Part shown: in pieces, positions 1-64,000 of the stretch
How positions within the stretch are numbered: position 1 is the first letter of the stretch
Layout of the letters: each line of letters opens with the position of its first letter
NCBI RefSeq assembly: GCF_009900715.1
Contig: NZ_JAAAJC010000004.1
Span: 62,001-126,000, forward strand
DNA: 64,000 nucleotides
Source: Halococcus salsus
GTDB taxonomy: Archaea; Halobacteriota; Halobacteria; Halobacteriales; Halococcaceae
Reading direction: 5' to 3'
The notes under the pieces: model-generated
Databases searched by the model: none
Told to the model about the DNA's origin: nothing
What the model saw: only the letters and a program-made list of their open reading frames with translations
Made by a program: the position numbers and the translations under genes

Positions 1-169
1 CGTTCCGGCGGAGGTCGACGGCCACCGGATCTGGTACGCGGGCGCGGTCGGCACCGAACCCCTGATGGCGGACGTGATCCTCGAACGCGCCGCCGACGCG
101 GGAGCGGACGTCACCGAGGCGCTCGACATCGTCCGCCGACGGACCGCGACCCCGGCGGCGGGGGACTAG
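1..169 (+). CDS. C-terminal end of a CbiX-type sirohydrochlorin chelatase (partial)
   Basis: Only the last 55 codons lie in the window; the open frame starts at base 2 and ends in TAG at 167-169. The visible peptide contains GHRIWYAGAVGTEPLMADVI, which resembles the C-terminus of haloarchaeal CbiX/SirB-type proteins that insert a metal into sirohydrochlorin. The stop codon directly abuts the ATG of the next gene, whose family usually neighbours cbiX, and this supports the assignment. The catalytic N-terminal part is outside the window, so activity cannot be judged. Confidence 0.6.
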   Translation, partial: VPAEVDGHRIWYAGAVGTEPLMADVILERAADAGADVTEALDIVRRRTATPAAGD

Positions 170-1234
170 ATGAACGACTCCCAACTCGACGCGCTCCGCG
201 AGGCCGCCGCCGACGACGTGGCGTGTGACGGTCTCTCGGTGAGCCACGACGGCTCGGGGTACGCCTTCGAGACGCCGGGCGCGAGTCACGCGGACCTCTC
301 CGAGACCGAGTTCGACGCGCTCGCGACCGAGAACCCGTGGTTCGTCTCGAACTGGGAGTACTGGGACGGGCTGGACGGCGCGACGAAGGCGTTCCTCCGG
401 TGGGTCGAACGCGCCGACGAGGTGGGGGTCCGGGAACGCTACGAGCGCCTCGTCGCCGGGCTCGCCCGCGAGTGGGGCCAGCTCCTGATCACCGCCGGGC
501 TCGGCGACGACGGTGAGCGGGTCTACGAACTCCGGCACACCGCCGACGTCGACGTCGAGGTCGACGACCTCGAACACCACGACGACCCGCTCGACGCCCG
601 CGAGCTGGCCACCCTCGACGACGACGGGGAGTACCGACCGCTCAAGACCGCGCCGACGCTCGCCACCGGGTGGGTCTTCCCCGCGCTCGACGGTCGCGAC
701 CTCGCCAGGACTGTGGAGTTCTTCTACCCCGCGACGGTGGCGAACTGGCACCGCGAGCGCGAGGGCGACCTCGACGTCACCCACTTCCGCGAGACCGCCG
801 AGCGCCAGACAGGGATCTACGGCGTCGTCGACGAGCTCGACGTCGAGGGGGTCGAGAACCTCGCGGCGGCCTGCTGTGTGGATTCCCAGTGTCTCAAGCG
901 CCGCGAGTGGGACGAGGATAGCAGTACGGAACTCGACGTGCCGCGCGGCGACGGCGTGTTCCCGTGTCGCGAGCCCTGCTCGCTCGTGATCGCCGCGGCG
1001 CGCCAGTGGGCGATCCTCGAAAACGAGGAGCCGCGAACCTACGAGGTCGAACTCACGCCGAGCGAACGGAGTCAGATCGAGACGTTGATCGAGGCGGTGG
1101 CCGACGGCCGGGTCGACGAGGTCCGCGAGGCCGACGTCGGCGACGGCGCGAACCGCTACCGGGCGCGGTACCTCCGAGCGAAACGGCTCGACGACGACGG
1201 CGGGTTCGAGGGGATCCGCGAGACGGACTCCTGA
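170..1234 (+). CDS. DR2241-family protein associated with CbiX
   Basis: A 354-residue soluble acidic protein whose ATG follows the upstream stop codon with no gap, so the two are almost certainly co-translated. A cysteine cluster at about residues 235-270 (CCVDSQCLKRR, then FPCREPC) looks like a metal or Fe-S binding site. Proteins of this type (DR2241-like) sit beside or are fused to CbiX-type chelatases in haloarchaea, so a role in tetrapyrrole or cobalamin metal insertion is inferred. No enzymatic motif was recognised, and the family name rests on context plus the cysteine pattern. Confidence 0.6.
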   Translation: MNDSQLDALREAAADDVACDGLSVSHDGSGYAFETPGASHADLSETEFDALATENPWFVSNWEYWDGLDGATKAFLRWVERADEVGVRERYERLVAGLAREWGQLLITAGLGDDGERVYELRHTADVDVEVDDLEHHDDPLDARELATLDDDGEYRPLKTAPTLATGWVFPALDGRDLARTVEFFYPATVANWHREREGDLDVTHFRETAERQTGIYGVVDELDVEGVENLAAACCVDSQCLKRREWDEDSSTELDVPRGDGVFPCREPCSLVIAAARQWAILENEEPRTYEVELTPSERSQIETLIEAVADGRVDEVREADVGDGANRYRARYLRAKRLDDDGGFEGIRETDS

Positions 1235-1882
1235 TCAGTAGAGCACGAGATAGGCGGCCGCGATGACGCCGACGAGCACCGCGAGCGCGCCGATGTAGAC
1301 CGCCACGACGTCCGAGAGGAAGAGCAGGACGATACCGACGATCACGACCACGGCCGCGGCCCCGAGGAGGGCGGGCGTGCTGAAGCCGTCGGTCGATCGA
1401 GCCGACGCCGAGGAGCCCGTCGAACCCGTGCGTCGCGGGGTGCTCGAAGCAGTCGAGCGGGTCGATTCGACGCTCCCCGAACTCGCGAGGCTCCCGCTCC
1501 CGGAGCGCTCGATGAGGGACTCGTCGATCTTGACGCGGCGTTTGCCCGCGTTGGGCTCGATGGTGAGCGGGACCGTCTCGGTCTGGCTGCCGTAGGCGGT
1601 CGCGATGGTGAGCGTGCCGCCGGCCGGTCCGGGGTCGCTGACGCTGACCGGGATACGCGTCGTCGCGCCGGGGCGGACGTAGTGGTTGCTCGATGGCACC
1701 GAAGCCACCCCCGAGAGCGCCTCGTCGAGCCGGAGGTGGACGTGGGTCCCCTCGCCGTGGTTCTCGAGTTCGATCACGAACGAGTCGGCGCTCGCGAAGC
1801 TCTCGGGGACGTCTATCGAGTGGAGCCCCGTGCGGTTGAGGTGGACGGTGAGCGTCGTGGAGTCGCTCGATTCGCCCGCCAT
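1235..1882 (-). CDS. membrane-anchored haloarchaeal protein with beta-rich extracytoplasmic domain
   Basis: A 215-residue protein. Residues 1-115 are beta-rich with an Ig-like or CARDB-like feel (alternating hydrophobics, NHGEGTHVHLRL). Residues 120-165 are a Ser/Thr/Arg-rich linker, and two C-terminal hydrophobic helices cover about 167-215. There is no N-terminal signal peptide, so the C-terminal helices are the probable anchor. It lies one base upstream of the Trm112-like gene in reading direction terms and converges on the DR2241-like gene. I recognise it only as a conserved haloarchaeal unknown and assign no function. Confidence 0.6.
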   Translation of the reverse strand: MAGESSDSTTLTVHLNRTGLHSIDVPESFASADSFVIELENHGEGTHVHLRLDEALSGVASVPSSNHYVRPGATTRIPVSVSDPGPAGGTLTIATAYGSQTETVPLTIEPNAGKRRVKIDESLIERSGSGSLASSGSVESTRSTASSTPRRTGSTGSSASARSTDGFSTPALLGAAAVVVIVGIVLLFLSDVVAVYIGALAVLVGVIAAAYLVLY

Positions 1883-1883
1883 G

Positions 1884-2078
1884 CTACGCCGGTGCGTCGT
1901 CGCGCATGTCCGGCGGCAGGAGGTTCGGGATGCCCTCCTCGATCGGGTACTCCTCGCCGCACTCGGTGCAGACGAGACGGCCCTCGAGCACCTCGTCGTC
2001 GGACTCCTGGATGGGTTCGAGTTCGAGTTCCTGCTTGTCCATCGGACACCGGATGATCTCCATCAACGACTCCTTCAT
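1884..2078 (-). CDS. Trm112-like methyltransferase activator / zinc-ribbon protein
   Basis: A 64-residue protein with the Trm112 signature: an N-terminal IIRCPMDKQELELE segment, a CTECGEEYP knuckle, and the EGIPNLLPPDM ending. Trm112 proteins bind and stabilise several SAM-dependent methyltransferases acting on tRNA, rRNA and release factors; archaeal homologues do the same. Only one C-x-x-C pair plus one N-terminal Cys is present, as in many archaeal members. It precedes the membrane protein gene by one base and is probably co-transcribed with it. Confidence 0.8.
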   Translation of the reverse strand: MKESLMEIIRCPMDKQELELEPIQESDDEVLEGRLVCTECGEEYPIEEGIPNLLPPDMRDDAPA

Positions 2079-2165
2079 CGCTGCTCGCCCCGGGTCATGC
2101 GCGAATCGATGGCCGGCGGTGATAAAAACATGGCGCTCGCCCGCGCGTCGACGGTCGGGGGCCGG

Positions 2166-3311
2166 TTATCGCTCGTCGATCGGGACGAACTCCTCGTCCT
2201 GGGGGCCGACGTATCGGGCGCGCGGGCGGATGAGGCGGTTGTCGGTCTGGTATTCGAGGATGTGGCCGACCCAGCCCGCGGTCCGGCTCATCGCGAAGAT
2301 CGGGGTGTACATGTCGAGCGGGATGCCGAGCTGGTAGTAGACAGTTCCTGAATAAAAGTCGACGTTGGGCGCGAGGCCCTTGCTCGGGAAGTCCTCCTCC
2401 TCGGTGAGGTACTCCTCGATGGCGGCGGCGTAGTCGTACCACTTCTTCTCGCCGGAGGCGTTACCGAGGTCCTCTGACTTCTCGGTCAGGATCTCGGCGC
2501 GCGGGTCCTTGACGTTGTAGACGCGGTGGCCCCAGCCGGGGATACGGCGGCCGTCGTCGATCTGTTCGGCGATCCACTCGGTGGGGTCCTGACCGCTCTC
2601 GTCGAGTTCGAGCAGGACCTCCATCACGTCCTGGTTCGCGCCGCCGTGGAGCGACCCCGAGAGCGCCGAGATCCCGCCGGTCACCGAGCTGTAGGTGTCG
2701 GCGAGCGTGCTCGCGATCACCATCGAAGTGAACGTCGAGGCGTTGAGGCCGTGGTCGGCGTGGAGGATCAACGCCATGTCGAACGTCTCGGCGGCGACGT
2801 CGTCGGGCTCCTCGCCGTGGAGCATGTAGAGGAAGTTCGCTGCGTACGAGAGCTCCTCGTTGGGTTCCACGGGCTCCTCGCCGTTGCGGAGGCGGTCGTA
2901 GGCCGCGAGGATCGTCGGGAACTGCGCGGCGATCTGGAGCCCCTGGTGTCGGATCGCGTCGATGTCGCCGGGTTCGGCGTCGCCGTCGTAGGCCGAGAGC
3001 ATCGACACCGCGGTCCGAACCGCCGCCATCGGGCGTTCGTCCGCCGCCACGAGGTCTTCGAGCGTCGTGATCACGCCCTCGTCGACGGCGTACTCCGCCG
3101 AGAGCTCCTCGACGAACGAGTCCAGCTCGTCGCGCTCGGGGAGCTCGTCGTTCCAGAGCAAGTAGAGGACCTCCTCGAAACTCGCCTCGCGCGCGAGGTC
3201 CTTGATATCGTAGCCGTGATAGACCAGCTGTCCGGCGTCACCGTCGATGTAACTCAACGAGGATTCGGCCACGAGAACCTCATCGAGCCCCTTCTGGAGG
3301 TCGTCTGCCAT
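2166..3311 (-). CDS. citZ: citrate synthase
   Basis: A 381-residue type II archaeal/bacterial-length citrate synthase condensing oxaloacetate and acetyl-CoA in the TCA cycle. The active-site histidines lie in HADHGLNAST and SGSLHGGAN, a third His-Arg pair in GWGHRVYNVKDPRA, and the catalytic Asp in NVDFYSG. The start is set at the ATG at 3311 (MADDLQKGL); a longer open frame reaches 3410 but its first 33 residues are Arg-rich and cover the promoter. A TATA-like GGTAATACTTTT lies about 30 bp upstream of this ATG on the minus strand. Confidence 0.95.
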   Translation of the reverse strand: MADDLQKGLDEVLVAESSLSYIDGDAGQLVYHGYDIKDLAREASFEEVLYLLWNDELPERDELDSFVEELSAEYAVDEGVITTLEDLVAADERPMAAVRTAVSMLSAYDGDAEPGDIDAIRHQGLQIAAQFPTILAAYDRLRNGEEPVEPNEELSYAANFLYMLHGEEPDDVAAETFDMALILHADHGLNASTFTSMVIASTLADTYSSVTGGISALSGSLHGGANQDVMEVLLELDESGQDPTEWIAEQIDDGRRIPGWGHRVYNVKDPRAEILTEKSEDLGNASGEKKWYDYAAAIEEYLTEEEDFPSKGLAPNVDFYSGTVYYQLGIPLDMYTPIFAMSRTAGWVGHILEYQTDNRLIRPRARYVGPQDEEFVPIDER

Positions 3312-3403
3312 GGCGCTTGTACCCGACCTGCCGGGAAAAGTATTACCGTTTCCCCACGCACGTGCGCGAGCAACGCTTTTGCCCGCCCGGACGAACGTCG
3401 AGC

Positions 3404-4627
3404 ATGGCACGCGAGGTCGACTACGAGCCGCGCAGCGTCAAGCGACTCCTCGCGGAGATGAAGGACATCGCCGAGCTCATGATCGACCTGTCGTACTCGG
3501 CGGTGCTCCTCGACAGCGACGAGGTCGCCGAGGAGGTCCTCCAGCTCGAATCCGAGATGGACGTCCTCCAGCTCAGAACCCACATGAGCCTGCTGATGGC
3601 CTCGCGCACCCCCGACGACGCCGAGGCGCTCGCCCCGGTGTTGGGGATCGTGGGCGCGACCGAGAAGGTCTCCGACGCGACCGGCGACATCGCGAAGGTC
3701 GTCCTCGAGGACATCCGGCTACCCGACGCGATCCGGGCGGCGCTCCCCGAGGCGGTCGAGACCCTCGTGCGCGCCCGCGTCGACCCCGACTCCCGGTTCG
3801 TCGGGGAGACCCTCGGCGGGCTGAACCTCGAAACCGAGACGGGGGTCAGGACCATCGCGATCCGGCGGGCCGGCGAGTGGATCCTGAACCCGGACCGCGA
3901 AACACAACTCGAACCCGCCGACGTCGTGCTGTTCCGAGGACCGGACGAGGGGGTCGCGGGGGTCTATCAGAGCACCACCGGCGAGGCCTACCTCCCACCG
4001 GACCCGCCCGAACCCCACACCCCGGACCTCGAACGCGCGATGGACTCGGTGGTGTTGATGAAGAACATGAGCGAGCTCGCGGTGGACCTCGCCTACGGCG
4101 CGGTGCTGTTCGACAGCGAGGCCCTCGCCGAGGAGGTCCTGAACCTCGAAGCCGAGGTCGACGCGCTCCAGTCGCGGTTCGAGGCCTGGACCCTCCGGGC
4201 GGCGGGCCGGGTCGAGGACCCGGTGTCCCTGCGGGGGCTGGTCCACCTCGCCCGAAGCACCGAGGTGATCTCCGACGCCGCCCTGGAGATCAGTGAGGGG
4301 GTCCTCCGCGGGATCGCCTCGCATCCGGTGATCGCCGAGGCCGTCAGCGAGTCCGACGAGGTGCTCGTCCGCGAGCGGATCGCGGCGGGGGGCGACCTCG
4401 ACGGTACGACGCTCGGGGAGGCGATGGTGAAGACCGAGACCGGGATGCGGGTGATCGCGGTCCGGCGGGCAGGCGGAGAGCGCACGACCGACGAGCGCGA
4501 CGACTGGGTGGTCTCGCCGGGGCCGAACACCGAGCTCCGGGCGGAGAACGTCCTGCTGGCGAAGGGGCCGCGAACCGGGGCTGACCGGCTTCGTGAGGCC
4601 TGTGGGGAGACGTCGAACACTCAGTAG
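3404..4627 (+). CDS. PhoU / TrkA_C double-repeat regulatory protein
   Basis: A 407-residue protein with an internal duplication. Residues ~5-95 and ~205-295 are helical PhoU-like domains (each with a SYSAVLLDSDEVAEEVL or AYGAVLFDSEALAEEVL segment). Residues ~110-195 and ~305-400 are TrkA_C-like ligand-binding domains (GETLGGLNLETETGVRTIAI and a second copy). This matches COG3273-type proteins. TrkA_C domains usually control K+ or other ion transporters, but there is no transmembrane helix or Rossmann RCK_N domain here, so the partner channel is elsewhere. The ATG at 3404 was chosen because the upstream extension reads through the promoter (CTTTTGCCC near 3375-3383). Confidence 0.75.
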   Translation: MAREVDYEPRSVKRLLAEMKDIAELMIDLSYSAVLLDSDEVAEEVLQLESEMDVLQLRTHMSLLMASRTPDDAEALAPVLGIVGATEKVSDATGDIAKVVLEDIRLPDAIRAALPEAVETLVRARVDPDSRFVGETLGGLNLETETGVRTIAIRRAGEWILNPDRETQLEPADVVLFRGPDEGVAGVYQSTTGEAYLPPDPPEPHTPDLERAMDSVVLMKNMSELAVDLAYGAVLFDSEALAEEVLNLEAEVDALQSRFEAWTLRAAGRVEDPVSLRGLVHLARSTEVISDAALEISEGVLRGIASHPVIAEAVSESDEVLVRERIAAGGDLDGTTLGEAMVKTETGMRVIAVRRAGGERTTDERDDWVVSPGPNTELRAENVLLAKGPRTGADRLREACGETSNTQ

Positions 4628-4708
4628 GGGCGTGTCACTTTGTGTAGGAGAGGATCACAGTCACAAGCGGACAAATTTTATACGAGAAGTAGCAGTATCC
4701 CCAGCAAT

Positions 4709-4918
4709 ATGACTCTGGAAACACCGTACAGGCGCTTCAATCAGTGGATTAGTGGGGTGTCACTTATCAGGCGCATTCTTGCAGGGGCGGCTTTGTTCGC
4801 TGCTTTTTGGGCTCTTCTCTATTTTGCTCTCCTTGGAAGATCGTTGTGGTACTCCCTCTTGTTGGGTGGTTCAGGAGGTCTCGTTTACGCGGGACTACGC
4901 TACTGGTCGGCGAGATAA
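4709..4918 (+). CDS. small low-GC membrane protein
   Basis: A 69-residue protein with two hydrophobic segments (about 20-40 and 44-62) and a basic N-terminus (YRRFNQW). Codon choice is unlike its neighbours, with many T-ending codons (GCT, CTT, TTT, GGT). A good TATA box (ATTTTATAC, 4676-4684) lies about 28 bp before the ATG, supporting real expression from a near-leaderless transcript. The composition suggests a recent acquisition or relaxed selection. Function is unknown. Confidence 0.6.
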   Translation: MTLETPYRRFNQWISGVSLIRRILAGAALFAAFWALLYFALLGRSLWYSLLLGGSGGLVYAGLRYWSAR

Positions 4919-4919
4919 C

Positions 4920-5192
4920 TCACCCCTCGTGAGCGAGGCGGTAGGCCGACACCAACGTCAGCCCGACCGCGACGACCGCGGCGGCGGCGAGGGCGAGGGT
5001 CACGGCGAGGAGGGCGAACAGTACGGGCGAGCCACGGGTGTCGGCGGTCGGGCCGGCGAGCGCGAACACCCGATAGACGTAGGCGAGAACCGCGAGCGCG
5101 ACCCCGACCGCGAGCCCGATCTTGGCGTTGCGCGCGACCGAGAGCGCCGCGAGGAACTCCGTGGTCGGGGGGCGGTCGGGTGCGTCTGCCAC
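4920..5192 (-). CDS. two-helix membrane protein, haloarchaeal unknown
   Basis: A 90-residue protein with a polar N-terminus (MADAPDRPPTTEF) followed by hydrophobic helices at about 27-46 and 58-83, predicted to span the membrane twice. It converges with the preceding small gene and leaves a single-base gap. No motif was recognised and no function is assigned. Confidence 0.55.
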   Translation of the reverse strand: MADAPDRPPTTEFLAALSVARNAKIGLAVGVALAVLAYVYRVFALAGPTADTRGSPVLFALLAVTLALAAAAVVAVGLTLVSAYRLAHEG

Positions 5193-5281
5193 GGCTGGAC
5201 TACCGTCGGCGGCGGCAAAATCGCGTCGGTTCGCCGTCGATATCGAACGGCTAAAGTCGGTCGAAATGTCGTGTTCGAATA

Positions 5282-6238
5282 ATGACGAGCCTCGGAACCG
5301 CGAGCGCCGCTCCCGGCGAGGTCGACACCGGTCGGCTGTCGGTCGGCGAGAGTCGCGACGGTGCGGACGTCGGTCTCCCCGTCTGTGTTATCAACGGTGC
5401 CGACGACGGCAAGACCCTCTATCTCCAAGCCGCGAGCGACGGCGACGAACTCAACGGCGTCGGGGTCATCCGACGGCTCGTCCCCCAGCTCGACCCGGCG
5501 GCGATCGACGGGACGATCCTGATCGTGGGAATCGTCAACGTCCACGGTTTCCGGGTGGCCGAACATCGAAACCCGATCGACGACACCAAGCTCAACCGGG
5601 CGTATCCGGGCGACAACCGGGGGACCTCCTCCGAACGCATCGCCGCCACCACGTTCGACATCGCGACCAGCGCCGACCTCGTGCTCGACCTCCACCAGGG
5701 GTCGACCAGTCGGATGATCCGCGAGACCAGGGTGCGGTGCGGCCCGCGCCACCGGCTCCACGACGCGTGTCTCGACCTCGCGAAGACGTTCGACTGCGGC
5801 TACGTCCTCGACCAGAAGGGGCCCGACGGTCAGCTCGCCCGTGCCGGGCCTGACGAGGGGGTGCCGACCATCGACCCCGAACTCGGCGGCTCCGTGGGCT
5901 TCGACGAGAAGAGCGTCGAGGTCGGGGTCCGGGGCGTGAAGAACGTCCTCCGGGAGTACGGGTTCGTGGAGGGGACGGCGAGCGCCGGGGAGCAGGTCCG
6001 GGCGACCGGCTTCGAGCAGTACGGCGCGTCCGCGGGCGGATTGGTCGAGTTCCTCGTCGACCTCGGCGACCGGGTCGAGCGCGGGGACCGGTTGTTCCGG
6101 ATCACCGACGCGTTCGGCGGGGTGAAGGCCGAGGCGACCGCCGACGCCGCGGGCGTGTTCTGGCGTACCCGCCGGCTCCCGCAGGTCGCCACCGGCGAGT
6201 ACGTCTGCTCGGTCGGGACCGACCTCGACACCTACTGA
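5282..6238 (+). CDS. succinylglutamate desuccinylase/aspartoacylase-like (M14 superfamily) protein
   Basis: A 318-residue AstE/AspA-like protein. The expected first zinc-ligand motif (H-x-x-E) appears as SDGDELNG, with Asp in place of His; the second ligand region is present as VLDLHQGSTSRM. RNPIDDTKLNRAYPG matches the substrate-binding stretch of the family. Residues ~225-318 form the C-terminal barrel-like domain (GGLVEFLVDLGDRVERGD) found in this group. Known members hydrolyse N-acyl amino acids; the substrate here cannot be told. It stands alone between divergent and convergent neighbours. Confidence 0.75.
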   Translation: MTSLGTASAAPGEVDTGRLSVGESRDGADVGLPVCVINGADDGKTLYLQAASDGDELNGVGVIRRLVPQLDPAAIDGTILIVGIVNVHGFRVAEHRNPIDDTKLNRAYPGDNRGTSSERIAATTFDIATSADLVLDLHQGSTSRMIRETRVRCGPRHRLHDACLDLAKTFDCGYVLDQKGPDGQLARAGPDEGVPTIDPELGGSVGFDEKSVEVGVRGVKNVLREYGFVEGTASAGEQVRATGFEQYGASAGGLVEFLVDLGDRVERGDRLFRITDAFGGVKAEATADAAGVFWRTRRLPQVATGEYVCSVGTDLDTY

Positions 6239-7093
6239 TCAGTCGTAGGTCAGAGTGTAGCCGCCGTCGAACAGCAGGTCGCCGCCGTCGAGGTGTTTCG
6301 CGTGGCCCGAGAAGCCGAGCGCGAAGAGGTTCGCCACCTCGACGGGTTCCATCATCTCCTTCACTCTGGCTTCGCCGAGCATCACGTCCTCGACGACCTC
6401 GCGTTCCGATATCCCGCGGGATTCGGCGGTGTCGGCGATCTGGTCCGTCACCAGTGGGGTCTTGACGTAGGCCGTCGAGAAGGAGAACGAACGGATGTCA
6501 CCGTCACCCTCGGCGGCGATGGACTGGGTGAGCCCACGGAGCCCGAACTTCGCCATGTTGTAGGCCACCTTGTCGCGGGTGACGTAGTGGCCGTGGATCG
6601 AGCACATATTCCCGACCGCGCCGGTCCCGTCACCCGCGCGCATGTGGGGCAGGCAGAGCTTCGTGAGGTAGAGCGGCGCGCGGAGCATCGCCTGCTGCAT
6701 CAGGTCGTAGTCGTCCATCGAGAACTCCTCGATCGGGGCGACGGTCTGGAGCCCCGCGATGTTCGCGAGAAAGCGGATCTGACCTTGTTCGGCTGCGAAC
6801 TCGACGACGTGCTCGATATCGTCGTCGTGGGGGAGGTCACCGGAAACGGTGTGGATCGCGCCGTCGAGGTCCAGCTCGTCGTGTTTCGCGGCGGTCTCGT
6901 CGAGGCCGTCCTCGTCGACGTCGGTCGCGACGGCCGTGAGGCCGTTGTGGGCGAGCGCGAGCGCGGTCGCCCGGCCGATCCCGGAGCCCCCGCCCGTGAC
7001 GAGCGCGACGTTCTCGGGCGCGAAGGAGGAGTCGTCGAGGGTCAGTACGTCGTCGGGGTCGAACTCGGCGGGTTCGGTGAGGTCGTCTGCCAT
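6239..7093 (-). CDS. SDR-family oxidoreductase (3-hydroxybutyrate dehydrogenase-like)
   Basis: A 284-residue classical short-chain dehydrogenase. The nucleotide-binding motif TGGGSGIGRA lies near residues 34-43, an acidic TDVDED follows beta-2 (favouring NAD over NADP), NIAG is at ~113, and the catalytic Ser and Tyr-Lys are in CSIHGHY and YNMAK. The C-terminal DGGYTLTYD ending fits 3-hydroxybutyrate dehydrogenase-like SDRs, but substrate assignment within this family is unreliable. The N-terminal ~27 residues before the Rossmann fold are an acidic extension. Confidence 0.8.
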   Translation of the reverse strand: MADDLTEPAEFDPDDVLTLDDSSFAPENVALVTGGGSGIGRATALALAHNGLTAVATDVDEDGLDETAAKHDELDLDGAIHTVSGDLPHDDDIEHVVEFAAEQGQIRFLANIAGLQTVAPIEEFSMDDYDLMQQAMLRAPLYLTKLCLPHMRAGDGTGAVGNMCSIHGHYVTRDKVAYNMAKFGLRGLTQSIAAEGDGDIRSFSFSTAYVKTPLVTDQIADTAESRGISEREVVEDVMLGEARVKEMMEPVEVANLFALGFSGHAKHLDGGDLLFDGGYTLTYD

Positions 7094-7126
7094 GATGCTC
7101 TCGGCCGAGGGTTCCGGGTCGGGACG

Positions 7127-7559
7127 CTAAATTCCCTCGCCCGACTGGTGAGCGGGGTGATGGATCGAGAAGAGTTGATGCCCGCCGGTGCAGCGGCGTG
7201 GCTGCGGCCGCGCCGGTGCGGTTGCGGCCCGCGGTGCCGTTGCGGTGTTCTCCTGGCGGATGAAGGGCGAGGCCCGAACGGAGTGAGGGCCGAGGGCTTC
7301 GGCGGTGCTGTGCGGGGCGGTTGTGGAGGTGATGGTGATTGTACCGCGAACGAGCGCGGAGCGCGAGTGAGCGGCTCTTTTTAGTCCACCGGAAGACGCT
7401 TCGCGTCTTCCGAGCCTTGCTTCACTACGTTCAGCAAGACAGGTTTTTGCGAGGTCGTACGGAACGGCTGCGCCGTTCCGTGATGCCAGAAATCTCCGAT
7501 TTCTGAGCAACCCTGAGCGAGCGCAGCGAGCGAACGGGGACGAGGAAAAAAGTGGGGCT
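7127..7559. repeat. gene-free stretch with dispersed repeat and hairpin cluster
   Basis: This 430-bp gap between the SDR and isocitrate dehydrogenase genes contains no credible gene; its open frames are Arg/Ala-rich shadows. It holds one copy of a dispersed element (7250-7315, shared with 36408-36465). A row of perfect inverted repeats follows: 7391-7411 (9-bp stem, TTC loop), 7416-7438 (6-bp stem), 7460-7480 (9-bp stem, TGC loop) and 7487-7505 (8-bp stem, TCC loop). The hairpins lie downstream of the leftward isocitrate dehydrogenase gene and may help end its transcript. Confidence 0.6.
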
Positions 7560-8801
<1,242 letters not shown>

Positions 8802-8894
8802 ACCGAAGATTCAAACGGACGCGCTAAAAGGTCTGGCTTTCTCGTTCGCGCGCCGGTTCGGGACGGTTATTCGTCCACCGGGTGAACCCCAGCC

Positions 8895-9740
8895 GTGCAG
8901 CTCATCGTCCACGGTGGAGCCAGCGAGACGCCCGACGAACCCGACCGACGGCAGGCGGTCCTCGACGAAGCCGTCGCGGTCGGTGCCGAGGAAGCTACCC
9001 CCGCAGCGGCGGTCGTGAGCGCGGTCGGCGTGCTCGAATCCAGCCCACGGTTCAACGCCGGCGTCGGCGGGGCGGTCCAGTCCGACGGGGTGGTCAGAAC
9101 CGACGCAGGTCTGATGACCCACGACAGGCGGGTCGGGGCGGCCTGCTCGATGCCGGGCGTCGAGCACGCCGCCGCGGTCGCCCGTCTCGTGATGGACGAA
9201 ACCCCGCACGTCTTCGTCTCGGGCGAACACGCCGTCGGGCTCGCCGACGAGTTCGGGGTCGAAATCGACGCCGACCTCACCACCGACCGAACCCGCGAGC
9301 GGTGGGCCGACGCCGATCCCCCGACGGATCCCCGTGCCCATCTCGACTGGGTTCGCGAGGAGTACGGCGGGTCGGATACCGTCGGCGCGGTCGCGGTGGA
9401 CGACGGACGGGTCGCGACCGCGACCTCGACCGGCGGGCGGTGGGCAGCGCTCGCGGGTCGCGTGGGCGACGTCCCGCAGGTCGGGAGCGGTTTTTTCGCC
9501 ACACCCGCCGGCGGCGCGAGCGCGACCGGTGCGGGCGAGGACATCGTCCGTGTGACGCTCACACGGGAGGCCGTCCGGCAGCTCGAAGCCGGCGCGAGTC
9601 CACAGACCGCTGCCGACCGGGCGCTCGCCGAGTTCGACGAGGTGACGGGATCCACGGCGGGGCTCATCGTGCTCGACGGCGAGGGGCGGGCGGGGAGCGC
9701 GTACAACTCGGCCGCGATGCAGACGAGCACCGGACCCTGA
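8895..9740 (+). CDS. isoaspartyl peptidase / L-asparaginase, Ntn-hydrolase type
   Basis: A 281-residue plant-type asparaginase. N-terminal LIVHGGAS and RFNAGVGGAVQSDG match the family. The autocleavage and nucleophile threonine is Thr162 in GGSDTVGAVAVD; cleavage before it would give an alpha subunit of ~161 and a beta subunit of ~120 residues. Such enzymes remove isoaspartyl dipeptides or hydrolyse Asn. It is 40 bp upstream of the methionine aminopeptidase gene in the same direction, so the two peptide-turnover genes probably share a transcript. Confidence 0.88.
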   Translation: MQLIVHGGASETPDEPDRRQAVLDEAVAVGAEEATPAAAVVSAVGVLESSPRFNAGVGGAVQSDGVVRTDAGLMTHDRRVGAACSMPGVEHAAAVARLVMDETPHVFVSGEHAVGLADEFGVEIDADLTTDRTRERWADADPPTDPRAHLDWVREEYGGSDTVGAVAVDDGRVATATSTGGRWAALAGRVGDVPQVGSGFFATPAGGASATGAGEDIVRVTLTREAVRQLEAGASPQTAADRALAEFDEVTGSTAGLIVLDGEGRAGSAYNSAAMQTSTGP

Positions 9741-9779
9741 GAACGCCAGACCTTTTGCTCGAACCGGCGTAGTCGGCGT

Positions 9780-10679
9780 ATGAGCGACGAATCGGTGGAC
9801 CTCGAAGCCGAGCAGTACGAGAAACACCGCGAAGCGGGCGCGATCCTCGCCCAGGTTCGTGAGGAGGCCGCCGAGCGCGTCGAGGTAGGGGTGTCCCACC
9901 TCGAGGTCGCCGAGTGGACCGAGGAACGCATCCGCGAACTCGGTGGCGAACCGGCGTTTCCCGTAAATATCTCGATCGACGAGGAGGCCGCCCACGCCTC
10001 GCCGAGCGCCGACGACGAGACCACCTTCGGCGAGGAGATGGTCAACCTCGACATCGGGGTCCACATCGACGGCTGGCTCGCCGACACCGCCGTCACGGTG
10101 GACCTCTCCGGCAATCCCGACCTCGCCGAAGCGCCCGAGCGCGCGCTCGACGCCGCGCTCGAACTCGTCGAAGCCGGTGTCGAGACGGGCACGATCGGCG
10201 CACGGATCGAGGAGGTCATCGAGGACGCGGGCTTCAAGCCGGTCGTCAATCTGACGGGGCACGGCCTCGCGCGCTGGGAGCAGCACACCCCACCGAACAT
10301 CCCGAATCGGGCGGTGAGCCAGAGCGTGACCCTCGACGTCGGCGACGTGGTCGCCGTCGAGCCCTTCGCCACCGACGGCAGCGGGAAGGTCGGCGAGGGC
10401 AACAAGGTCGAGATTTATGGACTCGACCGGGAGGGGTCGGTCCGGAACAACGACGCGCGTGCGGCGCTCGACCAGATCACCGAGGAGTTCCGGACGCTGC
10501 CGTTCGCCGCCCGGTGGCTCGACGTCGACCGCCCCGAGATGGCGCTCCGGCGACTCGAACGCCAGAACATCGTCCACAGCTACCCCGTGCTCAAGGAAGC
10601 CGAGGGGAACCTCGTGAGCCAGAAGGAACACACCGTCATCGTCACCGAGGACGGCTGCGAGATAACCACCCAGCGCTGA
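9780..10679 (+). CDS. map: methionine aminopeptidase, type II
   Basis: A 299-residue archaeal type II enzyme removing the initiator Met. The metal ligands are visible: Asp in LDIGVHIDGW, Asp in LADTAVTV, His in LTGHGLARW, Glu in VAVEPFATDG and Glu in VTEDGCEITTQR at the C-terminus. The type II insertion between GHG and VEPF (about residues 165-240) is present. It follows the isoaspartyl peptidase gene by 39 bp. Confidence 0.95.
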   Translation: MSDESVDLEAEQYEKHREAGAILAQVREEAAERVEVGVSHLEVAEWTEERIRELGGEPAFPVNISIDEEAAHASPSADDETTFGEEMVNLDIGVHIDGWLADTAVTVDLSGNPDLAEAPERALDAALELVEAGVETGTIGARIEEVIEDAGFKPVVNLTGHGLARWEQHTPPNIPNRAVSQSVTLDVGDVVAVEPFATDGSGKVGEGNKVEIYGLDREGSVRNNDARAALDQITEEFRTLPFAARWLDVDRPEMALRRLERQNIVHSYPVLKEAEGNLVSQKEHTVIVTEDGCEITTQR

Positions 10680-10800
10680 ACTGACCGCTCCGGCCGACGA
10701 ACGGAACCGAGGTGGTGCTCGTCGTTTCGCTGTTCGTCACCCTCAACGGGTCGCTGGGGACCGAACGGGAGCACTCCACGATAGTCGGTGACCGAGGGAG

Positions 10801-11199
10801 CTACTCGGCACTAAGCGGGGGATATGCCACTTCCCACCGGTGGTCGTCGGGATCGGCGAAGTAGCCGGAGTACCCACCCCAGAAGGTCTCCTGAGCCGGT
10901 TTCACGATACGTCCACCCGAAGCCGCTGCCTCGTCGAGAACCGCGTCGACCGCCTCCTTCGTCGATACGTTGTGGGCGATGGTGACCCCGGAGAAACCGC
11001 CGTCGTCCGTGGCCGCTGCGTCTTCGGCGAGCAGGTCCTTCGGGTAGAGCGAGAGCCACGCGCCGTCGAGGGAGAAGAACGCGACATCGCTGTCGTCCGC
11101 CCGGTCCTGCATCGGCAACCCGAGACCGTCCCGGTAGAATCGGATGGAGCCGGCGAGGTCCGATACACCGAGCGTGAGGAGCGTGATCCGTGGATCCAT
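10801..11199 (-). CDS. VOC (glyoxalase/bleomycin-resistance fold) family protein
   Basis: A 132-residue protein with two beta-alpha-beta-beta-beta modules: LLTLGVSDLAGSIRFYRDGLGL at the N-terminus and GYSGYFADPDDHRWEVAYPP at the C-terminus, the pattern of VOC dioxygenase/lyase-fold proteins. Members bind a divalent metal and small substrates or antibiotics; the actual substrate is not predictable. The stretch between it and map (10680-10800) holds no gene or clear signal. Confidence 0.8.
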   Translation of the reverse strand: MDPRITLLTLGVSDLAGSIRFYRDGLGLPMQDRADDSDVAFFSLDGAWLSLYPKDLLAEDAAATDDGGFSGVTIAHNVSTKEAVDAVLDEAAASGGRIVKPAQETFWGGYSGYFADPDDHRWEVAYPPLSAE

Positions 11200-11324
11200 A
11201 GGAGGGAGAGGGGGGCAGTGACGATAAGCCGTCTCGACGGACCGGCCGATCGACGCGAGCGATCACGTCGTGAACGTGGGGAGAAGTCCTCACGGGGCCG
11301 ACGACACCGACCGCGCTTCCCCGT

Positions 11325-12689
11325 CTATTCGATCGGGTTCGTGCGCACCACCGTCAGGTCCCTGTCGGGACCGATGCCGACGGCGTAGACGGGCGTGTCG
11401 AGTTCGTCGCCGAGGTAGTCGAGATACGTCCGCGCGTTCTCGGGGAGCGCGTCGTAGCCGCTTTCGGCGACCGCCTCCCAGTCGGCGTCCGGCCAGCCCT
11501 CGAACTCCCGGAGGACCGCCTCGCACTCGCTCCAGCGCTCGGTGGTCGCGGGCATCGTGCGCCGTTCCTCGCCGTCGAGGTCGTAGGCGTGGCCGACCTT
11601 CACCTCGTCGAGCCCCGCGAGGGTGTCGATGTGGTTGACCGCGAGACCGGTGAAGCCGCTGGCGCGGGTCGCGTGCCGGAGCATCGGCATGTCGAGCCAG
11701 CCGACGCGGCGCGGTCGGCCCGTGACGGTACCGTACTCGCCACCCTCGTCGCGGATGTAGCTCGCGAGCTCCTCCTTGTCGTCGTCCGCGTCGCCTTCGT
11801 AGCCGGGTGTGTCGCCCTCGACGCCGGCGAGTTCGGTCGGCATCGGACCGCTCCCGACGCGGGTGAGGTAGGCCTTGACGACCCCGACGACCTCGCCGTC
11901 GCCGACGACGGAGGGGCCGAGTCCCGTTCCCGTCGCGGCACCACCCGCGGTGGGGTTCGAGGAAGTCACGTAGGGGTAGTTGCCGTGGTCGATGTCGATC
12001 AGCGTCCCCTGTGCGCCCTCGAACATGACCCGCTGGTCGTCGTCGAGGCGGTCGGCGAGGAACTCGCCGGCGTGGACGAGCATCCCCTCGGTTTCGAGGC
12101 GCTCGGCGTACTCGTGGTACTCCTCGTAGAGGGCGTTGACGTCGAACTCGTCGCCGACCTCGGCCCCGAAGACCTCCTCGGCGAGCGCGCGTTTCTGCGG
12201 GACGACGTACTCCAGTTTGTCCCGGAGAACGTTCGAGTCGACGAGGTCGCCGACGCGAAGGCCGCGCCGTCCCGCCTTGTCCTCGTAGGTCGGCCCGATA
12301 CCGCGGCCGGTGGTGCCGACGACCTCGCCGCCTTCGTCCTTCGCCGTCTCCTCGATGCCGTCGAGGACGCGGTGATAGGGGAAGATCACGTGTGCGCGAC
12401 GGGCGACCCGAACGTCCGGGTCGAGGCCGCGCTCGCGGAGCGCGTCGATCTCCTCGAATAGCGTGGCGGGGTTGACGACGCAGCCGTTGCCGAGCACGCC
12501 GGTCTTGCCGCGGACGACGCCGCTCGGCACGAGCGAGAGTTTGTAGGTCTCGCCCTCGTGAACGACGGTGTGGCCGGCGTTGTCGCCGCCCTGGTACCGA
12601 CAGACGACGTCGACGTGCTCGCTCCAGCGGTCGACCATCCCGCCTTTGCCCTCGTCGCCGAGCTGTGCGCCGACGATGGTGACTGTCAT
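11325..12689 (-). CDS. purA: adenylosuccinate synthetase
   Basis: A 454-residue enzyme converting IMP and Asp to adenylosuccinate with GTP. The P-loop region GAQLGDEGKGG starts at residue ~7; TTGRGIGPTYEDKAGR, GAQGTLIDIDHGNYPYVTSSN and the C-terminal NHIDTL segment are all typical. The start ATG at 12689 (MTVTIVGAQ) was chosen; a longer frame to 12833 adds 48 Arg-rich residues with no family counterpart. An acidic insertion near residue 295 (YEGDADDDKEE) is a halophilic feature. Confidence 0.95.
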   Translation of the reverse strand: MTVTIVGAQLGDEGKGGMVDRWSEHVDVVCRYQGGDNAGHTVVHEGETYKLSLVPSGVVRGKTGVLGNGCVVNPATLFEEIDALRERGLDPDVRVARRAHVIFPYHRVLDGIEETAKDEGGEVVGTTGRGIGPTYEDKAGRRGLRVGDLVDSNVLRDKLEYVVPQKRALAEEVFGAEVGDEFDVNALYEEYHEYAERLETEGMLVHAGEFLADRLDDDQRVMFEGAQGTLIDIDHGNYPYVTSSNPTAGGAATGTGLGPSVVGDGEVVGVVKAYLTRVGSGPMPTELAGVEGDTPGYEGDADDDKEELASYIRDEGGEYGTVTGRPRRVGWLDMPMLRHATRASGFTGLAVNHIDTLAGLDEVKVGHAYDLDGEERRTMPATTERWSECEAVLREFEGWPDADWEAVAESGYDALPENARTYLDYLGDELDTPVYAVGIGPDRDLTVVRTNPIE

Positions 12690-12879
12690 GCCCGAGAGTT
12701 CGCCGTTCGGGATAAACCGATTACGGTGTGTCGACGACCGTGCTCGTGGAAACCCGACCGTTGGGCGGTCCGTGTGCGGTCGCCGTAACGCGTTCGGGAC
12801 ACAGGCCAGAAAGTATATGACATCTGCTACCAAATCCGAACGAACGGAACGAGGGGCGGGTGCTGCCGGCGGGCGTGGC

Positions 12880-12918
12880 AGAACCTTTAAAACCCTCTCT
12901 CACGAGTTAACAAGTGCC
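12880..12918 (+). promoter_or_regulatory. TATA promoter of the small wHTH gene
   Basis: The sequence ACCTTTAAAACC, centred at about 12889, lies 30 bp before the ATG at 12919. This is the canonical archaeal spacing for a transcript with almost no leader, and it decides the start at 12919 over an in-frame ATG at 12820. Confidence 0.6.
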
Positions 12919-13218
12919 ATGATAGACAGACTCGAAAAAGAGGTCGACATGCTCGAACGCCACCTCCAGGTCCTGCGAATGGTGATCGAGAGCGAACCGA
13001 TCGGTATCGTGAAGATGTCCAACGAGACGGGCTACCCCCATCACAAGGTCCGGTACTCGCTTCGCGTCCTCGAGGAGGAATCCCTGATAGAGCCCTCGAG
13101 CCAGGGCGCGATCACCACCGACCACACCGAGGAGTTCGTCGACGACCTCGACGGCAAGGTCGACGGGATCGTCGAGAAGCTCGACGGCATGAAGATCGGC
13201 ACAGCGGCCGAGGCCTGA
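12919..13218 (+). CDS. small winged-helix DNA-binding protein
   Basis: A 99-residue protein. Residues 1-20 form a helix (MIDRLEKEVDMLERHLQVL), residues ~20-65 fit a winged HTH (IVKMSNETGYPHHKVRYSLRVLEEESLIEPS), and the remainder is a charged helical tail that could dimerise. Widely conserved in haloarchaea as a putative regulator; no target is known. It converges tail-to-tail with the GNAT gene with a 1-bp gap. Confidence 0.75.
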   Translation: MIDRLEKEVDMLERHLQVLRMVIESEPIGIVKMSNETGYPHHKVRYSLRVLEEESLIEPSSQGAITTDHTEEFVDDLDGKVDGIVEKLDGMKIGTAAEA

Positions 13219-13219
13219 C

Positions 13220-13795
13220 CTACTCCTTCTGGTTCGCCCGCCACTCCCGGCGGAGCAATCCATACTGTATCGTATCGCGGTACTCGCCGTCGACGAACCG
13301 AGCCTCGCGGCCGCGACCCTCCCAGGTGAAACCGAGCGATTCGAGCACGCCGCGCGAGGCGGCGTTGTAATCGAAGGCGTGGGCCGCGATGCTGTGGATG
13401 TCGTAGGTTCGAAAGAGGCTCTCGATAGCGAGCGCGACCGCCTCCGTCCCGTAGCCTTCACCGTGATACTCCGGCGCGAGCCAGTAGGCCAGCATCGGGC
13501 GGTCCCAGTCGACGTGGGTCGCGTTGACCACGCCGATCGGGGTGGTCTCGTCCGCCGCGGGATGGCCCGGCCCCGCCCCCTCGCTATCGAGACAGACGAG
13601 GAAGTTGGCGTGGTCGTCGCTCTCAACGAACTCCTCGAAGCCCTCCTCGACTTGGTGTTCGTTCTCGTGGCCGACCATCCCGAGCGGGTAGCGGATCGCG
13701 GGGTTGGCGTGGCCACGCTGGACGAACGCGCTGTCGTCGCGTTCGATCGTCCGAAGCGTGATCCGCTCGCCGGCCTCGACGCGTGCGCCTGGCAT
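13220..13795 (-). CDS. GNAT-family N-acetyltransferase (RimJ/RimL-like)
   Basis: A 191-residue acetyltransferase. The acetyl-CoA loop is EYHGEGYGTEAVALAIE (about residue 115), and NAASRGVLESLGFTWEG is the typical motif B end of RimJ/RimL-type proteins, which acetylate protein N-termini or small amines. The start ATG at 13795 (MPGARVEAGERITLR) aligns the first beta strand with the family; an upstream in-frame ATG at 13819 adds eight residues and cannot be excluded. Substrate unknown. Confidence 0.8.
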   Translation of the reverse strand: MPGARVEAGERITLRTIERDDSAFVQRGHANPAIRYPLGMVGHENEHQVEEGFEEFVESDDHANFLVCLDSEGAGPGHPAADETTPIGVVNATHVDWDRPMLAYWLAPEYHGEGYGTEAVALAIESLFRTYDIHSIAAHAFDYNAASRGVLESLGFTWEGRGREARFVDGEYRDTIQYGLLRREWRANQKE

Positions 13796-13839
13796 ACACG
13801 ACGGTTCGAAACCCGACACATACGCGTTCCGAAACGTGA

Positions 13840-14556
13840 CTACGACGGGTCTCCGAGCAGTGAGGTCGGGTCACAGACGGTCGATTCGGGCGCTGAGTCG
13901 GTCGCGACGGCGACGTCGGCGACGGTGTCGGCGTCGGGGAACACGACGGTCGCATCGGCCATGAGCGGCGCGACGAGACCGGCGGCGACGGTGCCCGCGA
14001 GCGCGAGCGGCGCGCGGACCGCGACCGTCGTGCCGGCGTCCATGTCGGTGCGTTCGACGGCCCGTTCGGCCCCAGCGAGCAGGTCGCTGTGCGTGAACGA
14101 CCCGTCGGCCGTCGCGAGCACGGGGTCGTCGGGAGCCACCGCCGACGGCGCGAGCGTCGGGTTCTGGCTCCAGACGTCGCGCTCGAAGTAGCGCGTGCCG
14201 GGGTCGTCGGGTTCGGCCCCGTAGGCGACCGGCGTGCTCCCGGGCGGGAGGTCGAATCGGTCGGTCTCGTCGGTCGGCGCGACGACCGCTCGGAGGTCGC
14301 GTTCGTCCGAGGGGTCGAACCGGACCACCGCACCGAGCGACACGGCACCGAGGAACGCGAGCACGGCTTCGGGGGTGCGACCGACGAGACCGACGGTGTG
14401 GCCGGCCCGAACCCCGCATTGATGGAGGAGGTTGCTCACCTTCCAGGCGTTCGTGAGGAGCCGATGGCTGTCGTACTCGCGGCCCGTTCCGTCCTCCCGG
14501 AGCGCGAGGCGGTCGTCCCGGCGCTCGCGTGCGAGGAGCCCGCGAAGGGTGTCCAT
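13840..14556 (-). CDS. shortened AMP-binding (acyl-CoA synthetase-like) protein
   Basis: A 238-residue protein resembling only the N-terminal part of ANL adenylating enzymes: LALREDGTGREYDSHRLLTNAWKVSNLLHQCGVRAGHTVGLVGRTPEAVLAFLGAVSLGAVV is the acyl-CoA ligase N-domain pattern. A second similar stretch (FTHSDLLAGAERAV...VAVRAPLALAGTVAAGLVAPLMADATVVF) follows at ~145-210. The adenylation P-loop, the A5-A8 motifs and the C-terminal domain of full-length enzymes (~500-650 residues) are missing, so it is unlikely to be an active ligase. The start is ATG 14556; ATG 14583 is an alternative. Confidence 0.6.
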   Translation of the reverse strand: MDTLRGLLARERRDDRLALREDGTGREYDSHRLLTNAWKVSNLLHQCGVRAGHTVGLVGRTPEAVLAFLGAVSLGAVVRFDPSDERDLRAVVAPTDETDRFDLPPGSTPVAYGAEPDDPGTRYFERDVWSQNPTLAPSAVAPDDPVLATADGSFTHSDLLAGAERAVERTDMDAGTTVAVRAPLALAGTVAAGLVAPLMADATVVFPDADTVADVAVATDSAPESTVCDPTSLLGDPS

Positions 14557-14583
14557 GACCGGTAGTTCGAGCGGCCGGCTCAA

Positions 14584-15088
14584 AGTCCCGCCGACCGAGA
14601 CCGATCAGGCGATCGAGCCAGTGGAGAGAGGTCGATAGGTGCAGGTAGTGAAGCAGCCGATGGGTGCGGGTAGCGGAGCAGTCGGTGGTGAGGCGGTCGA
14701 TAGGTGCGGGTGGCGGGGCGGTTGGCGCGCGGCCTGCGCGCCGCCCGTCGGGCGGCGCGGAACGCCCGTGCGAGGGACGACCGAGCGCGCGAACGGAGTG
14801 AGCGGGCGAGGAAGTCGGCTGGGGAGGCTCGTGGCGCGTGGCGGAGGCGGTGCGGCGGAGAAGGTGCGGCAGTCGGTCCCCGTTCGGTCCGTTGTTCGGC
14901 TCTCGACGGTGTTCCGTGGGCATGGCGCTGTGAGACTGAGCCTCCGGGCCTCCGGGCCTTCGGGTCTCCGGGCCTCCGGACGCATCGGAAGACGGTTTCT
15001 CACGGGCCGTGAGATGCGATCCCTCATCGTCGGGCGAGATTCACGAGACTCCGCAGTCAGGAGGCGGTTCGTCCCTCGAAGAGAGGGG
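14584..15088. repeat. gene-free stretch with imperfect tandem repeats
   Basis: About 500 bp with no credible gene. Three related 24-bp units (CGATRGGTGCRGGTRGYGRRGC pattern) start at 14633, 14658 and 14698. An 8-bp unit CCTCCGGG is repeated about five times with small changes at 14941-14980. The 13-bp word CGAACGGAGTGAG near 14790 also occurs in the other two repeat-rich gaps of the window (near 7275 and 36490). Confidence 0.5.
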
Positions 15089-16207
15089 TCACGGGATGAA
15101 CTCGAACGGGATGGGTGTGAAACAGAGCACGCCGAGCGCGAAGGTGACGAACCCGAGGAGGAGGCGCTTGCTGTCGAGCGCCTCGTCGTATATCGGGGTC
15201 GTGGGACCGGCGTAGGCGAAGCCCATCGTGAACACCCCCCAGAACATCCAGAGGAAGACCGCGTTGAACGCAGCGTCCTGGACGTAGTAGAGGTAGGCCG
15301 CGAGGCCGAACAGCGCGGCGGGCACCAGCGCGCCGATGGTGGCCTGGCGCTTTCCCAGCATCGCACGCACGAGGTGGCCGCCGTCGAGCTGGCCGACCGG
15401 GATCAGGTTGAGGAAGGTCACGAACATCCCGACCCAGCCCGCGAACACGACGGGGTTCACCGTCTCCCGCCCCGGGTAGTCGAGCGGCTGGCCGACGAGA
15501 CCGGCGAGGCCGCGGATCAACACCGGATAGTGGAACTCGATGGGGAAGCCGGGGTCCGCGACCGGCGGGAGGAAGAGCCCCACGACGGTGACGAGACACG
15601 CTACCACGAGCCCCGCGAGCGGGCCGGCGACCCCGATGTCGAACAGGGTTTTCCGGTCGGGCATCCGGCCCCGCATCCGGATCACCGCCCCCATCGTGCC
15701 GATGACGTTGGGTATCGGGATGAAGTACGGGAGGCTGGCGTCGACGCCGTGATACCGGCTCAGGGCGTAGTGGCCGAGTTCGTGCACGCCGAGCACGCCG
15801 AGGACCGCCGCCGCGAACGGCCAACCGGCCAGGATGTCGAGCGGGCCGCCGACCGCGACGCCGTACCACTGGCTCCCGGCGTAGAGCGTCGAGACGACCG
15901 TGAGCCCCGCGAACAGCAGGTTGGTCCACGGAACGCCGTCGAGTCCCGTCGAGTGCGGGGTGGCGACGAGAACCTGGCGCTTCCGGGGGATCTCGACCCC
16001 GGTGAACGGGTCGCGCTCGGTGTACGTGTCGGTCGTGAGCCGCACCTCGTAACCCCGGTCGCGGAACACCGGCCAGAGACGACGTTCGAGGCGGTCGCCG
16101 GGCACCAGCGCCCGACCGTAGTACCGGAGCTGGTCGCCGTCGACCCGGCGCTGGGTGACGCGAAACAGCCCGGCGAACGCCTCGGCCGGCGGACCGCGTT
16201 CGTCCAT
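15089..16207 (-). CDS. site-2 protease family (M50) membrane metalloprotease
   Basis: A 372-residue multi-span membrane protein. The zinc-binding HELGH is at residues 142-146 inside a hydrophobic helix, and the third ligand motif NLIPVGQLDGGH is at 267-278. At least six hydrophobic segments are visible. Residues 1-80 are a soluble N-terminal domain. No PDZ domain is present, unlike the second M50 gene at 20227. Such proteases cut transmembrane segments of regulators; the substrate is unknown. Confidence 0.88.
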   Translation of the reverse strand: MDERGPPAEAFAGLFRVTQRRVDGDQLRYYGRALVPGDRLERRLWPVFRDRGYEVRLTTDTYTERDPFTGVEIPRKRQVLVATPHSTGLDGVPWTNLLFAGLTVVSTLYAGSQWYGVAVGGPLDILAGWPFAAAVLGVLGVHELGHYALSRYHGVDASLPYFIPIPNVIGTMGAVIRMRGRMPDRKTLFDIGVAGPLAGLVVACLVTVVGLFLPPVADPGFPIEFHYPVLIRGLAGLVGQPLDYPGRETVNPVVFAGWVGMFVTFLNLIPVGQLDGGHLVRAMLGKRQATIGALVPAALFGLAAYLYYVQDAAFNAVFLWMFWGVFTMGFAYAGPTTPIYDEALDSKRLLLGFVTFALGVLCFTPIPFEFIP

Positions 16208-16419
16208 TGTCGAAGCTACGTGAGGGTTCGGTATACACGTACAGACCCGCTCTCGGAGCCGACGTCAGCGGGAACCGGTGTGGGGGGGGAAACTCCTTGG
16301 GACCGTCGTGGGAACTCCATCGAACGATGGAACGCGGTGGGGAGGGCGGGTGGACCGCGGGGACGGCGACCGGCGGGATGACGGACCGGCCGCGATCGGG
16401 CGGATGGACGACCGGTGAT

Positions 16420-16665
16420 TCAGGCCGGCGCGACGCGCCACGTCGTCGCGCTGGTGTACGACCACTTCTCGATCTCGAGGGTGGTCGCCGAATCCGTGAG
16501 CTTACACATCAACGCGCCGATCTCCTTCGGCGAGAGACCGACCTCGTCCGCGATGAACTTGCTCTTGAAGTAGAGCTCGCCGTCGGCCGCGTTGCGTTCG
16601 AGGTACGCTTCGAGTCGCTGTTCTTTCGTGGTCGAGTCGACCCCGGAGGGCTGTGTCGTGCTCAT
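16420..16665 (-). CDS. small haloarchaeal DNA-binding-like protein (DUF7123-type)
   Basis: An 81-residue soluble protein with KEQRLEAYLERNAADGELYFKSKFIADEVGLSPKEIGALMCKL, which fits a compact winged-helix fold (helix, strand, then two helices). I recognise it as a conserved haloarchaeal family without known function. The ATG at 16665 (MSTTQPSG) was preferred over 16683; a TATA-like GTATAATACATGG at about 16695-16707 on the minus strand is correctly placed for it. Confidence 0.65.
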   Translation of the reverse strand: MSTTQPSGVDSTTKEQRLEAYLERNAADGELYFKSKFIADEVGLSPKEIGALMCKLTDSATTLEIEKWSYTSATTWRVAPA

Positions 16666-16937
16666 TGTGGCGTCCACTTGCATCCAGAGCGTACCATGTA
16701 TTATACCCGACAGATGCTTCGGGTCGCTTCGGGTCCCTTCAGTCGCAAAATCGGTTGTGGAGTGATTTCACGACGCTTCGAGAAACCGTTAGACGTTTTA
16801 TCGAGCCGATACAGATATTTGATCTATATTTCTATCGTGAGAGAATCCTGCGCGGAGTGCGCGCTCGTCGGGCGGGGAGATCGGTATTTAGCGGCAAAAT
16901 AGCCTCGTTCCTGTGCGGGTCGAGGGGCCGCCGCGGT
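16666..16937. other. AT-rich intergenic stretch
   Basis: About 270 bp, markedly richer in A/T than the flanks, especially 16780-16850 (runs such as GATATTTGATCTATATTTC). It separates the 3' end of the MobB-MoaE fusion from the 5' end of the small DUF7123-type gene. Besides the promoter of the latter, nothing is recognised in it. Confidence 0.5.
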
Positions 16938-17759
16938 TCACGCGCGCTCGTGGACCCAGAACTCCTCGTCGGTCGTACGCTCCTTCTTGAAGATCGGGAC
17001 CTCGGCTTTCAGCCGGTCGATACCGTCCTCGACCGTGCGGAAGGCCTCGCGTCGGTGGCCGGCGAGCACCACCACGAAGACGATGTCCTCGCCCGCCTCG
17101 ATCAGCCCCGTTCGGTGGTGCAGGAGCACCCGATGGACGCCGTCGCGCGCTTCCAGCTCCTCGGCGATCGCCGCCATCGTTCGGTCGGCCACGCCCTCGT
17201 AGGTCTCGAATTCGAGGGCTTCGGTCGGTGTGTCGTCCGCCGAGTCCTTCGCCCGGACTCGCCCCGTGAACGTCGCGATCGCGCCCGCACGGTCGGCATC
17301 GGGGTCGGCCTTCACCGCCTCGACCAACGAGTCGAGCGTGACGTACGGTTCGAGTTCGTCGACCGTCGTCGAGACCGCATCGAGGTCCACCCCGTCCGCC
17401 TCGGGAGCCGTCGCGATGGTCGGCCCGGCGTGCTCGCGGCCCCCGAGGACCACCGCCGGGAGGTCTCGCGCCGAGAACCCCTCGACGACCACGTAGTCGT
17501 GGTCGGGTGCGAGGTCGTCGAGGAGCGCCGACAGGGGGCGGGGGTCGCCGGTGGCGAACCAGCCCTCGTCGCTCACGCCGTAGGTCGTGCTCGCCCCAGC
17601 CGCGCGATGGCGCGCCGTGTCCTTGCCCTCGGTGTCGATGTCGGGTGCGTGGTCGAGGTGTTTCACCGTGGCGACGCGCCCGTCGAGGCGGGGGAGGAGC
17701 CGTTCGACCAGCGTCGTCTTGCCCGCGTTCGAGGGGCCGACGACGGCGAAGACCTTCAT
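16938..17759 (-). CDS. MobB-MoaE fusion, molybdopterin cofactor biosynthesis
   Basis: A 273-residue two-domain protein. Residues 1-~150 are a MobB GTPase-like domain with P-loop GPSNAGKTTL, TVKHLDHAPDIDTEGKDTARHRAAGA and YVVVEGFS. Residues ~155-273 are MoaE, the large subunit of molybdopterin synthase, with GAIATFTGRVR, EFETYEGVADRTM, VLLHHRTGLIEAGEDIVFVVV and a KAEVPIFKKE region containing the catalytic lysines. MoaE makes molybdopterin from precursor Z using MoaD sulfur; MobB assists Mo-bis-MGD formation. The ATG at 17759 follows the alignment; the longer frame is a shadow of pyrH. Confidence 0.9.
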   Translation of the reverse strand: MKVFAVVGPSNAGKTTLVERLLPRLDGRVATVKHLDHAPDIDTEGKDTARHRAAGASTTYGVSDEGWFATGDPRPLSALLDDLAPDHDYVVVEGFSARDLPAVVLGGREHAGPTIATAPEADGVDLDAVSTTVDELEPYVTLDSLVEAVKADPDADRAGAIATFTGRVRAKDSADDTPTEALEFETYEGVADRTMAAIAEELEARDGVHRVLLHHRTGLIEAGEDIVFVVVLAGHRREAFRTVEDGIDRLKAEVPIFKKERTTDEEFWVHERA

Positions 17760-17840
17760 GCGGAGGGGAGGGTCGGCCGTCGCTTGTACCCTTCGGCGGG
17801 GTTGACAATCCTTATGGGCGCGTCCGAGCAACCGGAGCCA

Positions 17841-18557
17841 ATGAAAATCGTTCTCTCCCTCGGCGGCAGCGTGCTCGCGCCGCGGGACCCGGAGCGCGTC
17901 GGTGCACACGCCGAAGTCATCGAGGACCTCGTGGCCGAAGGCCACTCCGTCGGCGTCGTCGTCGGCGGCGGCACCATCGCCCGCGAGTACATCCACACCG
18001 CACGCGCGCTCGGCGCGAACGAGATCGAACTCGACCAGCTGGGTATCGACACCACCCGGGTCAACGCCCGGCTCCTGATCGCGGCGCTCTCCGAACGCGC
18101 GGTGACCAGCCCCGCGACCGACTACGAGACCGCTGGCGAGGCGCTCCGGCGCGACGAGGTCGCCGTCATGGGCGGGGTTGCACCCGGCCAGACCACCGAC
18201 GCCGTGAGCGCCGCGCTCGCCGAGTACGCCAACGCCGACCTGCTGGTCTACGCGACGAGCGTCCCCGGCGTCTACAGCGCCGACCCCGCGGCGGAGGACG
18301 ACGCCCACCGCTTCGAGGCGCTCTCGGCGACCGAACTCGTCGACGTGATCGCGGACATCGAGATGACCGCCGGCGCGTCGGCCCCCGTCGACCTCCTCGC
18401 GGCGAAGATCATCGAACGCTCGGGGGTTCGGACCGTCGTCCTCGACGGAACCGACCCCGCACGCGTCGCGCGCGTTGTGACCTCGGGCGACCATGACGGT
18501 ACCGACATCGTGCCCGAGGGCAGCGACGAACCCACCTACTGGGCGATGAATGACTGA
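17841..18557 (+). CDS. pyrH: UMP kinase (archaeal type)
   Basis: A 238-residue amino-acid-kinase-fold enzyme phosphorylating UMP. Seen: KIVLSLGGSVLAP at the N-terminus, VGVVVGGGTIAREYI, the DQLGIDTTRVNARLL stretch typical of archaeal UMP kinases, and LLVYATSVPGVYSADP. The ATG at 17841 has a TATA-like CCTTATGG about 28 bp upstream. Its last 8 bases overlap the lysS start, so the two are co-translated. Confidence 0.92.
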   Translation: MKIVLSLGGSVLAPRDPERVGAHAEVIEDLVAEGHSVGVVVGGGTIAREYIHTARALGANEIELDQLGIDTTRVNARLLIAALSERAVTSPATDYETAGEALRRDEVAVMGGVAPGQTTDAVSAALAEYANADLLVYATSVPGVYSADPAAEDDAHRFEALSATELVDVIADIEMTAGASAPVDLLAAKIIERSGVRTVVLDGTDPARVARVVTSGDHDGTDIVPEGSDEPTYWAMND

Positions 18558-20175
18558 GGACGACCCCTACATCCTGAGCGGGCCACAGCCCCACGACTTC
18601 TGGGCGGAATCGGTCGCCGAGCGGCTGCTCGACCGCGACCCAGCGGACCCGATCGTGATCAAGGGCGGCATCTCACCGTCTGGCGTGCCCCATCTCGGCA
18701 ACATGAACGAGATCCTCCGTGGTTACTTCGTTGCCGAGGCGCTCCGCGGACGGGGACGAACAGTCAAGCAAGTCTTCACTGCAGATGACCGCGACCCGCT
18801 CCGGAAACTCCCCCGCAAACTCGCCGACCTGGAGGGGAACATCGTGGGCCTCGGCGACGTGGACGCCGGCGCGCTCGGGCGCAACCTCGGGAAACCCTAC
18901 ACCGCGATCCCGGACCCGTTCGGTTGCTGTGACTCGTACGGGGAACACTTCTCGAACCTCATCGAGCGCAGCGCCGAGGCGCTCGGCGTCGACGTCGAGA
19001 TGGTCTCGAACACCCAACGCTACGAGTCCGGCGCGTTCGAGGAGGTCACACGAACCCTGCTCGAACATCGCGAAGAAGCGAGAGACGTGCTCGCGAACTA
19101 CCAGGACAAGGTCGACGAGGACTACGTCCCGTTCCGCCCGATCTGCGCCGAGTGCGGCCACGTCACCGAGACGGATGCCGTGACGAGCGTGGACCTCGAT
19201 TCCGGTACCGTGGAGTACGTCTGTGGTGACATCGAGGCTGGCGGCCAGGTCATCGAGGGCTGTGGCCACGAGGGCACCGCCACCTTCCGGGAGGGCAAAC
19301 TCCCGTGGCGCTTCGAGTGGCCCGCCCAGTGGCAGGTCCTGGGGGTGGACTTCGAGCCGTTCGGTAAGGACCACGCCGAGGGCTCGTGGCCGAGCGGGGT
19401 CGATATCTCCCGAAACGTGCTGGGGGACGAACCGCCGCTCGGCATGGCCTACGAGTGGTTCACGCTCGACGGCGAGCCCTTCTCCTCCTCCGAGGGCCAC
19501 GTCATCATGGTCCAGGACGTCCTCGAGTTCCTCGAACCCGAAGTCCTCCGATACTTCTTCACGAAGGACCCGAGCAAGGCACGGGACTTCTCGGTCGCGC
19601 GCGCGGACCAGCTGGTCGACGAATTCGATGAATTCGAGCGGGAGTACTTCGACGAGCAGGGCGAACGAACCACCGCCGCGTACCCGCCGGTCGCCGGGAC
19701 CGCCGACGAGCGGCCGATCCGGCTCCCGTACACGTTCGCCGCCGTGCTCGGGATGACCGACGACGGCGAGCTTCGGGAGGCGATGGCGCGCCGCGAGAAC
19801 CACATCCCGGACGACGCCACGGACGGGGACGTCGCGGCGGCGCTCGCGCGCGTCGAGTACGCCCGGACCTGGGCCGAGCGGACCGACAACGCCTACAACT
19901 ACCGGCTCGCGGCCGACCGCCCCGCCACCGACTTCGACCCGGACACCGAGGCGGCGCTCGACGACCTCGCGGCGGTCGTGGAGGCGGGCCACGACGGCGA
20001 GACGATCCAGGGCGAGATCTTCGAGACCGCCCGGGGGCACGGGATGGAGCCCGGCGACCTGTTCACGGCGGGCTATCGACTCTTCTTCGACACCGAGCAG
20101 GGACCGAAGCTCGGGCCGTTCCTCGCCGAGCTCGACCGGGCGTTCGTGGTCCGGCGGCTCCGGCGCGAAGGCTGA
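18550..20175 (+). CDS. lysS: lysyl-tRNA synthetase, class I
   Basis: A 541-residue class I LysRS, the archaeal form. The HIGH-like motif is SPSGVPHLGNMNE (residues ~43-55), and the KMSKS-equivalent is GEPFSSSEGHV. A zinc-ribbon-like insertion has CAECGHVTETD and later CGDIEAGG...GCGHEG. It starts inside the pyrH 3' end with an 8-bp overlap and is followed 51 bp later by a site-2 protease gene. Confidence 0.95.
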   Translation: MTEDDPYILSGPQPHDFWAESVAERLLDRDPADPIVIKGGISPSGVPHLGNMNEILRGYFVAEALRGRGRTVKQVFTADDRDPLRKLPRKLADLEGNIVGLGDVDAGALGRNLGKPYTAIPDPFGCCDSYGEHFSNLIERSAEALGVDVEMVSNTQRYESGAFEEVTRTLLEHREEARDVLANYQDKVDEDYVPFRPICAECGHVTETDAVTSVDLDSGTVEYVCGDIEAGGQVIEGCGHEGTATFREGKLPWRFEWPAQWQVLGVDFEPFGKDHAEGSWPSGVDISRNVLGDEPPLGMAYEWFTLDGEPFSSSEGHVIMVQDVLEFLEPEVLRYFFTKDPSKARDFSVARADQLVDEFDEFEREYFDEQGERTTAAYPPVAGTADERPIRLPYTFAAVLGMTDDGELREAMARRENHIPDDATDGDVAAALARVEYARTWAERTDNAYNYRLAADRPATDFDPDTEAALDDLAAVVEAGHDGETIQGEIFETARGHGMEPGDLFTAGYRLFFDTEQGPKLGPFLAELDRAFVVRRLRREG

Positions 20176-20226
20176 GTTGAGGCCGGGAACCAAACCCTCA
20201 TGCCCGACGATTCCTGAGAGTGGCCA

Positions 20227-22008
20227 ATGGTTAGCGCGCTGGTTTGGGTGCTCGCTGGAGTTCTTCTCTACACCGTCGTCGCGACGGCGGCCTCGACGCG
20301 GGGGCTCCTGCCGAACGCGGTGCGGGTCTCGGGGCCGATCACGACGATCCACACCCAGCGCGGCAAGGCGTTCTTGACCTGGCTCGCCGGGCCGAAGCGG
20401 TTCTGGCGGGCGTGGGCCAACGTCGGCGTCGGGATCACGCTGGTGGTCATGATCGGGGCGTTCGCGACCGTGATCGTCAGCGCGGTCCAGATCTTCGAAC
20501 AGCCCTCGGCGAGCGTGATCACCCAACCCCAGGACGCGCTCGCGATCCCCGGCGTGAACTCGTTTCTCCCCCTGTCGGTCGCCCCCGAGATAATCTTCGG
20601 GCTGCTCATCGGGCTGGTGGTCCACGAGGGGGGGCACGGTCTGCTCTGCCGGGTCGAGGACATCGATATCACCTCGATGGGGCTCGCGCTGTTCACCCTG
20701 ATCCCCCTCGGCGCGTTCGTCGAACCGAACGAGGAACAGCAGTTGAAGGCGAAGCGCGGCCCCCAGACCCGAATGTTCGCCGCGGGCGTCACCAACAACT
20801 TCGTGCTCACCGCGGTCGCGTTCGCGCTCCTGTTCGGGCCGGTGGTGGGCTCGATCGGGGTCGCGCCCGGCGTCGCGGTCGGCGGCGCGCTCCCCGGCAC
20901 GCCAGCGGCGAACGCCGGGGTCGAGAGCGGCGACGTCATCACGGGCGCGGCGGGGCAGAACGTCTCGAACGAGAGCGAGCTCGCCGCCGCGCTCGACGAC
21001 GCGAACCGTTCGGTCGAGGTCACGCTGGACGACGGGAACACGACTACGGTCCGGCGGTCGGTGGTGGTCACCGCCGCGACGCGAGGCGGCCCGACGGGGC
21101 TCGGGACGAACGAGTCCAACTCGACGACGATCGCGGCGGTCAACGGGACGCCCGTCGCGACCGAACAGGGGTTCGAGAGCGCGCTCAGAAATCACACGGT
21201 GGCGACCCTCCGGACCACGAACGGCTCCACGACGACCGCACCGATGGGGGCCTACGCGACGCGGATAACCCCGAACGGACCGCTGGCGAACGCCACCGAC
21301 CAGGGTGGGGAGCCGGTCGTCATCACCCGGTTCGCCGGCGAGCGGGTCACCAACACCACGGCGCTCAGCGACATGCTCGCCGACACCCAGCCCGGCGACA
21401 CCGTTCGGGTCGAGACCTTCGTCGGCGACGAGCGCACCACGGCGACCGTCACCCTCGGCGAGAACCCACAGAACGGGGCCGGTCTGCTCGGCGTGAACGA
21501 CCTCCAGCAGGGAACGAGCGGGCTGGTCATGGACGACTTCGGGATCGATAGCTACCCCGCCGACGCGTTCCTCTCGATCCTCGGCGGGGATGCGGGCGGA
21601 CCCGGCGGATCGTCGCTGTTGGCCGGCCTCCTCCCGGTCGTCACGCTGCCACTCGCGGGCGTCGCGTTCCCGCAGCTCGGCTACAACTTCCCGGGGTTCG
21701 TCGGGACGAACATCGACTTCTACACCGTCACGGGACCGCTCTCGTTCCTCGGCGACGGGGTGTTCACGCTGGCGAACCTCCTGTTCTGGACCGCCTGGAT
21801 CAACCTCAACCTCGGCTTCTTCAACTGCATCCCGGCCTTCCCGCTCGACGGCGGCCACATCCTTCGGACCAGCACCGAGGCCGTGGTCTCGCGCCTCCCG
21901 GTGGGCGGCCGGCGGGCCCTGACGGGGGCGGTGACCACCGCGGTGAGCGTCACGATGCTCGCGGCGCTCGTGGTGATGATCTTCGGGCCGTCGCTGCTCT
22001 CGGGGTAG
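20227..22008 (+). CDS. site-2 protease family (M50) protein with PDZ-like domains
   Basis: A 593-residue membrane protease. HEGGH at residues 133-137 and FNCIPAFPLDGGH near 535-547 supply the zinc ligands. Between them lie a PDZ-like domain (PGTPAANAGVESGDVITGAAGQ, ~218-265) and a second region (~300-420) rich in Asn-Ser/Thr sites that may face outwards. Several hydrophobic segments flank these. This is the RseP/S2P architecture of regulated intramembrane proteolysis; its substrate is unknown. It follows lysS by 51 bp. Confidence 0.88.
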   Translation: MVSALVWVLAGVLLYTVVATAASTRGLLPNAVRVSGPITTIHTQRGKAFLTWLAGPKRFWRAWANVGVGITLVVMIGAFATVIVSAVQIFEQPSASVITQPQDALAIPGVNSFLPLSVAPEIIFGLLIGLVVHEGGHGLLCRVEDIDITSMGLALFTLIPLGAFVEPNEEQQLKAKRGPQTRMFAAGVTNNFVLTAVAFALLFGPVVGSIGVAPGVAVGGALPGTPAANAGVESGDVITGAAGQNVSNESELAAALDDANRSVEVTLDDGNTTTVRRSVVVTAATRGGPTGLGTNESNSTTIAAVNGTPVATEQGFESALRNHTVATLRTTNGSTTTAPMGAYATRITPNGPLANATDQGGEPVVITRFAGERVTNTTALSDMLADTQPGDTVRVETFVGDERTTATVTLGENPQNGAGLLGVNDLQQGTSGLVMDDFGIDSYPADAFLSILGGDAGGPGGSSLLAGLLPVVTLPLAGVAFPQLGYNFPGFVGTNIDFYTVTGPLSFLGDGVFTLANLLFWTAWINLNLGFFNCIPAFPLDGGHILRTSTEAVVSRLPVGGRRALTGAVTTAVSVTMLAALVVMIFGPSLLSG

Positions 22009-22054
22009 CCGGTCGACTCACAAGACCCTTGTCCGCCTCGGCCCTCCGTCCGGC

Positions 22055-23581
22055 ATGGACCGACGGAGACCGCCACGAACCGAGGAGGGCTGGTACGTGC
22101 TCCACGACTTTCGCACGGTGGACTGGGACGCGTGGCGCGCCGCACCCGAACGCGAGCGCGAGGCCGCCATCGAAGCGGGTACCGAGTACCTCGCGAGCCA
22201 CGAAGCCGTCGCGGACGCCGATGCGGGCGGGTCGGCGACGTTCAGCGTGCTGGGCAACGACGCCGACCTCCTCGTGCTCCACCTCCGGCCGTCGATGGCC
22301 GACCTCGACACCGCCGAACGCGCCTTCGAGCGGACCGCGCTCGCCGACTTCACCGAGCAGACCGACTCCTACGTCTCGGTGACGGAGGTCTCGGGCTACA
22401 TGTCCGAAGAGTACTTCGAGGGCGAGGAGGTCGAGGACTCGGGGATGGCGCGCTACATCGAATCCCGGTTGAAACCCGAGATCCCCGATTCGGCGTACGT
22501 CTCCTTCTACCCGATGGACAAGCGCCGCGACCCCGAGTACAACTGGTACGACCTCTCGTTCGAGGAGCGCGCCGACCTCATGAGCGGTCACGGCGACATC
22601 GGACGCGACTACGCGGGCAAGGTCACCCAGATCATCACCGGCTCCGTGGGGTTCGACGACCACGAGTGGGGCGTGACGCTGTTCGCCGACGATCCCGCCC
22701 AGATCAAGAAACTCCTCTACGAGATGCGCTTCGACCCTTCGAGTTCGCGCTACGCCGAGTTCGGCCGCTTCAGGTTCGGGCGGCGCTTCCCACCCGCGGA
22801 CCTCGACGCGTTCCTCGCCGGCGAACCGGTGCCGGCCGAGGGCGATACGAGCGGGGCCGACAACGGCCACCCACACGGCGACACCGACGGCGGTCACCAT
22901 CACGGGGAGTCGAGCGAGGACGAAGGGGAGGGAGCGGACATGCGCAGCGCGCTCGCCGAGGAGGGTATCTACGCCGGTCAACCTCACGGCGAGGACGTCC
23001 ACGCGGTGGTCGTCTACTCCGAGGCCGACCCGGACGAGCTCGCCGAGGACGTGGACGGGCTCCGGGGCAACTTCGAGCACTACGACACCCACGTGAAGAC
23101 CGCGGTCTACGAGCCTCACGAGGCGCGCGACGCCTCGGGGACGACCGAGGAGATCGCGAGCCGAGGCGGCAACGCGGCGGTCGCGAGCATCTGGGAGACC
23201 GAGAGCGCCGCCGAGACCGCGAGCGGCTTCCTCTCGGACCTCCCGGGAGTCGTCGCCCGGGCCGAAGCCGAGGAGGGCGAGGCGATCGACGCGGGGAGCG
23301 GGTTCGGCACGATGGGGATGTTCTACACCACCAAGCCCGAACACCGCGGGGAGTTCGTCGACCGGTTCGAGACCGTCGGCGACCTCCTCGCGGAGATGGA
23401 GGGGCACCACGATACCGACCTCCTCGTGAACCGCGACGACGAGAACGACATGTTCATCTCCAGCCAGTGGCGCTCGCGCGAGGACGCGATGGCGTTCTTC
23501 CGGAGCGAGGCGTTCCGCGAGACCGTCTCGTTCGGTCGCGAGGTCCTCGACGACCGCCCGCGACACGTCTTCCTGACGTAG
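22055..23581 (+). CDS. pitA: PitA-type chlorite dismutase-like / ABM fusion haem protein
   Basis: A 508-residue fusion. Residues ~1-250 form a chlorite dismutase/HemQ-type domain with the expected proximal haem ligand His179 (MSGHGDIGRDY) and the YNWYDLSFEER stretch. Residues ~268-295 are a His/Gly/Asp-rich linker (HPHGD, HHHGES). Residues ~310-508 are an antibiotic-biosynthesis-monooxygenase-like (ABM) domain. This arrangement is the haloarchaeal PitA described from Haloferax volcanii. Coproheme decarboxylation in haem synthesis is the likely role by relation to HemQ, but is inferred. Distal Arg of true chlorite dismutases was not identified. Confidence 0.85.
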   Translation: MDRRRPPRTEEGWYVLHDFRTVDWDAWRAAPEREREAAIEAGTEYLASHEAVADADAGGSATFSVLGNDADLLVLHLRPSMADLDTAERAFERTALADFTEQTDSYVSVTEVSGYMSEEYFEGEEVEDSGMARYIESRLKPEIPDSAYVSFYPMDKRRDPEYNWYDLSFEERADLMSGHGDIGRDYAGKVTQIITGSVGFDDHEWGVTLFADDPAQIKKLLYEMRFDPSSSRYAEFGRFRFGRRFPPADLDAFLAGEPVPAEGDTSGADNGHPHGDTDGGHHHGESSEDEGEGADMRSALAEEGIYAGQPHGEDVHAVVVYSEADPDELAEDVDGLRGNFEHYDTHVKTAVYEPHEARDASGTTEEIASRGGNAAVASIWETESAAETASGFLSDLPGVVARAEAEEGEAIDAGSGFGTMGMFYTTKPEHRGEFVDRFETVGDLLAEMEGHHDTDLLVNRDDENDMFISSQWRSREDAMAFFRSEAFRETVSFGREVLDDRPRHVFLT

Positions 23582-23623
23582 CCGAACGGTTCTACGACCG
23601 TTCCACGGGTCCGGAACGACCGG

Positions 23624-25516
23624 TCAGCGGTCGTCGACGGTACCGAATCCAGGGAGAGCGCCGACGAGGTCTCCGATGTCGTCGAGTTCGGCTCGGAGGC
23701 GTTCGACGCCGGGTTTCTCGGTTCGTGAGGGGTTCGCGAGCACCCGGACCCGCTCCTCGCCGACCGACACGAACCCACAGTCGAGTTTCTCGGCGGTCGC
23801 CCGCAGCCCGAGCCCGGCGTCGGCGTCGCCCGCGACCACGCGTCGGGCCGGGCTCTCGTGGGACTCGACGGCGAAGTCGAACCCGTCGATGGCGTCGACG
23901 AGGTCGTGGCGGTCGACCCCACGCTCGTCGGCGAGGGCGGCGAGCGCGTTCGCGAGGCTCGTTCGGAGCCCGGAGGCCGTCGAGCGGTTCACGAACCGGA
24001 GGTCGCGCTCGACGAGGTCCGCGAGCCCCTCGATCCCCGCCGGGTTCCCCGCGAGCACGACCAATCCCCACTCGCGGGTCCAGCCGCCGAGTTCGGTCCC
24101 GCTCTCGACCTCGTCGGCCGTCGAGACCACCGCGACGTCGGACACGTCGTCACGGAGCCGTCGCCGGCCGACCCGGCTGCCGTGGCCGAGATAGCGCGGG
24201 CGGTCGAGGCGGTCGAGCAGGCGCGAGAGCAGCGGGTCGTCCTCGCCGACGCCGAAGACGGTCGGCGGGCGCACGTCGGGCGAGAACAGCGCCACCGAGA
24301 CCCGTTCGTCGCGGTCGAGGTAGGAGACGTCGGCGGGCATCTCGACGATCCCGTCGGCCTCGACGAGGCTGGTGGTCGCGCCGCTGCCCTTGTCCACCGG
24401 ATAGACCAGCGTGTCGCCGTTCCCGTCGGTCACGAGCCCCACGGGAACCAGCCGGTGGCGGCCCTCCTCGTGGCGCTCCCGGACCGCCATCCGGCCCGCG
24501 ACGGTCGCGCTCGGCGGGGCGGCGCGTCCCGCGGCACGGCGGATGGCGGGCGCGACGAACGTCCGGAAGATCGAGAGCGCCGAGACGGGATAGCCCGGCA
24601 GCCCGATGTACGCGGATTCGTTGAACTGCCCCACGAGCATCGGCTTGCCGGGCTTGATCGAGACCCCGTGGAGGAGGAGGTCGCCCTGCTCCTCGATGAC
24701 GCGATAGACCACGTCGACGGCGCTCGCGGAGGTCGATCCCGAAGAGAGCACGAGGTCGCACTCGTCGGCCGCTTCCCGGAGGGCGCGCTCCATCTCGGCC
24801 ATGTCGTCGCCGGCGTGGGGATAGACCACCGGCTCGCCGCCGGCCTCGCGCACCCCCGCCGCGACGGCGTAGCTGTTCACGTCGTAGATCTGGCCGCGCC
24901 CGCTGTCGACGGTCTCGCCGGGTCTGACGAGTTCGTCGCCGGTCGAGACGATGCCCACCCGCGGCTTCGCGCGGACCGGGACCTCGTCCACCCCGAGCGC
25001 CGACAGCAACCCGATCTCGCGCGAGGTGAGCCGAGTACCGGGCCCGAGCGCCCGCTCGCCAGCCGCGATGTCCGCACCCGCCGCCATCACGTTCTCGCCC
25101 GGCGTCACCGCCGTTCGAACGAGGAGCGTGTCGCCGTCCCTATCCGTCCGTTCGACCGCGACCATCGCGTCGGCGTCGGGCGGCATCACGGCCCCGGTGG
25201 CGATCTCGACCGCCTCGCCGGCCCCGAGGTCGGTGGCGGGGCGCTCGCCCGCTTCGACCGTGCCGACCACCGTGAAGGTCGCCGGGTCGGTCTCGCCCGC
25301 CCCGAACGTCTCGCGTGCGTGGAGCGCGTAGCCGTCGAGCGCCGAGCGGTCGAAGCCGGGGACGTCGAGGCCCGCGTCGACCCGCTCGGCGAGCACCCGG
25401 CCGTCGGCCGCGTCGAGGTCGACCGTCTCGACGCCGGGATCGAGGTCGAGGGACTCGATGGCGGCGTGGGCCTCCTCGACCGTCGAGAGGTCGCGGAACT
25501 CCTTGCGCTTGCTCAC
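23624..25516 (-). CDS. moeA: MoeA with C-terminal periplasmic-binding-like (PBP) domain
   Basis: A 630-residue molybdopterin molybdenumtransferase. Residues 1-~400 are MoeA (DVPGFDRSALDGYALHA, TGAVMPPDADAMV, GIVSTGDELVRPG, LSSGSTSASAVDVVY, GLPGYPVSAL). Residues ~420-630 resemble the PBP-like domain often fused to archaeal MoeA or ModE-like proteins, which may sense molybdate or tungstate-related ligands. The GTG start at 25516 overlaps the stop of the upstream moeA as GTGA (4 bp), the mark of translational coupling, so the longer frame to 25594 was not used. In the second gene the usual SGGVS(V/M)G motif reads SSGSTSASA, a visible difference. Confidence 0.85.
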   Translation of the reverse strand: MSKRKEFRDLSTVEEAHAAIESLDLDPGVETVDLDAADGRVLAERVDAGLDVPGFDRSALDGYALHARETFGAGETDPATFTVVGTVEAGERPATDLGAGEAVEIATGAVMPPDADAMVAVERTDRDGDTLLVRTAVTPGENVMAAGADIAAGERALGPGTRLTSREIGLLSALGVDEVPVRAKPRVGIVSTGDELVRPGETVDSGRGQIYDVNSYAVAAGVREAGGEPVVYPHAGDDMAEMERALREAADECDLVLSSGSTSASAVDVVYRVIEEQGDLLLHGVSIKPGKPMLVGQFNESAYIGLPGYPVSALSIFRTFVAPAIRRAAGRAAPPSATVAGRMAVRERHEEGRHRLVPVGLVTDGNGDTLVYPVDKGSGATTSLVEADGIVEMPADVSYLDRDERVSVALFSPDVRPPTVFGVGEDDPLLSRLLDRLDRPRYLGHGSRVGRRRLRDDVSDVAVVSTADEVESGTELGGWTREWGLVVLAGNPAGIEGLADLVERDLRFVNRSTASGLRTSLANALAALADERGVDRHDLVDAIDGFDFAVESHESPARRVVAGDADAGLGLRATAEKLDCGFVSVGEERVRVLANPSRTEKPGVERLRAELDDIGDLVGALPGFGTVDDR

Positions 25517-26718
25517 GGCAACCGCCCCCAGTGCTCGACCGCGACGGGTTCGTCCGCCGGGATCCCCTCGCGTTCCTCGGGAACGACGACCCAACCGTCG
25601 GCGAACGCGACGCTCGACAACGCGCCCGCGCCGCTGGCCCGGGTCGGTACCGCCGTCCGCTCACCGTCGGTCCCGTCGAGACGGACCCGCACGAACGTTC
25701 GCGTGCCGACGTCGCTCCGGACCTTCCGGTCGAGTCGGGCGGTGGTCGTCGGGAACGGGTCCGGCGGCAGCCGCCCGGCACGTTTCAGCGCCGGGCGGAG
25801 GAGCTGAACGGCACCGACGATACACGAAACCGGATAGCCCGGCAACAGCACCACCGGTGTGTCGTTGACGACGCCGAAACCGACCGGGTGGCCCGGCTTG
25901 AGCCCGACCCCGTGGACGAGCAGTTCGCCCGCGTCCTCGACGACGGCCGGGAGCAGGTCGCGCTCGCCGACCGACGACCCGCCCGCGGTGACGACGAGGT
26001 CGGCCGTGGTATCGCGCTCGATCGCCGCCCGGAGCGCGGCGTGGTCGTCGGTCACCACGTCGCGGTAGGTCGCGCGCCCGCCCCAGCGCTCGACGTACCG
26101 CGAGACCGTGAGCCCGTTCGTCTCGACCACCTCGCCCGGGCCGGGGTCGGCCTGGACGAGCTCCTCGCCCGTCGGGATCACGCCGACCGTCGGCCGCTCG
26201 TAGACCGGTATCTCACGGATCCCGACGGACTTCAACAGACCGAGGTCGGCGGGTCGGAGGCGATGACCGGCGTCGTAGAGGTGTTGCCCCGCCGCGACGT
26301 CCTCCCCGGCCGGAGCGACGTTCTCGCCTTCGGCGACGGCCGCGGTGACTTCGATCCCGTCGCCGACCGGCTCCGTGTGCTCGACCATCACCACCGCGTC
26401 CGCCCCGTCGGGCAGCGGGCTCCCGGTGTGTACCCGTACCGCGGCCTCGGGACCCGGCTCGTCGGCGACCCGAAGGGGAGCGGGCGAGCGCTCGCTCGCC
26501 CCGAAGGTCTCGGTCGCTCGGACCGCGAAGCCGTCCATCGCGGCGCGGGTGTAGTGGGGGACGTCGCGTGCCGCGTCGATCGGTTCGGCGAGCACGCGGC
26601 CGTCGGCGGCGTCGAGGCGGGTCGTCGTGGTCCGCTCGACCGGCGCGACGCGTTCGAGGAGGCGGTCGCGGGCCGCGTCGAGGCGGGTCAGGCGTTTGAA
26701 CCCGGCCGGTTGGCTCAT
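25513..26718 (-). CDS. moeA: molybdopterin molybdenumtransferase MoeA
   Basis: A 401-residue stand-alone MoeA inserting Mo (or W) into adenylated molybdopterin. Motifs: DVPHYTRAAMDGFAV, TGSPLPDGADAVVMVE, GVIPTGEELVQ, TAGGSSVGERD and LLPGYPVSCIVG. Its 3' end overlaps the second moeA by 4 bp. Two moeA paralogues in tandem are common in archaea and may be specialised for Mo versus W or for two steps; that split is inference. The start is ATG 26718; the upstream extension is Ser/Arg-rich and not family-like. Confidence 0.9.
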   Translation of the reverse strand: MSQPAGFKRLTRLDAARDRLLERVAPVERTTTTRLDAADGRVLAEPIDAARDVPHYTRAAMDGFAVRATETFGASERSPAPLRVADEPGPEAAVRVHTGSPLPDGADAVVMVEHTEPVGDGIEVTAAVAEGENVAPAGEDVAAGQHLYDAGHRLRPADLGLLKSVGIREIPVYERPTVGVIPTGEELVQADPGPGEVVETNGLTVSRYVERWGGRATYRDVVTDDHAALRAAIERDTTADLVVTAGGSSVGERDLLPAVVEDAGELLVHGVGLKPGHPVGFGVVNDTPVVLLPGYPVSCIVGAVQLLRPALKRAGRLPPDPFPTTTARLDRKVRSDVGTRTFVRVRLDGTDGERTAVPTRASGAGALSSVAFADGWVVVPEEREGIPADEPVAVEHWGRLP

Positions 26719-26755
26719 GGCACCCCTCGGTGACGGGGCGCAAAAACGTCTGGCG

Positions 26756-27094
26756 TTAGTGGAGCCCGGCGACCAGGATGGTGTCCCGGCGAACGACGAA
26801 CTCCGGGACCGGCGACCGGTGGAAGTCGACGGTGAGGCTGGCACAGCCACCGTGGTCGGCCCGGAGGTCGACGCGAAGCGTGTCGTCGTCGGTGCCCGTG
26901 ATGACGGTGCGCTGGCTGTCGCCGGCGACGGTGTGGCGGCCCTCGGCGAGCACGGTGTCGCCGCCGGCGATCCGGACGTCGAGTTCGTGGCTCGTGTCGT
27001 CCTCGTTGCGGAGGAGCACGGCCGGGGAATCCGGGGTGTCGGGAGAAGATGGGTCGGTGGTCGCGGTACGGTTCTCGCGGGAGGTCTGCGTCAT
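26756..27094 (-). CDS. small haloarchaeal unknown, beta-rich
   Basis: A 112-residue soluble protein: a Thr/Ser/Pro-rich N-terminus (1-30) followed by alternating beta-strand-like segments (AVLLRNEDDTSHELDVRIAGGDTVL, RTVITGTDDDTLRVDLRADHGG), ending in VPEFVVRRDTILVAGLH. No signal peptide, metal motif or known family was recognised. It is transcribed divergently from the Hsp20 gene and shares its 150-bp promoter region. The start is ATG 27094; an in-frame ATG at 27172 is less likely because it would span that region. Confidence 0.5.
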   Translation of the reverse strand: MTQTSRENRTATTDPSSPDTPDSPAVLLRNEDDTSHELDVRIAGGDTVLAEGRHTVAGDSQRTVITGTDDDTLRVDLRADHGGCASLTVDFHRSPVPEFVVRRDTILVAGLH

Positions 27095-27146
27095 CGTCTT
27101 TATGATGTGGAGTCCCGCACATGAAGCAAGTCGATCGTTGCCGATT

Positions 27147-27180
27147 GTTTCGAGGGTTTCGAACCGTTTCAAACCGTTTC
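27147..27180. promoter_or_regulatory. four helically phased GTTTC repeats between divergent genes
   Basis: GTTTC occurs at 27147, 27156, 27166 and 27176, a spacing of 9, 10 and 10 bp, so all copies face the same side of the helix. The tract lies about 70-100 bp upstream of the Hsp20 start and 50-85 bp upstream of the divergent gene. It could be an array operator or an intrinsically bent segment. Confidence 0.4.
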
Positions 27181-27247
27181 GGACGGCGATTCGGGTTCGA
27201 GCCGCCGCTATCGCGGGCTTTTTCGCCCCGGCGATAGTAGGCCTCCT

Positions 27248-27616
27248 ATGTCGCTGTCAGACGCGCTGGCGAACCTCCCCGAACCCGTGTTCGCCGACGG
27301 CTACGAGTCCGAGACGGCGTACCTCCTCGTGGTCGACCTGCCGGGCGTGACCGACGAGACGCTCGACGTCCGGGTCGAGCGGGGTCGCCTCCACGTCGAG
27401 GCACGACGGGCGAAAACCCCGCCGACGGCCTTCCGCTACCGCCGCGAGGACCGCCCGCTGTTCGTGGAGTTCAGCCTCCCGCTCGTCCCCCGTATCGACG
27501 AGACCGGGATCGAGGGGAGCCTCGACCACGGGACGCTCACCCTCACCCTCCCGAAGCGCGAGGCCACGGCGACCTCGATCCCGATAACCACCGACGACCG
27601 AAGCGACGGCCAGTGA
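27248..27616 (+). CDS. Hsp20 / alpha-crystallin family small heat-shock protein
   Basis: A 122-residue protein with the alpha-crystallin domain: YLLVVDLPGVTDETLDVRVERGRLHVEARR, then LFVEFSLPL, and SLDHGTLTLTLPKRE (the conserved GxLTLTLPK-like strand). Small heat-shock proteins bind unfolding proteins without ATP. A T-rich box (CTTTTTCG, ~27218-27225) lies about 25 bp upstream of the ATG, suggesting a near-leaderless transcript. It is only 10 bp upstream of the kinase-like gene and probably forms an operon with it. The N-terminal arm is short. Confidence 0.85.
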   Translation: MSLSDALANLPEPVFADGYESETAYLLVVDLPGVTDETLDVRVERGRLHVEARRAKTPPTAFRYRREDRPLFVEFSLPLVPRIDETGIEGSLDHGTLTLTLPKREATATSIPITTDDRSDGQ

Positions 27617-27626
27617 CGGGGCGAAC

Positions 27627-29411
27627 GTGAACGTTCGGGCGTACGGACGGTTCTTCGTCGTCCTCCGGCAGTTCCTCCCCCTGATTCTGGCGTACCTCCG
27701 CGACCGCCGGCGGTTCGTGGTCTTCGGCGGCCGGCGGCGGGTCACGAGCGAGATGCGGACCGAACGCGCGCGGATACTGCTGGACTCGTTGCTCACCCTC
27801 GGGCCGACGTTCATCAAGCTCGGCCAGATCCTCTCGACCCGGCCCGACGTCCTGCCCGGCGAGTACGTCGCCGAGCTCTCGAAACTCCAAGACGAGGTGC
27901 CGCCCGCCGAGTGGGACGAGGCCCGGCAGGTGATCGAAGCCGAGTTCGGGTCGGCCGAGACGGCGTTCGACTCGTTCGAGACGGACGCCATCTCGGGGGC
28001 GAGCCTCGGGCAGGTCTACCGCGCCGAGTTCGAGGGCGAGGCGGTCGCGGTGAAGGTCCGTCGACCGGGGATCGTCGACCTCGTGGAGGCCGACCTCAAG
28101 GTGGTGAAGTGGAGCCTCCCGCTGGTGATCCGGTTCATCGGTGAGGCGCGGTCGTTCTCGCTCGAAACCCTCGCCGAGGAGTTCGACAAGACGATCCACC
28201 AGGAGCTCGACTACGCCCGCGAGGCCCGGATGCTCCAGGAGATCAAGGGCAACTTCGCCGACAACGACGAGGTCCGGATCCCGGAGGTCGTCGAGGAACG
28301 CTCCACCTCGCGGGTGCTCACGATGGAGTACGTCTCGGGCACGAAGATCACCGCGGTCGACGAGCTCGATGCGATGGGGGTCGACCGAACGGCGCTCGCC
28401 GAGCGGCTCGAACGGGTCTACCTCCAGATGATCGTCGACGACGGCGTGTTCCACGCCGACCCACACCCGGGCAACCTCGCGGTCGAACCCGACGGCACCC
28501 TCGTGTTCTACGACTTCGGCATGAGCGGCCGGGTCGATCCCTACATCCAGGACAAGATCATCGAGTTCTACATGGGGATCGCGAACCAGGACATCGACGC
28601 GATCCTCGACGCACTGGTCGAGATGGGCACCCTCAGCCCGGAGGCCGACCGCGAGACGATGGGCAACGTGATGGAGCTCGCGATCCAGGACGTCCGCGGC
28701 GAGGAGGTCGAACAGTACCGCGTCCAGGAGGTGGTGAGCCAGGTCGAGGACACCATCTACGAGTTCCCCCTCAGGCTACCGGCCAACCTCGCGCTCGTGC
28801 TCCGGGTGGCGACGGTGGTCGAGGGCGTCTGTGTCACGCTCTCGCCGAAGTTCGACTTCATCTCGGTCGCCACCGACTACCTCGTCGAGCAGGGCTACCG
28901 TGAGGAGGGTGTCCGACAGTTCCTCGAAGGCCGGAGCGAGGAGGTGCAGGACCTCGCACGCGCGGCGGTCCGAACCCCGCCGAAGATGGAGCGCCTGCTC
29001 GACCGCCTCGACCGCGAGGACATCGTGCTCCACACCGACATCGAGGACACCGACAACCTGCTCGACACCCTCGCGAACCGGCTGATCTTCGGGGTGCTCC
29101 TCGCGGTCGGGGTGCTCTCGACGACCTTCCTCTACGCGACCACCGACCTCATCGCGACGGGCGTGGCGGCGGCGTTCTCGCTGGTGGTGGCGTTCTACCT
29201 CGCCCGGTCGTTCCGGCGATCGACCCCGGTCGCGGACACCGCACCGGAGTTCACGCGCCAGGGCTTGAGCCAGCCGCCCGGTAGGCAGGGGAACGAGCAG
29301 GACGGACAGAGCGGTATCGAGGCGATGGCGCAGACTGGAAGCGACATCGCCGACGACGCGGACGCCGAGTCGATCGCTATCGAGCGCGAGTCCGACGACT
29401 CGAAGCGATGA
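27627..29411 (+). CDS. UbiB/ABC1 (ADCK)-family atypical kinase
   Basis: A 594-residue UbiB-type protein with a GTG start. The family-specific KxGQ region is TFIKLGQILSTRPDVLP (~54-70). An Ala-rich nucleotide loop is ASLGQVYRAE with the catalytic-site Lys in VAVKVRRPGI. FHADPHPGNLAV and FYDFGMSG are the catalytic and metal-binding loops. Two C-terminal hydrophobic helices (~485-530) give a membrane anchor, and a Ser/Asp/Glu-rich tail follows. Members support quinone or lipid metabolism; the archaeal substrate is not known. It is 10 bp downstream of Hsp20. Confidence 0.88.
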   Translation: MNVRAYGRFFVVLRQFLPLILAYLRDRRRFVVFGGRRRVTSEMRTERARILLDSLLTLGPTFIKLGQILSTRPDVLPGEYVAELSKLQDEVPPAEWDEARQVIEAEFGSAETAFDSFETDAISGASLGQVYRAEFEGEAVAVKVRRPGIVDLVEADLKVVKWSLPLVIRFIGEARSFSLETLAEEFDKTIHQELDYAREARMLQEIKGNFADNDEVRIPEVVEERSTSRVLTMEYVSGTKITAVDELDAMGVDRTALAERLERVYLQMIVDDGVFHADPHPGNLAVEPDGTLVFYDFGMSGRVDPYIQDKIIEFYMGIANQDIDAILDALVEMGTLSPEADRETMGNVMELAIQDVRGEEVEQYRVQEVVSQVEDTIYEFPLRLPANLALVLRVATVVEGVCVTLSPKFDFISVATDYLVEQGYREEGVRQFLEGRSEEVQDLARAAVRTPPKMERLLDRLDREDIVLHTDIEDTDNLLDTLANRLIFGVLLAVGVLSTTFLYATTDLIATGVAAAFSLVVAFYLARSFRRSTPVADTAPEFTRQGLSQPPGRQGNEQDGQSGIEAMAQTGSDIADDADAESIAIERESDDSKR

Positions 29412-29427
29412 GCGCGAGGGAGGAGAG

Positions 29428-29500
29428 TGCGTCAGCCGCGATTTGAACGCGGGTCATCAGCATGGGAAGCTGAGGTGATACCAGGCTACACCACTGACGC
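29428..29500 (-). tRNA. tRNA-Gly (anticodon CCC)
   Basis: On the minus strand the acceptor stem pairs GCGTCAG (29500-29494) with CTGACGC (29435-29429), followed by discriminator A. The anticodon stem TCAGC/GCTGA encloses TTCCCAT, giving anticodon CCC. The T arm reads CCGCG-TTCAAAT-CGCGG. No intron is seen and CCA is not encoded. A TATA-like CGTTATGGG lies about 30 bp upstream at ~29526-29534. Confidence 0.95.
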
Positions 29501-29640
29501 GCACACGTCGATCGCACCACGAGCCCCATAACGATGACGGTCCGCACCACCGACACCGGTCGGCCGTCCGCGAGCGGTTTCGGTCACGGCAGCCGTCTCG
29601 ACGCGATCAGAACGTTTTTATCTACACCGAACACCCATCC

Positions 29641-29712
29641 GATAGACTGGCATTGGGACCAGTCTGGGAACTCCAACGAAGGGTGATGCCACGCAACGGG
29701 TTCTCCTCTTTT
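29641..29712 (+). ncRNA. candidate structured small RNA
   Basis: A TATA-like TTTTTATC (29615-29622) is followed, about 25 bp later, by a segment that can fold into two hairpins. The first is AGACTGG (29644-29650) with CCAGTCT (29659-29665). The second is GGGAACTC (29666-29673) with GGGTTCTC (29698-29705, including two G-U pairs), with a small GTG/CAC helix inside. A CTCTTTT run (29706-29712) could end transcription. No protein frame of note is present. The promoter, fold and terminator are seen in sequence; that an RNA is made is inference. Confidence 0.4.
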
Positions 29713-29751
29713 GATACCAGCCGTCGAGCGGTGCCGTCGGCCCGTCGCTGA

Positions 29752-30474
29752 CTACACCGAACCGAGCCGCTCGCGACCGCGTGCTTCGTGAAGCGTCCAC
29801 AGTGTAGCGGCCGCCGTCCCGTCGAACCGCAACGGCCGCCGCCACCACGGTCCCTTCCCCGAATCGCTCGACAGCTCGGTCACGAGTTCGTTGGCGTCGA
29901 CACCCGCCGTCGGTGCGGAGAGGGGTATCGCGCGGTCGTAGAGTCCCGACCCATCGGGGTCGCCCGCGAGCAACACCCGCGCGTCGAACGTCTCGCGTTT
30001 GCAGTGGGCGTTGGTGGCGAACCGCTCGCGTTCCGCGGCCGGGAGGGCGCGGTACGCCTCGCCCGAGACGGGGTCGGCGGCGAGTTCGAACCCACCGATC
30101 AAGTAGGCACCCCACTCGGGGGGCTGCCGGGCGGTCGGCTCGCCGACCATCGAGAGCGTGGCGTAGAACAGCACGAGGTCGCCCGTATCGAGATCGAGGA
30201 GGGGGCGTGCCTTGACGCCGAAGGGGTCACCGTAGGTGTAGCGCTCGCCGGAGGGGTACTCAGCGAACTCGGGGTCGAGGTGGACGGGCGCGTCGAGCGC
30301 GTCGGCTGGGATCGCGGTTTCGAGGTCGAGGTCCCGGTAGGTCGGGACGGGTTCGGCGACCGGTTCGGGCTCCGGGATCGGGACGAACTCGAAGCGGCCG
30401 TCGGGGTGGACCGGTCCCCGAACGCCCGGCGCGTTGGTGTTGGCCCCGACGTTGATCGCGACGGCACGCGGCAT
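29752..30474 (-). CDS. putative Nmad3-like nucleotide-modification-associated protein
   Basis: A 240-residue soluble acidic protein starting MPRAVAINVGANTNAPGVRGP, followed by a FEFVPIPEPEP segment and a C-terminal HCKRETFDARVLLAGDPDGSGLYDRAIPL region. The N-terminal pattern and length recall the Nmad3 family (nucleotide modification associated domain 3), proposed from gene context to act in DNA or nucleotide base modification. No catalytic residues are proven and no restriction or methylase gene is nearby. TATA-like TATATATAC at ~30577-30585 could serve this gene with a longer leader. Confidence 0.45.
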   Translation of the reverse strand: MPRAVAINVGANTNAPGVRGPVHPDGRFEFVPIPEPEPVAEPVPTYRDLDLETAIPADALDAPVHLDPEFAEYPSGERYTYGDPFGVKARPLLDLDTGDLVLFYATLSMVGEPTARQPPEWGAYLIGGFELAADPVSGEAYRALPAAERERFATNAHCKRETFDARVLLAGDPDGSGLYDRAIPLSAPTAGVDANELVTELSSDSGKGPWWRRPLRFDGTAAATLWTLHEARGRERLGSV

Positions 30475-30604
30475 GGAGGAGGGTGCCCCGGCACCGACTC
30501 AGTTCTGTCGGTCGCCGGTCGGTGGACCGGACCGGGTCGAAAACCGAACGGATGATCCGCAGACCAAACGGAACGGTATATATACATACGGAGAATTCAT
30601 GGAG

Positions 30605-30645
30605 ATGGCTTTTATTCCCCCGTTGTCGAATGAGACTATTGCGCC
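30605..30645 (+). promoter_or_regulatory. TATA promoter of the DUF7344-type gene
   Basis: GGCTTTTATTCCC, centred near 30613, is 33 bp before the ATG at 30646. A second, more AT-rich box (GTATATATACAT, ~30576-30587) lies further upstream and may belong to the divergent gene. Confidence 0.5.
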
Positions 30646-31023
30646 ATGACCGAACGCTTCCCCTCACCCAGCCGCGGCCCGGCGGAGACGGTCACCTCGA
30701 TGCCAGCGACGCCGTCCGGGTCGGCCGACGCCCGGCAGCGCCACGCGCTCGCGTATCTCTCGCACTTCGAGTATCCGGTCGAGCTCCGGACGCTCGCGGC
30801 GTACGTCGCGGCCGACGAGGGGAACGTGCCGGTCGAAGCCGTCGACGACCGGGTACGCGAGGAGACCGCGATCGCGCTCCACCACATCGACCTCCCGCAC
30901 CTCATCGCCGTCGGCGTCGTGGAGTACGACCCCGAGAGCCGGATGGTCGTCGCGACCGAAAACGCGCCCGTGGGCCGATACGTCGACGTCACCGAGGGGC
31001 CACGCTCGTTCGACGCCGTCTGA
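30646..31023 (+). CDS. DUF7344-type winged-helix protein
   Basis: A 125-residue protein. After a low-complexity N-terminus (1-28), residues ~30-110 contain ADARQRHALAYLSHFEYPVELRTLAAYVAADEG, then IALHHIDLPHLIAVGVVEYDPESRMVVAT. This is the haloarchaeal DUF7344 pattern: an HTH with a short wing that ends in a VVEYD strand. These abundant proteins are thought to be transcription regulators; the target is unknown. It ends just before the convergent acyltransferase gene with no gap. Confidence 0.7.
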   Translation: MTERFPSPSRGPAETVTSMPATPSGSADARQRHALAYLSHFEYPVELRTLAAYVAADEGNVPVEAVDDRVREETAIALHHIDLPHLIAVGVVEYDPESRMVVATENAPVGRYVDVTEGPRSFDAV

Positions 31024-31923
31024 TCACGTCGGCGGGCGGCGGTCGCGGCCGAACTCGTCGTACTCGTCGAGGTCCGCGGGGAGGTCGACGGCCACCCGTC
31101 GTTCGTCGCGGCGGTCCTCGTTCGCCTCCTCGATCGGGTCGGCGACCGACTCCCAGCCCGGTTTCACCCGCACCGACTTCGCGGGCGTGCCGACCGCGAC
31201 GTGGTGGTCTGGCACGTCGCGCTGGAGCAGTGACCGTGCGCCGACCATCGCGTTCTCGCCGACCCGTACCCCCGCCCTGACCATCGAGTCGTAACCGAGG
31301 CGCGCGTCGTCCGCGATGAACGTGTGGAAGTTGGTGACGTCGGTCTGGTCGACGATGTCGTGGTCGTGGCTGTAGACGTGTGAGTCGTCGGCGATGCTGA
31401 CCCGCGAGCCGATCGTGAGCCGGCCACGGTCGTCGAGGTGGACGTCGTCGTGGACCACGGTGTTGTCGCCCATCTCGATGTTGTGGCCGTAGGTCATCGT
31501 GATGCCCTTGAACAGCCGGAGGTTCTCGCCGGCCTCGGCGAAGAGGTGGTTCGCGAGCATCGCCCGGAAGCGGAGGGCGAACTCGACGTTGTCGGCCATC
31601 GGCGTGGCGTCGAACTGCCGCCAGAGCCACTGGAGGTGTTTCGAGCGCTCGAACGCCTCCTCGTCCTTCTCGGCATAGTACTCGCTTTCGAGGGTCGCGT
31701 TGCAGGGGTCGTAGCCCTGGAGGCGGACGCGTTCGGCGGCCGAGACCGCGCCGTCGTCCCGGAACCGCCGGTAGGCGTCGTCGTCGCCGTAGAGGCCCGC
31801 GAGGGTCTCGGCGACCACGTCGCAGGTGTCCTCGGGGCCGGACAGCCGGTCGTCGACCTCGGTCAGGAACGTTTCGAGTCCCGCGTCCGCTGCCGGCGGC
31901 AGCGTGACGTGGCGCTTTGTCAT
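31024..31923 (-). CDS. left-handed beta-helix (hexapeptide) acyltransferase
   Basis: A 299-residue protein. Residues ~1-125 are a helical N-terminal domain; residues ~130-245 carry hexapeptide repeats (NIEMGDNTVVHDDVHLDDRGRLTIGSRVSIADDSHVYSHDH, then RAGVRVGENAMVGARSLLQRDVPDHHVAVGTPAKSV). These give the trimeric beta-helix of acetyl/succinyl transferases such as LacA/WbbJ. VYSHDHD supplies the usual catalytic His. The acceptor is unknown. A charged tail (250-299) follows. Confidence 0.8.
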   Translation of the reverse strand: MTKRHVTLPPAADAGLETFLTEVDDRLSGPEDTCDVVAETLAGLYGDDDAYRRFRDDGAVSAAERVRLQGYDPCNATLESEYYAEKDEEAFERSKHLQWLWRQFDATPMADNVEFALRFRAMLANHLFAEAGENLRLFKGITMTYGHNIEMGDNTVVHDDVHLDDRGRLTIGSRVSIADDSHVYSHDHDIVDQTDVTNFHTFIADDARLGYDSMVRAGVRVGENAMVGARSLLQRDVPDHHVAVGTPAKSVRVKPGWESVADPIEEANEDRRDERRVAVDLPADLDEYDEFGRDRRPPT

Positions 31924-31994
31924 CGCGCGCGCTACGAGGGTGTGACATTTGACTCCGTGGGTTCGGGCGATCCGTCACGGAAAGAAAGCGTCCC

Positions 31995-32942
31995 TCAGGC
32001 GGGTTCCTCGGCGCGTTCCTGGATCAGGTCGCGGAGGTCGTCGGGGTCGCGGATGGCGTCGATCTCCTCGCGCTCGATCAGCGCGGTGCCCTCGACGGCG
32101 TCGCGCTTCGACTTGTCGACGACGTAGACCGACCGGGTTCGCGTGACGGTCCCGAGCGAACTCATGATCCGGGCGCGTTTCTCGGCGGTCGGGGTGAACG
32201 CCGAGTTCCCGGTCAGAACGTTCTCGGCGGTGCCGTCGTCCTCGCTCACGGTGGTGAACGGCGCGCGGGTCGTGGGGTGGACGTCGAACCCGACCCTCGT
32301 CAGTACGGCGACCAGCGAGTCCTCGGCCGAGTCCGATTCGCTCTCGTCGTCGTCCGCGAGCGCCTCGGGGCTCTCGAAGACGTCGACGGGGTTCGCGAGC
32401 GGGGCGTCGAGGAGGTCCTCCATCCGCGCGGCGACCTCGACGGAGGCGTTCATGCCGTCCTCGTACTTCGAGACCGTCCGTCGCGAGACACCGAGTTCGG
32501 TCGCGAGCCGCCCGAGGCTCCAGTCGCGTTCCTCGCGTTCGTCGGCGAGCACCTTCCCGTCGATGTTGACGTAGAGCCCACCGGGGGCGGCGTAGATCAT
32601 CGGTGGGACGTCCTCGACGAAGAGGTCGAGGGCGGTGTCGGGGCTCAACACGGGAACCCCGTGGCGGAGGTACATCACGCCGGGTTTGAGCTCCTCGTCG
32701 CGGGTTCGGAGCCCGATCACCATCGGGGTTGCGTCGAGGAAGCCGCCGAGGCGTCGCATCTCTATCCCTGTGCGTCCGTCGAACGCGTCGATGTTCCCGA
32801 GGATCTTCACGAGCAGGAGGCTGTCGTCGCGGCGGGCGGCGACGTCGAAGCTCTTCGGCCGCACCGCACACCGCTCGCTCACGAGGAAGCCCGCGTCCTC
32901 GAGCATGGCGGTCACGTTGCCGACCAGCGCGGACCGTGACAT
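31995..32942 (-). CDS. HTH-type transcriptional regulator with nuclease-fold-like N-domain (COG1395 type)
   Basis: A 315-residue protein. Residues ~1-120 form an alpha/beta domain ([43 protein letters not shown]). Residues ~128-180 are an XRE-type HTH ([37 protein letters not shown]). The rest is an acidic C-terminal domain. This layout matches the archaeal putative regulators of the COG1395 group. The start ATG at 32942 has a TATA-like CATATATGG about 25 bp upstream on the minus strand. Confidence 0.78.
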
Positions 32943-33086
32943 ACCCGTATCTAAGTGCACGTACCCATATATGGATTGTGGCGGTGAGGGACCGTTCCGT
33001 CCGGCGATCTCGACTTCGAGCGACGATAGAGCTAAATACGATGGTCGATCCGGAATGGGGTTGTCGAACGAGGTGAAAAGGGGCCC

Positions 33087-34346
33087 GTGACGCTCATCGG
33101 GTTCGACGACACCGACTCACGCGAGGCGGGGATGTGTACCACCTACCTCGCCGCGCGGGTCGCCGAGCGGATACGAGCGGCCGGCGGGACCGTCGAGCGC
33201 CTGGTGCTCGTTCGGCTGAACCCCGCGATCGAACACAAGACGCGGGGTAACGCCGCGCTCTGCGTCCACACCGACCTCGCCAGCGAGGACGCCGTCGTCA
33301 TCGCTCGCGACGCGGTCGAGGCACTCGCCGTGACCGACGACCCGCGGACGAACCCCGGGCTGGTGGTCGCCGACGGGGAGGTTCCCGATCCCGTCGTCGA
33401 GTTCGCGCGGCGCGCGCTCCGGGAACGGCTCGACATCGAGGAGGCGGAGGCGCTCGTCGACGCCGCCGGCTATCGACACGCGGGCTGGAAGAACGCGCGT
33501 GGCGTGGTGGGGGCGCTCGCGGCGGTCGGGGCCTGGGCGGCGTTCGACGACTGGACCTACGAGCACATCGCCTACCGTGAGGCTCACCGGCGCGGCACAC
33601 CGCGCGAGTTCGACCACGAGTCGGTGTTCGAAGCGGCGGATCGCGGCTATCCGACGGTGTGGGACACCGTCGACCGAGTGGAGGGGACGGCGGTCTGCGT
33701 GCCGCACGCACCGGGACCGATCCTCTACGGGATCCGAGGCGACGACCCGGACGCGGTGCGGGCGGTGGCGGAAGGCATCGAGAGCGAACCGGTCGAACGG
33801 AGGGCGCTGTTCGTGACGAACCAGGGCACCGACGCGCACCTCGGGGATGGGTCCGTGGGTGAGACACGGGACGGACGGGCCTACCGTCTCGACGGGACCG
33901 TCGAGTCCGCACCCGAGACCCGCCGTGGTGGGCACGTCTTCTTCGACCTCTCGGATGGCGAGAGATCGCTTCCGTGTGCCGCGTTCGAGCCGACGAAGCG
34001 GTTCCGCGACCGGGTGCGCGCGCTCCGGGTCGGCGACCGGCTCACCGTCTGTGGCGAAGTGTCGAACGGGACCCTCAAGCTCGAGAAGTTCGCGGTTCGC
34101 GACCTCGTGCGAACCGAACCAGTAGTACCCGACTGTCCCGAGTGCGGGCGCTCGATGGAGAGCGCCGGCCGGGACCAGGGCTATCGCTGTCGACGGTGTG
34201 GGACCGACGCACCCGGGAAGATCGATCGGGAGATCGACCGTGGGCTCGAACTCGGCTGGTACGAGGTGCCGCCGTGTGCCCGCCGCCACATCGCCAAACC
34301 GCTCGTCAGGGGCGGGTTCGACGCGCCGACCCATCCCGAGCGGTAG
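33087..34346 (+). CDS. tiaS: tRNA(Ile2) 2-agmatinylcytidine synthetase TiaS
   Basis: A 419-residue archaeal enzyme that attaches agmatine to C34 of tRNA-Ile(CAU) so it reads AUA. The N-terminal [15 protein letters not shown] and [20 protein letters not shown] are family hallmarks, followed by an OB-fold-like part (~270-345) and a C-terminal zinc ribbon ([23 protein letters not shown]). The start is GTG at 33087, preceded by GAGGTG about 11 bp upstream. It is divergent from the HTH regulator gene. Confidence 0.93.
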
Positions 34347-34403
34347 GATGAGGGGGGCCGCGACCCCGCGAGCCGTTAAGGTCGTTCACCGCGAGTGGCG
34401 GGT

Positions 34404-35177
34404 ATGGCCGTTCGACGGGGGTTCGTCACGCAGGTCGGGATGGGCTACGAGGAGTCGTTCGAGCGCGCCGACGAGTACGGGCTCGACTTCGTGGAGGTGA
34501 TGCTGGACGGCGCGCACGAGCGGACCCGCCTCGACCCGGACGCAGTGCGCGAGTCGGCCGCCGACCACGACCTCGACCTCCTGGTACACCTCCCGTTCGC
34601 GCTCGACATCGCCTCGCCGTTCGAGCACGTTCGCGAGGGCGCGCTCCGGGAGCTCCTCGCGGCGATCGAGACCGCGGTCGACTGTGGAGCCGAGAAGGGC
34701 GTCGTCCACGCGAGCACGTCGGCGTGGTCGGCCGCGTGGGACCCCGAGGACCTCCGGCCCAACCTCTTCGAGACGGTGCGCGAACTCGACGAGTTCGCCC
34801 GGAACCACGACTTCGCGGTCTGTGTGGAGAACATCCCTGGCGACCTCCTGCCCGCCGGCGAGTTCCCCGACCTCTTCGAGGCGACCGAGGCCCGGATGAC
34901 CCTCGACACCGGTCACGCTCGGATGAACGGACTCAGCTCCGAAGAGATGGGCGACCTGCTGGCGACCCACGGCGACCGGATCACCCATATCCACCTCAAC
35001 GACACCCGCAAGCCCGCCGACGAGCACCTCCCGTTCGGGTCGGGCACCATCGACTTCGAGCGCGTCCTCGAACCCCTCTCGGAGGGTTGGGCCGGCACGC
35101 TCTCGCTCGAAGTGTTCACCCGGGAGTGGGACTACATCGAGACCAGCGTCGACCACCTCGACGCGCTGCTCGCCTGA
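34404..35177 (+). CDS. sugar phosphate isomerase/epimerase-like TIM barrel protein
   Basis: A 257-residue AP-endonuclease-2-fold protein: FVEVMLDGAHER, LLVHLPFALDIASP, GVVHASTSAW, CVENIPGDLLPAGEFPDLF, TLDTGHARMNGL, HIHLNDTRKPADEHLPFGSGTIDF and LSLEVFTREW are the barrel strands with the Glu/Asp/His metal ligands of the family. Substrate (sugar phosphate, hydroxypyruvate or an abasic DNA site) cannot be determined. ATG 34404 was chosen over an in-frame GTG three codons upstream. Confidence 0.8.
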   Translation: MAVRRGFVTQVGMGYEESFERADEYGLDFVEVMLDGAHERTRLDPDAVRESAADHDLDLLVHLPFALDIASPFEHVREGALRELLAAIETAVDCGAEKGVVHASTSAWSAAWDPEDLRPNLFETVRELDEFARNHDFAVCVENIPGDLLPAGEFPDLFEATEARMTLDTGHARMNGLSSEEMGDLLATHGDRITHIHLNDTRKPADEHLPFGSGTIDFERVLEPLSEGWAGTLSLEVFTREWDYIETSVDHLDALLA

Positions 35178-36248
35178 TCAGCCCTTCAGGCCGGTGCCGG
35201 TGAGCGGGACGACGATATCGTCGGTTTCGTCGAGGACCCCTCGTTCGCGGTACTCGGCGAGCGCGGCGGTCGCCACCGCGCAGGTCGGTTCGACGTTGAA
35301 ACCCGCGCGGCCGAGCCGGTCGTGTTCGCGTTCGGTGTGTTCGGCGTCGATGGCGATCGCGTCGCCGTCGGTCGTCCCGATCGCCTCGCGGATCTCCTCG
35401 GCTCTCACCGGCTCACGGATGTGGATGCCGTCGGCGAGGTCGTTTCGGTCGTCGGTTCCGTCGGGGTCCGCGATCGGGGCGTAACCCGTCGCCTGCGCGC
35501 CGAGCAATCGCGGAATTTCTCCCGTCCAGCCCGCATCACGGAGCGCGCGAAACCCACGATAGGCCCCGAGGAAGAGGGTGCCGTGGCCGAGCGGGAGCAC
35601 GACCGCGTCGGGGACCTCCCAGTCGCGCTGGGCCGCGACCTCGAAGGCGAACGTCTGTGTGCCGGCGAAGAACGCGGGGTTCCACGAGTGGCTCGCGTAC
35701 CAACCCCCGTTCTCCTCGACCGCGTCGATGGCGGCGTCGGTCACGTCCTCGCGCGAGCCCTCGGTGGGGTGGAGGGTCGCGCCGGCGCGCTCGATGGCCC
35801 GGAGTTTCGCGGGTTTCGCGTCCGCCGGGGTGAATATCTCGGCGGCGAGGCCCGCGCGGGCGGCGTAGGTCGCGATGGCCGTGCCGGCGTTGCCCGAGGA
35901 GTCCTCGACCACGCGTTCGGCACCGACTTCGAGGGCGCGGGAGATCGTGGTGACCGCGCCGCGGTCCTTGAAGCTCCCCGTGGGCGAGACGTATTCGAGT
36001 TTGAACGCGCAGTTCCAGTCGGGCGCGTCGACCAGCGGGGTCCAGCCCTCGCCGAGGCTGGTCCGCTTCTCGACCGGGAGGAATTCCTCAAAGGTCCAGA
36101 GCCCGTCGCGAGTGTCCACGTCGGAGAACGCGGGTGCGGGGCGGTCGGGGAGCGGGCGGTCGGCGAAGTCGAGCGGGTGGCCGCAGGTGCACCGCCAGCG
36201 GTCGGTGTAGGTGGTGCCGCAGGCGGGACACCGGAGGGTTGCGGGCAT
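35178..36248 (-). CDS. thrC: threonine synthase-like PLP enzyme
   Basis: A 356-residue fold-type II PLP enzyme. The N-terminus is a zinc ribbon (CPACGTTYTDRWRCTCG), typical of archaeal threonine synthases. The PLP lysine is in SPTGSFKDRGAV, the phosphate loop is SSGNAGTA, and the SHSWNPAFFAGTQTFAFEV stretch fits the family. It converts O-phosphohomoserine to threonine. The long upstream frame (to 36653) runs through a repeat-rich gap and is not coding. Other members use different substrates, so the exact reaction is likely but not certain. Confidence 0.82.
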   Translation of the reverse strand: MPATLRCPACGTTYTDRWRCTCGHPLDFADRPLPDRPAPAFSDVDTRDGLWTFEEFLPVEKRTSLGEGWTPLVDAPDWNCAFKLEYVSPTGSFKDRGAVTTISRALEVGAERVVEDSSGNAGTAIATYAARAGLAAEIFTPADAKPAKLRAIERAGATLHPTEGSREDVTDAAIDAVEENGGWYASHSWNPAFFAGTQTFAFEVAAQRDWEVPDAVVLPLGHGTLFLGAYRGFRALRDAGWTGEIPRLLGAQATGYAPIADPDGTDDRNDLADGIHIREPVRAEEIREAIGTTDGDAIAIDAEHTEREHDRLGRAGFNVEPTCAVATAALAEYRERGVLDETDDIVVPLTGTGLKG

Positions 36249-36631
36249 GGCGACGTCACGAGACCGGGAGACCAGTAGCTGGCGGTTCGGAGCGGTTGCG
36301 GTGGCGGTGTCGGTGGCGGTGCGGCCGCCCCCGGGCGGTGGCCGTGTGGTCGCGGTCCCTGGTGTCTCGACGAACAAATGTGAGCCAAGGCCCAGGAGAG
36401 CGAAGCTCTCCTGGTGGATGAAGGGCGAGCGCCGTAGGCGCGAGGGCTTCGGCGGCGCTGTGCGGTTGCGGAAAGCGATAGCATCCGCGCGAACGGAGTG
36501 AGCGGGGTTCACCGCGAGTGAGCGGCGCGAGGTTCGACCGGAGGGAGAACCTCGGAAGCGAACGAGCGGCTTCCTCGATCCACATTTCTTGGCGGGGGTT
36601 GAGCGCGAGCGGAGCGAGCGCGATGCCCCCG
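36249..36631. repeat. gene-free repeat-rich stretch between thrC-like and ilvE genes
   Basis: About 380 bp without a credible gene. Contents: a perfect 10-bp-stem hairpin with GAA loop (36391-36413); the second copy of the dispersed element (36408-36465) with core CGCCGTAGGCG; CGAACGGAGTGAG near 36490; GAGGTTC/GAACCTC and GAAGC/GCTTC inverted repeats (~36531-36575); and a large hairpin at 36585-36639 that reaches the ilvE stop codon. Confidence 0.6.
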
Positions 36632-36639
36632 TTAAGAAA
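36585..36639 (-). terminator. large hairpin at the end of ilvE
   Basis: TTTCTT (36585-36590) can pair with AAGAAA (36634-36639) and CGGGGG (36593-36598) with CCCCCG (36626-36631), closing an inner GCGC/GCGC helix. The structure includes the ilvE stop codon (36632-36634). No U-rich run follows on the minus strand, so a stabilising 3' hairpin is as likely as a terminator. Confidence 0.35.
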
Positions 36640-37564
36640 GGTGGGTGAACCACTCGTCGTGGTCGTCGGTGCGGCGCTCGACGAGGTCGAAGAAGGCCGA
36701 CTGGAGGTCCTCGGTGACGGGGCCGCGCTCACCGTCGCCGATGGTGGTGTCGTCGACCGAGCGGATCGGGGTGATCTCGGCGGCGGTGCCGGTGAAGAAG
36801 AGTTCGTCGGCGGTGTAGAGTTCGCCGCGGGAGATCGAGGCCGAGTCGTCGACGTCGTAGCCGCGTTCGCGCGCGAGCGTGACGACCGACCGGCGGGTGA
36901 TCCCGTCGAGGATGCTCTCGGCGAAGCCCGGAGTGTGGATGGTGCCGTCGCGAACCAGGAAGAGGTTCTCGCCGGGGCCCTCGGCGACGTTACCCTCCTT
37001 GTTGAGCACGATGGCCTCGACGTAGCCGTTTCTTCTGGCCTCCTCGCCCGCGAGCATCGAGTTGACGTAGAGGCCAGTGGTCTTGGCGTTGGTCGGAATT
37101 TGGCTAGAGGCGTGTTTGCGCCACGAGGAGACCATCACGTCGACGCCGTTCTCGAGCGCGTCGTCGCCGAGGTAGGTCCCCCATGGCCAGCACGCGATGG
37201 CGGTCTGCGTGGGGCAGTCCTGCGGGCTCACGCCGAGCGTGTTGTAGCCGTAGAAGGCGATCGGTCGGATGTAACACGATTCGAGGTCCTGGCGCTCGAT
37301 GAGTTCGAGGGTCGCCTCGGTGAGTTCCTCGCGCGTGTGGTCGATGTCCATGTCGTACGGCTTCGCGGAGTCGTAGAACCGGTCGAGGTGTTCGTCCCAC
37401 CGGAATATCGCCGGGCCCTCCTCGGTGTCGTAGCAGCGGACGCCCTCGAAGACCCCGGAGCCGTAGTGGAGACCGTGCGTGAGGACGTGGACCTGCGCCT
37501 CGTCCCAGTCGACGAACTCCCCGTCCATCCAGATCGTGTCGACGTCCATCTCGTCGAATCCCAT
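36632..37564 (-). CDS. ilvE: branched-chain amino acid aminotransferase
   Basis: A 310-residue fold-type IV PLP aminotransferase making Val, Leu and Ile from their keto acids. Seen: VHVLTHGLHYGSGVFEGVRCY, the PLP lysine in IPTNAKTTGLYVNSMLA, EAIVLNKEGNVAEGPGENLFLVRDG and ELFFTGTAAEITPI. The ATG at 37564 aligns with the family N-terminus. It lies leftwards and separate from the riboflavin genes by 65 bp. Confidence 0.93.
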   Translation of the reverse strand: MGFDEMDVDTIWMDGEFVDWDEAQVHVLTHGLHYGSGVFEGVRCYDTEEGPAIFRWDEHLDRFYDSAKPYDMDIDHTREELTEATLELIERQDLESCYIRPIAFYGYNTLGVSPQDCPTQTAIACWPWGTYLGDDALENGVDVMVSSWRKHASSQIPTNAKTTGLYVNSMLAGEEARRNGYVEAIVLNKEGNVAEGPGENLFLVRDGTIHTPGFAESILDGITRRSVVTLARERGYDVDDSASISRGELYTADELFFTGTAAEITPIRSVDDTTIGDGERGPVTEDLQSAFFDLVERRTDDHDEWFTHLS

Positions 37565-37629
37565 ACCCGTAGTTGGGGAGGGGGTGGTTATGAGTGTTGA
37601 CGATGTGCCGTGTGACCAGGAGACGGGAG

Positions 37630-38307
37630 TTACGAGCGGTCGAATCGCTCCACGATACGCGCGCCCTCGACGTAGACCAAGCCCTCGTGGTCGGCGTAGG
37701 CACGGGCGTCGGCGGGCGAGAGCGCCCCGCCCGAGTCGTCGAGCATCTCGCAGACGACGACCGCCGGCGGGCGCTCGGCGGCCGCGGCGAGCGCGAGCCC
37801 GAGTTCGGTGTGGCCGCGGCGGTCCGCCAACAAGTCGGGTGCGCCCCGCAGGAGGTGGACGTGGCCGGGCGCGCGAAACTCGGCCGCGAAGTCGAACGTG
37901 TCGGGCGCACTCGCGGCCCGCGAGAGCGCCGTGATGGTCGTCGAACGGTCGTCGTCGGTGATCCCGGTGTAGGTGTCGCGGTGGTTCACCGTGAGCGAGA
38001 ACGATGACCGGTCGCCGTAGCTCAGGGTCTCGCCGCTGGCGACCGGATGGTCGATGACCTCGCGGGCGAACGGGAGGTCGAACGCGTGGGCGACCGCGTC
38101 GGAGACCGCGACGCAGACCAGGCCGCCGGCGTCGTTGCGGAGGCGGGCGACGGCCGCGGGTGTCACGGCCCCTGCGGGGTAGATCAGGTCGGTCTCGCCC
38201 TCGCGGTCGGCGGCGTCGTGGACCAACACCGGATCGCCCGCCCGGAACGCCTCGATGGCGCGCTCGACGGGGTCGGCGTGGTCGGCGGCTCGTTCTGTTC
38301 GCGACAT
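37630..38307 (-). CDS. ribB: 3,4-dihydroxy-2-butanone-4-phosphate synthase
   Basis: A 225-residue RibB making the four-carbon riboflavin precursor from ribulose 5-phosphate. Active-site motifs: HDAADREGETDLIYPA, NDAGGLVCVA, HRDTYTGITDDDRSTTI, RAPGHVHLLRG and GHTELGLALA. The ATG at 38307 overlaps the rbkR TGA by one base (TGATG); a GTG one codon upstream is also possible. The coupling to rbkR means riboflavin regulator and enzyme are made together. Confidence 0.92.
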   Translation of the reverse strand: MSRTERAADHADPVERAIEAFRAGDPVLVHDAADREGETDLIYPAGAVTPAAVARLRNDAGGLVCVAVSDAVAHAFDLPFAREVIDHPVASGETLSYGDRSSFSLTVNHRDTYTGITDDDRSTTITALSRAASAPDTFDFAAEFRAPGHVHLLRGAPDLLADRRGHTELGLALAAAAERPPAVVVCEMLDDSGGALSPADARAYADHEGLVYVEGARIVERFDRS

Positions 38308-39011
38308 CACGACTCGGCCTCGATCCGAACCGTGACCAGGTCACCGTCGTCGAGGTCGAGTTCCTCGCGGAGCTTCGTCGGCGCGATGAGTTCGAGCTGG
38401 TCCTCGTCGTGGTGGGTGCGCTCGGGCGCGATGACGTGGGCGGGCTCGTACTCCCGGCCGTCGGCCTCGACGGTGGCGGGATAGCAGAAGGCGGGACCGT
38501 AGGTCCGGTCGTCGTCCTCCCAGCCCTCGATCTCGACCGGATCGACCGAGTCGAGGCCGGTGCGCTCGCGGGTGCTGTCCGACACCAGCGAGACGTTGAG
38601 GGTGCCGAGGAAGGGCTCGTAGCCGAGCCGTGGTTCGAACTGCTCCATGTAGCCCGGGAGGGAGATGTAGTGGCGGCCCTCGCCCATCCCGCTGGTGACC
38701 TCGCCGTCGAGTTCGATCGTGGTCTCGCGTTCGAAGATCCGGCGGTAGGCGGCGTACTCCTCGTGGAGCGCGCGTTCGCCGGCGTCCGTGACCGCGACCC
38801 ACTGGCCGTCCGAGACGGTCTCGCGGTCGAGGAGACCGAGGTCGTCGAGGCGCTGGAGCCGGCGCGAGGCGGTCTGGTTCGAGGCGTCGAGGTCGGCCGC
38901 GAGGTTCGCACACGAGACCTTGATCTCGCCGTCGAGCCCGCCACGGAGGGCGAGCCGTTTGAGGGTGGCGAGCTCGTCGTTTCCGACCGCCGCCTCGGTT
39001 GCCGTCGACAT
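38307..39011 (-). CDS. rbkR: RbkR: riboflavin regulator fused to CTP-dependent riboflavin kinase
   Basis: A 234-residue two-domain protein. Residues ~10-95 are a winged HTH ([33 protein letters not shown]). Residues ~98-234 are the archaeal CTP-dependent riboflavin kinase domain ([53 protein letters not shown]). RbkR is known to make FMN and to control riboflavin genes in archaea. ATG 39011 was chosen; the upstream extension to 39188 overlaps the divergent argS start. Confidence 0.9.
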
Positions 39012-39159
39012 GGTTCGACGGAGGGGGTCGCCCCGGATAAGCGTGCCGAACACGTGATCCGTCCCATCGGCGTGACGGTCCGGATGCGGTCCGGTATCGC
39101 AGTACGCCGACGGCCCCGAACCCAACACGCATTTAGCGACGGCCGGGAAACCCGATTTC

Positions 39160-40908
39160 ATGTTCCTCTCGCTCCGAACGGAGGTCACGGAGGCGCTGTC
39201 GAGCGCGCTCGCGACGCTCGATGTGCCTTCGGCCGACCTCGGTATCGAGGAGCCACCCGAGAACGTGGACGCAGTGTTGGCGTCGAGCGCGGCCTTCCGG
39301 CTCGCCCCCGACCTCGAAGCGCCACCACCGCAGATCGCGAGCCGACTCGCCGCGGCGATAGACCCGGACGCCTACGAGTACATCAGTGAGGCGTCGGCCG
39401 CCGGGCCGTACGTCAACTTCCACCCCAGTAACGCCTACTACGAGGACACCCTCCGAGCGGCGAACGACGACGAGTTCGGCCGGCTCGACTCGACCGGCGA
39501 GCGCGTCGTGGTCGAACACACCAGCGCGAACCCAACTGGTCCTGTGCACGTCGGCCGGGCGCGCAACCCGATCATCGGCGACGCGCTCGCGAACGTGCTG
39601 GACTTCGCCGGCAACGACGTCGGCCGCCACTACTACGTCAACGACGCGGGCCGACAGATGGCGGTGTTCACGTGGGCCTACGAGAGCTTCGACGAGTCCG
39701 ACCTCCCCGACCCCGAACGCGACAAAGCCGATTACGACCTCGTGCGCTACTACCGGAAGGGCAACGAACTGCTGGAGGAGGGCGACGAGGCCGAAGTGGA
39801 GGCCGCCGAGACGGAGATCCAGTCGATCCTCCAGGGACTGGAGGAGGACGACGAGGCGACCTACGAGCGCGTCGAGCGGGTCGTCGACACCGTGCTCGCC
39901 GGAATGAGCGAGACGCTCTCGCGGCTCCCCGCCGAGTTCGACGAGTTCGTGAAGGAGACGCGGTTCATGCGTGACGGGAGCACCGACGAGGTCGCCGAGC
40001 GCCTCCGCGAGATGGACGAATCCGTGCTGGAAGAGGGCGCGTGGCAGCTCGACCTCTCGGCGTTCGGTTTCGAGAAGAAACTCGTCTTCCTCCGGTCGGA
40101 CGGGACCAGTCTCTACACGACCCGTGACCTGGCTCACCACGAGTGGAAGCTCGCGAACTACGACCGCGCCGTGACCGTCGTCGGCGAGGACCACAAGCTC
40201 CAGGCCGACCAGCTCGACCACGCGCTCGATATGCTCGGGAACGACACGAGTCGTTTGAAACACCTGCTCTACTCCTACGTCAACCTCCCCGAGGGGAAGA
40301 TGAGCACCCGTGCGGGCACCGGTATCGACCTCGACGACCTGCTCGACGAGGCCGTCGCGCGGGCACGCGAGGAGGTCGAGAGCCGCCTCGACGACCGGAT
40401 CCGCGACGACGACCTCTCGGCGGACGACGTCGAGCGGATCGCCCGCCAGGTCGGGATCGGCGCGGTGCGCTACGACATCGTCTCGAAACAGCCGGCGAAA
40501 GCCATCACGTTCGAGTGGGAGCAGGCGCTGAACTTCGAGGCCCAGAGCGCGCCCTACGTCCAGTACGTCCACGCGCGGACCTGTGGGATTTTGGATGAAG
40601 CCGATGAGGTCCCGCCGAACGACCTCGACGCGAGCGCGCTCTCGACGCCCGAGGAGCGCGCGCTACTCCGCGTCGTCGCGCGATTCCCGGCGGTGGTCGA
40701 ACGGGCCGCCGACGAACTCGCCCCCCACGTCGTCGCGACCTACACCCGCGAGTTCGCGGAGACGTTCAACGCCTTCTACCGCGAGTGTCCGGTGCTGTCG
40801 GCGGAGGGCGAGGTCCGCGAGGCGCGGCTAGCGCTCGTGGCTGCCTCGCGGCACACGATGGCGAACGCCCTCTCGCTGCTCGGGGTCGCCGCGCCGGAAT
40901 CGATGTGA
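39160..40908 (+). CDS. argS: arginyl-tRNA synthetase
   Basis: A 582-residue class I enzyme. The HIGH motif reads [18 protein letters not shown] (around residues 126-143), the KMSKS equivalent is [18 protein letters not shown], and the C-terminal anticodon-binding helices include [16 protein letters not shown] and [21 protein letters not shown]. The N-terminal Add1-like domain (1-~100) is present. Divergent from rbkR and convergent with the minD-like gene, with a 2-bp gap. Confidence 0.95.
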
Positions 40909-40910
40909 AA

Positions 40911-41756
40911 CTACCCGTTCCGATCCCGGTCGAGCGCACCCGAGATCCGACCGACCACCCGCGAGACGCCGGATTCCGACGTTTCGGACGCCGCGGCGAT
41001 CGAACTGTCGGCGAAGGCCGTCTCCCGACTCGGTTCGTCGCGGTCGACGAGCGCCGACGCGAGGCGACGGTAGGCCTCGGCGGCGTAGCCCTCGGGAGCC
41101 GTCCGAACCAGCGGCTCGGTTCCCACGTCAGCTGATTCGGGGACCACCGCGAGCATCTCGGTTCCCAGCCGTCGAGCCACCCCGGAGACGTCGGTCTCGT
41201 CGGTCGCCCGAGTGAGCACCGACCCGACGACCATCCCGCCCGCCCGTTCGGCGAAGCCCGCGGTCTTTCGCGCGTCCGCGACCGCCACCGGATCCGGGGT
41301 GGTCACGAGCACCACACCGTCCGCAACGCCGAACGGCACCGCGTTCTCGTGGGTCAGGCCCGCACCGGTGTCACAGACCACGAAGTCGGCGGCCGCGGCG
41401 AGCGACTCGACGACCCGCCGGAGCTCGCCGGGGTCGGCGGCGGCGAACGAATCGAGCGAACGCGACCCCGGTACTACCACGAACGACGGCCCCTCCGCCG
41501 GCGGCGAACGCTGCGGCCCGTTCTCGTCCACCCACACCAGCGCGTCGCCGAGGGCCACCTCGTTCGCGAGCACGTCGTGGACCGTCGGACCGTCGTCGAT
41601 ACCCACGAGACCACCGAGGTTCGCCATCGCGAGGTCGGCGTCGAGGACGACGGTGTCGTAGCTGGCGTCGTGGAGCGCCGCGCCGAGGTTGACCGCCGAC
41701 GTGGTCTTGCCCACGCCACCCTTCCCGCTCGCCAGCGCGTAGACGCGTCCCGCCAT
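40911..41756 (-). CDS. minD: MinD/ParA-family P-loop ATPase
   Basis: A 281-residue deviant-Walker ATPase: YALASGKGGVGKTTSAVNLGAAL (residues ~5-27) with the signature Lys, LDADLAMANLGGLVG, and FVVCDTGAGLTHENAVPF. Family members place cell-division, motility or chromosome machinery. The C-terminal ~45 residues (Ser/Glu-rich then SRVVGRISGALDRDRNG) could include a short amphipathic helix of MinD type. Haloarchaea carry several paralogues, so which MinD this is cannot be told. Confidence 0.82.
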   Translation of the reverse strand: MAGRVYALASGKGGVGKTTSAVNLGAALHDASYDTVVLDADLAMANLGGLVGIDDGPTVHDVLANEVALGDALVWVDENGPQRSPPAEGPSFVVVPGSRSLDSFAAADPGELRRVVESLAAAADFVVCDTGAGLTHENAVPFGVADGVVLVTTPDPVAVADARKTAGFAERAGGMVVGSVLTRATDETDVSGVARRLGTEMLAVVPESADVGTEPLVRTAPEGYAAEAYRRLASALVDRDEPSRETAFADSSIAAASETSESGVSRVVGRISGALDRDRNG

Positions 41757-41858
41757 GCGCCGAACTATCGAACACGAGGGATATAAACCTGACCGGGGGC
41801 GAACCGCGCGTTCGGGCGGTCAAAGGGTACTTACCACCGAAGGCGGTAGGATCCCCCA

Positions 41859-43106
41859 ATGAGCACCCAGCAAGCAGAACAATCCGACCGGAAAAAGTAC
41901 GAGTTCCGGCGGCTGATCGAGGACCTCAAGCAGTACGAGGGATCAGGAACGCAGCTCGTCAGTCTCTATATCACGCCCGACGAGAAGATCTCCGACAACG
42001 TCGCCCACGTCAACGAGGAGTACTCCGAAGCCTCGAACATCAAATCCAAACAGACCAGAACCAACGTCCAGGACGCGCTGAAGTCGATCCGCGACCGGCT
42101 CCGCTACTACGACACCTTCCCACCCGAGAACGGACTGGTGCTGTTCAGCGGGGCGATCGACACCGGCGGCGGGCAGACGAAGATGATCACGAGAGCCCTC
42201 GAGAACCCGCCCCAGCCGATACAATCCTCGCTCTATCGGTGCTCCTCCGAGTTCGTCACCGAACCCCTCGAAGCGATGCTCGCCGATCAAGGACTGTTCG
42301 GACTCATCGTGCTCGACCGGCGCGAGGCCAACGTCGGCTGGCTCCGTGGCAAGCGGGTCGAACCCGTGAGTTCGGCGTCCTCGCTCGTCCCCGGCAAACA
42401 GCGAAAGGGTGGCCAGTCGGCCCAACGGTTCGCCCGCCTCCGGCTCGAAGCGATCGACAACTTCTATCAGAAGGTCGCGGGGATGGCGAACGACCTGATG
42501 GTGCCCGAACGCCACGACATCGACGGCGTGCTCGTGGGTGGCCCCTCACCGACCAAGGACGAGTTCCTCGACGGTGACTACCTCCACCACGAACTCCAGG
42601 ACAAGGTCCTCGGGAAATATGATGTGTCCTACACCGACGAGTCCGGCCTCTCGGACCTCGTGGACGCCGCGAGCGAGACCCTCGCGGGCCAGGAGGTCAT
42701 CGAGGACAAGAACCAGATGGAGGAGTTCTTCGGCGAACTCCACGGGGGCAACCTCGCGACCTACGGCTTCGGCGCGACCCGCGAGAACCTGATCCTGGGG
42801 TCGGTCGACCGGCTCCTGATCTCCGAGGACCTCCGTCAAGACGTCGTGGCCTACGAGTGTCCGAACGGCCACGAGGAGTTCGAACTCGTCGGGCCGCGGG
42901 CCGAGACGCCGGTCCACACCTGCGAGGAGTGTGGCACGGAGGTCGAGGAGGGCGACCGCGAGGACGCCATCGACCACCTCATCGACATCGCGGACAAGCG
43001 CGGCACCGAAACCAAGTTCATCTCCTCGGACTTCGAGAAGGGCGAACAGCTGCTCGACGCGTTCGGCGGGATCGCGGGCATCCTGCGGTACTCGACGGGC
43101 GTCTAA
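41859..43106 (+). CDS. prf1: peptide chain release factor aRF1
   Basis: A 415-residue archaeal release factor recognising all three stop codons. The stop-recognition NIKS motif is in SEASNIKSKQTRTN (residue ~62), the peptidyl hydrolysis GGQ is in RKGGQSAQRFARLR (~187), and the C-terminal domain contains a CEECGTEVEEGD mini-zinc pair. The ATG at 41859 follows GGCGGTAGGA, with a weak TATA-like TACTTACC about 30 bp upstream. Confidence 0.95.
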   Translation: MSTQQAEQSDRKKYEFRRLIEDLKQYEGSGTQLVSLYITPDEKISDNVAHVNEEYSEASNIKSKQTRTNVQDALKSIRDRLRYYDTFPPENGLVLFSGAIDTGGGQTKMITRALENPPQPIQSSLYRCSSEFVTEPLEAMLADQGLFGLIVLDRREANVGWLRGKRVEPVSSASSLVPGKQRKGGQSAQRFARLRLEAIDNFYQKVAGMANDLMVPERHDIDGVLVGGPSPTKDEFLDGDYLHHELQDKVLGKYDVSYTDESGLSDLVDAASETLAGQEVIEDKNQMEEFFGELHGGNLATYGFGATRENLILGSVDRLLISEDLRQDVVAYECPNGHEEFELVGPRAETPVHTCEECGTEVEEGDREDAIDHLIDIADKRGTETKFISSDFEKGEQLLDAFGGIAGILRYSTGV

Positions 43107-43181
43107 AGCGAGCGGTCGCCGGAGGGCGGTGGGGTTTGAGCAAACTATTTATTCCGTCGCGCGGAGGAAAATACAGCGACC

Positions 43182-44162
43182 ATGGTTTCGCCCGGAACAC
43201 TCACAGCCCTCACGGCGCTCGCGGACGGGTCGACGGCGGAGTACGAGCCGTCGATCGATACCGATACCGGCGATGTCGGCTACCCGGCGGCCGAACGCCA
43301 CCTCAACGACGACGACCCCGGGGCCTACCAGGTACTCGAATCGTTGGCCCAACGCGAGATCCTGGAGAAGACGTTCGTCGAGAAGGTCTACGTCTGCCCG
43401 AGCTGCGACGCGGAGGGGATGCAGTACACCACGGCCTGTGGCGGCTGTGGCTCGGCCTACACCGTCGAGACCGAACTGTTCGAACACCTCGCGTGCGGAC
43501 ACATCGCCCCGCGCGAGGAGTTCGAGGTCGGCGTCGAGGAGTACGTCTGTCCCGGCTGCGAGGCGGAGCTCGAGACGCTCGACGAGGTCGAGCGCGGGAC
43601 GCGCCACGTCTGTCAAGACTGCGGGTCGTACTTCGAGACCCCCGAACACGCACTCCGGTGTCGGGAGTGTAGCGAGGTCTTCGCCCCCGAGGACACCATC
43701 GAGCGAGTGCTCTGTCGGTACAGCCTCACCGACGGCGGTCGACAGTGGGTCGACGCCCAGCTCGCCGCCCGCGAGTCGGTCGTCGAGATGCTCGAAGAGC
43801 GTGGGTTCGAGGCCGAGGCCGACACGACCGTCCACACCGACGCCGGCGACCAGCCCGTCCACGTCTACGCCGAGGACATCCTGCTCGACAGCCGGATCGT
43901 GGCGTCGATCCACGAACGCCCCGTGGAGGCGGACGCGCTCCACCTCCGCGACGTCGCGACGGCGGTCGACGCCCGTCCCTTCCTGATCACCACGCTAGGG
44001 TCGATCGGGGCCGGCGTCGAACGGGTGGCCGAATCGGCGGACATGCGGATCCTGAGCGCCGAGACCGACGGCGGGCTCCGGAACGACTACCAGGTGACCG
44101 AGAACGCACGGCCCTCCCAATCGCTGATGCAACGGATCGCCTCGGCGGTCAGACAGCCGTAG
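43182..44162 (+). CDS. multi-zinc-finger protein with TackOD1-like domain
   Basis: A 326-residue protein. Residues ~65-165 hold six or seven C-x-x-C pairs (CPSCDAEG, CGGCGS, CPGCEAE, CQDCGS, CRECSE) and a conserved His pair (EHLACGH), an array of zinc ribbons of the TackOD1 type (thaumarchaeal output domain). The C-terminal ~190-326 part is alpha/beta (VHVYAEDILLDSRIVASIHERPVEADALHLRDVATAV) with a LITTLGSIGAGVERV segment. A signalling or DNA/RNA-binding role is possible; the substrate is unknown. TATA-like ACTATTTATTCC lies about 33 bp before the ATG. Confidence 0.6.
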   Translation: MVSPGTLTALTALADGSTAEYEPSIDTDTGDVGYPAAERHLNDDDPGAYQVLESLAQREILEKTFVEKVYVCPSCDAEGMQYTTACGGCGSAYTVETELFEHLACGHIAPREEFEVGVEEYVCPGCEAELETLDEVERGTRHVCQDCGSYFETPEHALRCRECSEVFAPEDTIERVLCRYSLTDGGRQWVDAQLAARESVVEMLEERGFEAEADTTVHTDAGDQPVHVYAEDILLDSRIVASIHERPVEADALHLRDVATAVDARPFLITTLGSIGAGVERVAESADMRILSAETDGGLRNDYQVTENARPSQSLMQRIASAVRQP

Positions 44163-44164
44163 CC

Positions 44165-44554
44165 TCACCCCCGGAACTGCGCCACCTGCCGCCGCCGTCC
44201 GTCGAGGTCCATCCGTGCGTCGACCTCCGGATCGGCCGCGAGGCGGTCGAGCACCAACAGCGGGTCGGCCCCGGCGCGTTCGACCCGTTCGAGCAACGTC
44301 TCGATGGCCGAGCGGTGGAGCGCGAGCGAATCGAGCAGCCCGAGCGCGAGCGCCATCGGTATCGCGGCCGCACCGCTCGGAAAGGCCTCGCCCACCCGCG
44401 CGAAATCGGGATCCGGGTCGGCGTCCGCGGTCGGGTGGAGTCCGAGACAGGTCGGACAGAGCGCGAGCACCTCGTCGTCGTCCGGGGTGAACTCCCGATA
44501 CTCGTCCGGAACGGCGAACGCGACGGTCTCGTCTCCGCAGTCGGGGCAGTCCAT
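44165..44554 (-). CDS. DUF6276-type small zinc protein
   Basis: A 129-residue protein with an N-terminal zinc knuckle (MDCPDCGDETVAF and LALCPTCLGLHP, a four-cysteine site) and a helical C-terminus (SGAAAIPMALALGLLDSLALHRSAIETLLERVERAGADPLLVLDRL). It fits the conserved haloarchaeal DUF6276 family; no function is known. The start is ATG 44554, where the first Cys-x-x-Cys begins. It converges with the zinc-finger gene at a 2-bp gap. Confidence 0.65.
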   Translation of the reverse strand: MDCPDCGDETVAFAVPDEYREFTPDDDEVLALCPTCLGLHPTADADPDPDFARVGEAFPSGAAAIPMALALGLLDSLALHRSAIETLLERVERAGADPLLVLDRLAADPEVDARMDLDGRRRQVAQFRG

Positions 44555-44648
44555 GCGGCCGGAACGAGGGGAGCGGGGAAAAGCATCGAGCACTGACGAC
44601 GGACGCCGATGAACGCGTTTTTGCCGCGCTGTGTCGTAGGTCGACGGA

Positions 44649-45161
44649 ATGGATCGTCGAGCACCGTCGACGCCGGCCGCCTGGCTCGGGCTCGCAGGTG
44701 GCTGTTTCGTGCTCACGGTCGTCGTCTACTTCCGGTACGGCTTCGTCGCCGGCTTCTTACCCCTCCTCGGTGGCGTCTACGCCTCGCGACGGTGGCTCCT
44801 CGGTCGGACCGTGGCGGCCTCACGCGAGCACAGCGAGGACGAGACGGGGCTGGTGGCGCGGTACGAGGTCGACACCGACCGCGAGTACACCACCGGCGAG
44901 CAGGCCACGATGTTGCGCGAGGTCCGCGCCGAGTATCGCGGTAAACACCACCTCTGGGCGGGGCTGGCCGCGGGCTGTCTCGTGGTCGCGGCCGCCGCGG
45001 CGCTCGTCTCGGTCGTGCTCGCCGGCTGTACCGCCGTCGTCGCCGGCTACTGTGGGCTCCGCTGGTATCGCGTCCGACGGGCACTCGGGGTACTCGACGG
45101 GCGGCTCGAAACGCTCGAAGGCGGGTCCTCGGCCCCCGAGAGCTCAGAACCCGACCTGTGA
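44649..45161 (+). CDS. membrane protein, haloarchaeal unknown
   Basis: A 170-residue protein with hydrophobic helices at about 13-30, 32-50, 95-118 and 120-135, arranged as two pairs around a charged cytoplasmic segment (RTVAASREHSEDETGLVARYEVDTDREY). The C-terminus is Ser/Glu-rich. No known family was recognised. Its 3' end overlaps, convergently, the small gene at 45144-45284. Confidence 0.6.
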   Translation: MDRRAPSTPAAWLGLAGGCFVLTVVVYFRYGFVAGFLPLLGGVYASRRWLLGRTVAASREHSEDETGLVARYEVDTDREYTTGEQATMLREVRAEYRGKHHLWAGLAAGCLVVAAAAALVSVVLAGCTAVVAGYCGLRWYRVRRALGVLDGRLETLEGGSSAPESSEPDL

Positions 45162-45284
45162 GCCGATCACGTAGACCCACATCACCGCCAACACCGCGAG
45201 CGCGACCAGGATCCGGTACTCATCGGGTTCGGCGATCAGTTCCATACGGGGAGCGACACCGTCGGCCCGTTTAGGCCTTCGCAC
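45144..45284 (-). CDS. candidate 46-residue single-span membrane protein
   Basis: A GTG-started frame encodes a basic N-terminus (RRPKRADG), then VWKLIAEPDEYRILVALAVLAVMWVYVIGSQVGF with one clear transmembrane helix (about 26-43). It starts 36 bp downstream of the Nramp-like gene stop, so both may be on one transcript. The in-phase ATG at 45246 is in another frame and useless. Small size and overlap with the convergent gene keep confidence low; it is too short to assign function. Confidence 0.35.
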   Translation of the reverse strand: MRRPKRADGVAPRMELIAEPDEYRILVALAVLAVMWVYVIGSQVGF

Positions 45285-45320
45285 CGTCCGTCGGTGTCCG
45301 GAAGAAGTGGTCGGGTCCGA

Positions 45321-46832
45321 CTACGGTGCGAACCCGAAGAACTGGGCGATCGAGACGACGCCGGCGATCGTCAGGAACGACCCGGCGACGACGAGCCCGA
45401 GGTCGAGTTTCCAGCCGCCCTGCCACTCGGGGGGCAGCGCGGTCTTCTCGGCCCACAGCATCGCCCAGCACCAGAGTCCACATCCGAACACCCCGCCGAG
45501 CAGCGATGCCGGGGTGACGATGCTGATGGCGTCGAGGTCCGACCAGAGCAGGACGAGCGCGACCCCGCCGGCGTAGACGACCGTTATCGTTCGAGCCAGC
45601 CCCAGGCGGTCGCGTTCGAGCCGACGGATCCGGGCGGAGAAGGGTTTGAACGATTCGAGCCACGTCCAGGTGTAGCCCTCCCAGACGGCGTAGAGCGACC
45701 CGAAGATCGCGAAGAACACCCCGACCTGCCAGAGGATCGTGAGGCTCGGGTTGATGTCGGCGAACCACTGGGCCTGATACTGGAACAGCTGGAAGTCGGC
45801 GGGCACAAGCTGTGCGGTGTTGAGACTCTCCGCACCCAGGATCATCGCCGCTGCGGTGAAGAAGGTGATCGCGACGAACGCGACCAGCACGTCGATCTGT
45901 GGGGCCTTCAGCCACGCCCGGCCGCGTTTTCGGTTGGCCTCGCTCGTGGCGATCGGGACGGTCTCGCTGCTGTCGAGCTCCCGGACGAACCGCTCCACCT
46001 CGGCGTGGTCGGACCGGCCGAGCATCCCCCAGCCTCGTCGCTTGGCGTAGCCGACGTAACCGACGTAGTCGTAGACTCCACCGCCGACCGCCCCCATGTA
46101 CGTCACGACCTCGACCCAGACGGGCCGCTCGGCGATCGTGGGGTAGTTGTCGACCACGAACGAGGGATAGCCGCCCGGAAGCGAGGGGACCAGCCCGCCG
46201 AGGATCGCTACCGGCGAGGGGAGCGAACTCACGGTCAACACGAGGATCGCCGCCGAGAGGAACGCCACGATCAGGACCTGTACACGCTCGACGAGGTCGT
46301 AGCCACCGAGGATCGCGAGCGCCGCCGTCACTAGGATCAAGACGGTGCCCACGACCGCGAAGTTGGTCTCGTTCTGCCCGACGCCGAGCGTCCAGGTCAC
46401 GATCTGCCCGAGGAACTCGCCGTAGCCCGCGATCCACGCCGGGAAGGCCGCGATCGATATCACCCCGATCAGCAGCGGAAACCAGCCCCGCGGGCCCGGC
46501 AGCTTCGCCCACCGGGAGGTGACGTGCTCGCCCGTCAGGGTGTAGTACCGGATCCCGGAGTAGGCCACGATCCCCTTGACGAGCCCCGCCCAGACCAGCG
46601 TCCAGAGGATCGCGTAGCCGAAGATCGCCCCACCCCGCGGCGCGAACAGCACCTCGCCGGAGCCGAGGGTCGCGGACGCCACGACCGCGCCCGGCCCGAA
46701 GTACGCGAGGAGTTTGAGCCAGTTCCCCCGTCGGCCCGCCGTGAGCTCCGTCGGCGGTTCGGGATAGTCGTAGGGGCCCTCCCCCGGCTCGTCCTCGCCA
46801 TCGGTCGCCGTCCGCGCTGGGTCAGTCGTCAT
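45321..46832 (-). CDS. Nramp-related transporter lacking canonical metal-site motifs
   Basis: A 503-residue membrane protein with about 11 transmembrane helices and an Nramp/LeuT-like arrangement (N-terminal FGPGAVVASATLGSGEV, later TYMGAVGGGVYDYVGYVGYAKRR). In true Nramp metal transporters helix 1 carries DPGN and helix 6 MPH; here these positions read GSGE (residues 57-60) and GAVGGGV, so Mn/Fe transport is not assured. Similar non-canonical members exist in archaea with unclear substrates. A 40-residue acidic N-terminus precedes helix 1. Promoter: TTATAC at ~46866-46872. Confidence 0.7.
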   Translation of the reverse strand: MTTDPARTATDGEDEPGEGPYDYPEPPTELTAGRRGNWLKLLAYFGPGAVVASATLGSGEVLFAPRGGAIFGYAILWTLVWAGLVKGIVAYSGIRYYTLTGEHVTSRWAKLPGPRGWFPLLIGVISIAAFPAWIAGYGEFLGQIVTWTLGVGQNETNFAVVGTVLILVTAALAILGGYDLVERVQVLIVAFLSAAILVLTVSSLPSPVAILGGLVPSLPGGYPSFVVDNYPTIAERPVWVEVVTYMGAVGGGVYDYVGYVGYAKRRGWGMLGRSDHAEVERFVRELDSSETVPIATSEANRKRGRAWLKAPQIDVLVAFVAITFFTAAAMILGAESLNTAQLVPADFQLFQYQAQWFADINPSLTILWQVGVFFAIFGSLYAVWEGYTWTWLESFKPFSARIRRLERDRLGLARTITVVYAGGVALVLLWSDLDAISIVTPASLLGGVFGCGLWCWAMLWAEKTALPPEWQGGWKLDLGLVVAGSFLTIAGVVSIAQFFGFAP

Positions 46833-46938
46833 CGATCATCCACACGAACACCGGTCGGTGAAACCGTATAACGGCTTCGCGATCCGTCCGGATCGCCGCC
46901 GATTTCGGGCTCGAAGATCGAGATCGTCGTTATTTGTG

Positions 46939-46964
46939 GAGCGGTTCCGTGTAAACAACCGCTC
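46939..46964. promoter_or_regulatory. inverted repeat upstream of the Nramp-like gene
   Basis: GAGCGGTT (46939-46946) and AACCGCTC (46957-46964) form a perfect 8-bp inverted repeat around a 10-bp spacer, about 110-130 bp upstream of the transporter start. Next to it is an AT-rich ACAAATAACG box on the minus strand. This looks like an operator, possibly for a metal-dependent regulator; the protein is not identified. Confidence 0.35.
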
Positions 46965-47027
46965 ATCTCGCGTCGGGGGAATCGGGCAGCACGCGCCCTG
47001 GCCCTTGACACCGGTCCGTCCGACGGA

Positions 47028-47366
47028 TCAGTACAGGGAGAGGTCGCCCGTCACGCGGTCGACGACGCGGTCCTCACCCGGCCCGACCGCGAGCGCCGTC
47101 ACGGTGCCGGGGTCGAGCTGGGTGTGACCCGCGTCGCGGATGACGGCGTGGGGCAGCCCCTCGCGCTCGGCGCGGTCGGCGAGCTCGAACAGCGTGCGCT
47201 CGGAATCGCCTTTCAGCACCACCTTCTTCTGGCCCTCGCCCTTCCATGCCGTCCGAGCGCGTCGGTCGGCGTCCTCGTAGGCCGACAGCGAGGCGTGGGC
47301 GACCTGCGCGGCGAGCTTTCCCTTCCCCATCCCGATGTCGGTGCGCGCGACGATGGCCTGTTTCAC
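47028..47366 (-). CDS. pth2: peptidyl-tRNA hydrolase, Pth2 type
   Basis: A 112-residue archaeal Pth2. Motifs: [30 protein letters not shown] (the substrate-binding helix), [29 protein letters not shown] with the catalytic Asp. It frees tRNA from stalled peptidyl-tRNA. Leftward, monocistronic between the transporter promoter region and the gas-vesicle region. Confidence 0.95.
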
Positions 47367-47445
47367 GTCCGGATCCAGGCGGCGGCGAATAAAGGACTGC
47401 CTACTCGGTCGATGCTTCGAAAAAGATCGCGGGCGTCAGTGAGCC

Positions 47446-47874
47446 CTACTCCTCGCTCCGTCGGTTGAGTTCGTCGACGAGGGTCTCGGCCAGGTCCTGG
47501 AGGTCCTCGTCGGACATCGCGTCGAGGTCGCCGAGCGCGCTCGACTCGTCTTCGTCCTCGTCCGAGCCGCCCGCCACCGAGTCGAGGGCGCTCGTCACCC
47601 GTTCCGCGACGCTCCCGCCGGCCGACTCGTCCTCGTCCGACTCCGTCTCGCTCGACTCGTCGGTTCCTTCCTCTTCTTCGGCCTCCTCTTCGTCGGCTTC
47701 CTCTTCTTCGTCCTCGTCGGATTCGTCCGCTTCGTCCCCTTCTTCCTCGTCCTCGTCGGTTTCGTCCCCGTTGCTCCCGAGGAACGATCGCTCGATCCGG
47801 TCGCCGATCGAGCTTCCGACCCGCTCGCCGACGATCCCGCCGATGAGCCGGAAGAGGGTCGTGGCTACACCCAT
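47446..47874 (-). CDS. acidic protein downstream of gvpM, unknown
   Basis: A 142-residue protein. Residues 1-32 (MGVATTLFRLIGGIVGERV..IERSFLG) are a Gly-spaced helix that could sit on or in a membrane or vesicle shell. Residues ~35-85 are almost only Asp, Glu and Ser. Residues ~85-142 contain a short helix (VAERVTSALDSVAGG) and a C-terminal LDAMSDEDLQDLAETLVDELNRR helix. A strong ribosome-binding site (GGAGGTGA, 6 bp before the ATG) fixes the start at 47874. It lies 190 bp beyond gvpM in the same direction; a gas-vesicle role is inferred from position only. Confidence 0.55.
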   Translation of the reverse strand: MGVATTLFRLIGGIVGERVGSSIGDRIERSFLGSNGDETDEDEEEGDEADESDEDEEEEADEEEAEEEEGTDESSETESDEDESAGGSVAERVTSALDSVAGGSDEDEDESSALGDLDAMSDEDLQDLAETLVDELNRRSEE

Positions 47875-48064
47875 CGGCTCACCTCCGGGGTCGGGAACGA
47901 GGGCTGGTTCCGCTTCGGGACGCCGTCCGGTCGCTGTTGGTGTCGGGTCATGGTTGAGTTTCGTCGGCGAGCGAGTCGCTCGATGGGTCGATATGGCCGG
48001 GTCGGTGGTATAACTGCGCTGCTTGCACGGGCGTGGATCCCCGTCTCCGGGGCCGGGATCGGTG

Positions 48065-48358
48065 TCACGGCTCCTCTCCCTCCAACTGGCCCGGGTCGTC
48101 GGTCGGTCCCTCCGCGAACCGCGCGTCGGTGAGTTCGTCGCCGGCGAGCGCACGCTGGCGCTGCTGGCGGTCCCACTCCTCGAAGATGCCGTACTCCGTC
48201 ATCGTCGCCATCCCGGCGAGCGCCGCCCGGAGTTTCAGCCCGACGAGGGGGATGTCGGCGACGCTGATGATGGCGTCGGCCTCGATCACCGCCCCGTCGC
48301 GGAGGATGACGTCGAGCAGGTCGACGATGACGTCGTCGTCAGCCCGTTTCGGCTCCAT
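48065..48358 (-). CDS. gvpM: gas vesicle protein GvpM
   Basis: A 97-residue member of the GvpA/J/M fold: VDLLDVILRDGAVIEADAIISVADIPLVGLKLRAALAGMATMTEYGIF corresponds to the helix-strand-strand-helix core. A charged tail follows. GvpM is a minor, aggregation-prone protein needed early in vesicle formation. It starts inside gvpL with a 20-bp overlap and closes the leftward gvp operon. Confidence 0.88.
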   Translation of the reverse strand: MEPKRADDDVIVDLLDVILRDGAVIEADAIISVADIPLVGLKLRAALAGMATMTEYGIFEEWDRQQRQRALAGDELTDARFAEGPTDDPGQLEGEEP

Positions 48359-49160
48359 CCTCACCCCCGATGGCCGGCGCGAACGAGTACGGCGGCCACG
48401 GCCCGGTGAACCTGACCTCGACCCCGGACTCGGCCGCGACCTCGTCGAGCAGGTCGCCGAGGTCGTCCTCGCGGTCGGCCGGCGCGAGCACCGTGAACCG
48501 GGCTTGGGTCTCCATACCGTCGTCGCCGGCGTCCTCGTCGTCGAGCGTGGTTCGCTCGCCGAGTTCGGAGACGTTGCGGACGACCGATTCGAGCCGCTCG
48601 TGGAGCGCCCCCGCCCGCTCGTTACGGCGTTCGCGCTTGAGCTCGCGGAGCCGCTGGTCGTACTGTTTCTCGAGCATGAACGCGGTCCCCGAACCCGCGT
48701 CGGCGATCTCGGTGTCGAGCTCCCCGAGCCGGTCGTCGCTGGCTTCGAGGTCTTCGACCAACGCCTGCTCGTCGCGCCGGAGTTCGATCCGGTACTCCCA
48801 GTGGCCGGCGACCGCGTCGAGGTAGTCACCGACGGTCTCGCGCTCCTCGCGGACCCACTCGCGCACGCTCTCGTCGCTCCCGGTCACGACGGTGTCGAAC
48901 TGGAAGGGAAGCGGGGTGTCGAACGCCTCGCCCGCCTCGTCGACGACGCGCTGGTGCTGGAGCACCCACGTCCGCACCACGTCCATGTCGGCGGTGTCGT
49001 AGAGGGATTCACAGTCGTGAACCACGACTCCGATGTCGTCGACCGCGACCAGCCGCACGGGTTCGTCGTCGACGCCGGTCGCCGAGAACTCGGCGTCGCC
49101 GTCCAGCCGCACGGCACAGTAGAGGTACCGTCCCTCGTCGAACGCGTCGGTCTCAGACAC
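48339..49160 (-). CDS. gvpL: gas vesicle protein GvpL
   Basis: A 273-residue GvpF/L-family protein: GRYLYCAVRLDG at the N-terminus, VLQHQRVVDEAGEAFDTPLPFQFDTVV, a long coiled-coil stretch (~125-205, LRRDEQALVEDLEASDDRLGELDTE), and the closing VRFTGPWPPYSFAP. The last motif is shared with GvpF (VQYTGPWPPYNF). GvpL is an essential accessory protein binding other minor Gvps. Overlaps gvpK by 8 bp and gvpM by 20 bp. Confidence 0.9.
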   Translation of the reverse strand: MSETDAFDEGRYLYCAVRLDGDAEFSATGVDDEPVRLVAVDDIGVVVHDCESLYDTADMDVVRTWVLQHQRVVDEAGEAFDTPLPFQFDTVVTGSDESVREWVREERETVGDYLDAVAGHWEYRIELRRDEQALVEDLEASDDRLGELDTEIADAGSGTAFMLEKQYDQRLRELKRERRNERAGALHERLESVVRNVSELGERTTLDDEDAGDDGMETQARFTVLAPADREDDLGDLLDEVAAESGVEVRFTGPWPPYSFAPAIGGEDGAETG

Positions 49161-49473
49161 CGTCGATCACGCCCCGTTCGTCGCGGGGTTCGTCGGCACG
49201 CTCGACGAGGTCCCGGACCAGCCCGTCGAGCTCGCCACGGAGGTCGTCGACCGGCTCCTCGATCCCCTCGTCCTGCTTGATGTTCTCGATCTCGGTTTCG
49301 AGCGCCGCCAGCTGCGAGCCCAGCCGCTCGATCTCCTCGTCGGTGAGTTCGCCCGACTCCATCCGGCGGATCGCCTCGCGTTCCATCGCGTCCACGAGGA
49401 GTTCGACCACCGTGACCACCAGGGTCATCAGCCCGTCGCGCGCCTGGTCGCCGTCGACGTCAATCGTCGTCAT
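49153..49473 (-). CDS. gvpK: gas vesicle protein GvpK
   Basis: A 106-residue helical protein with the GvpK core GLMTLVVTVVELLVDAMEREAIRRMESGELTDEEIERLGSQLAALE. GvpK is required for assembly; its biochemical job is unclear. The ATG at 49473 lies 14 bp inside gvpJ. The C-terminus overlaps gvpL by 8 bp. Confidence 0.9.
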   Translation of the reverse strand: MTTIDVDGDQARDGLMTLVVTVVELLVDAMEREAIRRMESGELTDEEIERLGSQLAALETEIENIKQDEGIEEPVDDLRGELDGLVRDLVERADEPRDERGVIDGV

Positions 49474-49897
49474 TGGCCTCCTCCACGACCTCCTTGGGCT
49501 CCTCGGTCTCACCGTCCTCGTCCGCTTCGTCGTCCTCGTCGGAGTCCGGCCGCGAACGGATCCCGGGCTCGCCCTGGTCGTCGGAGTCGCCGGCGGCGTC
49601 GACGACCTCCTCGCCGACCGCGTCGATCGTGGTCTGTTCGTCGTCCGTCTCGTCCGGGAGCTCGGACCGCCCGGAGGCCGCCTCGACCCGTTCCATGTCG
49701 GTGCCGTCCGGGAACTCGAGACCGTACTCGGCGGCGGTCTCGAACGAGGCGATCGCGGCCCGGAGCTGGACTCCGAGGAGTTCGGTGTCGCCGATGGAGA
49801 CCACGATGTCGGCGTTGATCACGACCCCCTTGTCGAGCAGCATCTCCACCACGTCGGCGAGGCTGTCGCTCTCTCGCGTTGGACCGCCGCTACTCAT
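49460..49897 (-). CDS. gvpJ: gas vesicle protein GvpJ
   Basis: A 145-residue GvpA-like protein: residues ~10-60 (SLADVVEMLLDKGVVINADIVVSIGDTELLGVQLRAAIASFETAAEYGL) are the shell-protein fold, and the remaining ~85 residues are a long Asp/Glu-rich tail. Typical GvpJ is about 100-115 residues, so the tail is extended. It overlaps gvpI by 8 bp. Confidence 0.9.
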   Translation of the reverse strand: MSSGGPTRESDSLADVVEMLLDKGVVINADIVVSIGDTELLGVQLRAAIASFETAAEYGLEFPDGTDMERVEAASGRSELPDETDDEQTTIDAVGEEVVDAAGDSDDQGEPGIRSRPDSDEDDEADEDGETEEPKEVVEEANDDD

Positions 49898-50936
49898 CGT
49901 CGGCCTCCTCGTTCCGGATGCCCTCGAATCGCGAACCGTAGAGCCGGGGGTGGTTCGGCGCGTTCGAGTGGCGCGTCTCGGCCGGCACCGTCGAGTAACC
50001 CGTCGACGACCAGCTACCGGTCTTCCAGCCCGCGGTCATCGTCGAGACCGCGGTCGGGTTCCGGGAGGAGGGCTGGCCGATGTCGCCCCCGGTCTTCTCC
50101 TCGATCTTCTCGTTCGCGGTCTCGCGCGCCTCCTTGACCTGCTCGCGCGTGTCGAGCACGCTCTCGCGGAACTCCCCGATCGCGTCCCGGAGCTTCGATT
50201 GGATCGTCGCCTGGGCGGCCGCCTGCTGTTCGGCGAGCGAGGGACCGTCGGCCGACGACGTGCTCGTGTCCGGTCCATCGTCGGACGAACTCAGCATCGA
50301 GGAGTCATCGGTTCCCGATCCGTCGTCGGACGAACCAAACATGGACGAGTCGTCGGACGAACCCAGTATCGAGGAGTCGTCGGCCCCCGAATCGTCCGGA
50401 TCGTCGTCGGTGACCTCGTCGGTGGCGTCCTCGAGTTCCTCTTTGTTCCGGATGAACTCCCGGACGTCGACCGACCCCCAGAGCTCGTTGAACTCCACGA
50501 GCGAGGCGAGCTGGGTGAGTTCGACCGCGCGGCCCGGTTCGAGGGTCGCTATCGCCTCCGGCAGCTCGTCGGCGTCGATCGCCGACGGGAGCTCCTCGAT
50601 GTCGATGGCGTCGGGGAGCTGGCTCATGTCGACGGTGTCGAGGAGCTCGCCGGTCTCCTCGATGACGTTCCCGAGGTCCTCGATGTCCTCGCGGGCCTCC
50701 GAGAACGCGATCTCGCCGTTCAACACCCCGAGGAGCGATTCGATGTCGGTCTCGACGCGCTCGATGAGACCGTCCATCTCCGGCAGCTCGGGGAGTGCGT
50801 CCTCGGCCTCGCCGGATTCCTCGGCGGTCTCGGTCTCGTCGGTCTCCTCGTTCGCGTTCCGCTCCGAAGCGCCGAGCGCGGAGTCGAGCTTGTCGGCGGC
50901 CTCGGCCATCCGTTCCTTCGATTCGGAGTCGCTCAT
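49890..50936 (-). CDS. enlarged GvpI-position protein
   Basis: A 348-residue protein occupying the gvpI slot between gvpH and gvpJ, where known GvpI proteins are only about 110-150 residues. Residues ~45-170 form an acidic helical domain. It contains three tandem 9-residue units (LPDAIDIEE, LPSAIDADE, LPEAIATLE; 107-133), then LASLVEFNELWGSVDVREF. Residues 177-232 are Ser/Asp-rich low complexity with GSSDD repeats. Residues ~235-283 are a coiled coil, and 303-340 a Gly/Ser/Tyr-rich end (GYSTVPAE, HPRLYGSRF). Only the C-terminal third is GvpI-like in character; homology is not established. Overlaps gvpH by 4 bp (ATGA). Confidence 0.55.
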   Translation of the reverse strand: MSDSESKERMAEAADKLDSALGASERNANEETDETETAEESGEAEDALPELPEMDGLIERVETDIESLLGVLNGEIAFSEAREDIEDLGNVIEETGELLDTVDMSQLPDAIDIEELPSAIDADELPEAIATLEPGRAVELTQLASLVEFNELWGSVDVREFIRNKEELEDATDEVTDDDPDDSGADDSSILGSSDDSSMFGSSDDGSGTDDSSMLSSSDDGPDTSTSSADGPSLAEQQAAAQATIQSKLRDAIGEFRESVLDTREQVKEARETANEKIEEKTGGDIGQPSSRNPTAVSTMTAGWKTGSWSSTGYSTVPAETRHSNAPNHPRLYGSRFEGIRNEEADDE

Positions 50937-51406
50937 GCCGCCCCCTCGACGACGAGTCGAACGTCGAGCACGCCGTTGTTGAACGACGCGTCCGCGACCG
51001 CGAGGTCCCCACGCGGGAGCGAGACGCGTTCGAGTATCACCGAATCCGTCCCGACCACGAGGGTCTCGCCCGACGAGTCGACGCCCGCCGCGAGGTCGTG
51101 CGGGTCGACGTCCGGGAGGTCGAGCGTGACGATACAGCCCTCGTCGGTCGGGTTCACGGAGGCCGCGTAGTCGGTCTCGACCTCCGGGTCACGCGACTGC
51201 GACTCGTCCCGGCCAGGTCCGATCCCGACGTCGAGCCCGTAGTCGAACCGGGTGGAGCCGCTGCGGCCGCTCCCGGTCGCGCTCCGGCGTCGCTGGTTCC
51301 GTTCGTCCATGTCGGCGATGGTCTCGAACAGCCCCGACAACACCGTCCGGACGAACCCCGATCCACCGGCGTCGCTTCGTTCCGCGTCATGGTCATCGGA
51401 TGTCAT
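50933..51406 (-). CDS. gvpH: gas vesicle protein GvpH (Hsp20-like)
   Basis: A 157-residue protein. The N-terminus has VRTVLSGLFETIADMDERNQRR, as in GvpH. Residues ~75-157 have an Hsp20-type beta sandwich pattern (DYAASVNPTDEGCIVTLDLPDVDPHDLAAGVDSSGETLVVG and GDLAVADASFNNGVLDVRLVVEG). GvpH acts as a chaperone-like stabiliser and is not strictly required. Its start shares one base with the gvpG stop (TAATG). Confidence 0.85.
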   Translation of the reverse strand: MTSDDHDAERSDAGGSGFVRTVLSGLFETIADMDERNQRRRSATGSGRSGSTRFDYGLDVGIGPGRDESQSRDPEVETDYAASVNPTDEGCIVTLDLPDVDPHDLAAGVDSSGETLVVGTDSVILERVSLPRGDLAVADASFNNGVLDVRLVVEGAA

Positions 51407-51657
51407 TATCGTTTCACCTCAACCTTGCTCGACAGCGTCTCGCGCGCCTCGCGCGCGACGTCGAGCTGTGTTCGCAGCTCGTCCTGTCTGCGTTCGTACT
51501 CCTCGACATCGCGGTCGCCGATCTCGAACAGCAATCGGTTCTCTTTGATCTCGTCCTGTATCCCCTGGACGTCGTAGAGCTCCTCGATCGCCATCGAGTG
51601 GATGACGTTCGCGACCGAGACGATCGGGCGCAGGAGGAGGTCGTCGAGGATGAACAC
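51406..51657 (-). CDS. gvpG: gas vesicle protein GvpG
   Basis: An 83-residue helical protein (FILDDLLLRPIVSVANVIHSMAIEELYDVQGIQDEIKENRLLFEIGD), the expected length and pattern of GvpG. It starts with GTG at 51657, sharing one base with the gvpF stop (TAGTG), which decides this start. GvpG is essential and interacts with other accessory Gvps. Confidence 0.9.
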   Translation of the reverse strand: MFILDDLLLRPIVSVANVIHSMAIEELYDVQGIQDEIKENRLLFEIGDRDVEEYERRQDELRTQLDVAREARETLSSKVEVKR

Positions 51658-52295
51658 TATTGCTGATTCCCCTGTGCACCGATCTCGATGTCCACGAAGT
51701 TGTACGGCGGCCACGGCCCGGTGTACTGGACCGTGAGGACATCGCCGTAGTCGTCGGTGACCGCGTCTACGGCCTCGTCGAACGCGATCCGTTCGTCACG
51801 GTCGACGAGATACGACCGGTTCATCACGAGCCGGTCGCTGAACCGGTCGTTCTCGGCTTCGTTGACGCTGGCCGCCGCGAACCGTTCGACGGCGTCCTCG
51901 CGAACCGCCTCGGCGTCGATCGAGGCGTCCTCGTCGGCGACGAGCTTGACGCCGAACTCGAAGTAGCCGTCGATCTCGCGGAGCGCCTTCGTGAACGCCC
52001 GCCGGCCGCCCCGAAGCACGTTCTTGAGCGCCCGGCCGTTCTTGAAGACCGACCCGAACTGCATCGGCACCACCGTTCGGCCGCCGTCGTCGAGCAGGAC
52101 GGTCTGGAGGACGTCGTCGTGCGCGCGGGCGTTCTCGTCCGAGAGTTCGGGGTCCATCGTGTCGATGTCGGTCACGATGGCCGCGAGCGGGCCGTGGCTC
52201 ACCGTGTAGGCGTTCGTCGCACCCGCAACGCCGTCGACCTCGAACTCCAGCTCCTCGTTCTCGACGACGCCGTAGGCGTAGAGGTTCTCGCTCAT
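51657..52295 (-). CDS. gvpF: gas vesicle protein GvpF
   Basis: A 212-residue GvpF/L-family protein: LYAYGVVENEELEFEVDGV at the N-terminus, VVPMQFGSVFKNGRALKNVLRGG in the middle, YFEFGVKLVADEDASID, and the closing YTGPWPPYNFVDIEI. GvpF binds GvpA and seeds the shell. It is the first gene of the leftward gvp operon; ATG 52295 was preferred over an in-frame start at 52451 that runs through the promoter. Confidence 0.92.
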   Translation of the reverse strand: MSENLYAYGVVENEELEFEVDGVAGATNAYTVSHGPLAAIVTDIDTMDPELSDENARAHDDVLQTVLLDDGGRTVVPMQFGSVFKNGRALKNVLRGGRRAFTKALREIDGYFEFGVKLVADEDASIDAEAVREDAVERFAAASVNEAENDRFSDRLVMNRSYLVDRDERIAFDEAVDAVTDDYGDVLTVQYTGPWPPYNFVDIEIGAQGNQQ

Positions 52296-52505
52296 GATGG
52301 GACGACGCACGGACAACTCTCGCGCGCCATACCATAGTATCAGCGGTCGTGCTAATAGGCATGTCGCCAGCACGCGCAACCTCTCGCGGGACCGCGTTCG
52401 GTCTCCCGCCCCCCATTCGACGGCCGGATCGAACCACCGGCGGCACCCCACCCTGCCGGTGCTTGCCCAAAGAGTATTAGGTGGCCCATCCTCGAAGGGA
52501 GTACG
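52296..52505. promoter_or_regulatory. divergent gvpF / gvpA promoter region
   Basis: This 210-bp gap drives both arms of the cluster. Rightwards, AGTATTAG (52473-52480) lies about 28 bp before the gvpA ATG. Leftwards, CTATTAG (52348-52354, read on the minus strand) and ATACTATGG nearer the gene are TATA candidates for gvpF. No gvpE (activator) or gvpD (repressor) gene is in the window, so control by these would need genes elsewhere. Confidence 0.5.
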
Positions 52506-52817
52506 ATGAGTGCACGACCCTCAAGCGACAGTCTGGCCGAAGTGCTCGACCGAATCCTCGATAAGGGGATCGTCATCGACATCTGGGCGCGTGTCTCGGT
52601 GGTCGGTATCGAGATCCTCACGGTCGAGGCGCGCGTGGTCGTCGCCTCGGTCGACACCTTCCTCCACTACGGGAAGGAGATATCCAAGTTGGAGATGGCG
52701 AGCCAGTCCGGGGACCTCCAGGACCTGAAGGACCTCGATCTGGGTACCTCGCCGATGGTCCAGCCCGAACCCGACGAGCCGGAAGTCCGGATCGAAGAGC
52801 AAGAACAAGAGCAGTAA
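52506..52817 (+). CDS. gvpA: gas vesicle major shell protein GvpA
   Basis: A 103-residue shell protein. Residues ~8-60 ([51 protein letters not shown]) are nearly the invariant GvpA core that packs into the ribs of the vesicle wall. Haloarchaeal GvpA is commonly about 75-80 residues; here an acidic/Gln tail ([16 protein letters not shown]) lengthens it. The ATG at 52506 is preceded by GGGAG and a TATA box 28 bp upstream. Confidence 0.95.
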
Positions 52818-52855
52818 CGCCCACCATCGGTCGGGCGTCGCGCCCGAACCCGTGC

Positions 52856-52872
52856 GGCGTTTTATATATCAC
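52856..52872 (+). promoter_or_regulatory. TATA box of gvpO
   Basis: CGTTTTATATATCACC has a strong TATA element centred near 52865, about 30 bp before the gvpO ATG at 52896, so gvpO can be transcribed on its own besides any read-through from gvpA. Confidence 0.6.
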
Positions 52873-52895
52873 CCCCGAGATGATACCATCCACCA

Positions 52896-53414
52896 ATGGC
52901 TGACCTCGACCCAAGCGAGTATACCATCGACGAACTGCGCGACGAACTCGAATCGATCGACGACCCGGACACCCTCGAGGAGGTCCGCGAGTCCGAATCC
53001 GAGAACGAGAACCGGACCGGAGCCCTCGACGCGATCGACGAACGTCTCGACGCCGTCGAAGACGACGAGAGCGAGGCGGACGGCGGATCGGACGGGTCCG
53101 ACCAGACCACCGCCGACGGTGGCGAGAGCGTCAGCCCCGGCATCCTCGAGGTTCGAAACCACGTCCGCGACGCCGCCGCGGACCTGATCGGCCGTCCGCT
53201 CGATAGCGTCATCGAGATCGAACAGAACGACGACGGCGACTGGCACGCCCTCGTCGAGATCGTCGAGCGCAACTCGGTGCCCGACACCCAGGACATCATC
53301 GGGCGGTACGCGCTCCAGGTCGACGACGGCGGAACGATAACGGGCTACCGACGGCTGGACCGATACCGTCGCGGCGACACGCGACGCGACGAGGAACCCT
53401 CGCAAGCGCTGTAG
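52896..53414 (+). CDS. gvpO: gas vesicle protein GvpO
   Basis: A 172-residue protein. Residues 1-85 are acidic and low complexity (DDELESIDDPDTLEE, EDDESEADGGSDG); residues ~90-160 are the GvpO domain (ARDAAADLIGRPLDSVIEIEQNDDGDWHALVEIVERNSVPDTQDIIGRYALQVDDGGTITGYRRLDRYRRG, positions approximate). GvpO is required for vesicle formation in haloarchaea. The N-terminal acidic part is longer than usual. Only 78 bp separate it from gvpA, with no gvpC or gvpN between them. Confidence 0.9.
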   Translation: MADLDPSEYTIDELRDELESIDDPDTLEEVRESESENENRTGALDAIDERLDAVEDDESEADGGSDGSDQTTADGGESVSPGILEVRNHVRDAAADLIGRPLDSVIEIEQNDDGDWHALVEIVERNSVPDTQDIIGRYALQVDDGGTITGYRRLDRYRRGDTRRDEEPSQAL

Positions 53415-53462
53415 TCACCGAATTCCTTCTCAGCCGCTCGATCCAGCGAACCCAGCGATCGG

Positions 53463-54683
53463 TCAGTTCTCGGTGGCCGTCTCGTCCTCGCCGGCCTCGT
53501 CGATCGGGTCGTCCGTTGCCGACACCCCGACGCGCGTCGATTCGACGTCGCTGCCGACGCCGTGACCGAGCGAGATCGTCGGGGTGAGGGGCTCGCCACG
53601 AACGAGTTCGGGGAGCACGATCCGCACGGCTTCGAGCATCACGATGAAGACGATCGGGAGCACGAAGAAACCGTACCAGCCGAGGAGGGTCGGGCCGAGG
53701 ATGTACGAGAACATCAGAAGTACCATGTCGAGCTGGCGACCCGTGATGTAGGGCTGGACGAACGTCTGGGGGAGGATGTCGAGCACGAGGAAGTAGACGA
53801 CCAACACCCCGACCACGAACGCGAGCGCGCCGCGACCGGCGTCGAGCGCCTGCAGCGCGAGGTAGCCGACGAGCGGGAGATAGACCACCTTGCTGACAAC
53901 GATCGGGAGGAGGCTCGTGAGCCCGGTGAGCACCGAGAGCGCGAGGATCAGCGGGACCTCGATGCCCGCCGGAGCGAGGAGGGTGGTGGCCTCGTAGGTG
54001 ACCCCGGCGATGACCGTCATCGCGGCGACGAACAGGACGTTGCCGAAGAAGACCGATTCGAGGTCGGCGTCGACCGTCGAGGCGTAGGCGTAGGCGACGG
54101 TGTCCTCGCCGCCGACCAGCGACTCGAACCCACGCGCGAGCCGGTGGTCGTTTTCGAGCAGGTAGTACGAGAGCGCGACCGCGAGCGCGACGAGCAGGAG
54201 GCCGCCGAACACCGCGTTGAAGACCAGCGTGCCCTGCTGGAGCAGCGTCGGGAGGAGGTCGAGGACCTGACGGGGCTGACTGACGAGCTGAGCCGGGTTC
54301 CGAAGCAACGAGCTGACCATCGCCTGCTGGTCGGCGGGGAGCGCGCTGACGTTGAGGTACGTCGCGATGCTCTCAGAACTGTCGGAGAAGAGGAGCCGCC
54401 GGACCTGCTGGTAGATACGGAAACCGGTGTAGACGACGAGCAGGAGGATCGGGACGACCACCACGACGACGGTGGTGACCGCCGCGAGCCCGGGGGAGTC
54501 GGTGTAGCGCGCGAACCGTCGGCAGATCGGTCTCGTAGCGTAGTAGCCGAAGACGCCGAGGACGATCACACCGACGAAGGAGTACGCGAGATAGGCCGCG
54601 ACGAGCCCGAGAGCGAGGACGAAGACCCACCACGCGACGCGCGCTCGGTTGGTGAACGGACCGAACTCGCCATCGGAAGCCAT
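53463..54683 (-). CDS. AI-2E family (PerM-like) membrane transporter
   Basis: A 406-residue protein with eight or so transmembrane helices: WWVFVLALGLVAAYLAYSF and AVTTVVVVVVPILLLVVYTGF near the N-terminus, an extracytoplasmic helical loop (~95-155), and PLVGYLALQALDAGRGALAFVVGVLVVYFLVLDILPQTFVQPYITGRQLDMVLLMFSYILGPTLLGWYGFFVLPI in the C-terminal half, the AI-2E/UPF0118 signature region. Substrates range from AI-2 to Na+/Li+; not predictable here. The ATG at 54683 is preferred over 54728. Confidence 0.85.
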   Translation of the reverse strand: MASDGEFGPFTNRARVAWWVFVLALGLVAAYLAYSFVGVIVLGVFGYYATRPICRRFARYTDSPGLAAVTTVVVVVVPILLLVVYTGFRIYQQVRRLLFSDSSESIATYLNVSALPADQQAMVSSLLRNPAQLVSQPRQVLDLLPTLLQQGTLVFNAVFGGLLLVALAVALSYYLLENDHRLARGFESLVGGEDTVAYAYASTVDADLESVFFGNVLFVAAMTVIAGVTYEATTLLAPAGIEVPLILALSVLTGLTSLLPIVVSKVVYLPLVGYLALQALDAGRGALAFVVGVLVVYFLVLDILPQTFVQPYITGRQLDMVLLMFSYILGPTLLGWYGFFVLPIVFIVMLEAVRIVLPELVRGEPLTPTISLGHGVGSDVESTRVGVSATDDPIDEAGEDETATEN

Positions 54684-54781
54684 CGTCCCGTGCGACAGCC
54701 GCTCCCCGGAAAGCCCTTGCCCTTGCATGGGGACCGAACTCGACGGGAAGGTTTTAGGCCGCTTCGCCGTGGTTTCGGGGT

Positions 54782-55402
54782 ATGATACTCTCGGACGGCG
54801 ACATCCGCCGGCGGCTTGCGGCGGGCAGCCTCGCCATCGAGCCGCTCGCCGACCCCGCCCTCCAGATCCAGCCCGCGAGCGTCGACCTCCGGCTGGGTCG
54901 GGAGTTCCTCGAATTCCAGCGGACCAACATCCCCTGTATCCACCCCGACTCGACGAACGAGGTCGACGAGTACGTCACCGAGACCGTCGTCGACGAGGAC
55001 GAGGAGTTCATCCTCCATCCGGGCGACTTCGTGCTGGGGACGACCGTCGAACGGCTCTCGGTCCCCGACGACCTGATCGCCCACGTCGAGGGGCGCTCCT
55101 CGCTCGGCCGGCTCGCGGTCGTGATCCACGCCACGGCGGGCATCGTGGACCCGGGCTATCGGGGCCAGGTCACGCTCGAACTCTCGAATCTGGGGACCGC
55201 GCCGGTCGCGCTCTCGCCCGGCATGCGGATCTCGCAGGTGGTCTTCACCGAACTCAAATCGCCGGCCGAGGAGCCCTACGGTGCGGGTCGGGGCTCGAAG
55301 TATCAGGACCAGACCGGGCCACAGGCCTCCCGGATCGGCAACGACCACGAGTTCGGTGGCGACCAGCGTGCCGGGATCGAGGGGGACGAGGAACCGCGAT
55401 GA
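54782..55402 (+). CDS. dcd: dCTP deaminase
   Basis: A 206-residue trimeric dUTPase-fold enzyme deaminating dCTP to dUTP. Motifs: [78 protein letters not shown] (with the catalytic Glu and Ser-Arg), and a C-terminal [19 protein letters not shown] lid. Its stop overlaps the thiR ATG by 4 bp (ATGA). Confidence 0.93.
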
Positions 55403-56286
55403 GGTTCGTCGAGGAGATCGTGGTCGACGAGTTCCTGCCCACGTTTCGCTCGCTGTTGGCCGAGCGCCTCCGCGAGCGCGGGCTGACCCAGAGCGAGGTG
55501 GCCGACATCCTCGACATCAGCCAGTCGGCGGTCTCGAAGTACGCCCACGGCGAGGTGGCGCGGAACGACCGGATAAGCGAGGACGACCGGGTCGCCACCC
55601 TCGTCGACGAGCTCGCCGACGGCCTCGCGACCGGCGAGACGACCCAGGTCGGCGCGCTGGTCGAGACCGAGATCCTGATCCGGGCGCTCGAACGCGGCGA
55701 CCTTCTGGCCGATCTCCACGCCGAGGCGGTGCCGGGGCTCGCGGGCAACGCGGGCTTCGACGTCCACGACGCCGACAGCGACCTCCGAGCGGCCGAGCGC
55801 ACGCTGGCGTCGGTCCGGCGCGGGCTCACCACGCTCGAAACGACCGGTGGATTCGCGAGCCTCATCCCGAACGTGGGCTCGAACCTCGTCGAGTGCGTCC
55901 CCGAGCCGAACGGGATCGAGGACGTCGCCGGCGTTCCGGGCCGGATCTTCGACGTGAAGGGCCGAACCACCGTGCCGGGCGAACCGGAGTTCGGGGTCTC
56001 GGGCCACGTCGCGGGCGTGTTGCTCGCCGCGCGCGCCGCGGGCAGCGACGCGCGCGCCGCGCTCAACCTCCGCTACGATCCGGCGATCGTCGAACGGCTC
56101 GAAGCCGAGGGCTTTCGCACTGTGGAGTTCGACGGCGACACCGACGCCGAGTCGGCCATCGGGGCGGTCGAGGCCGCCGACGCCGACGTGCTCTACCAGG
56201 CGGGCGGGTTCGGTATCGAGGCCATCGTCTACCTCCTCGCGCCGAGCGCCGAGGACGCCGCCGCCCGCGTCCGCGACCTCGTCTGA
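55399..56286 (+). CDS. thiR: ThiR: HTH-ThiN thiamine regulator
   Basis: A 295-residue protein. Residues ~15-55 are an XRE-type HTH ([29 protein letters not shown]). Residues ~115-295 are a ThiN domain ([18 protein letters not shown]-like region, [44 protein letters not shown]). ThiN can make thiamine phosphate, but HTH-fused forms in haloarchaea are transcriptional repressors (ThiR) that sense thiamine intermediates and control thi4 and thiC. thi4 lies about 1.5 kb away. Start overlaps dcd by 4 bp. Confidence 0.85.
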
Positions 56287-56287
56287 T

Positions 56288-57007
56288 ATGGGGCAGCACA
56301 CCGACGCGGCGAACCGGGGCACGAACGAGGCGCAGACCTTCTACGGCCGGTGGGCGCGACTCTACGATCTCGTCGCCACCTTTCCAGGGGTCGGGTCGTG
56401 GCGCGAGCGCACTGCCGAGAGCCTCGACCTCTCGCCCGGCGACACCGTGGTCGAGATGGGCTGTGGAACCGGCGCGAACTTTCCGTACTTGCGTGAACGG
56501 GTCGGCGCGAGCGGCACGGTCGTCGGGGTGGATTTCACGCGTGGGATGCTCGACCGCGCGGCGGTCCGGGTCGAGGAGCGAGGTTGGCAGAACGTCCACC
56601 TCGTCCGCGGTGACGCGACCGCGCCGCCGATCGAGGGACCGATCGACGCCGTGCTCGGGAGCTTCGTGGTCGGGATGCTCGGCAACCCTGCGGCGGCGGT
56701 CGAGGAGTGGTGCTCGCTGGTCCGGCCCGGCGGTCGAATCGCGCTGCTCGACGCCAGCCGAAGCACGGACCCGCGGGCGCGCCCGCTCGACGCGCTCTTT
56801 CGACTGTTCGTCGCCGCGAGCGCCCCGCCCACGACCCGGCTCCGATACTCGACCCCGCCGTGGAAACCGCTCGACGACCGCGTGGCCGCCGCCCGCGAGC
56901 CGCTCGAAGGTCGTCCTGAATACGCCCACGAGGCGTTCGCGCTCGGGTTCGTTCGACTGAGTTCCGCCACCGTCGAGCGAGACGGCGAGACGCCTGAAAG
57001 CTCATGA
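56288..57007 (+). CDS. class I SAM-dependent methyltransferase
   Basis: A 239-residue methyltransferase with motif I VVEMGCGTGANFPYLRE (residue ~55), acidic end of beta-2 in VVGVDFTRGML, motif II region VRGDATAPPI, and VRPGGRIALLDASR. The N-terminal FYGRWARLYDLVATFPG resembles UbiE/quinone or lipid methyltransferases; the substrate is not certain. It begins 2 bp after thiR and is overlapped by the next small gene by 4 bp, so dcd-thiR-methyltransferase-small membrane protein form a tight operon. Confidence 0.85.
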   Translation: MGQHTDAANRGTNEAQTFYGRWARLYDLVATFPGVGSWRERTAESLDLSPGDTVVEMGCGTGANFPYLRERVGASGTVVGVDFTRGMLDRAAVRVEERGWQNVHLVRGDATAPPIEGPIDAVLGSFVVGMLGNPAAAVEEWCSLVRPGGRIALLDASRSTDPRARPLDALFRLFVAASAPPTTRLRYSTPPWKPLDDRVAAAREPLEGRPEYAHEAFALGFVRLSSATVERDGETPESS

Positions 57008-57258
57008 GGGTAGGTTTGGAACAGTCCGGTATGGCGACGGACGACCCACGAAAGGACGAGCGAGCGCTGACGATGGCCGACGCCGTCCGGGTCTACAAGT
57101 GGCTGACCGTGCTCGCACTCGTTGCCTTCCTCGCGGCGTTCTTCCTCCCGCCGATCGTTCCAAGCGCCCTCACGAATACCGTCGTCGGCGTGTGGTTGCT
57201 CGCCACCCTCCTCGCGTTCGCCCACGTCGGGATCCGGAACTCGACCCACGGCGTCTGA
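57004..57258 (+). CDS. small two-helix membrane protein
   Basis: An 84-residue protein with two hydrophobic helices (about 32-51 and 57-75) after a charged N-terminus (ATDDPRKDERALTMADAVRVYKW). The ATG at 57004 overlaps the methyltransferase stop by 4 bp (ATGA); an internal ATG at 57031 (MATDDPRK) would remove nine residues. No known family recognised. Confidence 0.6.
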   Translation: MRVGLEQSGMATDDPRKDERALTMADAVRVYKWLTVLALVAFLAAFFLPPIVPSALTNTVVGVWLLATLLAFAHVGIRNSTHGV

Positions 57259-57351
57259 CCCTCACACAAGCGTTCGAGTCCATCCGCCGACTCGTCACGA
57301 CGCCCCACCGGCGACCGAACGGTTTTCGACCCCGACCCGAGTAGTCGGCTC

Positions 57352-57786
57352 GTGAGCGACACTAGCAATATCGACCTCACCGCCCACCACACCGGGATCA
57401 CCGTTCGCGACCTCGACACGGCCATCGAGTTCTACCGCGACGTGCTCGGTCTCGACGTCGCGGCGGAGTTCACCCTCTCGGACGACGAGTTCGCGGCGGC
57501 GGTCGCCGTCGAGGATGCCACGGGAAAGTTCGCGCACCTCGACGCCGGCGGGTCGCGCGTCGAACTCATCGAGTACGAGCCAGAGGGCGAAACAGTAGGT
57601 GAGACGATGGTGAACCAGCCCGGCGCGAAACACCTCGGCCTCGCGACGGACGACGTCGACGGCTTCTACGAGGGGCTGCCCGAATCCGTCGAGACGCTGA
57701 GCGAACCCCGAACGACCGGCAGCGGGTCGCGCATCCTGTTCGTCCGCGACCCGGAGGGCAACCTCGTCGAACTCGTCGAATCGTAG
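57352..57786 (+). CDS. VOC family (glyoxalase-like) protein
   Basis: A 144-residue protein with the VOC fold: HHTGITVRDLDTAIEFYRDVLGLDVAAEF, HLDAGGSRVELIEYEPEG, KHLGLATDDVDGFYEGL and ILFVRDPEGNLVELVES. Metal ligands of glyoxalase/dioxygenase type (His, Glu, Glu) are in place. The substrate is unknown. The start is GTG at 57352. It converges with thi4. Confidence 0.82.
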   Translation: MSDTSNIDLTAHHTGITVRDLDTAIEFYRDVLGLDVAAEFTLSDDEFAAAVAVEDATGKFAHLDAGGSRVELIEYEPEGETVGETMVNQPGAKHLGLATDDVDGFYEGLPESVETLSEPRTTGSGSRILFVRDPEGNLVELVES

Positions 57787-57796
57787 GGTCGCGGGA

Positions 57797-58714
57797 TCAG
57801 TCGTCGGCGGGTGCCCGCGGCGTCAGTTCGATCGGGTCGGCGTCGATCCCGAGCTCGTCGATGGCGGCCTGGGCGGCGCGCTTGCCCGAGAGGAGCATCG
57901 CGCCGAAGGTCGGTCCCATCCGGGGCAGGCCGTAGGTCGTGGCGACCGCCATCCCGGACGCGACGACGCCGTCGTGGACCTTTCCGGTGTGTTCGACCAC
58001 GCCGTCCTCGGACTTCCCGACCCACATCGAGTCGTGGCCCGGCGAATCGTGACCCGGCGCACCGTAGGAATCCTCTCCTGTGTGGTCCATCCCGGTCGCG
58101 CTCTCGGCGGCGCTCCCGAGCCCCGGCGCGTCGAGCACACCCCGTTCGTCGAGCTTCGAGACCACCATCGCGTCGTGGCCGGTGGCGTCGACCACGACCT
58201 CGCTCTCGACCGCGATCGGGTCGACGCAGGTGATCTCCCGCGGGAGGGCGTGGACCGGCGTCCAGTTCATCACGATCCCGCCGACGCGGTGGTTCTCGCG
58301 CACCACGATGTCGGTGAACTCCGTCATGTTCTGCATCTTCGCGCCCGCGTCACAGGCCGCCTTGATCAGTCCCGAACACGCCTCCGGACCGTTCGCGACG
58401 TAGAGCCCCTCCGAGTCCGCCGATTCCTCGTAGCTCACGTCGAGGTCGTCGAGCACCGACTGGGCGGGGTCCCGTACCGTGACCTTGTTCATCAGGAAAC
58501 CACCGAGCCAGAACCCACCCCCGAGGTAGTTGTTCTTCTCGACGACCATCGCCTTCACGCCGCGCTCGCCCAACTCCGTCGCCGCCATCAGGCCCGAGGG
58601 GCCGCCGCCGACGATTATCACGTCCGACTCCGTGTAGTCGAGGAACTCCTCGGTCCACTCCTGGCCGATCGCTCGCGTGACGTCCGCCTCGCCCACGTCG
58701 CTGAACTGGGTCAT
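57797..58714 (-). CDS. thi4: thiazole synthase Thi4 (ADP-thiazole synthase)
   Basis: A 305-residue FAD/NAD-fold protein making the thiazole part of thiamine from NAD, glycine and sulfur. Dinucleotide motif: [19 protein letters not shown] (~32-50). Cys163 in [11 protein letters not shown] is at the place of the sulfur-donor cysteine of yeast and Haloferax Thi4, which would make it a single-turnover suicide enzyme; methanogen forms carry His and use sulfide. [17 protein letters not shown] is the C-terminal FAD region. Promoter ACTTTTC box is about 30 bp upstream. Likely target of ThiR. Confidence 0.92.
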
Positions 58715-58830
58715 ACAACCCAGTGATATTCAGTCGTGGTAGAAAAGTGTTCCGTCGAGGGCGGGTTCGGCGTCGACGGCCGGGGTCGATCCGAAGTGCG
58801 TATAACGGGCGTCCCCGCCTTCCAAACTGG

Positions 58831-61146
58831 ATGGAGTACGGTCTCGTCGTCGTGTGGTGGGTCGCCTACGTCGTGCTCGGGCTGTTCGGCCTGCCGGTCG
58901 CCGCGCGGCTCTGTTCGTCGCTGCCGGGCCGGGGGGCTGGCTTCTCGCTCGGGCTCTCGTTCGCCGTCTTCGGTCTCGTCGGGTTCTGGGTCGGCCACCT
59001 CGCGCTGGGCTGGGTCGCGGTGATCGCGGGACTCGCCGGGCTCGCGGTCTGTGCGATGGCCTCGGTCCGGGGCGGCGTCGAGGTCGACCGCCGGGCGGCC
59101 GCCGAGGTCCTCGTGGTGTTCACCCTCGTCTACCTGGTCGTGATCGCGGTTCGCGGCGTCGACCCGGGGATCACCCCCGACGGCGAGAAGTTCCTGGATT
59201 TCGGGCTCGTGATGTCGCTCTATCGTGCGCCCACTCTCCCGCCCGAGGACATGTGGTTCTCGGGGGAGGCGGTGATCTACTACTACGGCGGCCACCTCCT
59301 CACCTCGATGTTGAGCCGGCTGCTCGACGTCCACCCGTGGTACGGGTTCAACCTCTCGATGGCGGGCCTCTACGGTGCGCTCGCGGCGGGGGTCTACGAA
59401 CTCGCCGGCGCGGTCTCGGTGGGCCGGCGGCTCGACCGTGCGAAGGAGACCCTCGGGGGAAAGAGGCTTTCGAAGCCCAACACGACACGGGCCCTCGCGG
59501 GCGTGACGGCGGTCTTCTTCGCCGTGGGCGCGGCGAACCTCGCGACGGCCGTTCGACTGGTCGTCCGTCGCCTGCCGTCGGGGCTCCGGGAGCCCGCGGC
59601 GGGTGCGCTCGCGTCCGTGCACACCCAGTTCGCGGCCGAGGCGATACTGACCCCGATCGCCTCGAACTACTACTTCAAGAGCGCGGGCCGGATCATGGCC
59701 GACCTCTACAACCCGTTCCCGCTGTTCGCCATCGTCCGGGGCGACCTCCGGCCGTACGCCGTGAGCACGCCGTTTCTCGTCGTCGTGGTCGGGCTCTGTT
59801 ATGCCTACTACCGGACTCCCGAGACCCACCGCCGTCGGCGACAGGTCCTGCTGTTCGGCGCGATACCGTTCGTCGTCGGGTTCATCGTCATCGTCAACAC
59901 CTGGGGGCTCGCGGTCGCCGGCGGCGTGGTCTGGCTCACGCTCACGTTCGCGCCGGCCCGCCTCCGAAACCTTCTGCCATCGAGGGCGGCCGCCGACCTC
60001 TCGCCGTACGTCGAACGGGCGACGACCGGTCGGGCATCGGCGGCGCTCGCCCGCCTCGTCGGTGCGCTCGTGGCGGCGGGCGTCGTGGGGGTTCTCGGAA
60101 TCGTCGCGGCGCTACCGTTCGTCTTCGGTCCGCTCAGCAGCGGTCCCTCGACTCCGGTCGCGGCGGTCGCGGCGGGTGCGCGCAGCCCGCTCGGCTCGCT
60201 CCTCCTGATCCACGGGGCGTTCCTCGCGGTGTTCGTCGCCTACTACGTCGCACAGGTTCGCGAGCGCTGGCAGACCCCGGCCGCCGTCGCGGTGCTGTGC
60301 TGGTTCGTCGCGGTCGTCGTGCTGGTGCCCGCCGCGCTCGCCCCGCTCGCGCTGTTCGGCGTGCTGCTCGCCGCCGGCTGGTACTTCGTCGCGACCGACC
60401 GGACGGGTTTCGAGGGCGTCCTCGTTGTCGCGGGGCTCGGGCTCGTCCTCCTCGCCGAAGTCGTCTACATCAAGGAGGGCGGCGGTACCCGGTTCAACAC
60501 CGTCGTGAAGACCTACATGCCGGCGTGGGTGCTCTGGGCGAGCGCGGTCGGGGTGATCCTCCCCCGGCTCGTCCGCGGTCGCCGGCGCTGGTCGTGGTCG
60601 CGCCGTCAGGTGCTCGCGGGCGCGCTCGCGGGCGTGCTCGTGGTCTCGACCGCGACGTTCGGCGGGGTCGCGTTCACGAGTCACTTCGCGAACTCGCCGG
60701 TCGAGGAGCCGACGCTCGACGGGCTGGCGGCGGCCGAGAACAACGTCCCCGGCCAGGTCGCGGGGATCGAGTGGCTCGACGACCGGTCGGGTCGCCCGAC
60801 CATCGTCTCGGCCGCAAGCCCCTACATCTACCGCTGGAGCGCCGCACCGGCGGCGAGCCTCACCGGTCTGCCGACCGTGATCGGGGTGCCACACGAGATC
60901 CAGTACCGGGGCTGGACGGCCTACGCGGATCGGGTGCGAGCCGTCAACACGATCTACCTCGGAACCGACGAACAGCGCGTCGCGCTGCTCGACCAGTACG
61001 GCGTCGAGTACGTCTACGTCAGCCCGACCGAACGCATCCGCTACGGCGACGTCGAGCCGTTCGACGACCTCCAGGGTGTTCGGGTGGCCTATCAAGAGGA
61101 CACCGTCACGGTCTACGCCGTCAACCAAAGTCGGTTGGCGACGTAG
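58831..61146 (+). CDS. DUF2298-type large membrane protein
   Basis: A 771-residue multi-span protein (15 or more hydrophobic segments) of the DUF2298/Chlor_Arch_YYY family: the conserved Tyr-rich motif VIYYYGGHLLTSMLSRLLDVHPW, DPGITPDGEKFLDFGLVMSLYRAPTLPPEDMWFSGE, and a second EVVYIKEGGGTRFNTVVKTYMPAWVLWASA. The family is GT-C-glycosyltransferase-like, so dolichol-linked sugar transfer is possible but unproven. The start is ATG 58831; the upstream frame has no membrane-protein character. TATA-like TATAACGG at 58801-58808 sits 26 bp upstream. Confidence 0.8.
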   Translation: MEYGLVVVWWVAYVVLGLFGLPVAARLCSSLPGRGAGFSLGLSFAVFGLVGFWVGHLALGWVAVIAGLAGLAVCAMASVRGGVEVDRRAAAEVLVVFTLVYLVVIAVRGVDPGITPDGEKFLDFGLVMSLYRAPTLPPEDMWFSGEAVIYYYGGHLLTSMLSRLLDVHPWYGFNLSMAGLYGALAAGVYELAGAVSVGRRLDRAKETLGGKRLSKPNTTRALAGVTAVFFAVGAANLATAVRLVVRRLPSGLREPAAGALASVHTQFAAEAILTPIASNYYFKSAGRIMADLYNPFPLFAIVRGDLRPYAVSTPFLVVVVGLCYAYYRTPETHRRRRQVLLFGAIPFVVGFIVIVNTWGLAVAGGVVWLTLTFAPARLRNLLPSRAAADLSPYVERATTGRASAALARLVGALVAAGVVGVLGIVAALPFVFGPLSSGPSTPVAAVAAGARSPLGSLLLIHGAFLAVFVAYYVAQVRERWQTPAAVAVLCWFVAVVVLVPAALAPLALFGVLLAAGWYFVATDRTGFEGVLVVAGLGLVLLAEVVYIKEGGGTRFNTVVKTYMPAWVLWASAVGVILPRLVRGRRRWSWSRRQVLAGALAGVLVVSTATFGGVAFTSHFANSPVEEPTLDGLAAAENNVPGQVAGIEWLDDRSGRPTIVSAASPYIYRWSAAPAASLTGLPTVIGVPHEIQYRGWTAYADRVRAVNTIYLGTDEQRVALLDQYGVEYVYVSPTERIRYGDVEPFDDLQGVRVAYQEDTVTVYAVNQSRLAT

Positions 61147-61159
61147 TCGGAACCCGACC

Positions 61160-61906
61160 TCAGTCCAGCTGTCCCGACCGGATCGCCCGTTCAGCGTCGG
61201 CGAGCGCCGCCTCGCGGTCGAAGTTCTCGATTATCGCGTCCCACTCCTCGGGTCGGTCGCGGAGGTCACGGGCGTGCTCGGTGATGGCCGGGAGCGCACG
61301 GACGAGGTTGTCGACCACCGGGACGGCGGCGGCCTGCGGCGAGCGCGACAGTGGGTTGAGGTCGATCACGATCTCGGTCTTGCCCATCTCCGCGAGCGCC
61401 GCGGCGCGGTCGCCGTCTTCCAGGGGAACCAACACCACGTCGGCGGCACCGATCCCGTCGGCATCGACCTTGCCGCGCTCGTGGGAGAGACCGGGGATCC
61501 GGGCGTCGGCGGTGAGTCCCTTCACCTCGCTCGCCCCGTGGTCGCGGAGGTGGTCGGCGATCGCGTTCATCCGCGCCTCGGTCCGATTGAAGAGGTTGAC
61601 CTCGATCGCCGCATCCGTGGCGTCGGCGAGGTCGACCACCGCCTCGGGCGCGAGCGCGGCGACGTTGCCGTTGACGGAGACCACGGGCGACTCCGCGCGG
61701 AGGAGGTGGGCGGCGGCGGCGCGCTCGGCGGCGGCGGCGCTCTCGATGGTCCGTTCGCCGATGAGGTAATCGAAGGCCTCGCCACGGCCCTCCGCGATCA
61801 GCCCCTGTCGACTCGTGATCCCGGCGTCGATGCCGGCCTCGATCCGGTGGCGGGTCCGGAGCGACGCGCTCCGGGGGTGGTCGTCGGGGACCGCCGTGTG
61901 GCTCAT
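61160..61906 (-). CDS. 4-phosphopantoate--beta-alanine ligase
   Basis: A 248-residue archaeal phosphopantothenate synthetase that joins 4-phosphopantoate and beta-alanine with ATP in CoA synthesis. Family pattern: SLRTRHRIEAGIDAGITSRQGLIAEGRGEAFDYLIGE, SVNGNVAAL, EVNLFNRTEARM, GKTEIVIDLNPLSRSPQAA. It follows pantoate kinase by 53 bp in the same direction, the archaeal arrangement that replaces bacterial PanC/PanK order. The longer frame to 63343 is a shadow. Confidence 0.92.
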   Translation of the reverse strand: MSHTAVPDDHPRSASLRTRHRIEAGIDAGITSRQGLIAEGRGEAFDYLIGERTIESAAAAERAAAAHLLRAESPVVSVNGNVAALAPEAVVDLADATDAAIEVNLFNRTEARMNAIADHLRDHGASEVKGLTADARIPGLSHERGKVDADGIGAADVVLVPLEDGDRAAALAEMGKTEIVIDLNPLSRSPQAAAVPVVDNLVRALPAITEHARDLRDRPEEWDAIIENFDREAALADAERAIRSGQLD

Positions 61907-61959
61907 ACCACGAATTCGTGATGAATCGGGAAAAATCGACCGTTCCGTGCGCCGGGCGG

Positions 61960-62820
61960 TCAGACCAACCGCGCACCACACGGGTCGACCTCGCAGACGA
62001 CCGGGTCGTAGCCCGCCGCCGAGAGGCCGTCGCCGAGCGAGATCACCGTGTCGCCGAGCATCGCCATCGCGGCCTCGCCACCCGCCTCGCGGACGGCCTC
62101 GATGGCCGCCTCGACGGGCGGGGTGAGCAGGTCGGCCTCGATCGCGAACGACCGCGAGAGCGCCAGCGCCCGCGGGAGCGTCGGTTCGTCGAGCAGCGCG
62201 TCGAGCGCGCGCTCGCCCGCCACCGAGAGGGTCCCGACGTCGCCACCGATGATCTCGTCGGTCGAGCGCCCACCGAACGAGACGTACTCGATCCGGGTTT
62301 CGGGTACCGAGAGCCCGTCGAGACGGTTCATCACCGGTGCGCCGGGGTCGAGTCGGACCGGGACCCCGCCGCGGGCCTGAGCCACGACATCCCCGAGGCC
62401 GGTTCCCGCTTCGACCTCGGCGGCGTGGGCCACCCCGACGAGTTCGTTCTCGGTGAGCGCGAGGTCGTCCGCGGCGTTCGCGACGAGCGCGGTCCCGAGC
62501 GCCGCACCGCCGGAGACCCCGAAGCCCGCGCTGACGGGGACGGAGGTCTCGACGACCGCGCGTGCCGCGACCCCGAGCGCGTCGAGCGTGCGGGTCACGG
62601 CCTCCATCTCGACCGGGTCGCCGTCGAGGACCACCGCAGGCTCGTCGGCGGGAACGAGTTCGACCGTCACGCCGTCGGTGAGTGCGAGGCCGACGCCTCG
62701 GGACCCTGTCTTTCGAGGGTCCTCGTGGCGGTGGACGCTGAAGAACCCCGTGACGTGACCGGGGACGAACGCCCGGAGTCGGTCGGTCGTGGCGCTCCCT
62801 CGGGCACGGCTCCGCGTCAT
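61960..62820 (-). CDS. pantoate kinase (GHMP family)
   Basis: A 286-residue archaeal pantoate kinase making 4-phosphopantoate. GHMP motifs: AFVPGHVTGFFSVHRHEDP near the start, the ATP loop SVPVSAGFGVSGGAALGTALVAN (~113-135), and a C-terminal MAMLGDTVISLGDG segment. ATG 62820 chosen (MTRSRARGSATTDRLRAF). It is upstream of the ligase in the same operon. Confidence 0.9.
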   Translation of the reverse strand: MTRSRARGSATTDRLRAFVPGHVTGFFSVHRHEDPRKTGSRGVGLALTDGVTVELVPADEPAVVLDGDPVEMEAVTRTLDALGVAARAVVETSVPVSAGFGVSGGAALGTALVANAADDLALTENELVGVAHAAEVEAGTGLGDVVAQARGGVPVRLDPGAPVMNRLDGLSVPETRIEYVSFGGRSTDEIIGGDVGTLSVAGERALDALLDEPTLPRALALSRSFAIEADLLTPPVEAAIEAVREAGGEAAMAMLGDTVISLGDGLSAAGYDPVVCEVDPCGARLV

Positions 62821-63035
62821 ATCCCAGCCTCGGCGGCGGCCGGGATAAGCCGCCCGTTCGGGCGGCGGATCGGTCCGCTCGATAGGGGTCCCGTCCGGTG
62901 GAATCGCCTGCACCCGCTGGCGATAGCGCTATGTATCGATCGGCTCTTTTCCCGCTACCGAATGCCGGGATCGAAACCAACGGAACCATGCCTCCAGCGT
63001 CGGGACGGCGAGCGGTACCCCCCGGAGGCGCGTGC

Positions 63036-64000
63036 GTGTCGGTGAACGACGGCGACCCCGGGGACGGCGACCGGACTCGGGAGGGTTCGACCGAGGCACC
63101 CGACGACGGGGACCCGATCCGCGAGTCCACCGGCCACGCCGCCTCCGGCGCGCCGAACGCGGGCTGGGCGATGGGCGACCGCTTCTCCTCGGAGGAGATC
63201 TTCCAGCGCGTGCTCGCCACCGCTGACGAGGAGGTCTCGACCGGCGCGCGCGAACTCTTCTTCAGCGGGCTCGCCGCGGGCTTCGCCATCGTGCTCACGT
63301 TCGTCGCCCACGCCGCGCTGACGGCGTACTTCCCCGAGAACACTTTGCTGGCCTCGCTGCTCTACCCCATCGGCTTCATCTACATCATCCTCGGGCGCTA
63401 CCAGCTCTACACCGAGAACACCCTACCCCCGGTCGCGCTCTTTCTCGCCCGCCTCGCCAGCCTGCCCCTGATGCTCCGGGTCTGGGTCATCGTCCTCGTC
63501 GGGAACGTCCTCGGGGCGGGCCTCGGCGTGTTCGTGCTCGCCCACACTCACGTGCTCTCGCCACCGGCGATGGCGGCCGCCGCGGAGTTCACCCAGTCGG
63601 GTCTCGAAACCGGCTGGTGGGACCTCTTCTTCAAGGCGGTGTTCGCGGGCTGGCTGGTCGCGGGCGTCGTGTGGCTCGGCCACGCCGTCCGGGACTCGAT
63701 CGCCCGTCTGCTCCTGATCTACGTCGTCTTCTACACCATCGTCGCCACCGAGCTCTACCACGTCGTCGTCACCGCCGCCGACGCGCTGTTCGCGGTCTTC
63801 GTCGGCGACGCCGGGCTGTTCGCGGTGTTCGCCGAGTTCTGGCTGCCGGTGTTGCTCGGCAACACCGTCGGCGGGGTCGTGCTCGTGGCGCTGGTGAACT
63901 ACGGCCAGACCGAACGCCGGCGGTTTCCCGAGATACGCCAGCTCTCGACCCGCGAGTGGCTGTTCAGCTGGCGGGGCGGTCGCGACCGCGACCCGATCGA
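63036..64000 (+). CDS. formate/nitrite transporter family protein (partial)
   Basis: A 321-codon open frame runs off the window. After an acidic N-terminus (1-~58), membrane helices follow: ARELFFSGLAAGFAIVLTFVAHAAL, LLASLLYPIGFIYIILGRYQLYTENTLPPVALFLARLA (the TEN motif of FNT channels), VWVIVLVGNVLGAGLGVFVLAHTH, and a later NTVGGVVLVALVNYG. FNT proteins form pentameric anion channels for formate, nitrite or hydrosulfide. The start is placed at GTG 63036, 7 bp after GGAGG (63024-63028); GTG 63042 and ATG 62988 are in-frame alternatives. Confidence 0.85.
   Translation, partial: MSVNDGDPGDGDRTREGSTEAPDDGDPIRESTGHAASGAPNAGWAMGDRFSSEEIFQRVLATADEEVSTGARELFFSGLAAGFAIVLTFVAHAALTAYFPENTLLASLLYPIGFIYIILGRYQLYTENTLPPVALFLARLASLPLMLRVWVIVLVGNVLGAGLGVFVLAHTHVLSPPAMAAAAEFTQSGLETGWWDLFFKAVFAGWLVAGVVWLGHAVRDSIARLLLIYVVFYTIVATELYHVVVTAADALFAVFVGDAGLFAVFAEFWLPVLLGNTVGGVVLVALVNYGQTERRRFPEIRQLSTREWLFSWRGGRDRDPI

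Follow-up and report, generated by a model that had tools for sequence, protein, structure and literature searches.

The window, the 64,000-nucleotide stretch of Halococcus salsus DNA analysed here, carries at positions 29615-29712 a TATA-like box, two stem-loops and a U-run, all of them present in the sequence as given in a preliminary description. That description had read them as a free-standing sRNA gene on the plus strand adjoining a tRNA-Gly(CCC) gene on the minus strand, and the tRNA was confirmed. The features of the locus are listed by their positions in the window.

27627-29411, plus strand: ABC1-kinase gene
29427-29500, minus strand: tRNA-Gly(CCC), not part of the element, a neighbour at all 6 orthologous loci
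29610-29622, plus strand: promoter-like GAACGTTTTTATC, in which the AACGTTTTT box is unchanged in 6/6 orthologues within an otherwise poorly conserved stretch
29615-29622, plus strand: TATA-like box TTTTTATC, read in the sequence
29644-29650/29659-29665, plus strand: P1 hairpin of 7 bp, AGACTGG/CCAGTCT, present in copy groups 2, 4 and 17
29666-29705, plus strand: P3 stem-loop, with the 17-nt core in and around its loop
29666-29673/29698-29705, plus strand: 8-bp stem of P3, GGGAACTC/GGGTTCTC, with two G.U pairs, read in the sequence
29677-29683, minus strand: P2 arm CGAAGGG (5′ arm on the plus strand, which is the 3′ arm of the minus-strand hairpin)
29683-29699, minus strand: 17-nt family core GTGATGCCACGCAACGG, the minus-strand loop being CCGTTGCGTGGCATCAC
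29706-29712, plus strand: pyrimidine/U-run CTCTTTT
about 29721-29728, minus strand: other arm of P2, CCGTCGAG on the plus strand, beyond the coordinates of the preliminary description
29752-30474, minus strand: Nmad3-domain gene (PF18754, nucleotide-modification associated domain 3; E 1.7e-51)

On the minus strand, the Nmad3 stop codon precedes the P2 arm by 23 nt. Rfam analysis at the curated cut-off showed that matches in the window were tRNAs only, as they were in 16 other loci, and a search of 29500-29760 gave no match up to E=10; a tRNA or other Rfam RNA was ruled out by these searches, and the earlier statement that the element matches no tRNA, 5S, SRP or RNase P RNA was borne out. The fold, previously taken as evidence on the plus strand, is ordinary there and not above chance (z -0.80, 35 of 200 shuffles folding equally well); on the minus strand, z was -2.74 and 1 of 200 shuffles was as good. 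The above-chance signal is conservation rather than the plus-strand fold, since the core does not vary among the 6 orthologous loci of the window copy and recurs at 83 sites in 10 genomes, and the window feature is very probably an RNA element. Its 3′ end, given as 29712, probably falls short of the minus-strand structure, the other arm of which lies further on.

A DNA search of 10 Halococcus genomes gave matches in all 10, mostly several in each, with one short core common to all. Allowing at most 1 mismatch, the core GTGATGCCANGCAACGG was found at 83 sites in 10/10 genomes, against 1 match for the reversed-pattern control, and these sites were classified in this analysis as 71 hairpin copies (3 to 15 per genome), 10 start-codon sites and 2 unclassified sites. 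The stretch in the window is one copy of a Halococcus-specific, multi-copy hairpin RNA family and not a lone sRNA gene; the proposal of an RNA element is very probably right, and that of a single gene does not hold, since the core recurs. Among 292 genomes of the class Halobacteria, 8 had the exact core, all of them Halococcus. With 1 mismatch, the 8 Halococcus genomes of the class sample had 3-16 matches each, and 11 of 274 genomes outside Halococcus had one match each, approximately the background level (10 reversed-control matches). Two genomes of another genus in the same family had no core, and among the matches listed in a named-contig scan, those outside Halococcus were scattered across many phyla. 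Relaxing the search of the window's own genome to 3 mismatches returned background only (5 sites at 3 mismatches; 10 in total for the reversed control). A search of the open-access literature found no description of this Halococcus RNA family.

The 73 sites away from start codons fall into 30 groups by flanking sequence; the two unclassified sites, L234 and L256, were kept among the 73, so that two of the 30 groups are unclassified single sites. At L234 (3998) and L256 (4001), a core-like GTGATGCCAAGCAGCGG directly follows a small GC-rich hairpin, an arrangement conserved between two genomes; it is no sibling hairpin, and not clearly a target either. Three tandem hairpin copies occur within about 600 nt in two genomes (L187, G000:C1:601223-601800; L200, G002:C22). 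Several family copies also have a tRNA gene about 90-260 nt away, both in the window (tRNA at 29427-29500) and at L189, L208, L214 and L220, and tRNA flanks look like favoured sites for them. A cis-acting riboswitch or leader was ruled out as the neighbouring genes are often convergent or divergent, and copies such as L212 and L226 lie between convergent genes and so are not always upstream of a codirectional gene. Coding sequence was ruled out because the reading frame past the core is not conserved (by eye).

In minus-strand folds, during which the core was held unpaired, a long hairpin has the 17 nt in its loop in nearly all of the 73 copies. The arms of this hairpin differ between paralogues across the 30 groups (for example, GGACAGCGGGG/CCCUGCUGUCU, AGCGGGGGCGA/UCGUCCCCGCU, GGACCAACG/CGUUGGUCC and UGGAGUUGGGAGGGG/UCCCUCCUAACUCCA). 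Native arms gave a mean of -20.3 kcal/mol, compared with -16.2 kcal/mol for arms exchanged between groups; they were the best of 30 in only 9/30 groups, and in a second test with wider flanks and another score they beat all chimaeras in only 7/30 groups. A double compensatory change from U-A to C-G was seen between related copies in group 3 and in group 5. When 44 of the 73 copies were aligned with MAFFT, RNAalifold gave no common stem and only 4 pairs, inside the core, which can be attributed to arms that are not alignable across groups. What is claimed is therefore that compensatory changes occur among the copies of a group and that arms are replaced from one group to another; a single consensus fold is not claimed. 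The copies thus share, several to a genome, a conserved stretch (71 hairpin copies, 10 genomes, 30 groups) that is unpaired within a conserved structure, though the aligned copies have no common stem. The stems noted in the preliminary description are not conserved as such across the family, in which it is the 17-nt loop that is constant. An H-type pseudoknot is possible in groups 2, 4 and 12.

The strand of transcription was assessed from promoter-like elements, wobble pairs and U-runs. A match to the promoter-like 14-mer CACAAAGCTTATTA, defined as at least 11 of 14 positions at 35-110 nt upstream of the core, was present on the minus side in 43/73 copies and 14/30 groups, the 14-mer having been derived from the very copies in which it was counted; at the same threshold, matches were found on the plus side of 1/73 copies and in 0.011% of 18140 random windows. 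The hairpin structure starts about 21 nt after this element (by eye), a spacing in line with that between TATA box and start site in archaea. Wobbles in P2, the helix enclosing the core, gave 27 cells for the minus strand vs 3 for the plus strand in groups 2, 4 and 17, and a weak excess over all groups (86 minus vs 53 plus; 13 groups vs 7). U-runs failed as a strand criterion, the minus and plus sides being alike. On this sequence evidence, it looks as though most copies of the family are transcribed from the minus strand, opposite to the strand first proposed.

For the sub-group to which the window copy belongs, the earlier assignment to the plus strand retains support. In groups 2 (that of the window copy), 4 and 17, a promoter-like box on the plus strand precedes P1 by about 25 nt, the AACGTTTTT box of group 2 being invariant in 6/6 orthologues; changes in P1 preserve pairing on the plus strand only (4 G.U cells vs 0 on the minus strand), and the plus strand is also favoured by promoter-like boxes in groups 2, 4, 6 and 17. 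In group-4 copies, P3 is GGGAAAC..GTTTCCC, after which come four or five T in a row (CTTTTT), and U-runs after P3 are found in group 4 and in most of group 2. The loci of groups 2, 4 and 17 may therefore be read from both strands, to judge from these signals. At the group-4 loci L191, L196, L202 and L204, CACAAAG-type promoter-like elements flank the RNA and face each other. The group-6 copies L209, L223 and L231 (core at 4008, 3992 and 3985, respectively) lie, in three genomes, about 150 nt upstream of a codirectional dinucleotide-binding-like gene, and have a TTTATTAT box on the plus strand as well as a GGTATACATACC palindrome; these copies may be mRNA leaders or plus-strand RNAs.

Ten of the 83 core matches overlap start codons, with the core in the mRNA sense, and a hairpin around the core is not a reliable feature there. 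One set belongs to zinc-finger microproteins of about 40 aa (MQRDTGAG...CKKCGKGM...CYHC), in which GGTGATGCC is followed directly by ATGCARCGR (in RNA, GGUGAUGCC and AUGCARCGR), which puts the start codon at core position 9. The other belongs to Tat-secreted proteins beginning MPRNG..., MPRND..., MQRNE... or MLRSD..., in which G is followed by ATGCCACGCAACGA and variants (in RNA, G and AUGCCACGCAACGA) and the start codon is at core position 4. As the start codon stands at position 4 in one set and at position 9 in the other, what the two sets have in common is not a peptide: unrelated proteins share nucleotides in different frames, a likeness for which protein ancestry cannot account. The Tat starts are related to one another, and part of the likeness among them could be due to protein ancestry. 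Four extra ATGCAGCGCAGCGG sites (L327-L330) were rejected, as they lie within related long genes and not at trusted starts. At L264 (G000:C2:108034-108147) and L265 (G002:C42:109896-110009), a zinc-finger microprotein gene lies between two sRNA copies, with flanking cores at 107674 and 108261 in G000, and the start site GGTGATGCCAATGCAACGG is shifted by one base.

Pairing was assessed by the duplex energy of a 27-nt loop with each start region, compared with 400 shuffled loops; the counts exclude L315, L344, L347 and L349, which lack an in-frame ATG, and L270, whose start was not located. Tat starts within Halococcus reached p<=0.01 in 26/29 cases (mean -33.8 kcal/mol), compared with 1/20 for Tat homologues outside the genus (mean -16.5 kcal/mol), and zinc-finger starts reached p<=0.0025 in 9/11. 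Among 431 further gene starts predicted in the retrieved loci, 4 reached -26 kcal/mol, and one of the 4 is a Tat gene. The shared loop is thus complementary to mRNA initiation regions, as in sibling sRNAs, and start-site variants often preserve G.U pairing with it (CCA to CCG, CAC to CAU, CAA to CAG). The zinc-finger family had relatives at E<=1e-3 in 5/99 genomes, all Halococcus, and none in 91 non-Halococcus genomes of the order, leaving no outside control for the zinc-finger starts; at E<=10 there was no relative in the Halococcus genomes G003, G004, G008 and G009. Neither the zinc-finger nor the Tat target had a Pfam match at E<=0.01.

The explanation we favour, and hold to be reasonably probable from the sequence comparisons, is that the family consists of Halococcus-specific sibling antisense sRNAs whose loops would pair at start codons and block the initiation of translation. 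In a typical copy, the CACAAAGCTTATTA-like promoter on the minus side of the core would drive a short RNA, the stem-loop of which would expose the conserved 17-nt CCGUUGC(G/C)UGGCAUCAC as an unpaired loop. This loop would base-pair with the start-codon region of the zinc-finger microprotein and Tat-secreted protein mRNAs, so that the start codon would be covered and ribosome binding blocked; in the zinc-finger mRNAs, the pairing would also cover GGUGAU in the putative Shine-Dalgarno position. Several siblings might tune the dose or answer different signals. The multi-copy conservation, the hairpin context, the promoter-like element and its strand, the complementarity to start codons in two frames and the genus restriction were all computed; from these, we infer transcription, pairing in the cell and repression by the sibling RNAs. 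Sense RNAs of groups 2, 4 and 17 might act as decoys, and that from the window copy, a plus-strand RNA with the sense core, could pair with the sibling loops as a target mimic. A wider and more doubtful proposal is a two-sided circuit in one archaeal genus, in which antisense siblings would shut the Tat and zinc-finger starts, sense RNAs from the opposite strand (groups 2, 4 and 17, including the window copy) would soak up the siblings, and both strands of the group-4 loci would be under the same CACAAAG-type promoter element.

The window copy itself may be such a plus-strand sense RNA mimicking the target (a sponge), and this is the weakest step of the explanation. The minus promoter is kept in 4/6 orthologous loci (G003, G004, G007 and G009) and is missing in the window and in G002, where the end of the Nmad3 gene occupies its place; a minus-strand product of the window copy would therefore be possible only as the 3′ UTR of an Nmad3 transcript. 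As the plus-strand box, P1 and the U-run remain, the likeliest product now would be a plus-strand RNA with the sense core. That the element acts on the plus strand as a free-standing sRNA, a decoy carrying the target start-site sequence, is a serious contender that falls somewhat short of an even chance: besides the loss of the minus promoter, it is favoured by the unchanged AACGTTTTT box about 25 nt before P1, by the P1 wobbles, which include a G.U-type change on the plus strand in 3/6 orthologues, and by the U-runs that follow P3 in group 4 and in the majority of group-2 copies, whereas the plus-strand fold is no better than that of shuffles, the T-rich TATA is a loose match and most orthologues retain the minus promoter. 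Alternatively, the window copy may be dead, given its broken P2 pair (one or two mismatches) and absent minus promoter. A decaying relic without function is the less likely of these outcomes, as the core, P1 and the AACGTTTTT box are intact and shared with G002, in which P2 pairs perfectly over 7 bp.

Two other explanations for the whole family were weighed against antisense pairing. The copies could be a protein-binding RNA motif or a DNA site, with the start sites serving autoregulation by the zinc-finger microproteins and no RNA-RNA pairing being involved. A short invariant core in variable stems does resemble a protein-bound loop, and the zinc-finger genes have the core at their own start codon; however, the core at start-codon sites is not reliably in a hairpin, the Tat genes also carry it, 4/10 genomes have hairpins and Tat sites without a zinc-finger relative at E<=10, and the frequent retention of G.U pairing with the loop in start-site variants also speaks for pairing, making autoregulation improbable. 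Very improbable is the proposal that the copies are small non-autonomous mobile elements, with the core as a transposition end or as the scaffold of an IscB/TnpB guide. They are multi-copy and genus-restricted, with some near tRNA genes and some near OrfB-like proteins (L190, L196 and L244, recognised by eye), but paralogues share little beyond the 17 nt, element boundaries and target duplications were not seen in an unsystematic look, and OrfB-like neighbours occur at only 3/72 loci (by eye). An adjacent tnpB or iscB gene, the mark of a TnpB/IscB guide RNA, is not the rule among these 72 loci.

Sibling multi-copy sRNAs are known from bacteria, such as LhrC, Qrr and CsrB, and copies of the LhrC type pair near the start site of several mRNAs. 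The Halococcus family resembles these in having several copies per genome with one conserved unpaired stretch in common, and differs in being archaeal, in reaching 15 copies, in having arm sequences nearly unrelated between copies and in a 17-nt loop that covers the start codon itself. Unrelated arms with one fixed loop would show how sibling sRNAs arise. To our knowledge, targets or pairing sites are known for only a few archaeal sRNAs; here, the loop is conserved and restricted to the genus, as are the start-codon sites, making the predicted pairing directly testable by compensatory mutation.

The predicted zinc-finger targets are, like the haloarchaeal micro-proteins for which the account in PMC6562870 documents phenotypes in Haloferax, small with a single zinc finger, and differ in having their relatives within Halococcus, as judged at E<=1e-3 against the 91 other genomes of the order. 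Haloferax sRNA132 is likewise encoded by an intergenic haloarchaeal sRNA gene, and the available part of its description treats it as a single gene, without a shared-loop family (PMC6560208). A parallel in mode of action is Methanosarcina sRNA162, described as an archaeal trans-acting sRNA that masks a predicted ribosome binding site and is limited to close relatives, all of which it would share with the Halococcus family; according to the same account, it differs in pairing via a single-stranded linker rather than a hairpin loop and in having one close homologue, sRNA171, instead of a large family (PMC3510493). Within the genus, the itsRNA STRG.48671.1 is reported as a conserved intergenic Halococcus transcript of 69 nt (PMC7002113), short as expected of the RNAs predicted here, and it may be a member of the hairpin family.

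Follow-up and report, generated by a model that had tools for sequence, protein, structure and literature searches.

Introduction

In Halobacterium, GvpI forms a heterodimer with GvpH and also binds GvpL and GvpF. It causes GvpJ, GvpK and GvpM to oligomerise and limits vesicle length, very long vesicles being formed without it (PMC7688916). The two GvpI proteins of Halobacterium salinarum, of 144 (p-vac) and 113 (c-vac) amino acids, are short and basic (pI 10-11.9), and a strong positive charge has been proposed as the way in which the studied forms act. They occur together with gvpC, as is the case in the described clusters of documented vesicle-forming species. Haloarchaeal GvpC (PF05465) is a repeat protein of gas-vesicle operons, with repeats of 32-40 residues, which affects vesicle shape. 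A list published in 2015 includes gvp clusters that lack gvpC and gvpDE, all of them in species without visible vesicles in culture (PMC4390858).

An extension of GvpI was remarked on in passing in 2012 for two species (PMC3403918), the proteins being Nmag_0338 of Natrialba magadii and Htur_2370 of Haloterrigena turkmenica, both of which are homologues of the long GvpI described below. According to the same paper Nab. magadii lacks gvpC, gvpD and gvpE, in conflict with a 2022 review that gives it as gvpACNO (PMC9501494); none of the Natrialbaceae-type long clusters read in this study carries gvpC. A survey, a domain analysis and the link with the absence of gvpC are added here.

The gvp cluster and its long gvpI

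The window is a stretch of 64,000 nucleotides from Halococcus salsus (contig NZ_JAAAJC010000004.1, positions 62,001 to 126,000). It holds a small complete gvp cluster, the closest named relative of which is the operon of Halococcus morrhuae, with eight genes on the minus strand and gvpA and gvpO divergent on the plus strand:

52506-53414, plus strand: gvpA (52506-52817) and gvpO (52896-53414), from Pfam/NCBIfam
51406-52295, minus strand: gvpF (52295-51657) and gvpG (about 51657-51406), from Pfam/NCBIfam
50933-51406, minus strand: gvpH, overlapping gvpI by 4 bp (Pfam GvpH, 3.6e-11)
49890-50936, minus strand: gvpI, long form, an intact ATG ORF of 348 amino acids, acidic (pI 4.1)
49460-49897, minus strand: gvpJ, overlapping gvpI by 8 bp (NF046090, 1.7e-43)
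48065-49473, minus strand: gvpK (to 49153), gvpL (49160-48339) and gvpM (about 48358-48065), from Pfam/NCBIfam

An earlier note on this DNA had described a 348-residue reading frame at 49890-50936, joined to gvpH by an ATGA overlap and to gvpJ by 8 bp, and the frame and both overlaps were confirmed. The gene lies between gvpH/gvpG and gvpJ, a slot that is kept in nearly all the clusters read, and almost all related gvp clusters encode a homologue of the long protein immediately upstream of gvpJ. The spacing of about 80 bp between gvpA and gvpO leaves no room for gvpC or gvpN. No GvpC match was found in the whole Halococcus salsus genome, nor any GvpA-type gene beyond the cluster, nor any GvpN above the cut-off (TIGR02640, AAA ATPase), apart from a sub-cut-off match elsewhere.

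Downstream of gvpM, a small acidic ORF (47446-47874, minus strand) reads MGVATTLFRLIGGIVGERVGSSIGDRIE... and has MSDEDLQDLAETLVDELNRR at its C-terminus. In its tail it resembles a gene located between gvpH and gvpI at seven loci of Halocatena and other Halococcus, and it is possibly a further gvp-associated gene.

A two-module protein

The protein can be divided into the following parts, all on the minus strand:

50403-50783: N-terminal domain, residues 52-178, without counterpart in short GvpI and conserved in 48 long GvpI
50550-50630: the three clearest 9-residue units, LPDAIDIEE, LPSAIDADE and LPEAIATLE, about residues 103-129, conserved family-wide
50445-50525: three weaker 9-residue units, VELTQLASL, VEFNELWGS and VDVREFIRN, residues 138-164
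50241-50408: low-complexity Ser/Asp linker containing GSSDD repeats, residues 177-232, of variable length and predicted to be disordered
50091-50237: GvpI helix, residues 234-282, corresponding by homology to the N-terminal segment of short GvpI, which is basic whereas the helix is not
49923-50069: GvpI tail, SRNPTAxSTM ... STVP ... RLYGxRF, residues 290-338, with little or no variation in alignments A2 and A4

Judged by sequence comparison, short haloarchaeal GvpI is homologous over its whole length to the C-terminal module, and the long protein is a GvpI. Residues 229-348 match Halobacterium GvpI in blastp (8e-7), and in hhalign (99.5%, E 6e-22) the entire short protein is covered by the last 110 residues or so. 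Besides the operon slot, the two forms share a long helix (residues 234-282 are predicted as a single one) and the near-invariant tail motifs SRNPTAxSTM, STVP and RxYGxRF, which in Halobacterium salinarum appear as NPxAxSTMP, STVP and RLYGxR. The proposal in the earlier note of a GvpI fused with a new domain is borne out, the C-terminal part being matched to GvpI by both methods. In contrast, the short protein has neither N-domain nor linker, and its charge differs: the first 53 amino acids of short GvpI carry a net charge of +8 to +18, against a median of -2.5 in the matching helix of long GvpI. The usual description of GvpI as small and basic (about 16 kDa, pI about 10.8) does not fit a protein of 348 amino acids and pI 4.1; small size and basicity are traits of the studied representatives and no criterion of homology, long forms being the majority. 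Among the proteins scanned, no Pfam or NCBIfam model covers either form.

The N-domain is a helical, acidic region of about 125 residues, conserved in every one of the 48 long forms. Its AlphaFold2 model consists of two long helices and, after them, short helices in steps of 9 residues, with a pLDDT of 85.1 and pTM of 0.61 for the domain alone (68.5 pLDDT for the whole protein), so that the separate prediction called for earlier returned a folded unit. The tandem LPxAIxxxE units already noticed begin at residues 107, 116 and 125 and are real, none of 5000 shuffled domain sequences having reached their 3x9 identity score of 16; as the periodicity runs on into weaker units beginning at residues 138, 147 and 156, there are about six units altogether.

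The N-domain has no detectable relative or known fold. Foldseek searches against the PDB, run with the full model and with the N-domain, returned nothing below E 0.98, no Pfam family matched the domain and no phage homologue was found. A PDB sequence match (9e5c, 8.7e-15) was rejected as compositional, since it is due to ETVEATEVAEA repeats and no individual stretch of it is significant, and an NCBIfam match (CGLAU_01105) lies far under its cut-off.

Acidic low-complexity extensions are common in halophiles, and the N-terminal region could be read as one more of these, devoid of specific function. Residues 1-50 and the linker (177-232), both acidic and poorly conserved, would suit such a reading. 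However, residues 54-175 are conserved in 48 of 48 long forms and predicted to fold, with D103 and P126 present in at least 90% of the aligned sequences, and we consider this explanation very improbable.

The GSSDD linker noted earlier was also found as described. It corresponds at the DNA level to a 27/45-bp tandem repeat present in a different number of copies in the sister species, where additional DDGSGTDDSSILGSSDD-type copies bring the protein to 369 amino acids, compared with 348 here. The linker is a rapidly varying connection, predicted to be disordered, between the N- and C-modules.

Occurrence of long GvpI

A scan of genome contigs with the single protein found no relatives, whereas alignment A4 recovered them. 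A homologue was present in each of the 18 genomes searched within the family. In a class sample of 391 genomes, 161 were gvp-bearing as judged by a GvpL over the cut-off, and about 146 of these (~91%) have long GvpI, those outside the individually read set being assigned from the extent of the match. A long GvpI is therefore not an oddity of one genome, and the unusual size stressed in the earlier note is not a peculiarity of this protein; a length of 110-150 residues, taken there as the norm, holds for gvpC-type clusters only. Fifteen of the 161 carry gvpC or a GvpC-like gene, with short GvpI found in 14 of them; in the fifteenth (G218) gvpI falls off the contig.

Fifty-nine gvpI genes were read in detail. 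The 11 short ones encode proteins of 113-148 amino acids (pI 9.5-11.9), always with gvpC and gvpN in the cluster (11/11). The 48 long ones encode proteins of 245-398 amino acids (pI 4.1-4.4), never with gvpC or gvpD/E (0/48), and their clusters have gvpN in 18 cases and a detectable gvpH in 40. GvpH is the main GvpI partner in Halobacterium, yet eight of the long-GvpI clusters are without detectable gvpH.

Solitary paralogues

Outside the gvp clusters there are solitary genes that share the N-domain and tail, with no conserved neighbour among the loci read. One is present in the Halococcus salsus genome itself (L052, 7493-8257), encoding 254 amino acids with the tail cut after STVPSR. Its neighbours are not gvp genes: a membrane transporter-like gene is upstream and a small ORF downstream. 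For the strongest-scoring subfamily, modelled by alignment A1, every one of the 40 strong matches obtained in the class sample came from a gvp-bearing genome, and among 125 genomes of one family its solitary members occurred in 45 of 111 gvp-bearing and 0 of 14 gvp-less genomes (Fisher p 0.002, relatedness ignored). Two gvp-less genomes hold short fragments of a solitary paralogue, interrupted by a stop codon. The natural reading is that these paralogues have a role linked to gas vesicles.

Mutual exclusion with gvpC

Seventy operons were read directly, comprising the 59 above together with 8 further long and 3 further short ones. None of the 56 operons with long acidic GvpI had gvpC, and all 14 with short basic GvpI had it. 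The apparent exception was a genome (G249) with a short GvpI of 117 amino acids in which the curated GvpC model matched nothing; its gap between gvpA and gvpN (L163, 10684-11934) holds a 416-amino-acid ORF, missed by Pfam Halo_GVPC, that matches a GvpC profile at 4e-15 (single-sequence search, strongly biased composition). The GvpL of this cluster is very divergent. The partition of GvpI by size and charge in step with gvpC, like the solitary paralogues, appears to be new, no report having been found in the open-licence papers searched.

In a tree of GvpF, GvpL and GvpK from 60 clusters, a single branch (SH-aLRT 99) set all the short/gvpC clusters apart, and the same separation was obtained with GvpF, GvpJ, GvpK and GvpL from 74 clusters (SH-aLRT 96). 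Since one branch divides the two operon types, one ancient split is indicated and no repeated coupling, and the Fisher value for the partition (5e-15) overstates the case because a single evolutionary switch separates them.

The earlier note had offered the long protein as a substitute for a missing GvpC or GvpN. The GvpN part fails, given that 18 of the 48 long clusters retain gvpN; no GvpN-type ATPase match was found within GvpI by Pfam or NCBIfam. The GvpC part fared unevenly, the long form being widespread yet never accompanied by gvpC. That the N-domain does the work of GvpC, in reinforcing the shell or controlling shape, agrees with this strict exclusion, with the resolution of G249, and with the fact that in Halobacterium deletion of gvpI or of gvpC each changes vesicle shape. 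It nevertheless seems unlikely to us. The exclusion may be hitchhiking on one event, the same architecture is found in solitary genes, and Halobacterium gvpFGHIJKLM are expressed at a low level, unlike a shell protein. The N-domain units, moreover, have 9 residues as against 32-40 in GvpC, and no similarity between the two was detected (no profile match, hhalign probability at most 3.3%, no match to Pfam Halo_GVPC). A bolder variant, in which two ancient operon lineages exist and a single long GvpI replaces both GvpC and short basic GvpI, its N-domain controlling shape or strength and the solitary paralogues tuning this in trans, is similarly improbable. If the two-lineage reading were true, the long-GvpI lineage would be about ten times commoner than the other and experimentally untouched.

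Alternatively, the long form may be the original one, the Halobacterium lineage having dropped the N-domain at around the time that gvpC and gvpDE were acquired, in which case the domain might be dispensable or regulatory. The occurrence of long GvpI in ~91% of gvp-bearing genomes, across several families (lineages f7, f8 and f9 included), and of the N-domain in solitary paralogues fits this order of events. However, the trees are unrooted and gvpI is absent from methanogen clusters (PMC9501494), so that which form came first cannot be read from them, and a dispensable domain sits poorly with conservation in 48 of 48 long forms. We regard this history as possible but doubtful.

Proposed role

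The reading preferred here, at a probability of about 0.6, is that the long two-module GvpI is an assembly factor whose C-module docks in the accessory complex while the N-domain adds a second binding surface. Like short GvpI in Halobacterium, the C-module would dock on GvpH and on the platform formed by GvpF and GvpL, and would set vesicle length and shape; the N-domain, on its flexible tether, would bring another partner to the assembly complex. The same docking is likely in view of the tail common to Halobacterium GvpI. It could not work through a strong positive charge, the matching helix of long GvpI not being basic, and the charge-based proposal accordingly cannot hold for most GvpI. Nor can GvpH be the sole docking site, given the eight long clusters without detectable gvpH. 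In two related genomes, those of Halocatena marina and Halobacteriales YIM A00010, gvpH and the long gvpI adjoin gvpA-gvpO, apart from gvpF-G and gvpJ-M, and are kept together as expected for partners.

What is known from experiment about archaeal gas vesicles has come almost entirely from gvpC-type operons with short basic GvpI, the minority type. Operons with the long form may be silent, or may make something else, and the survey of long GvpI offers a lead as to why vesicles are not seen in cultures of many gvp-bearing haloarchaea.

Variation in gvpO was also observed among the clusters read. Five loci have an extra gvpO in opposite orientation adjoining gvpA, some of them with a second gvpA, and the loci of Halocatena marina and its relative have two gvpO-like genes.
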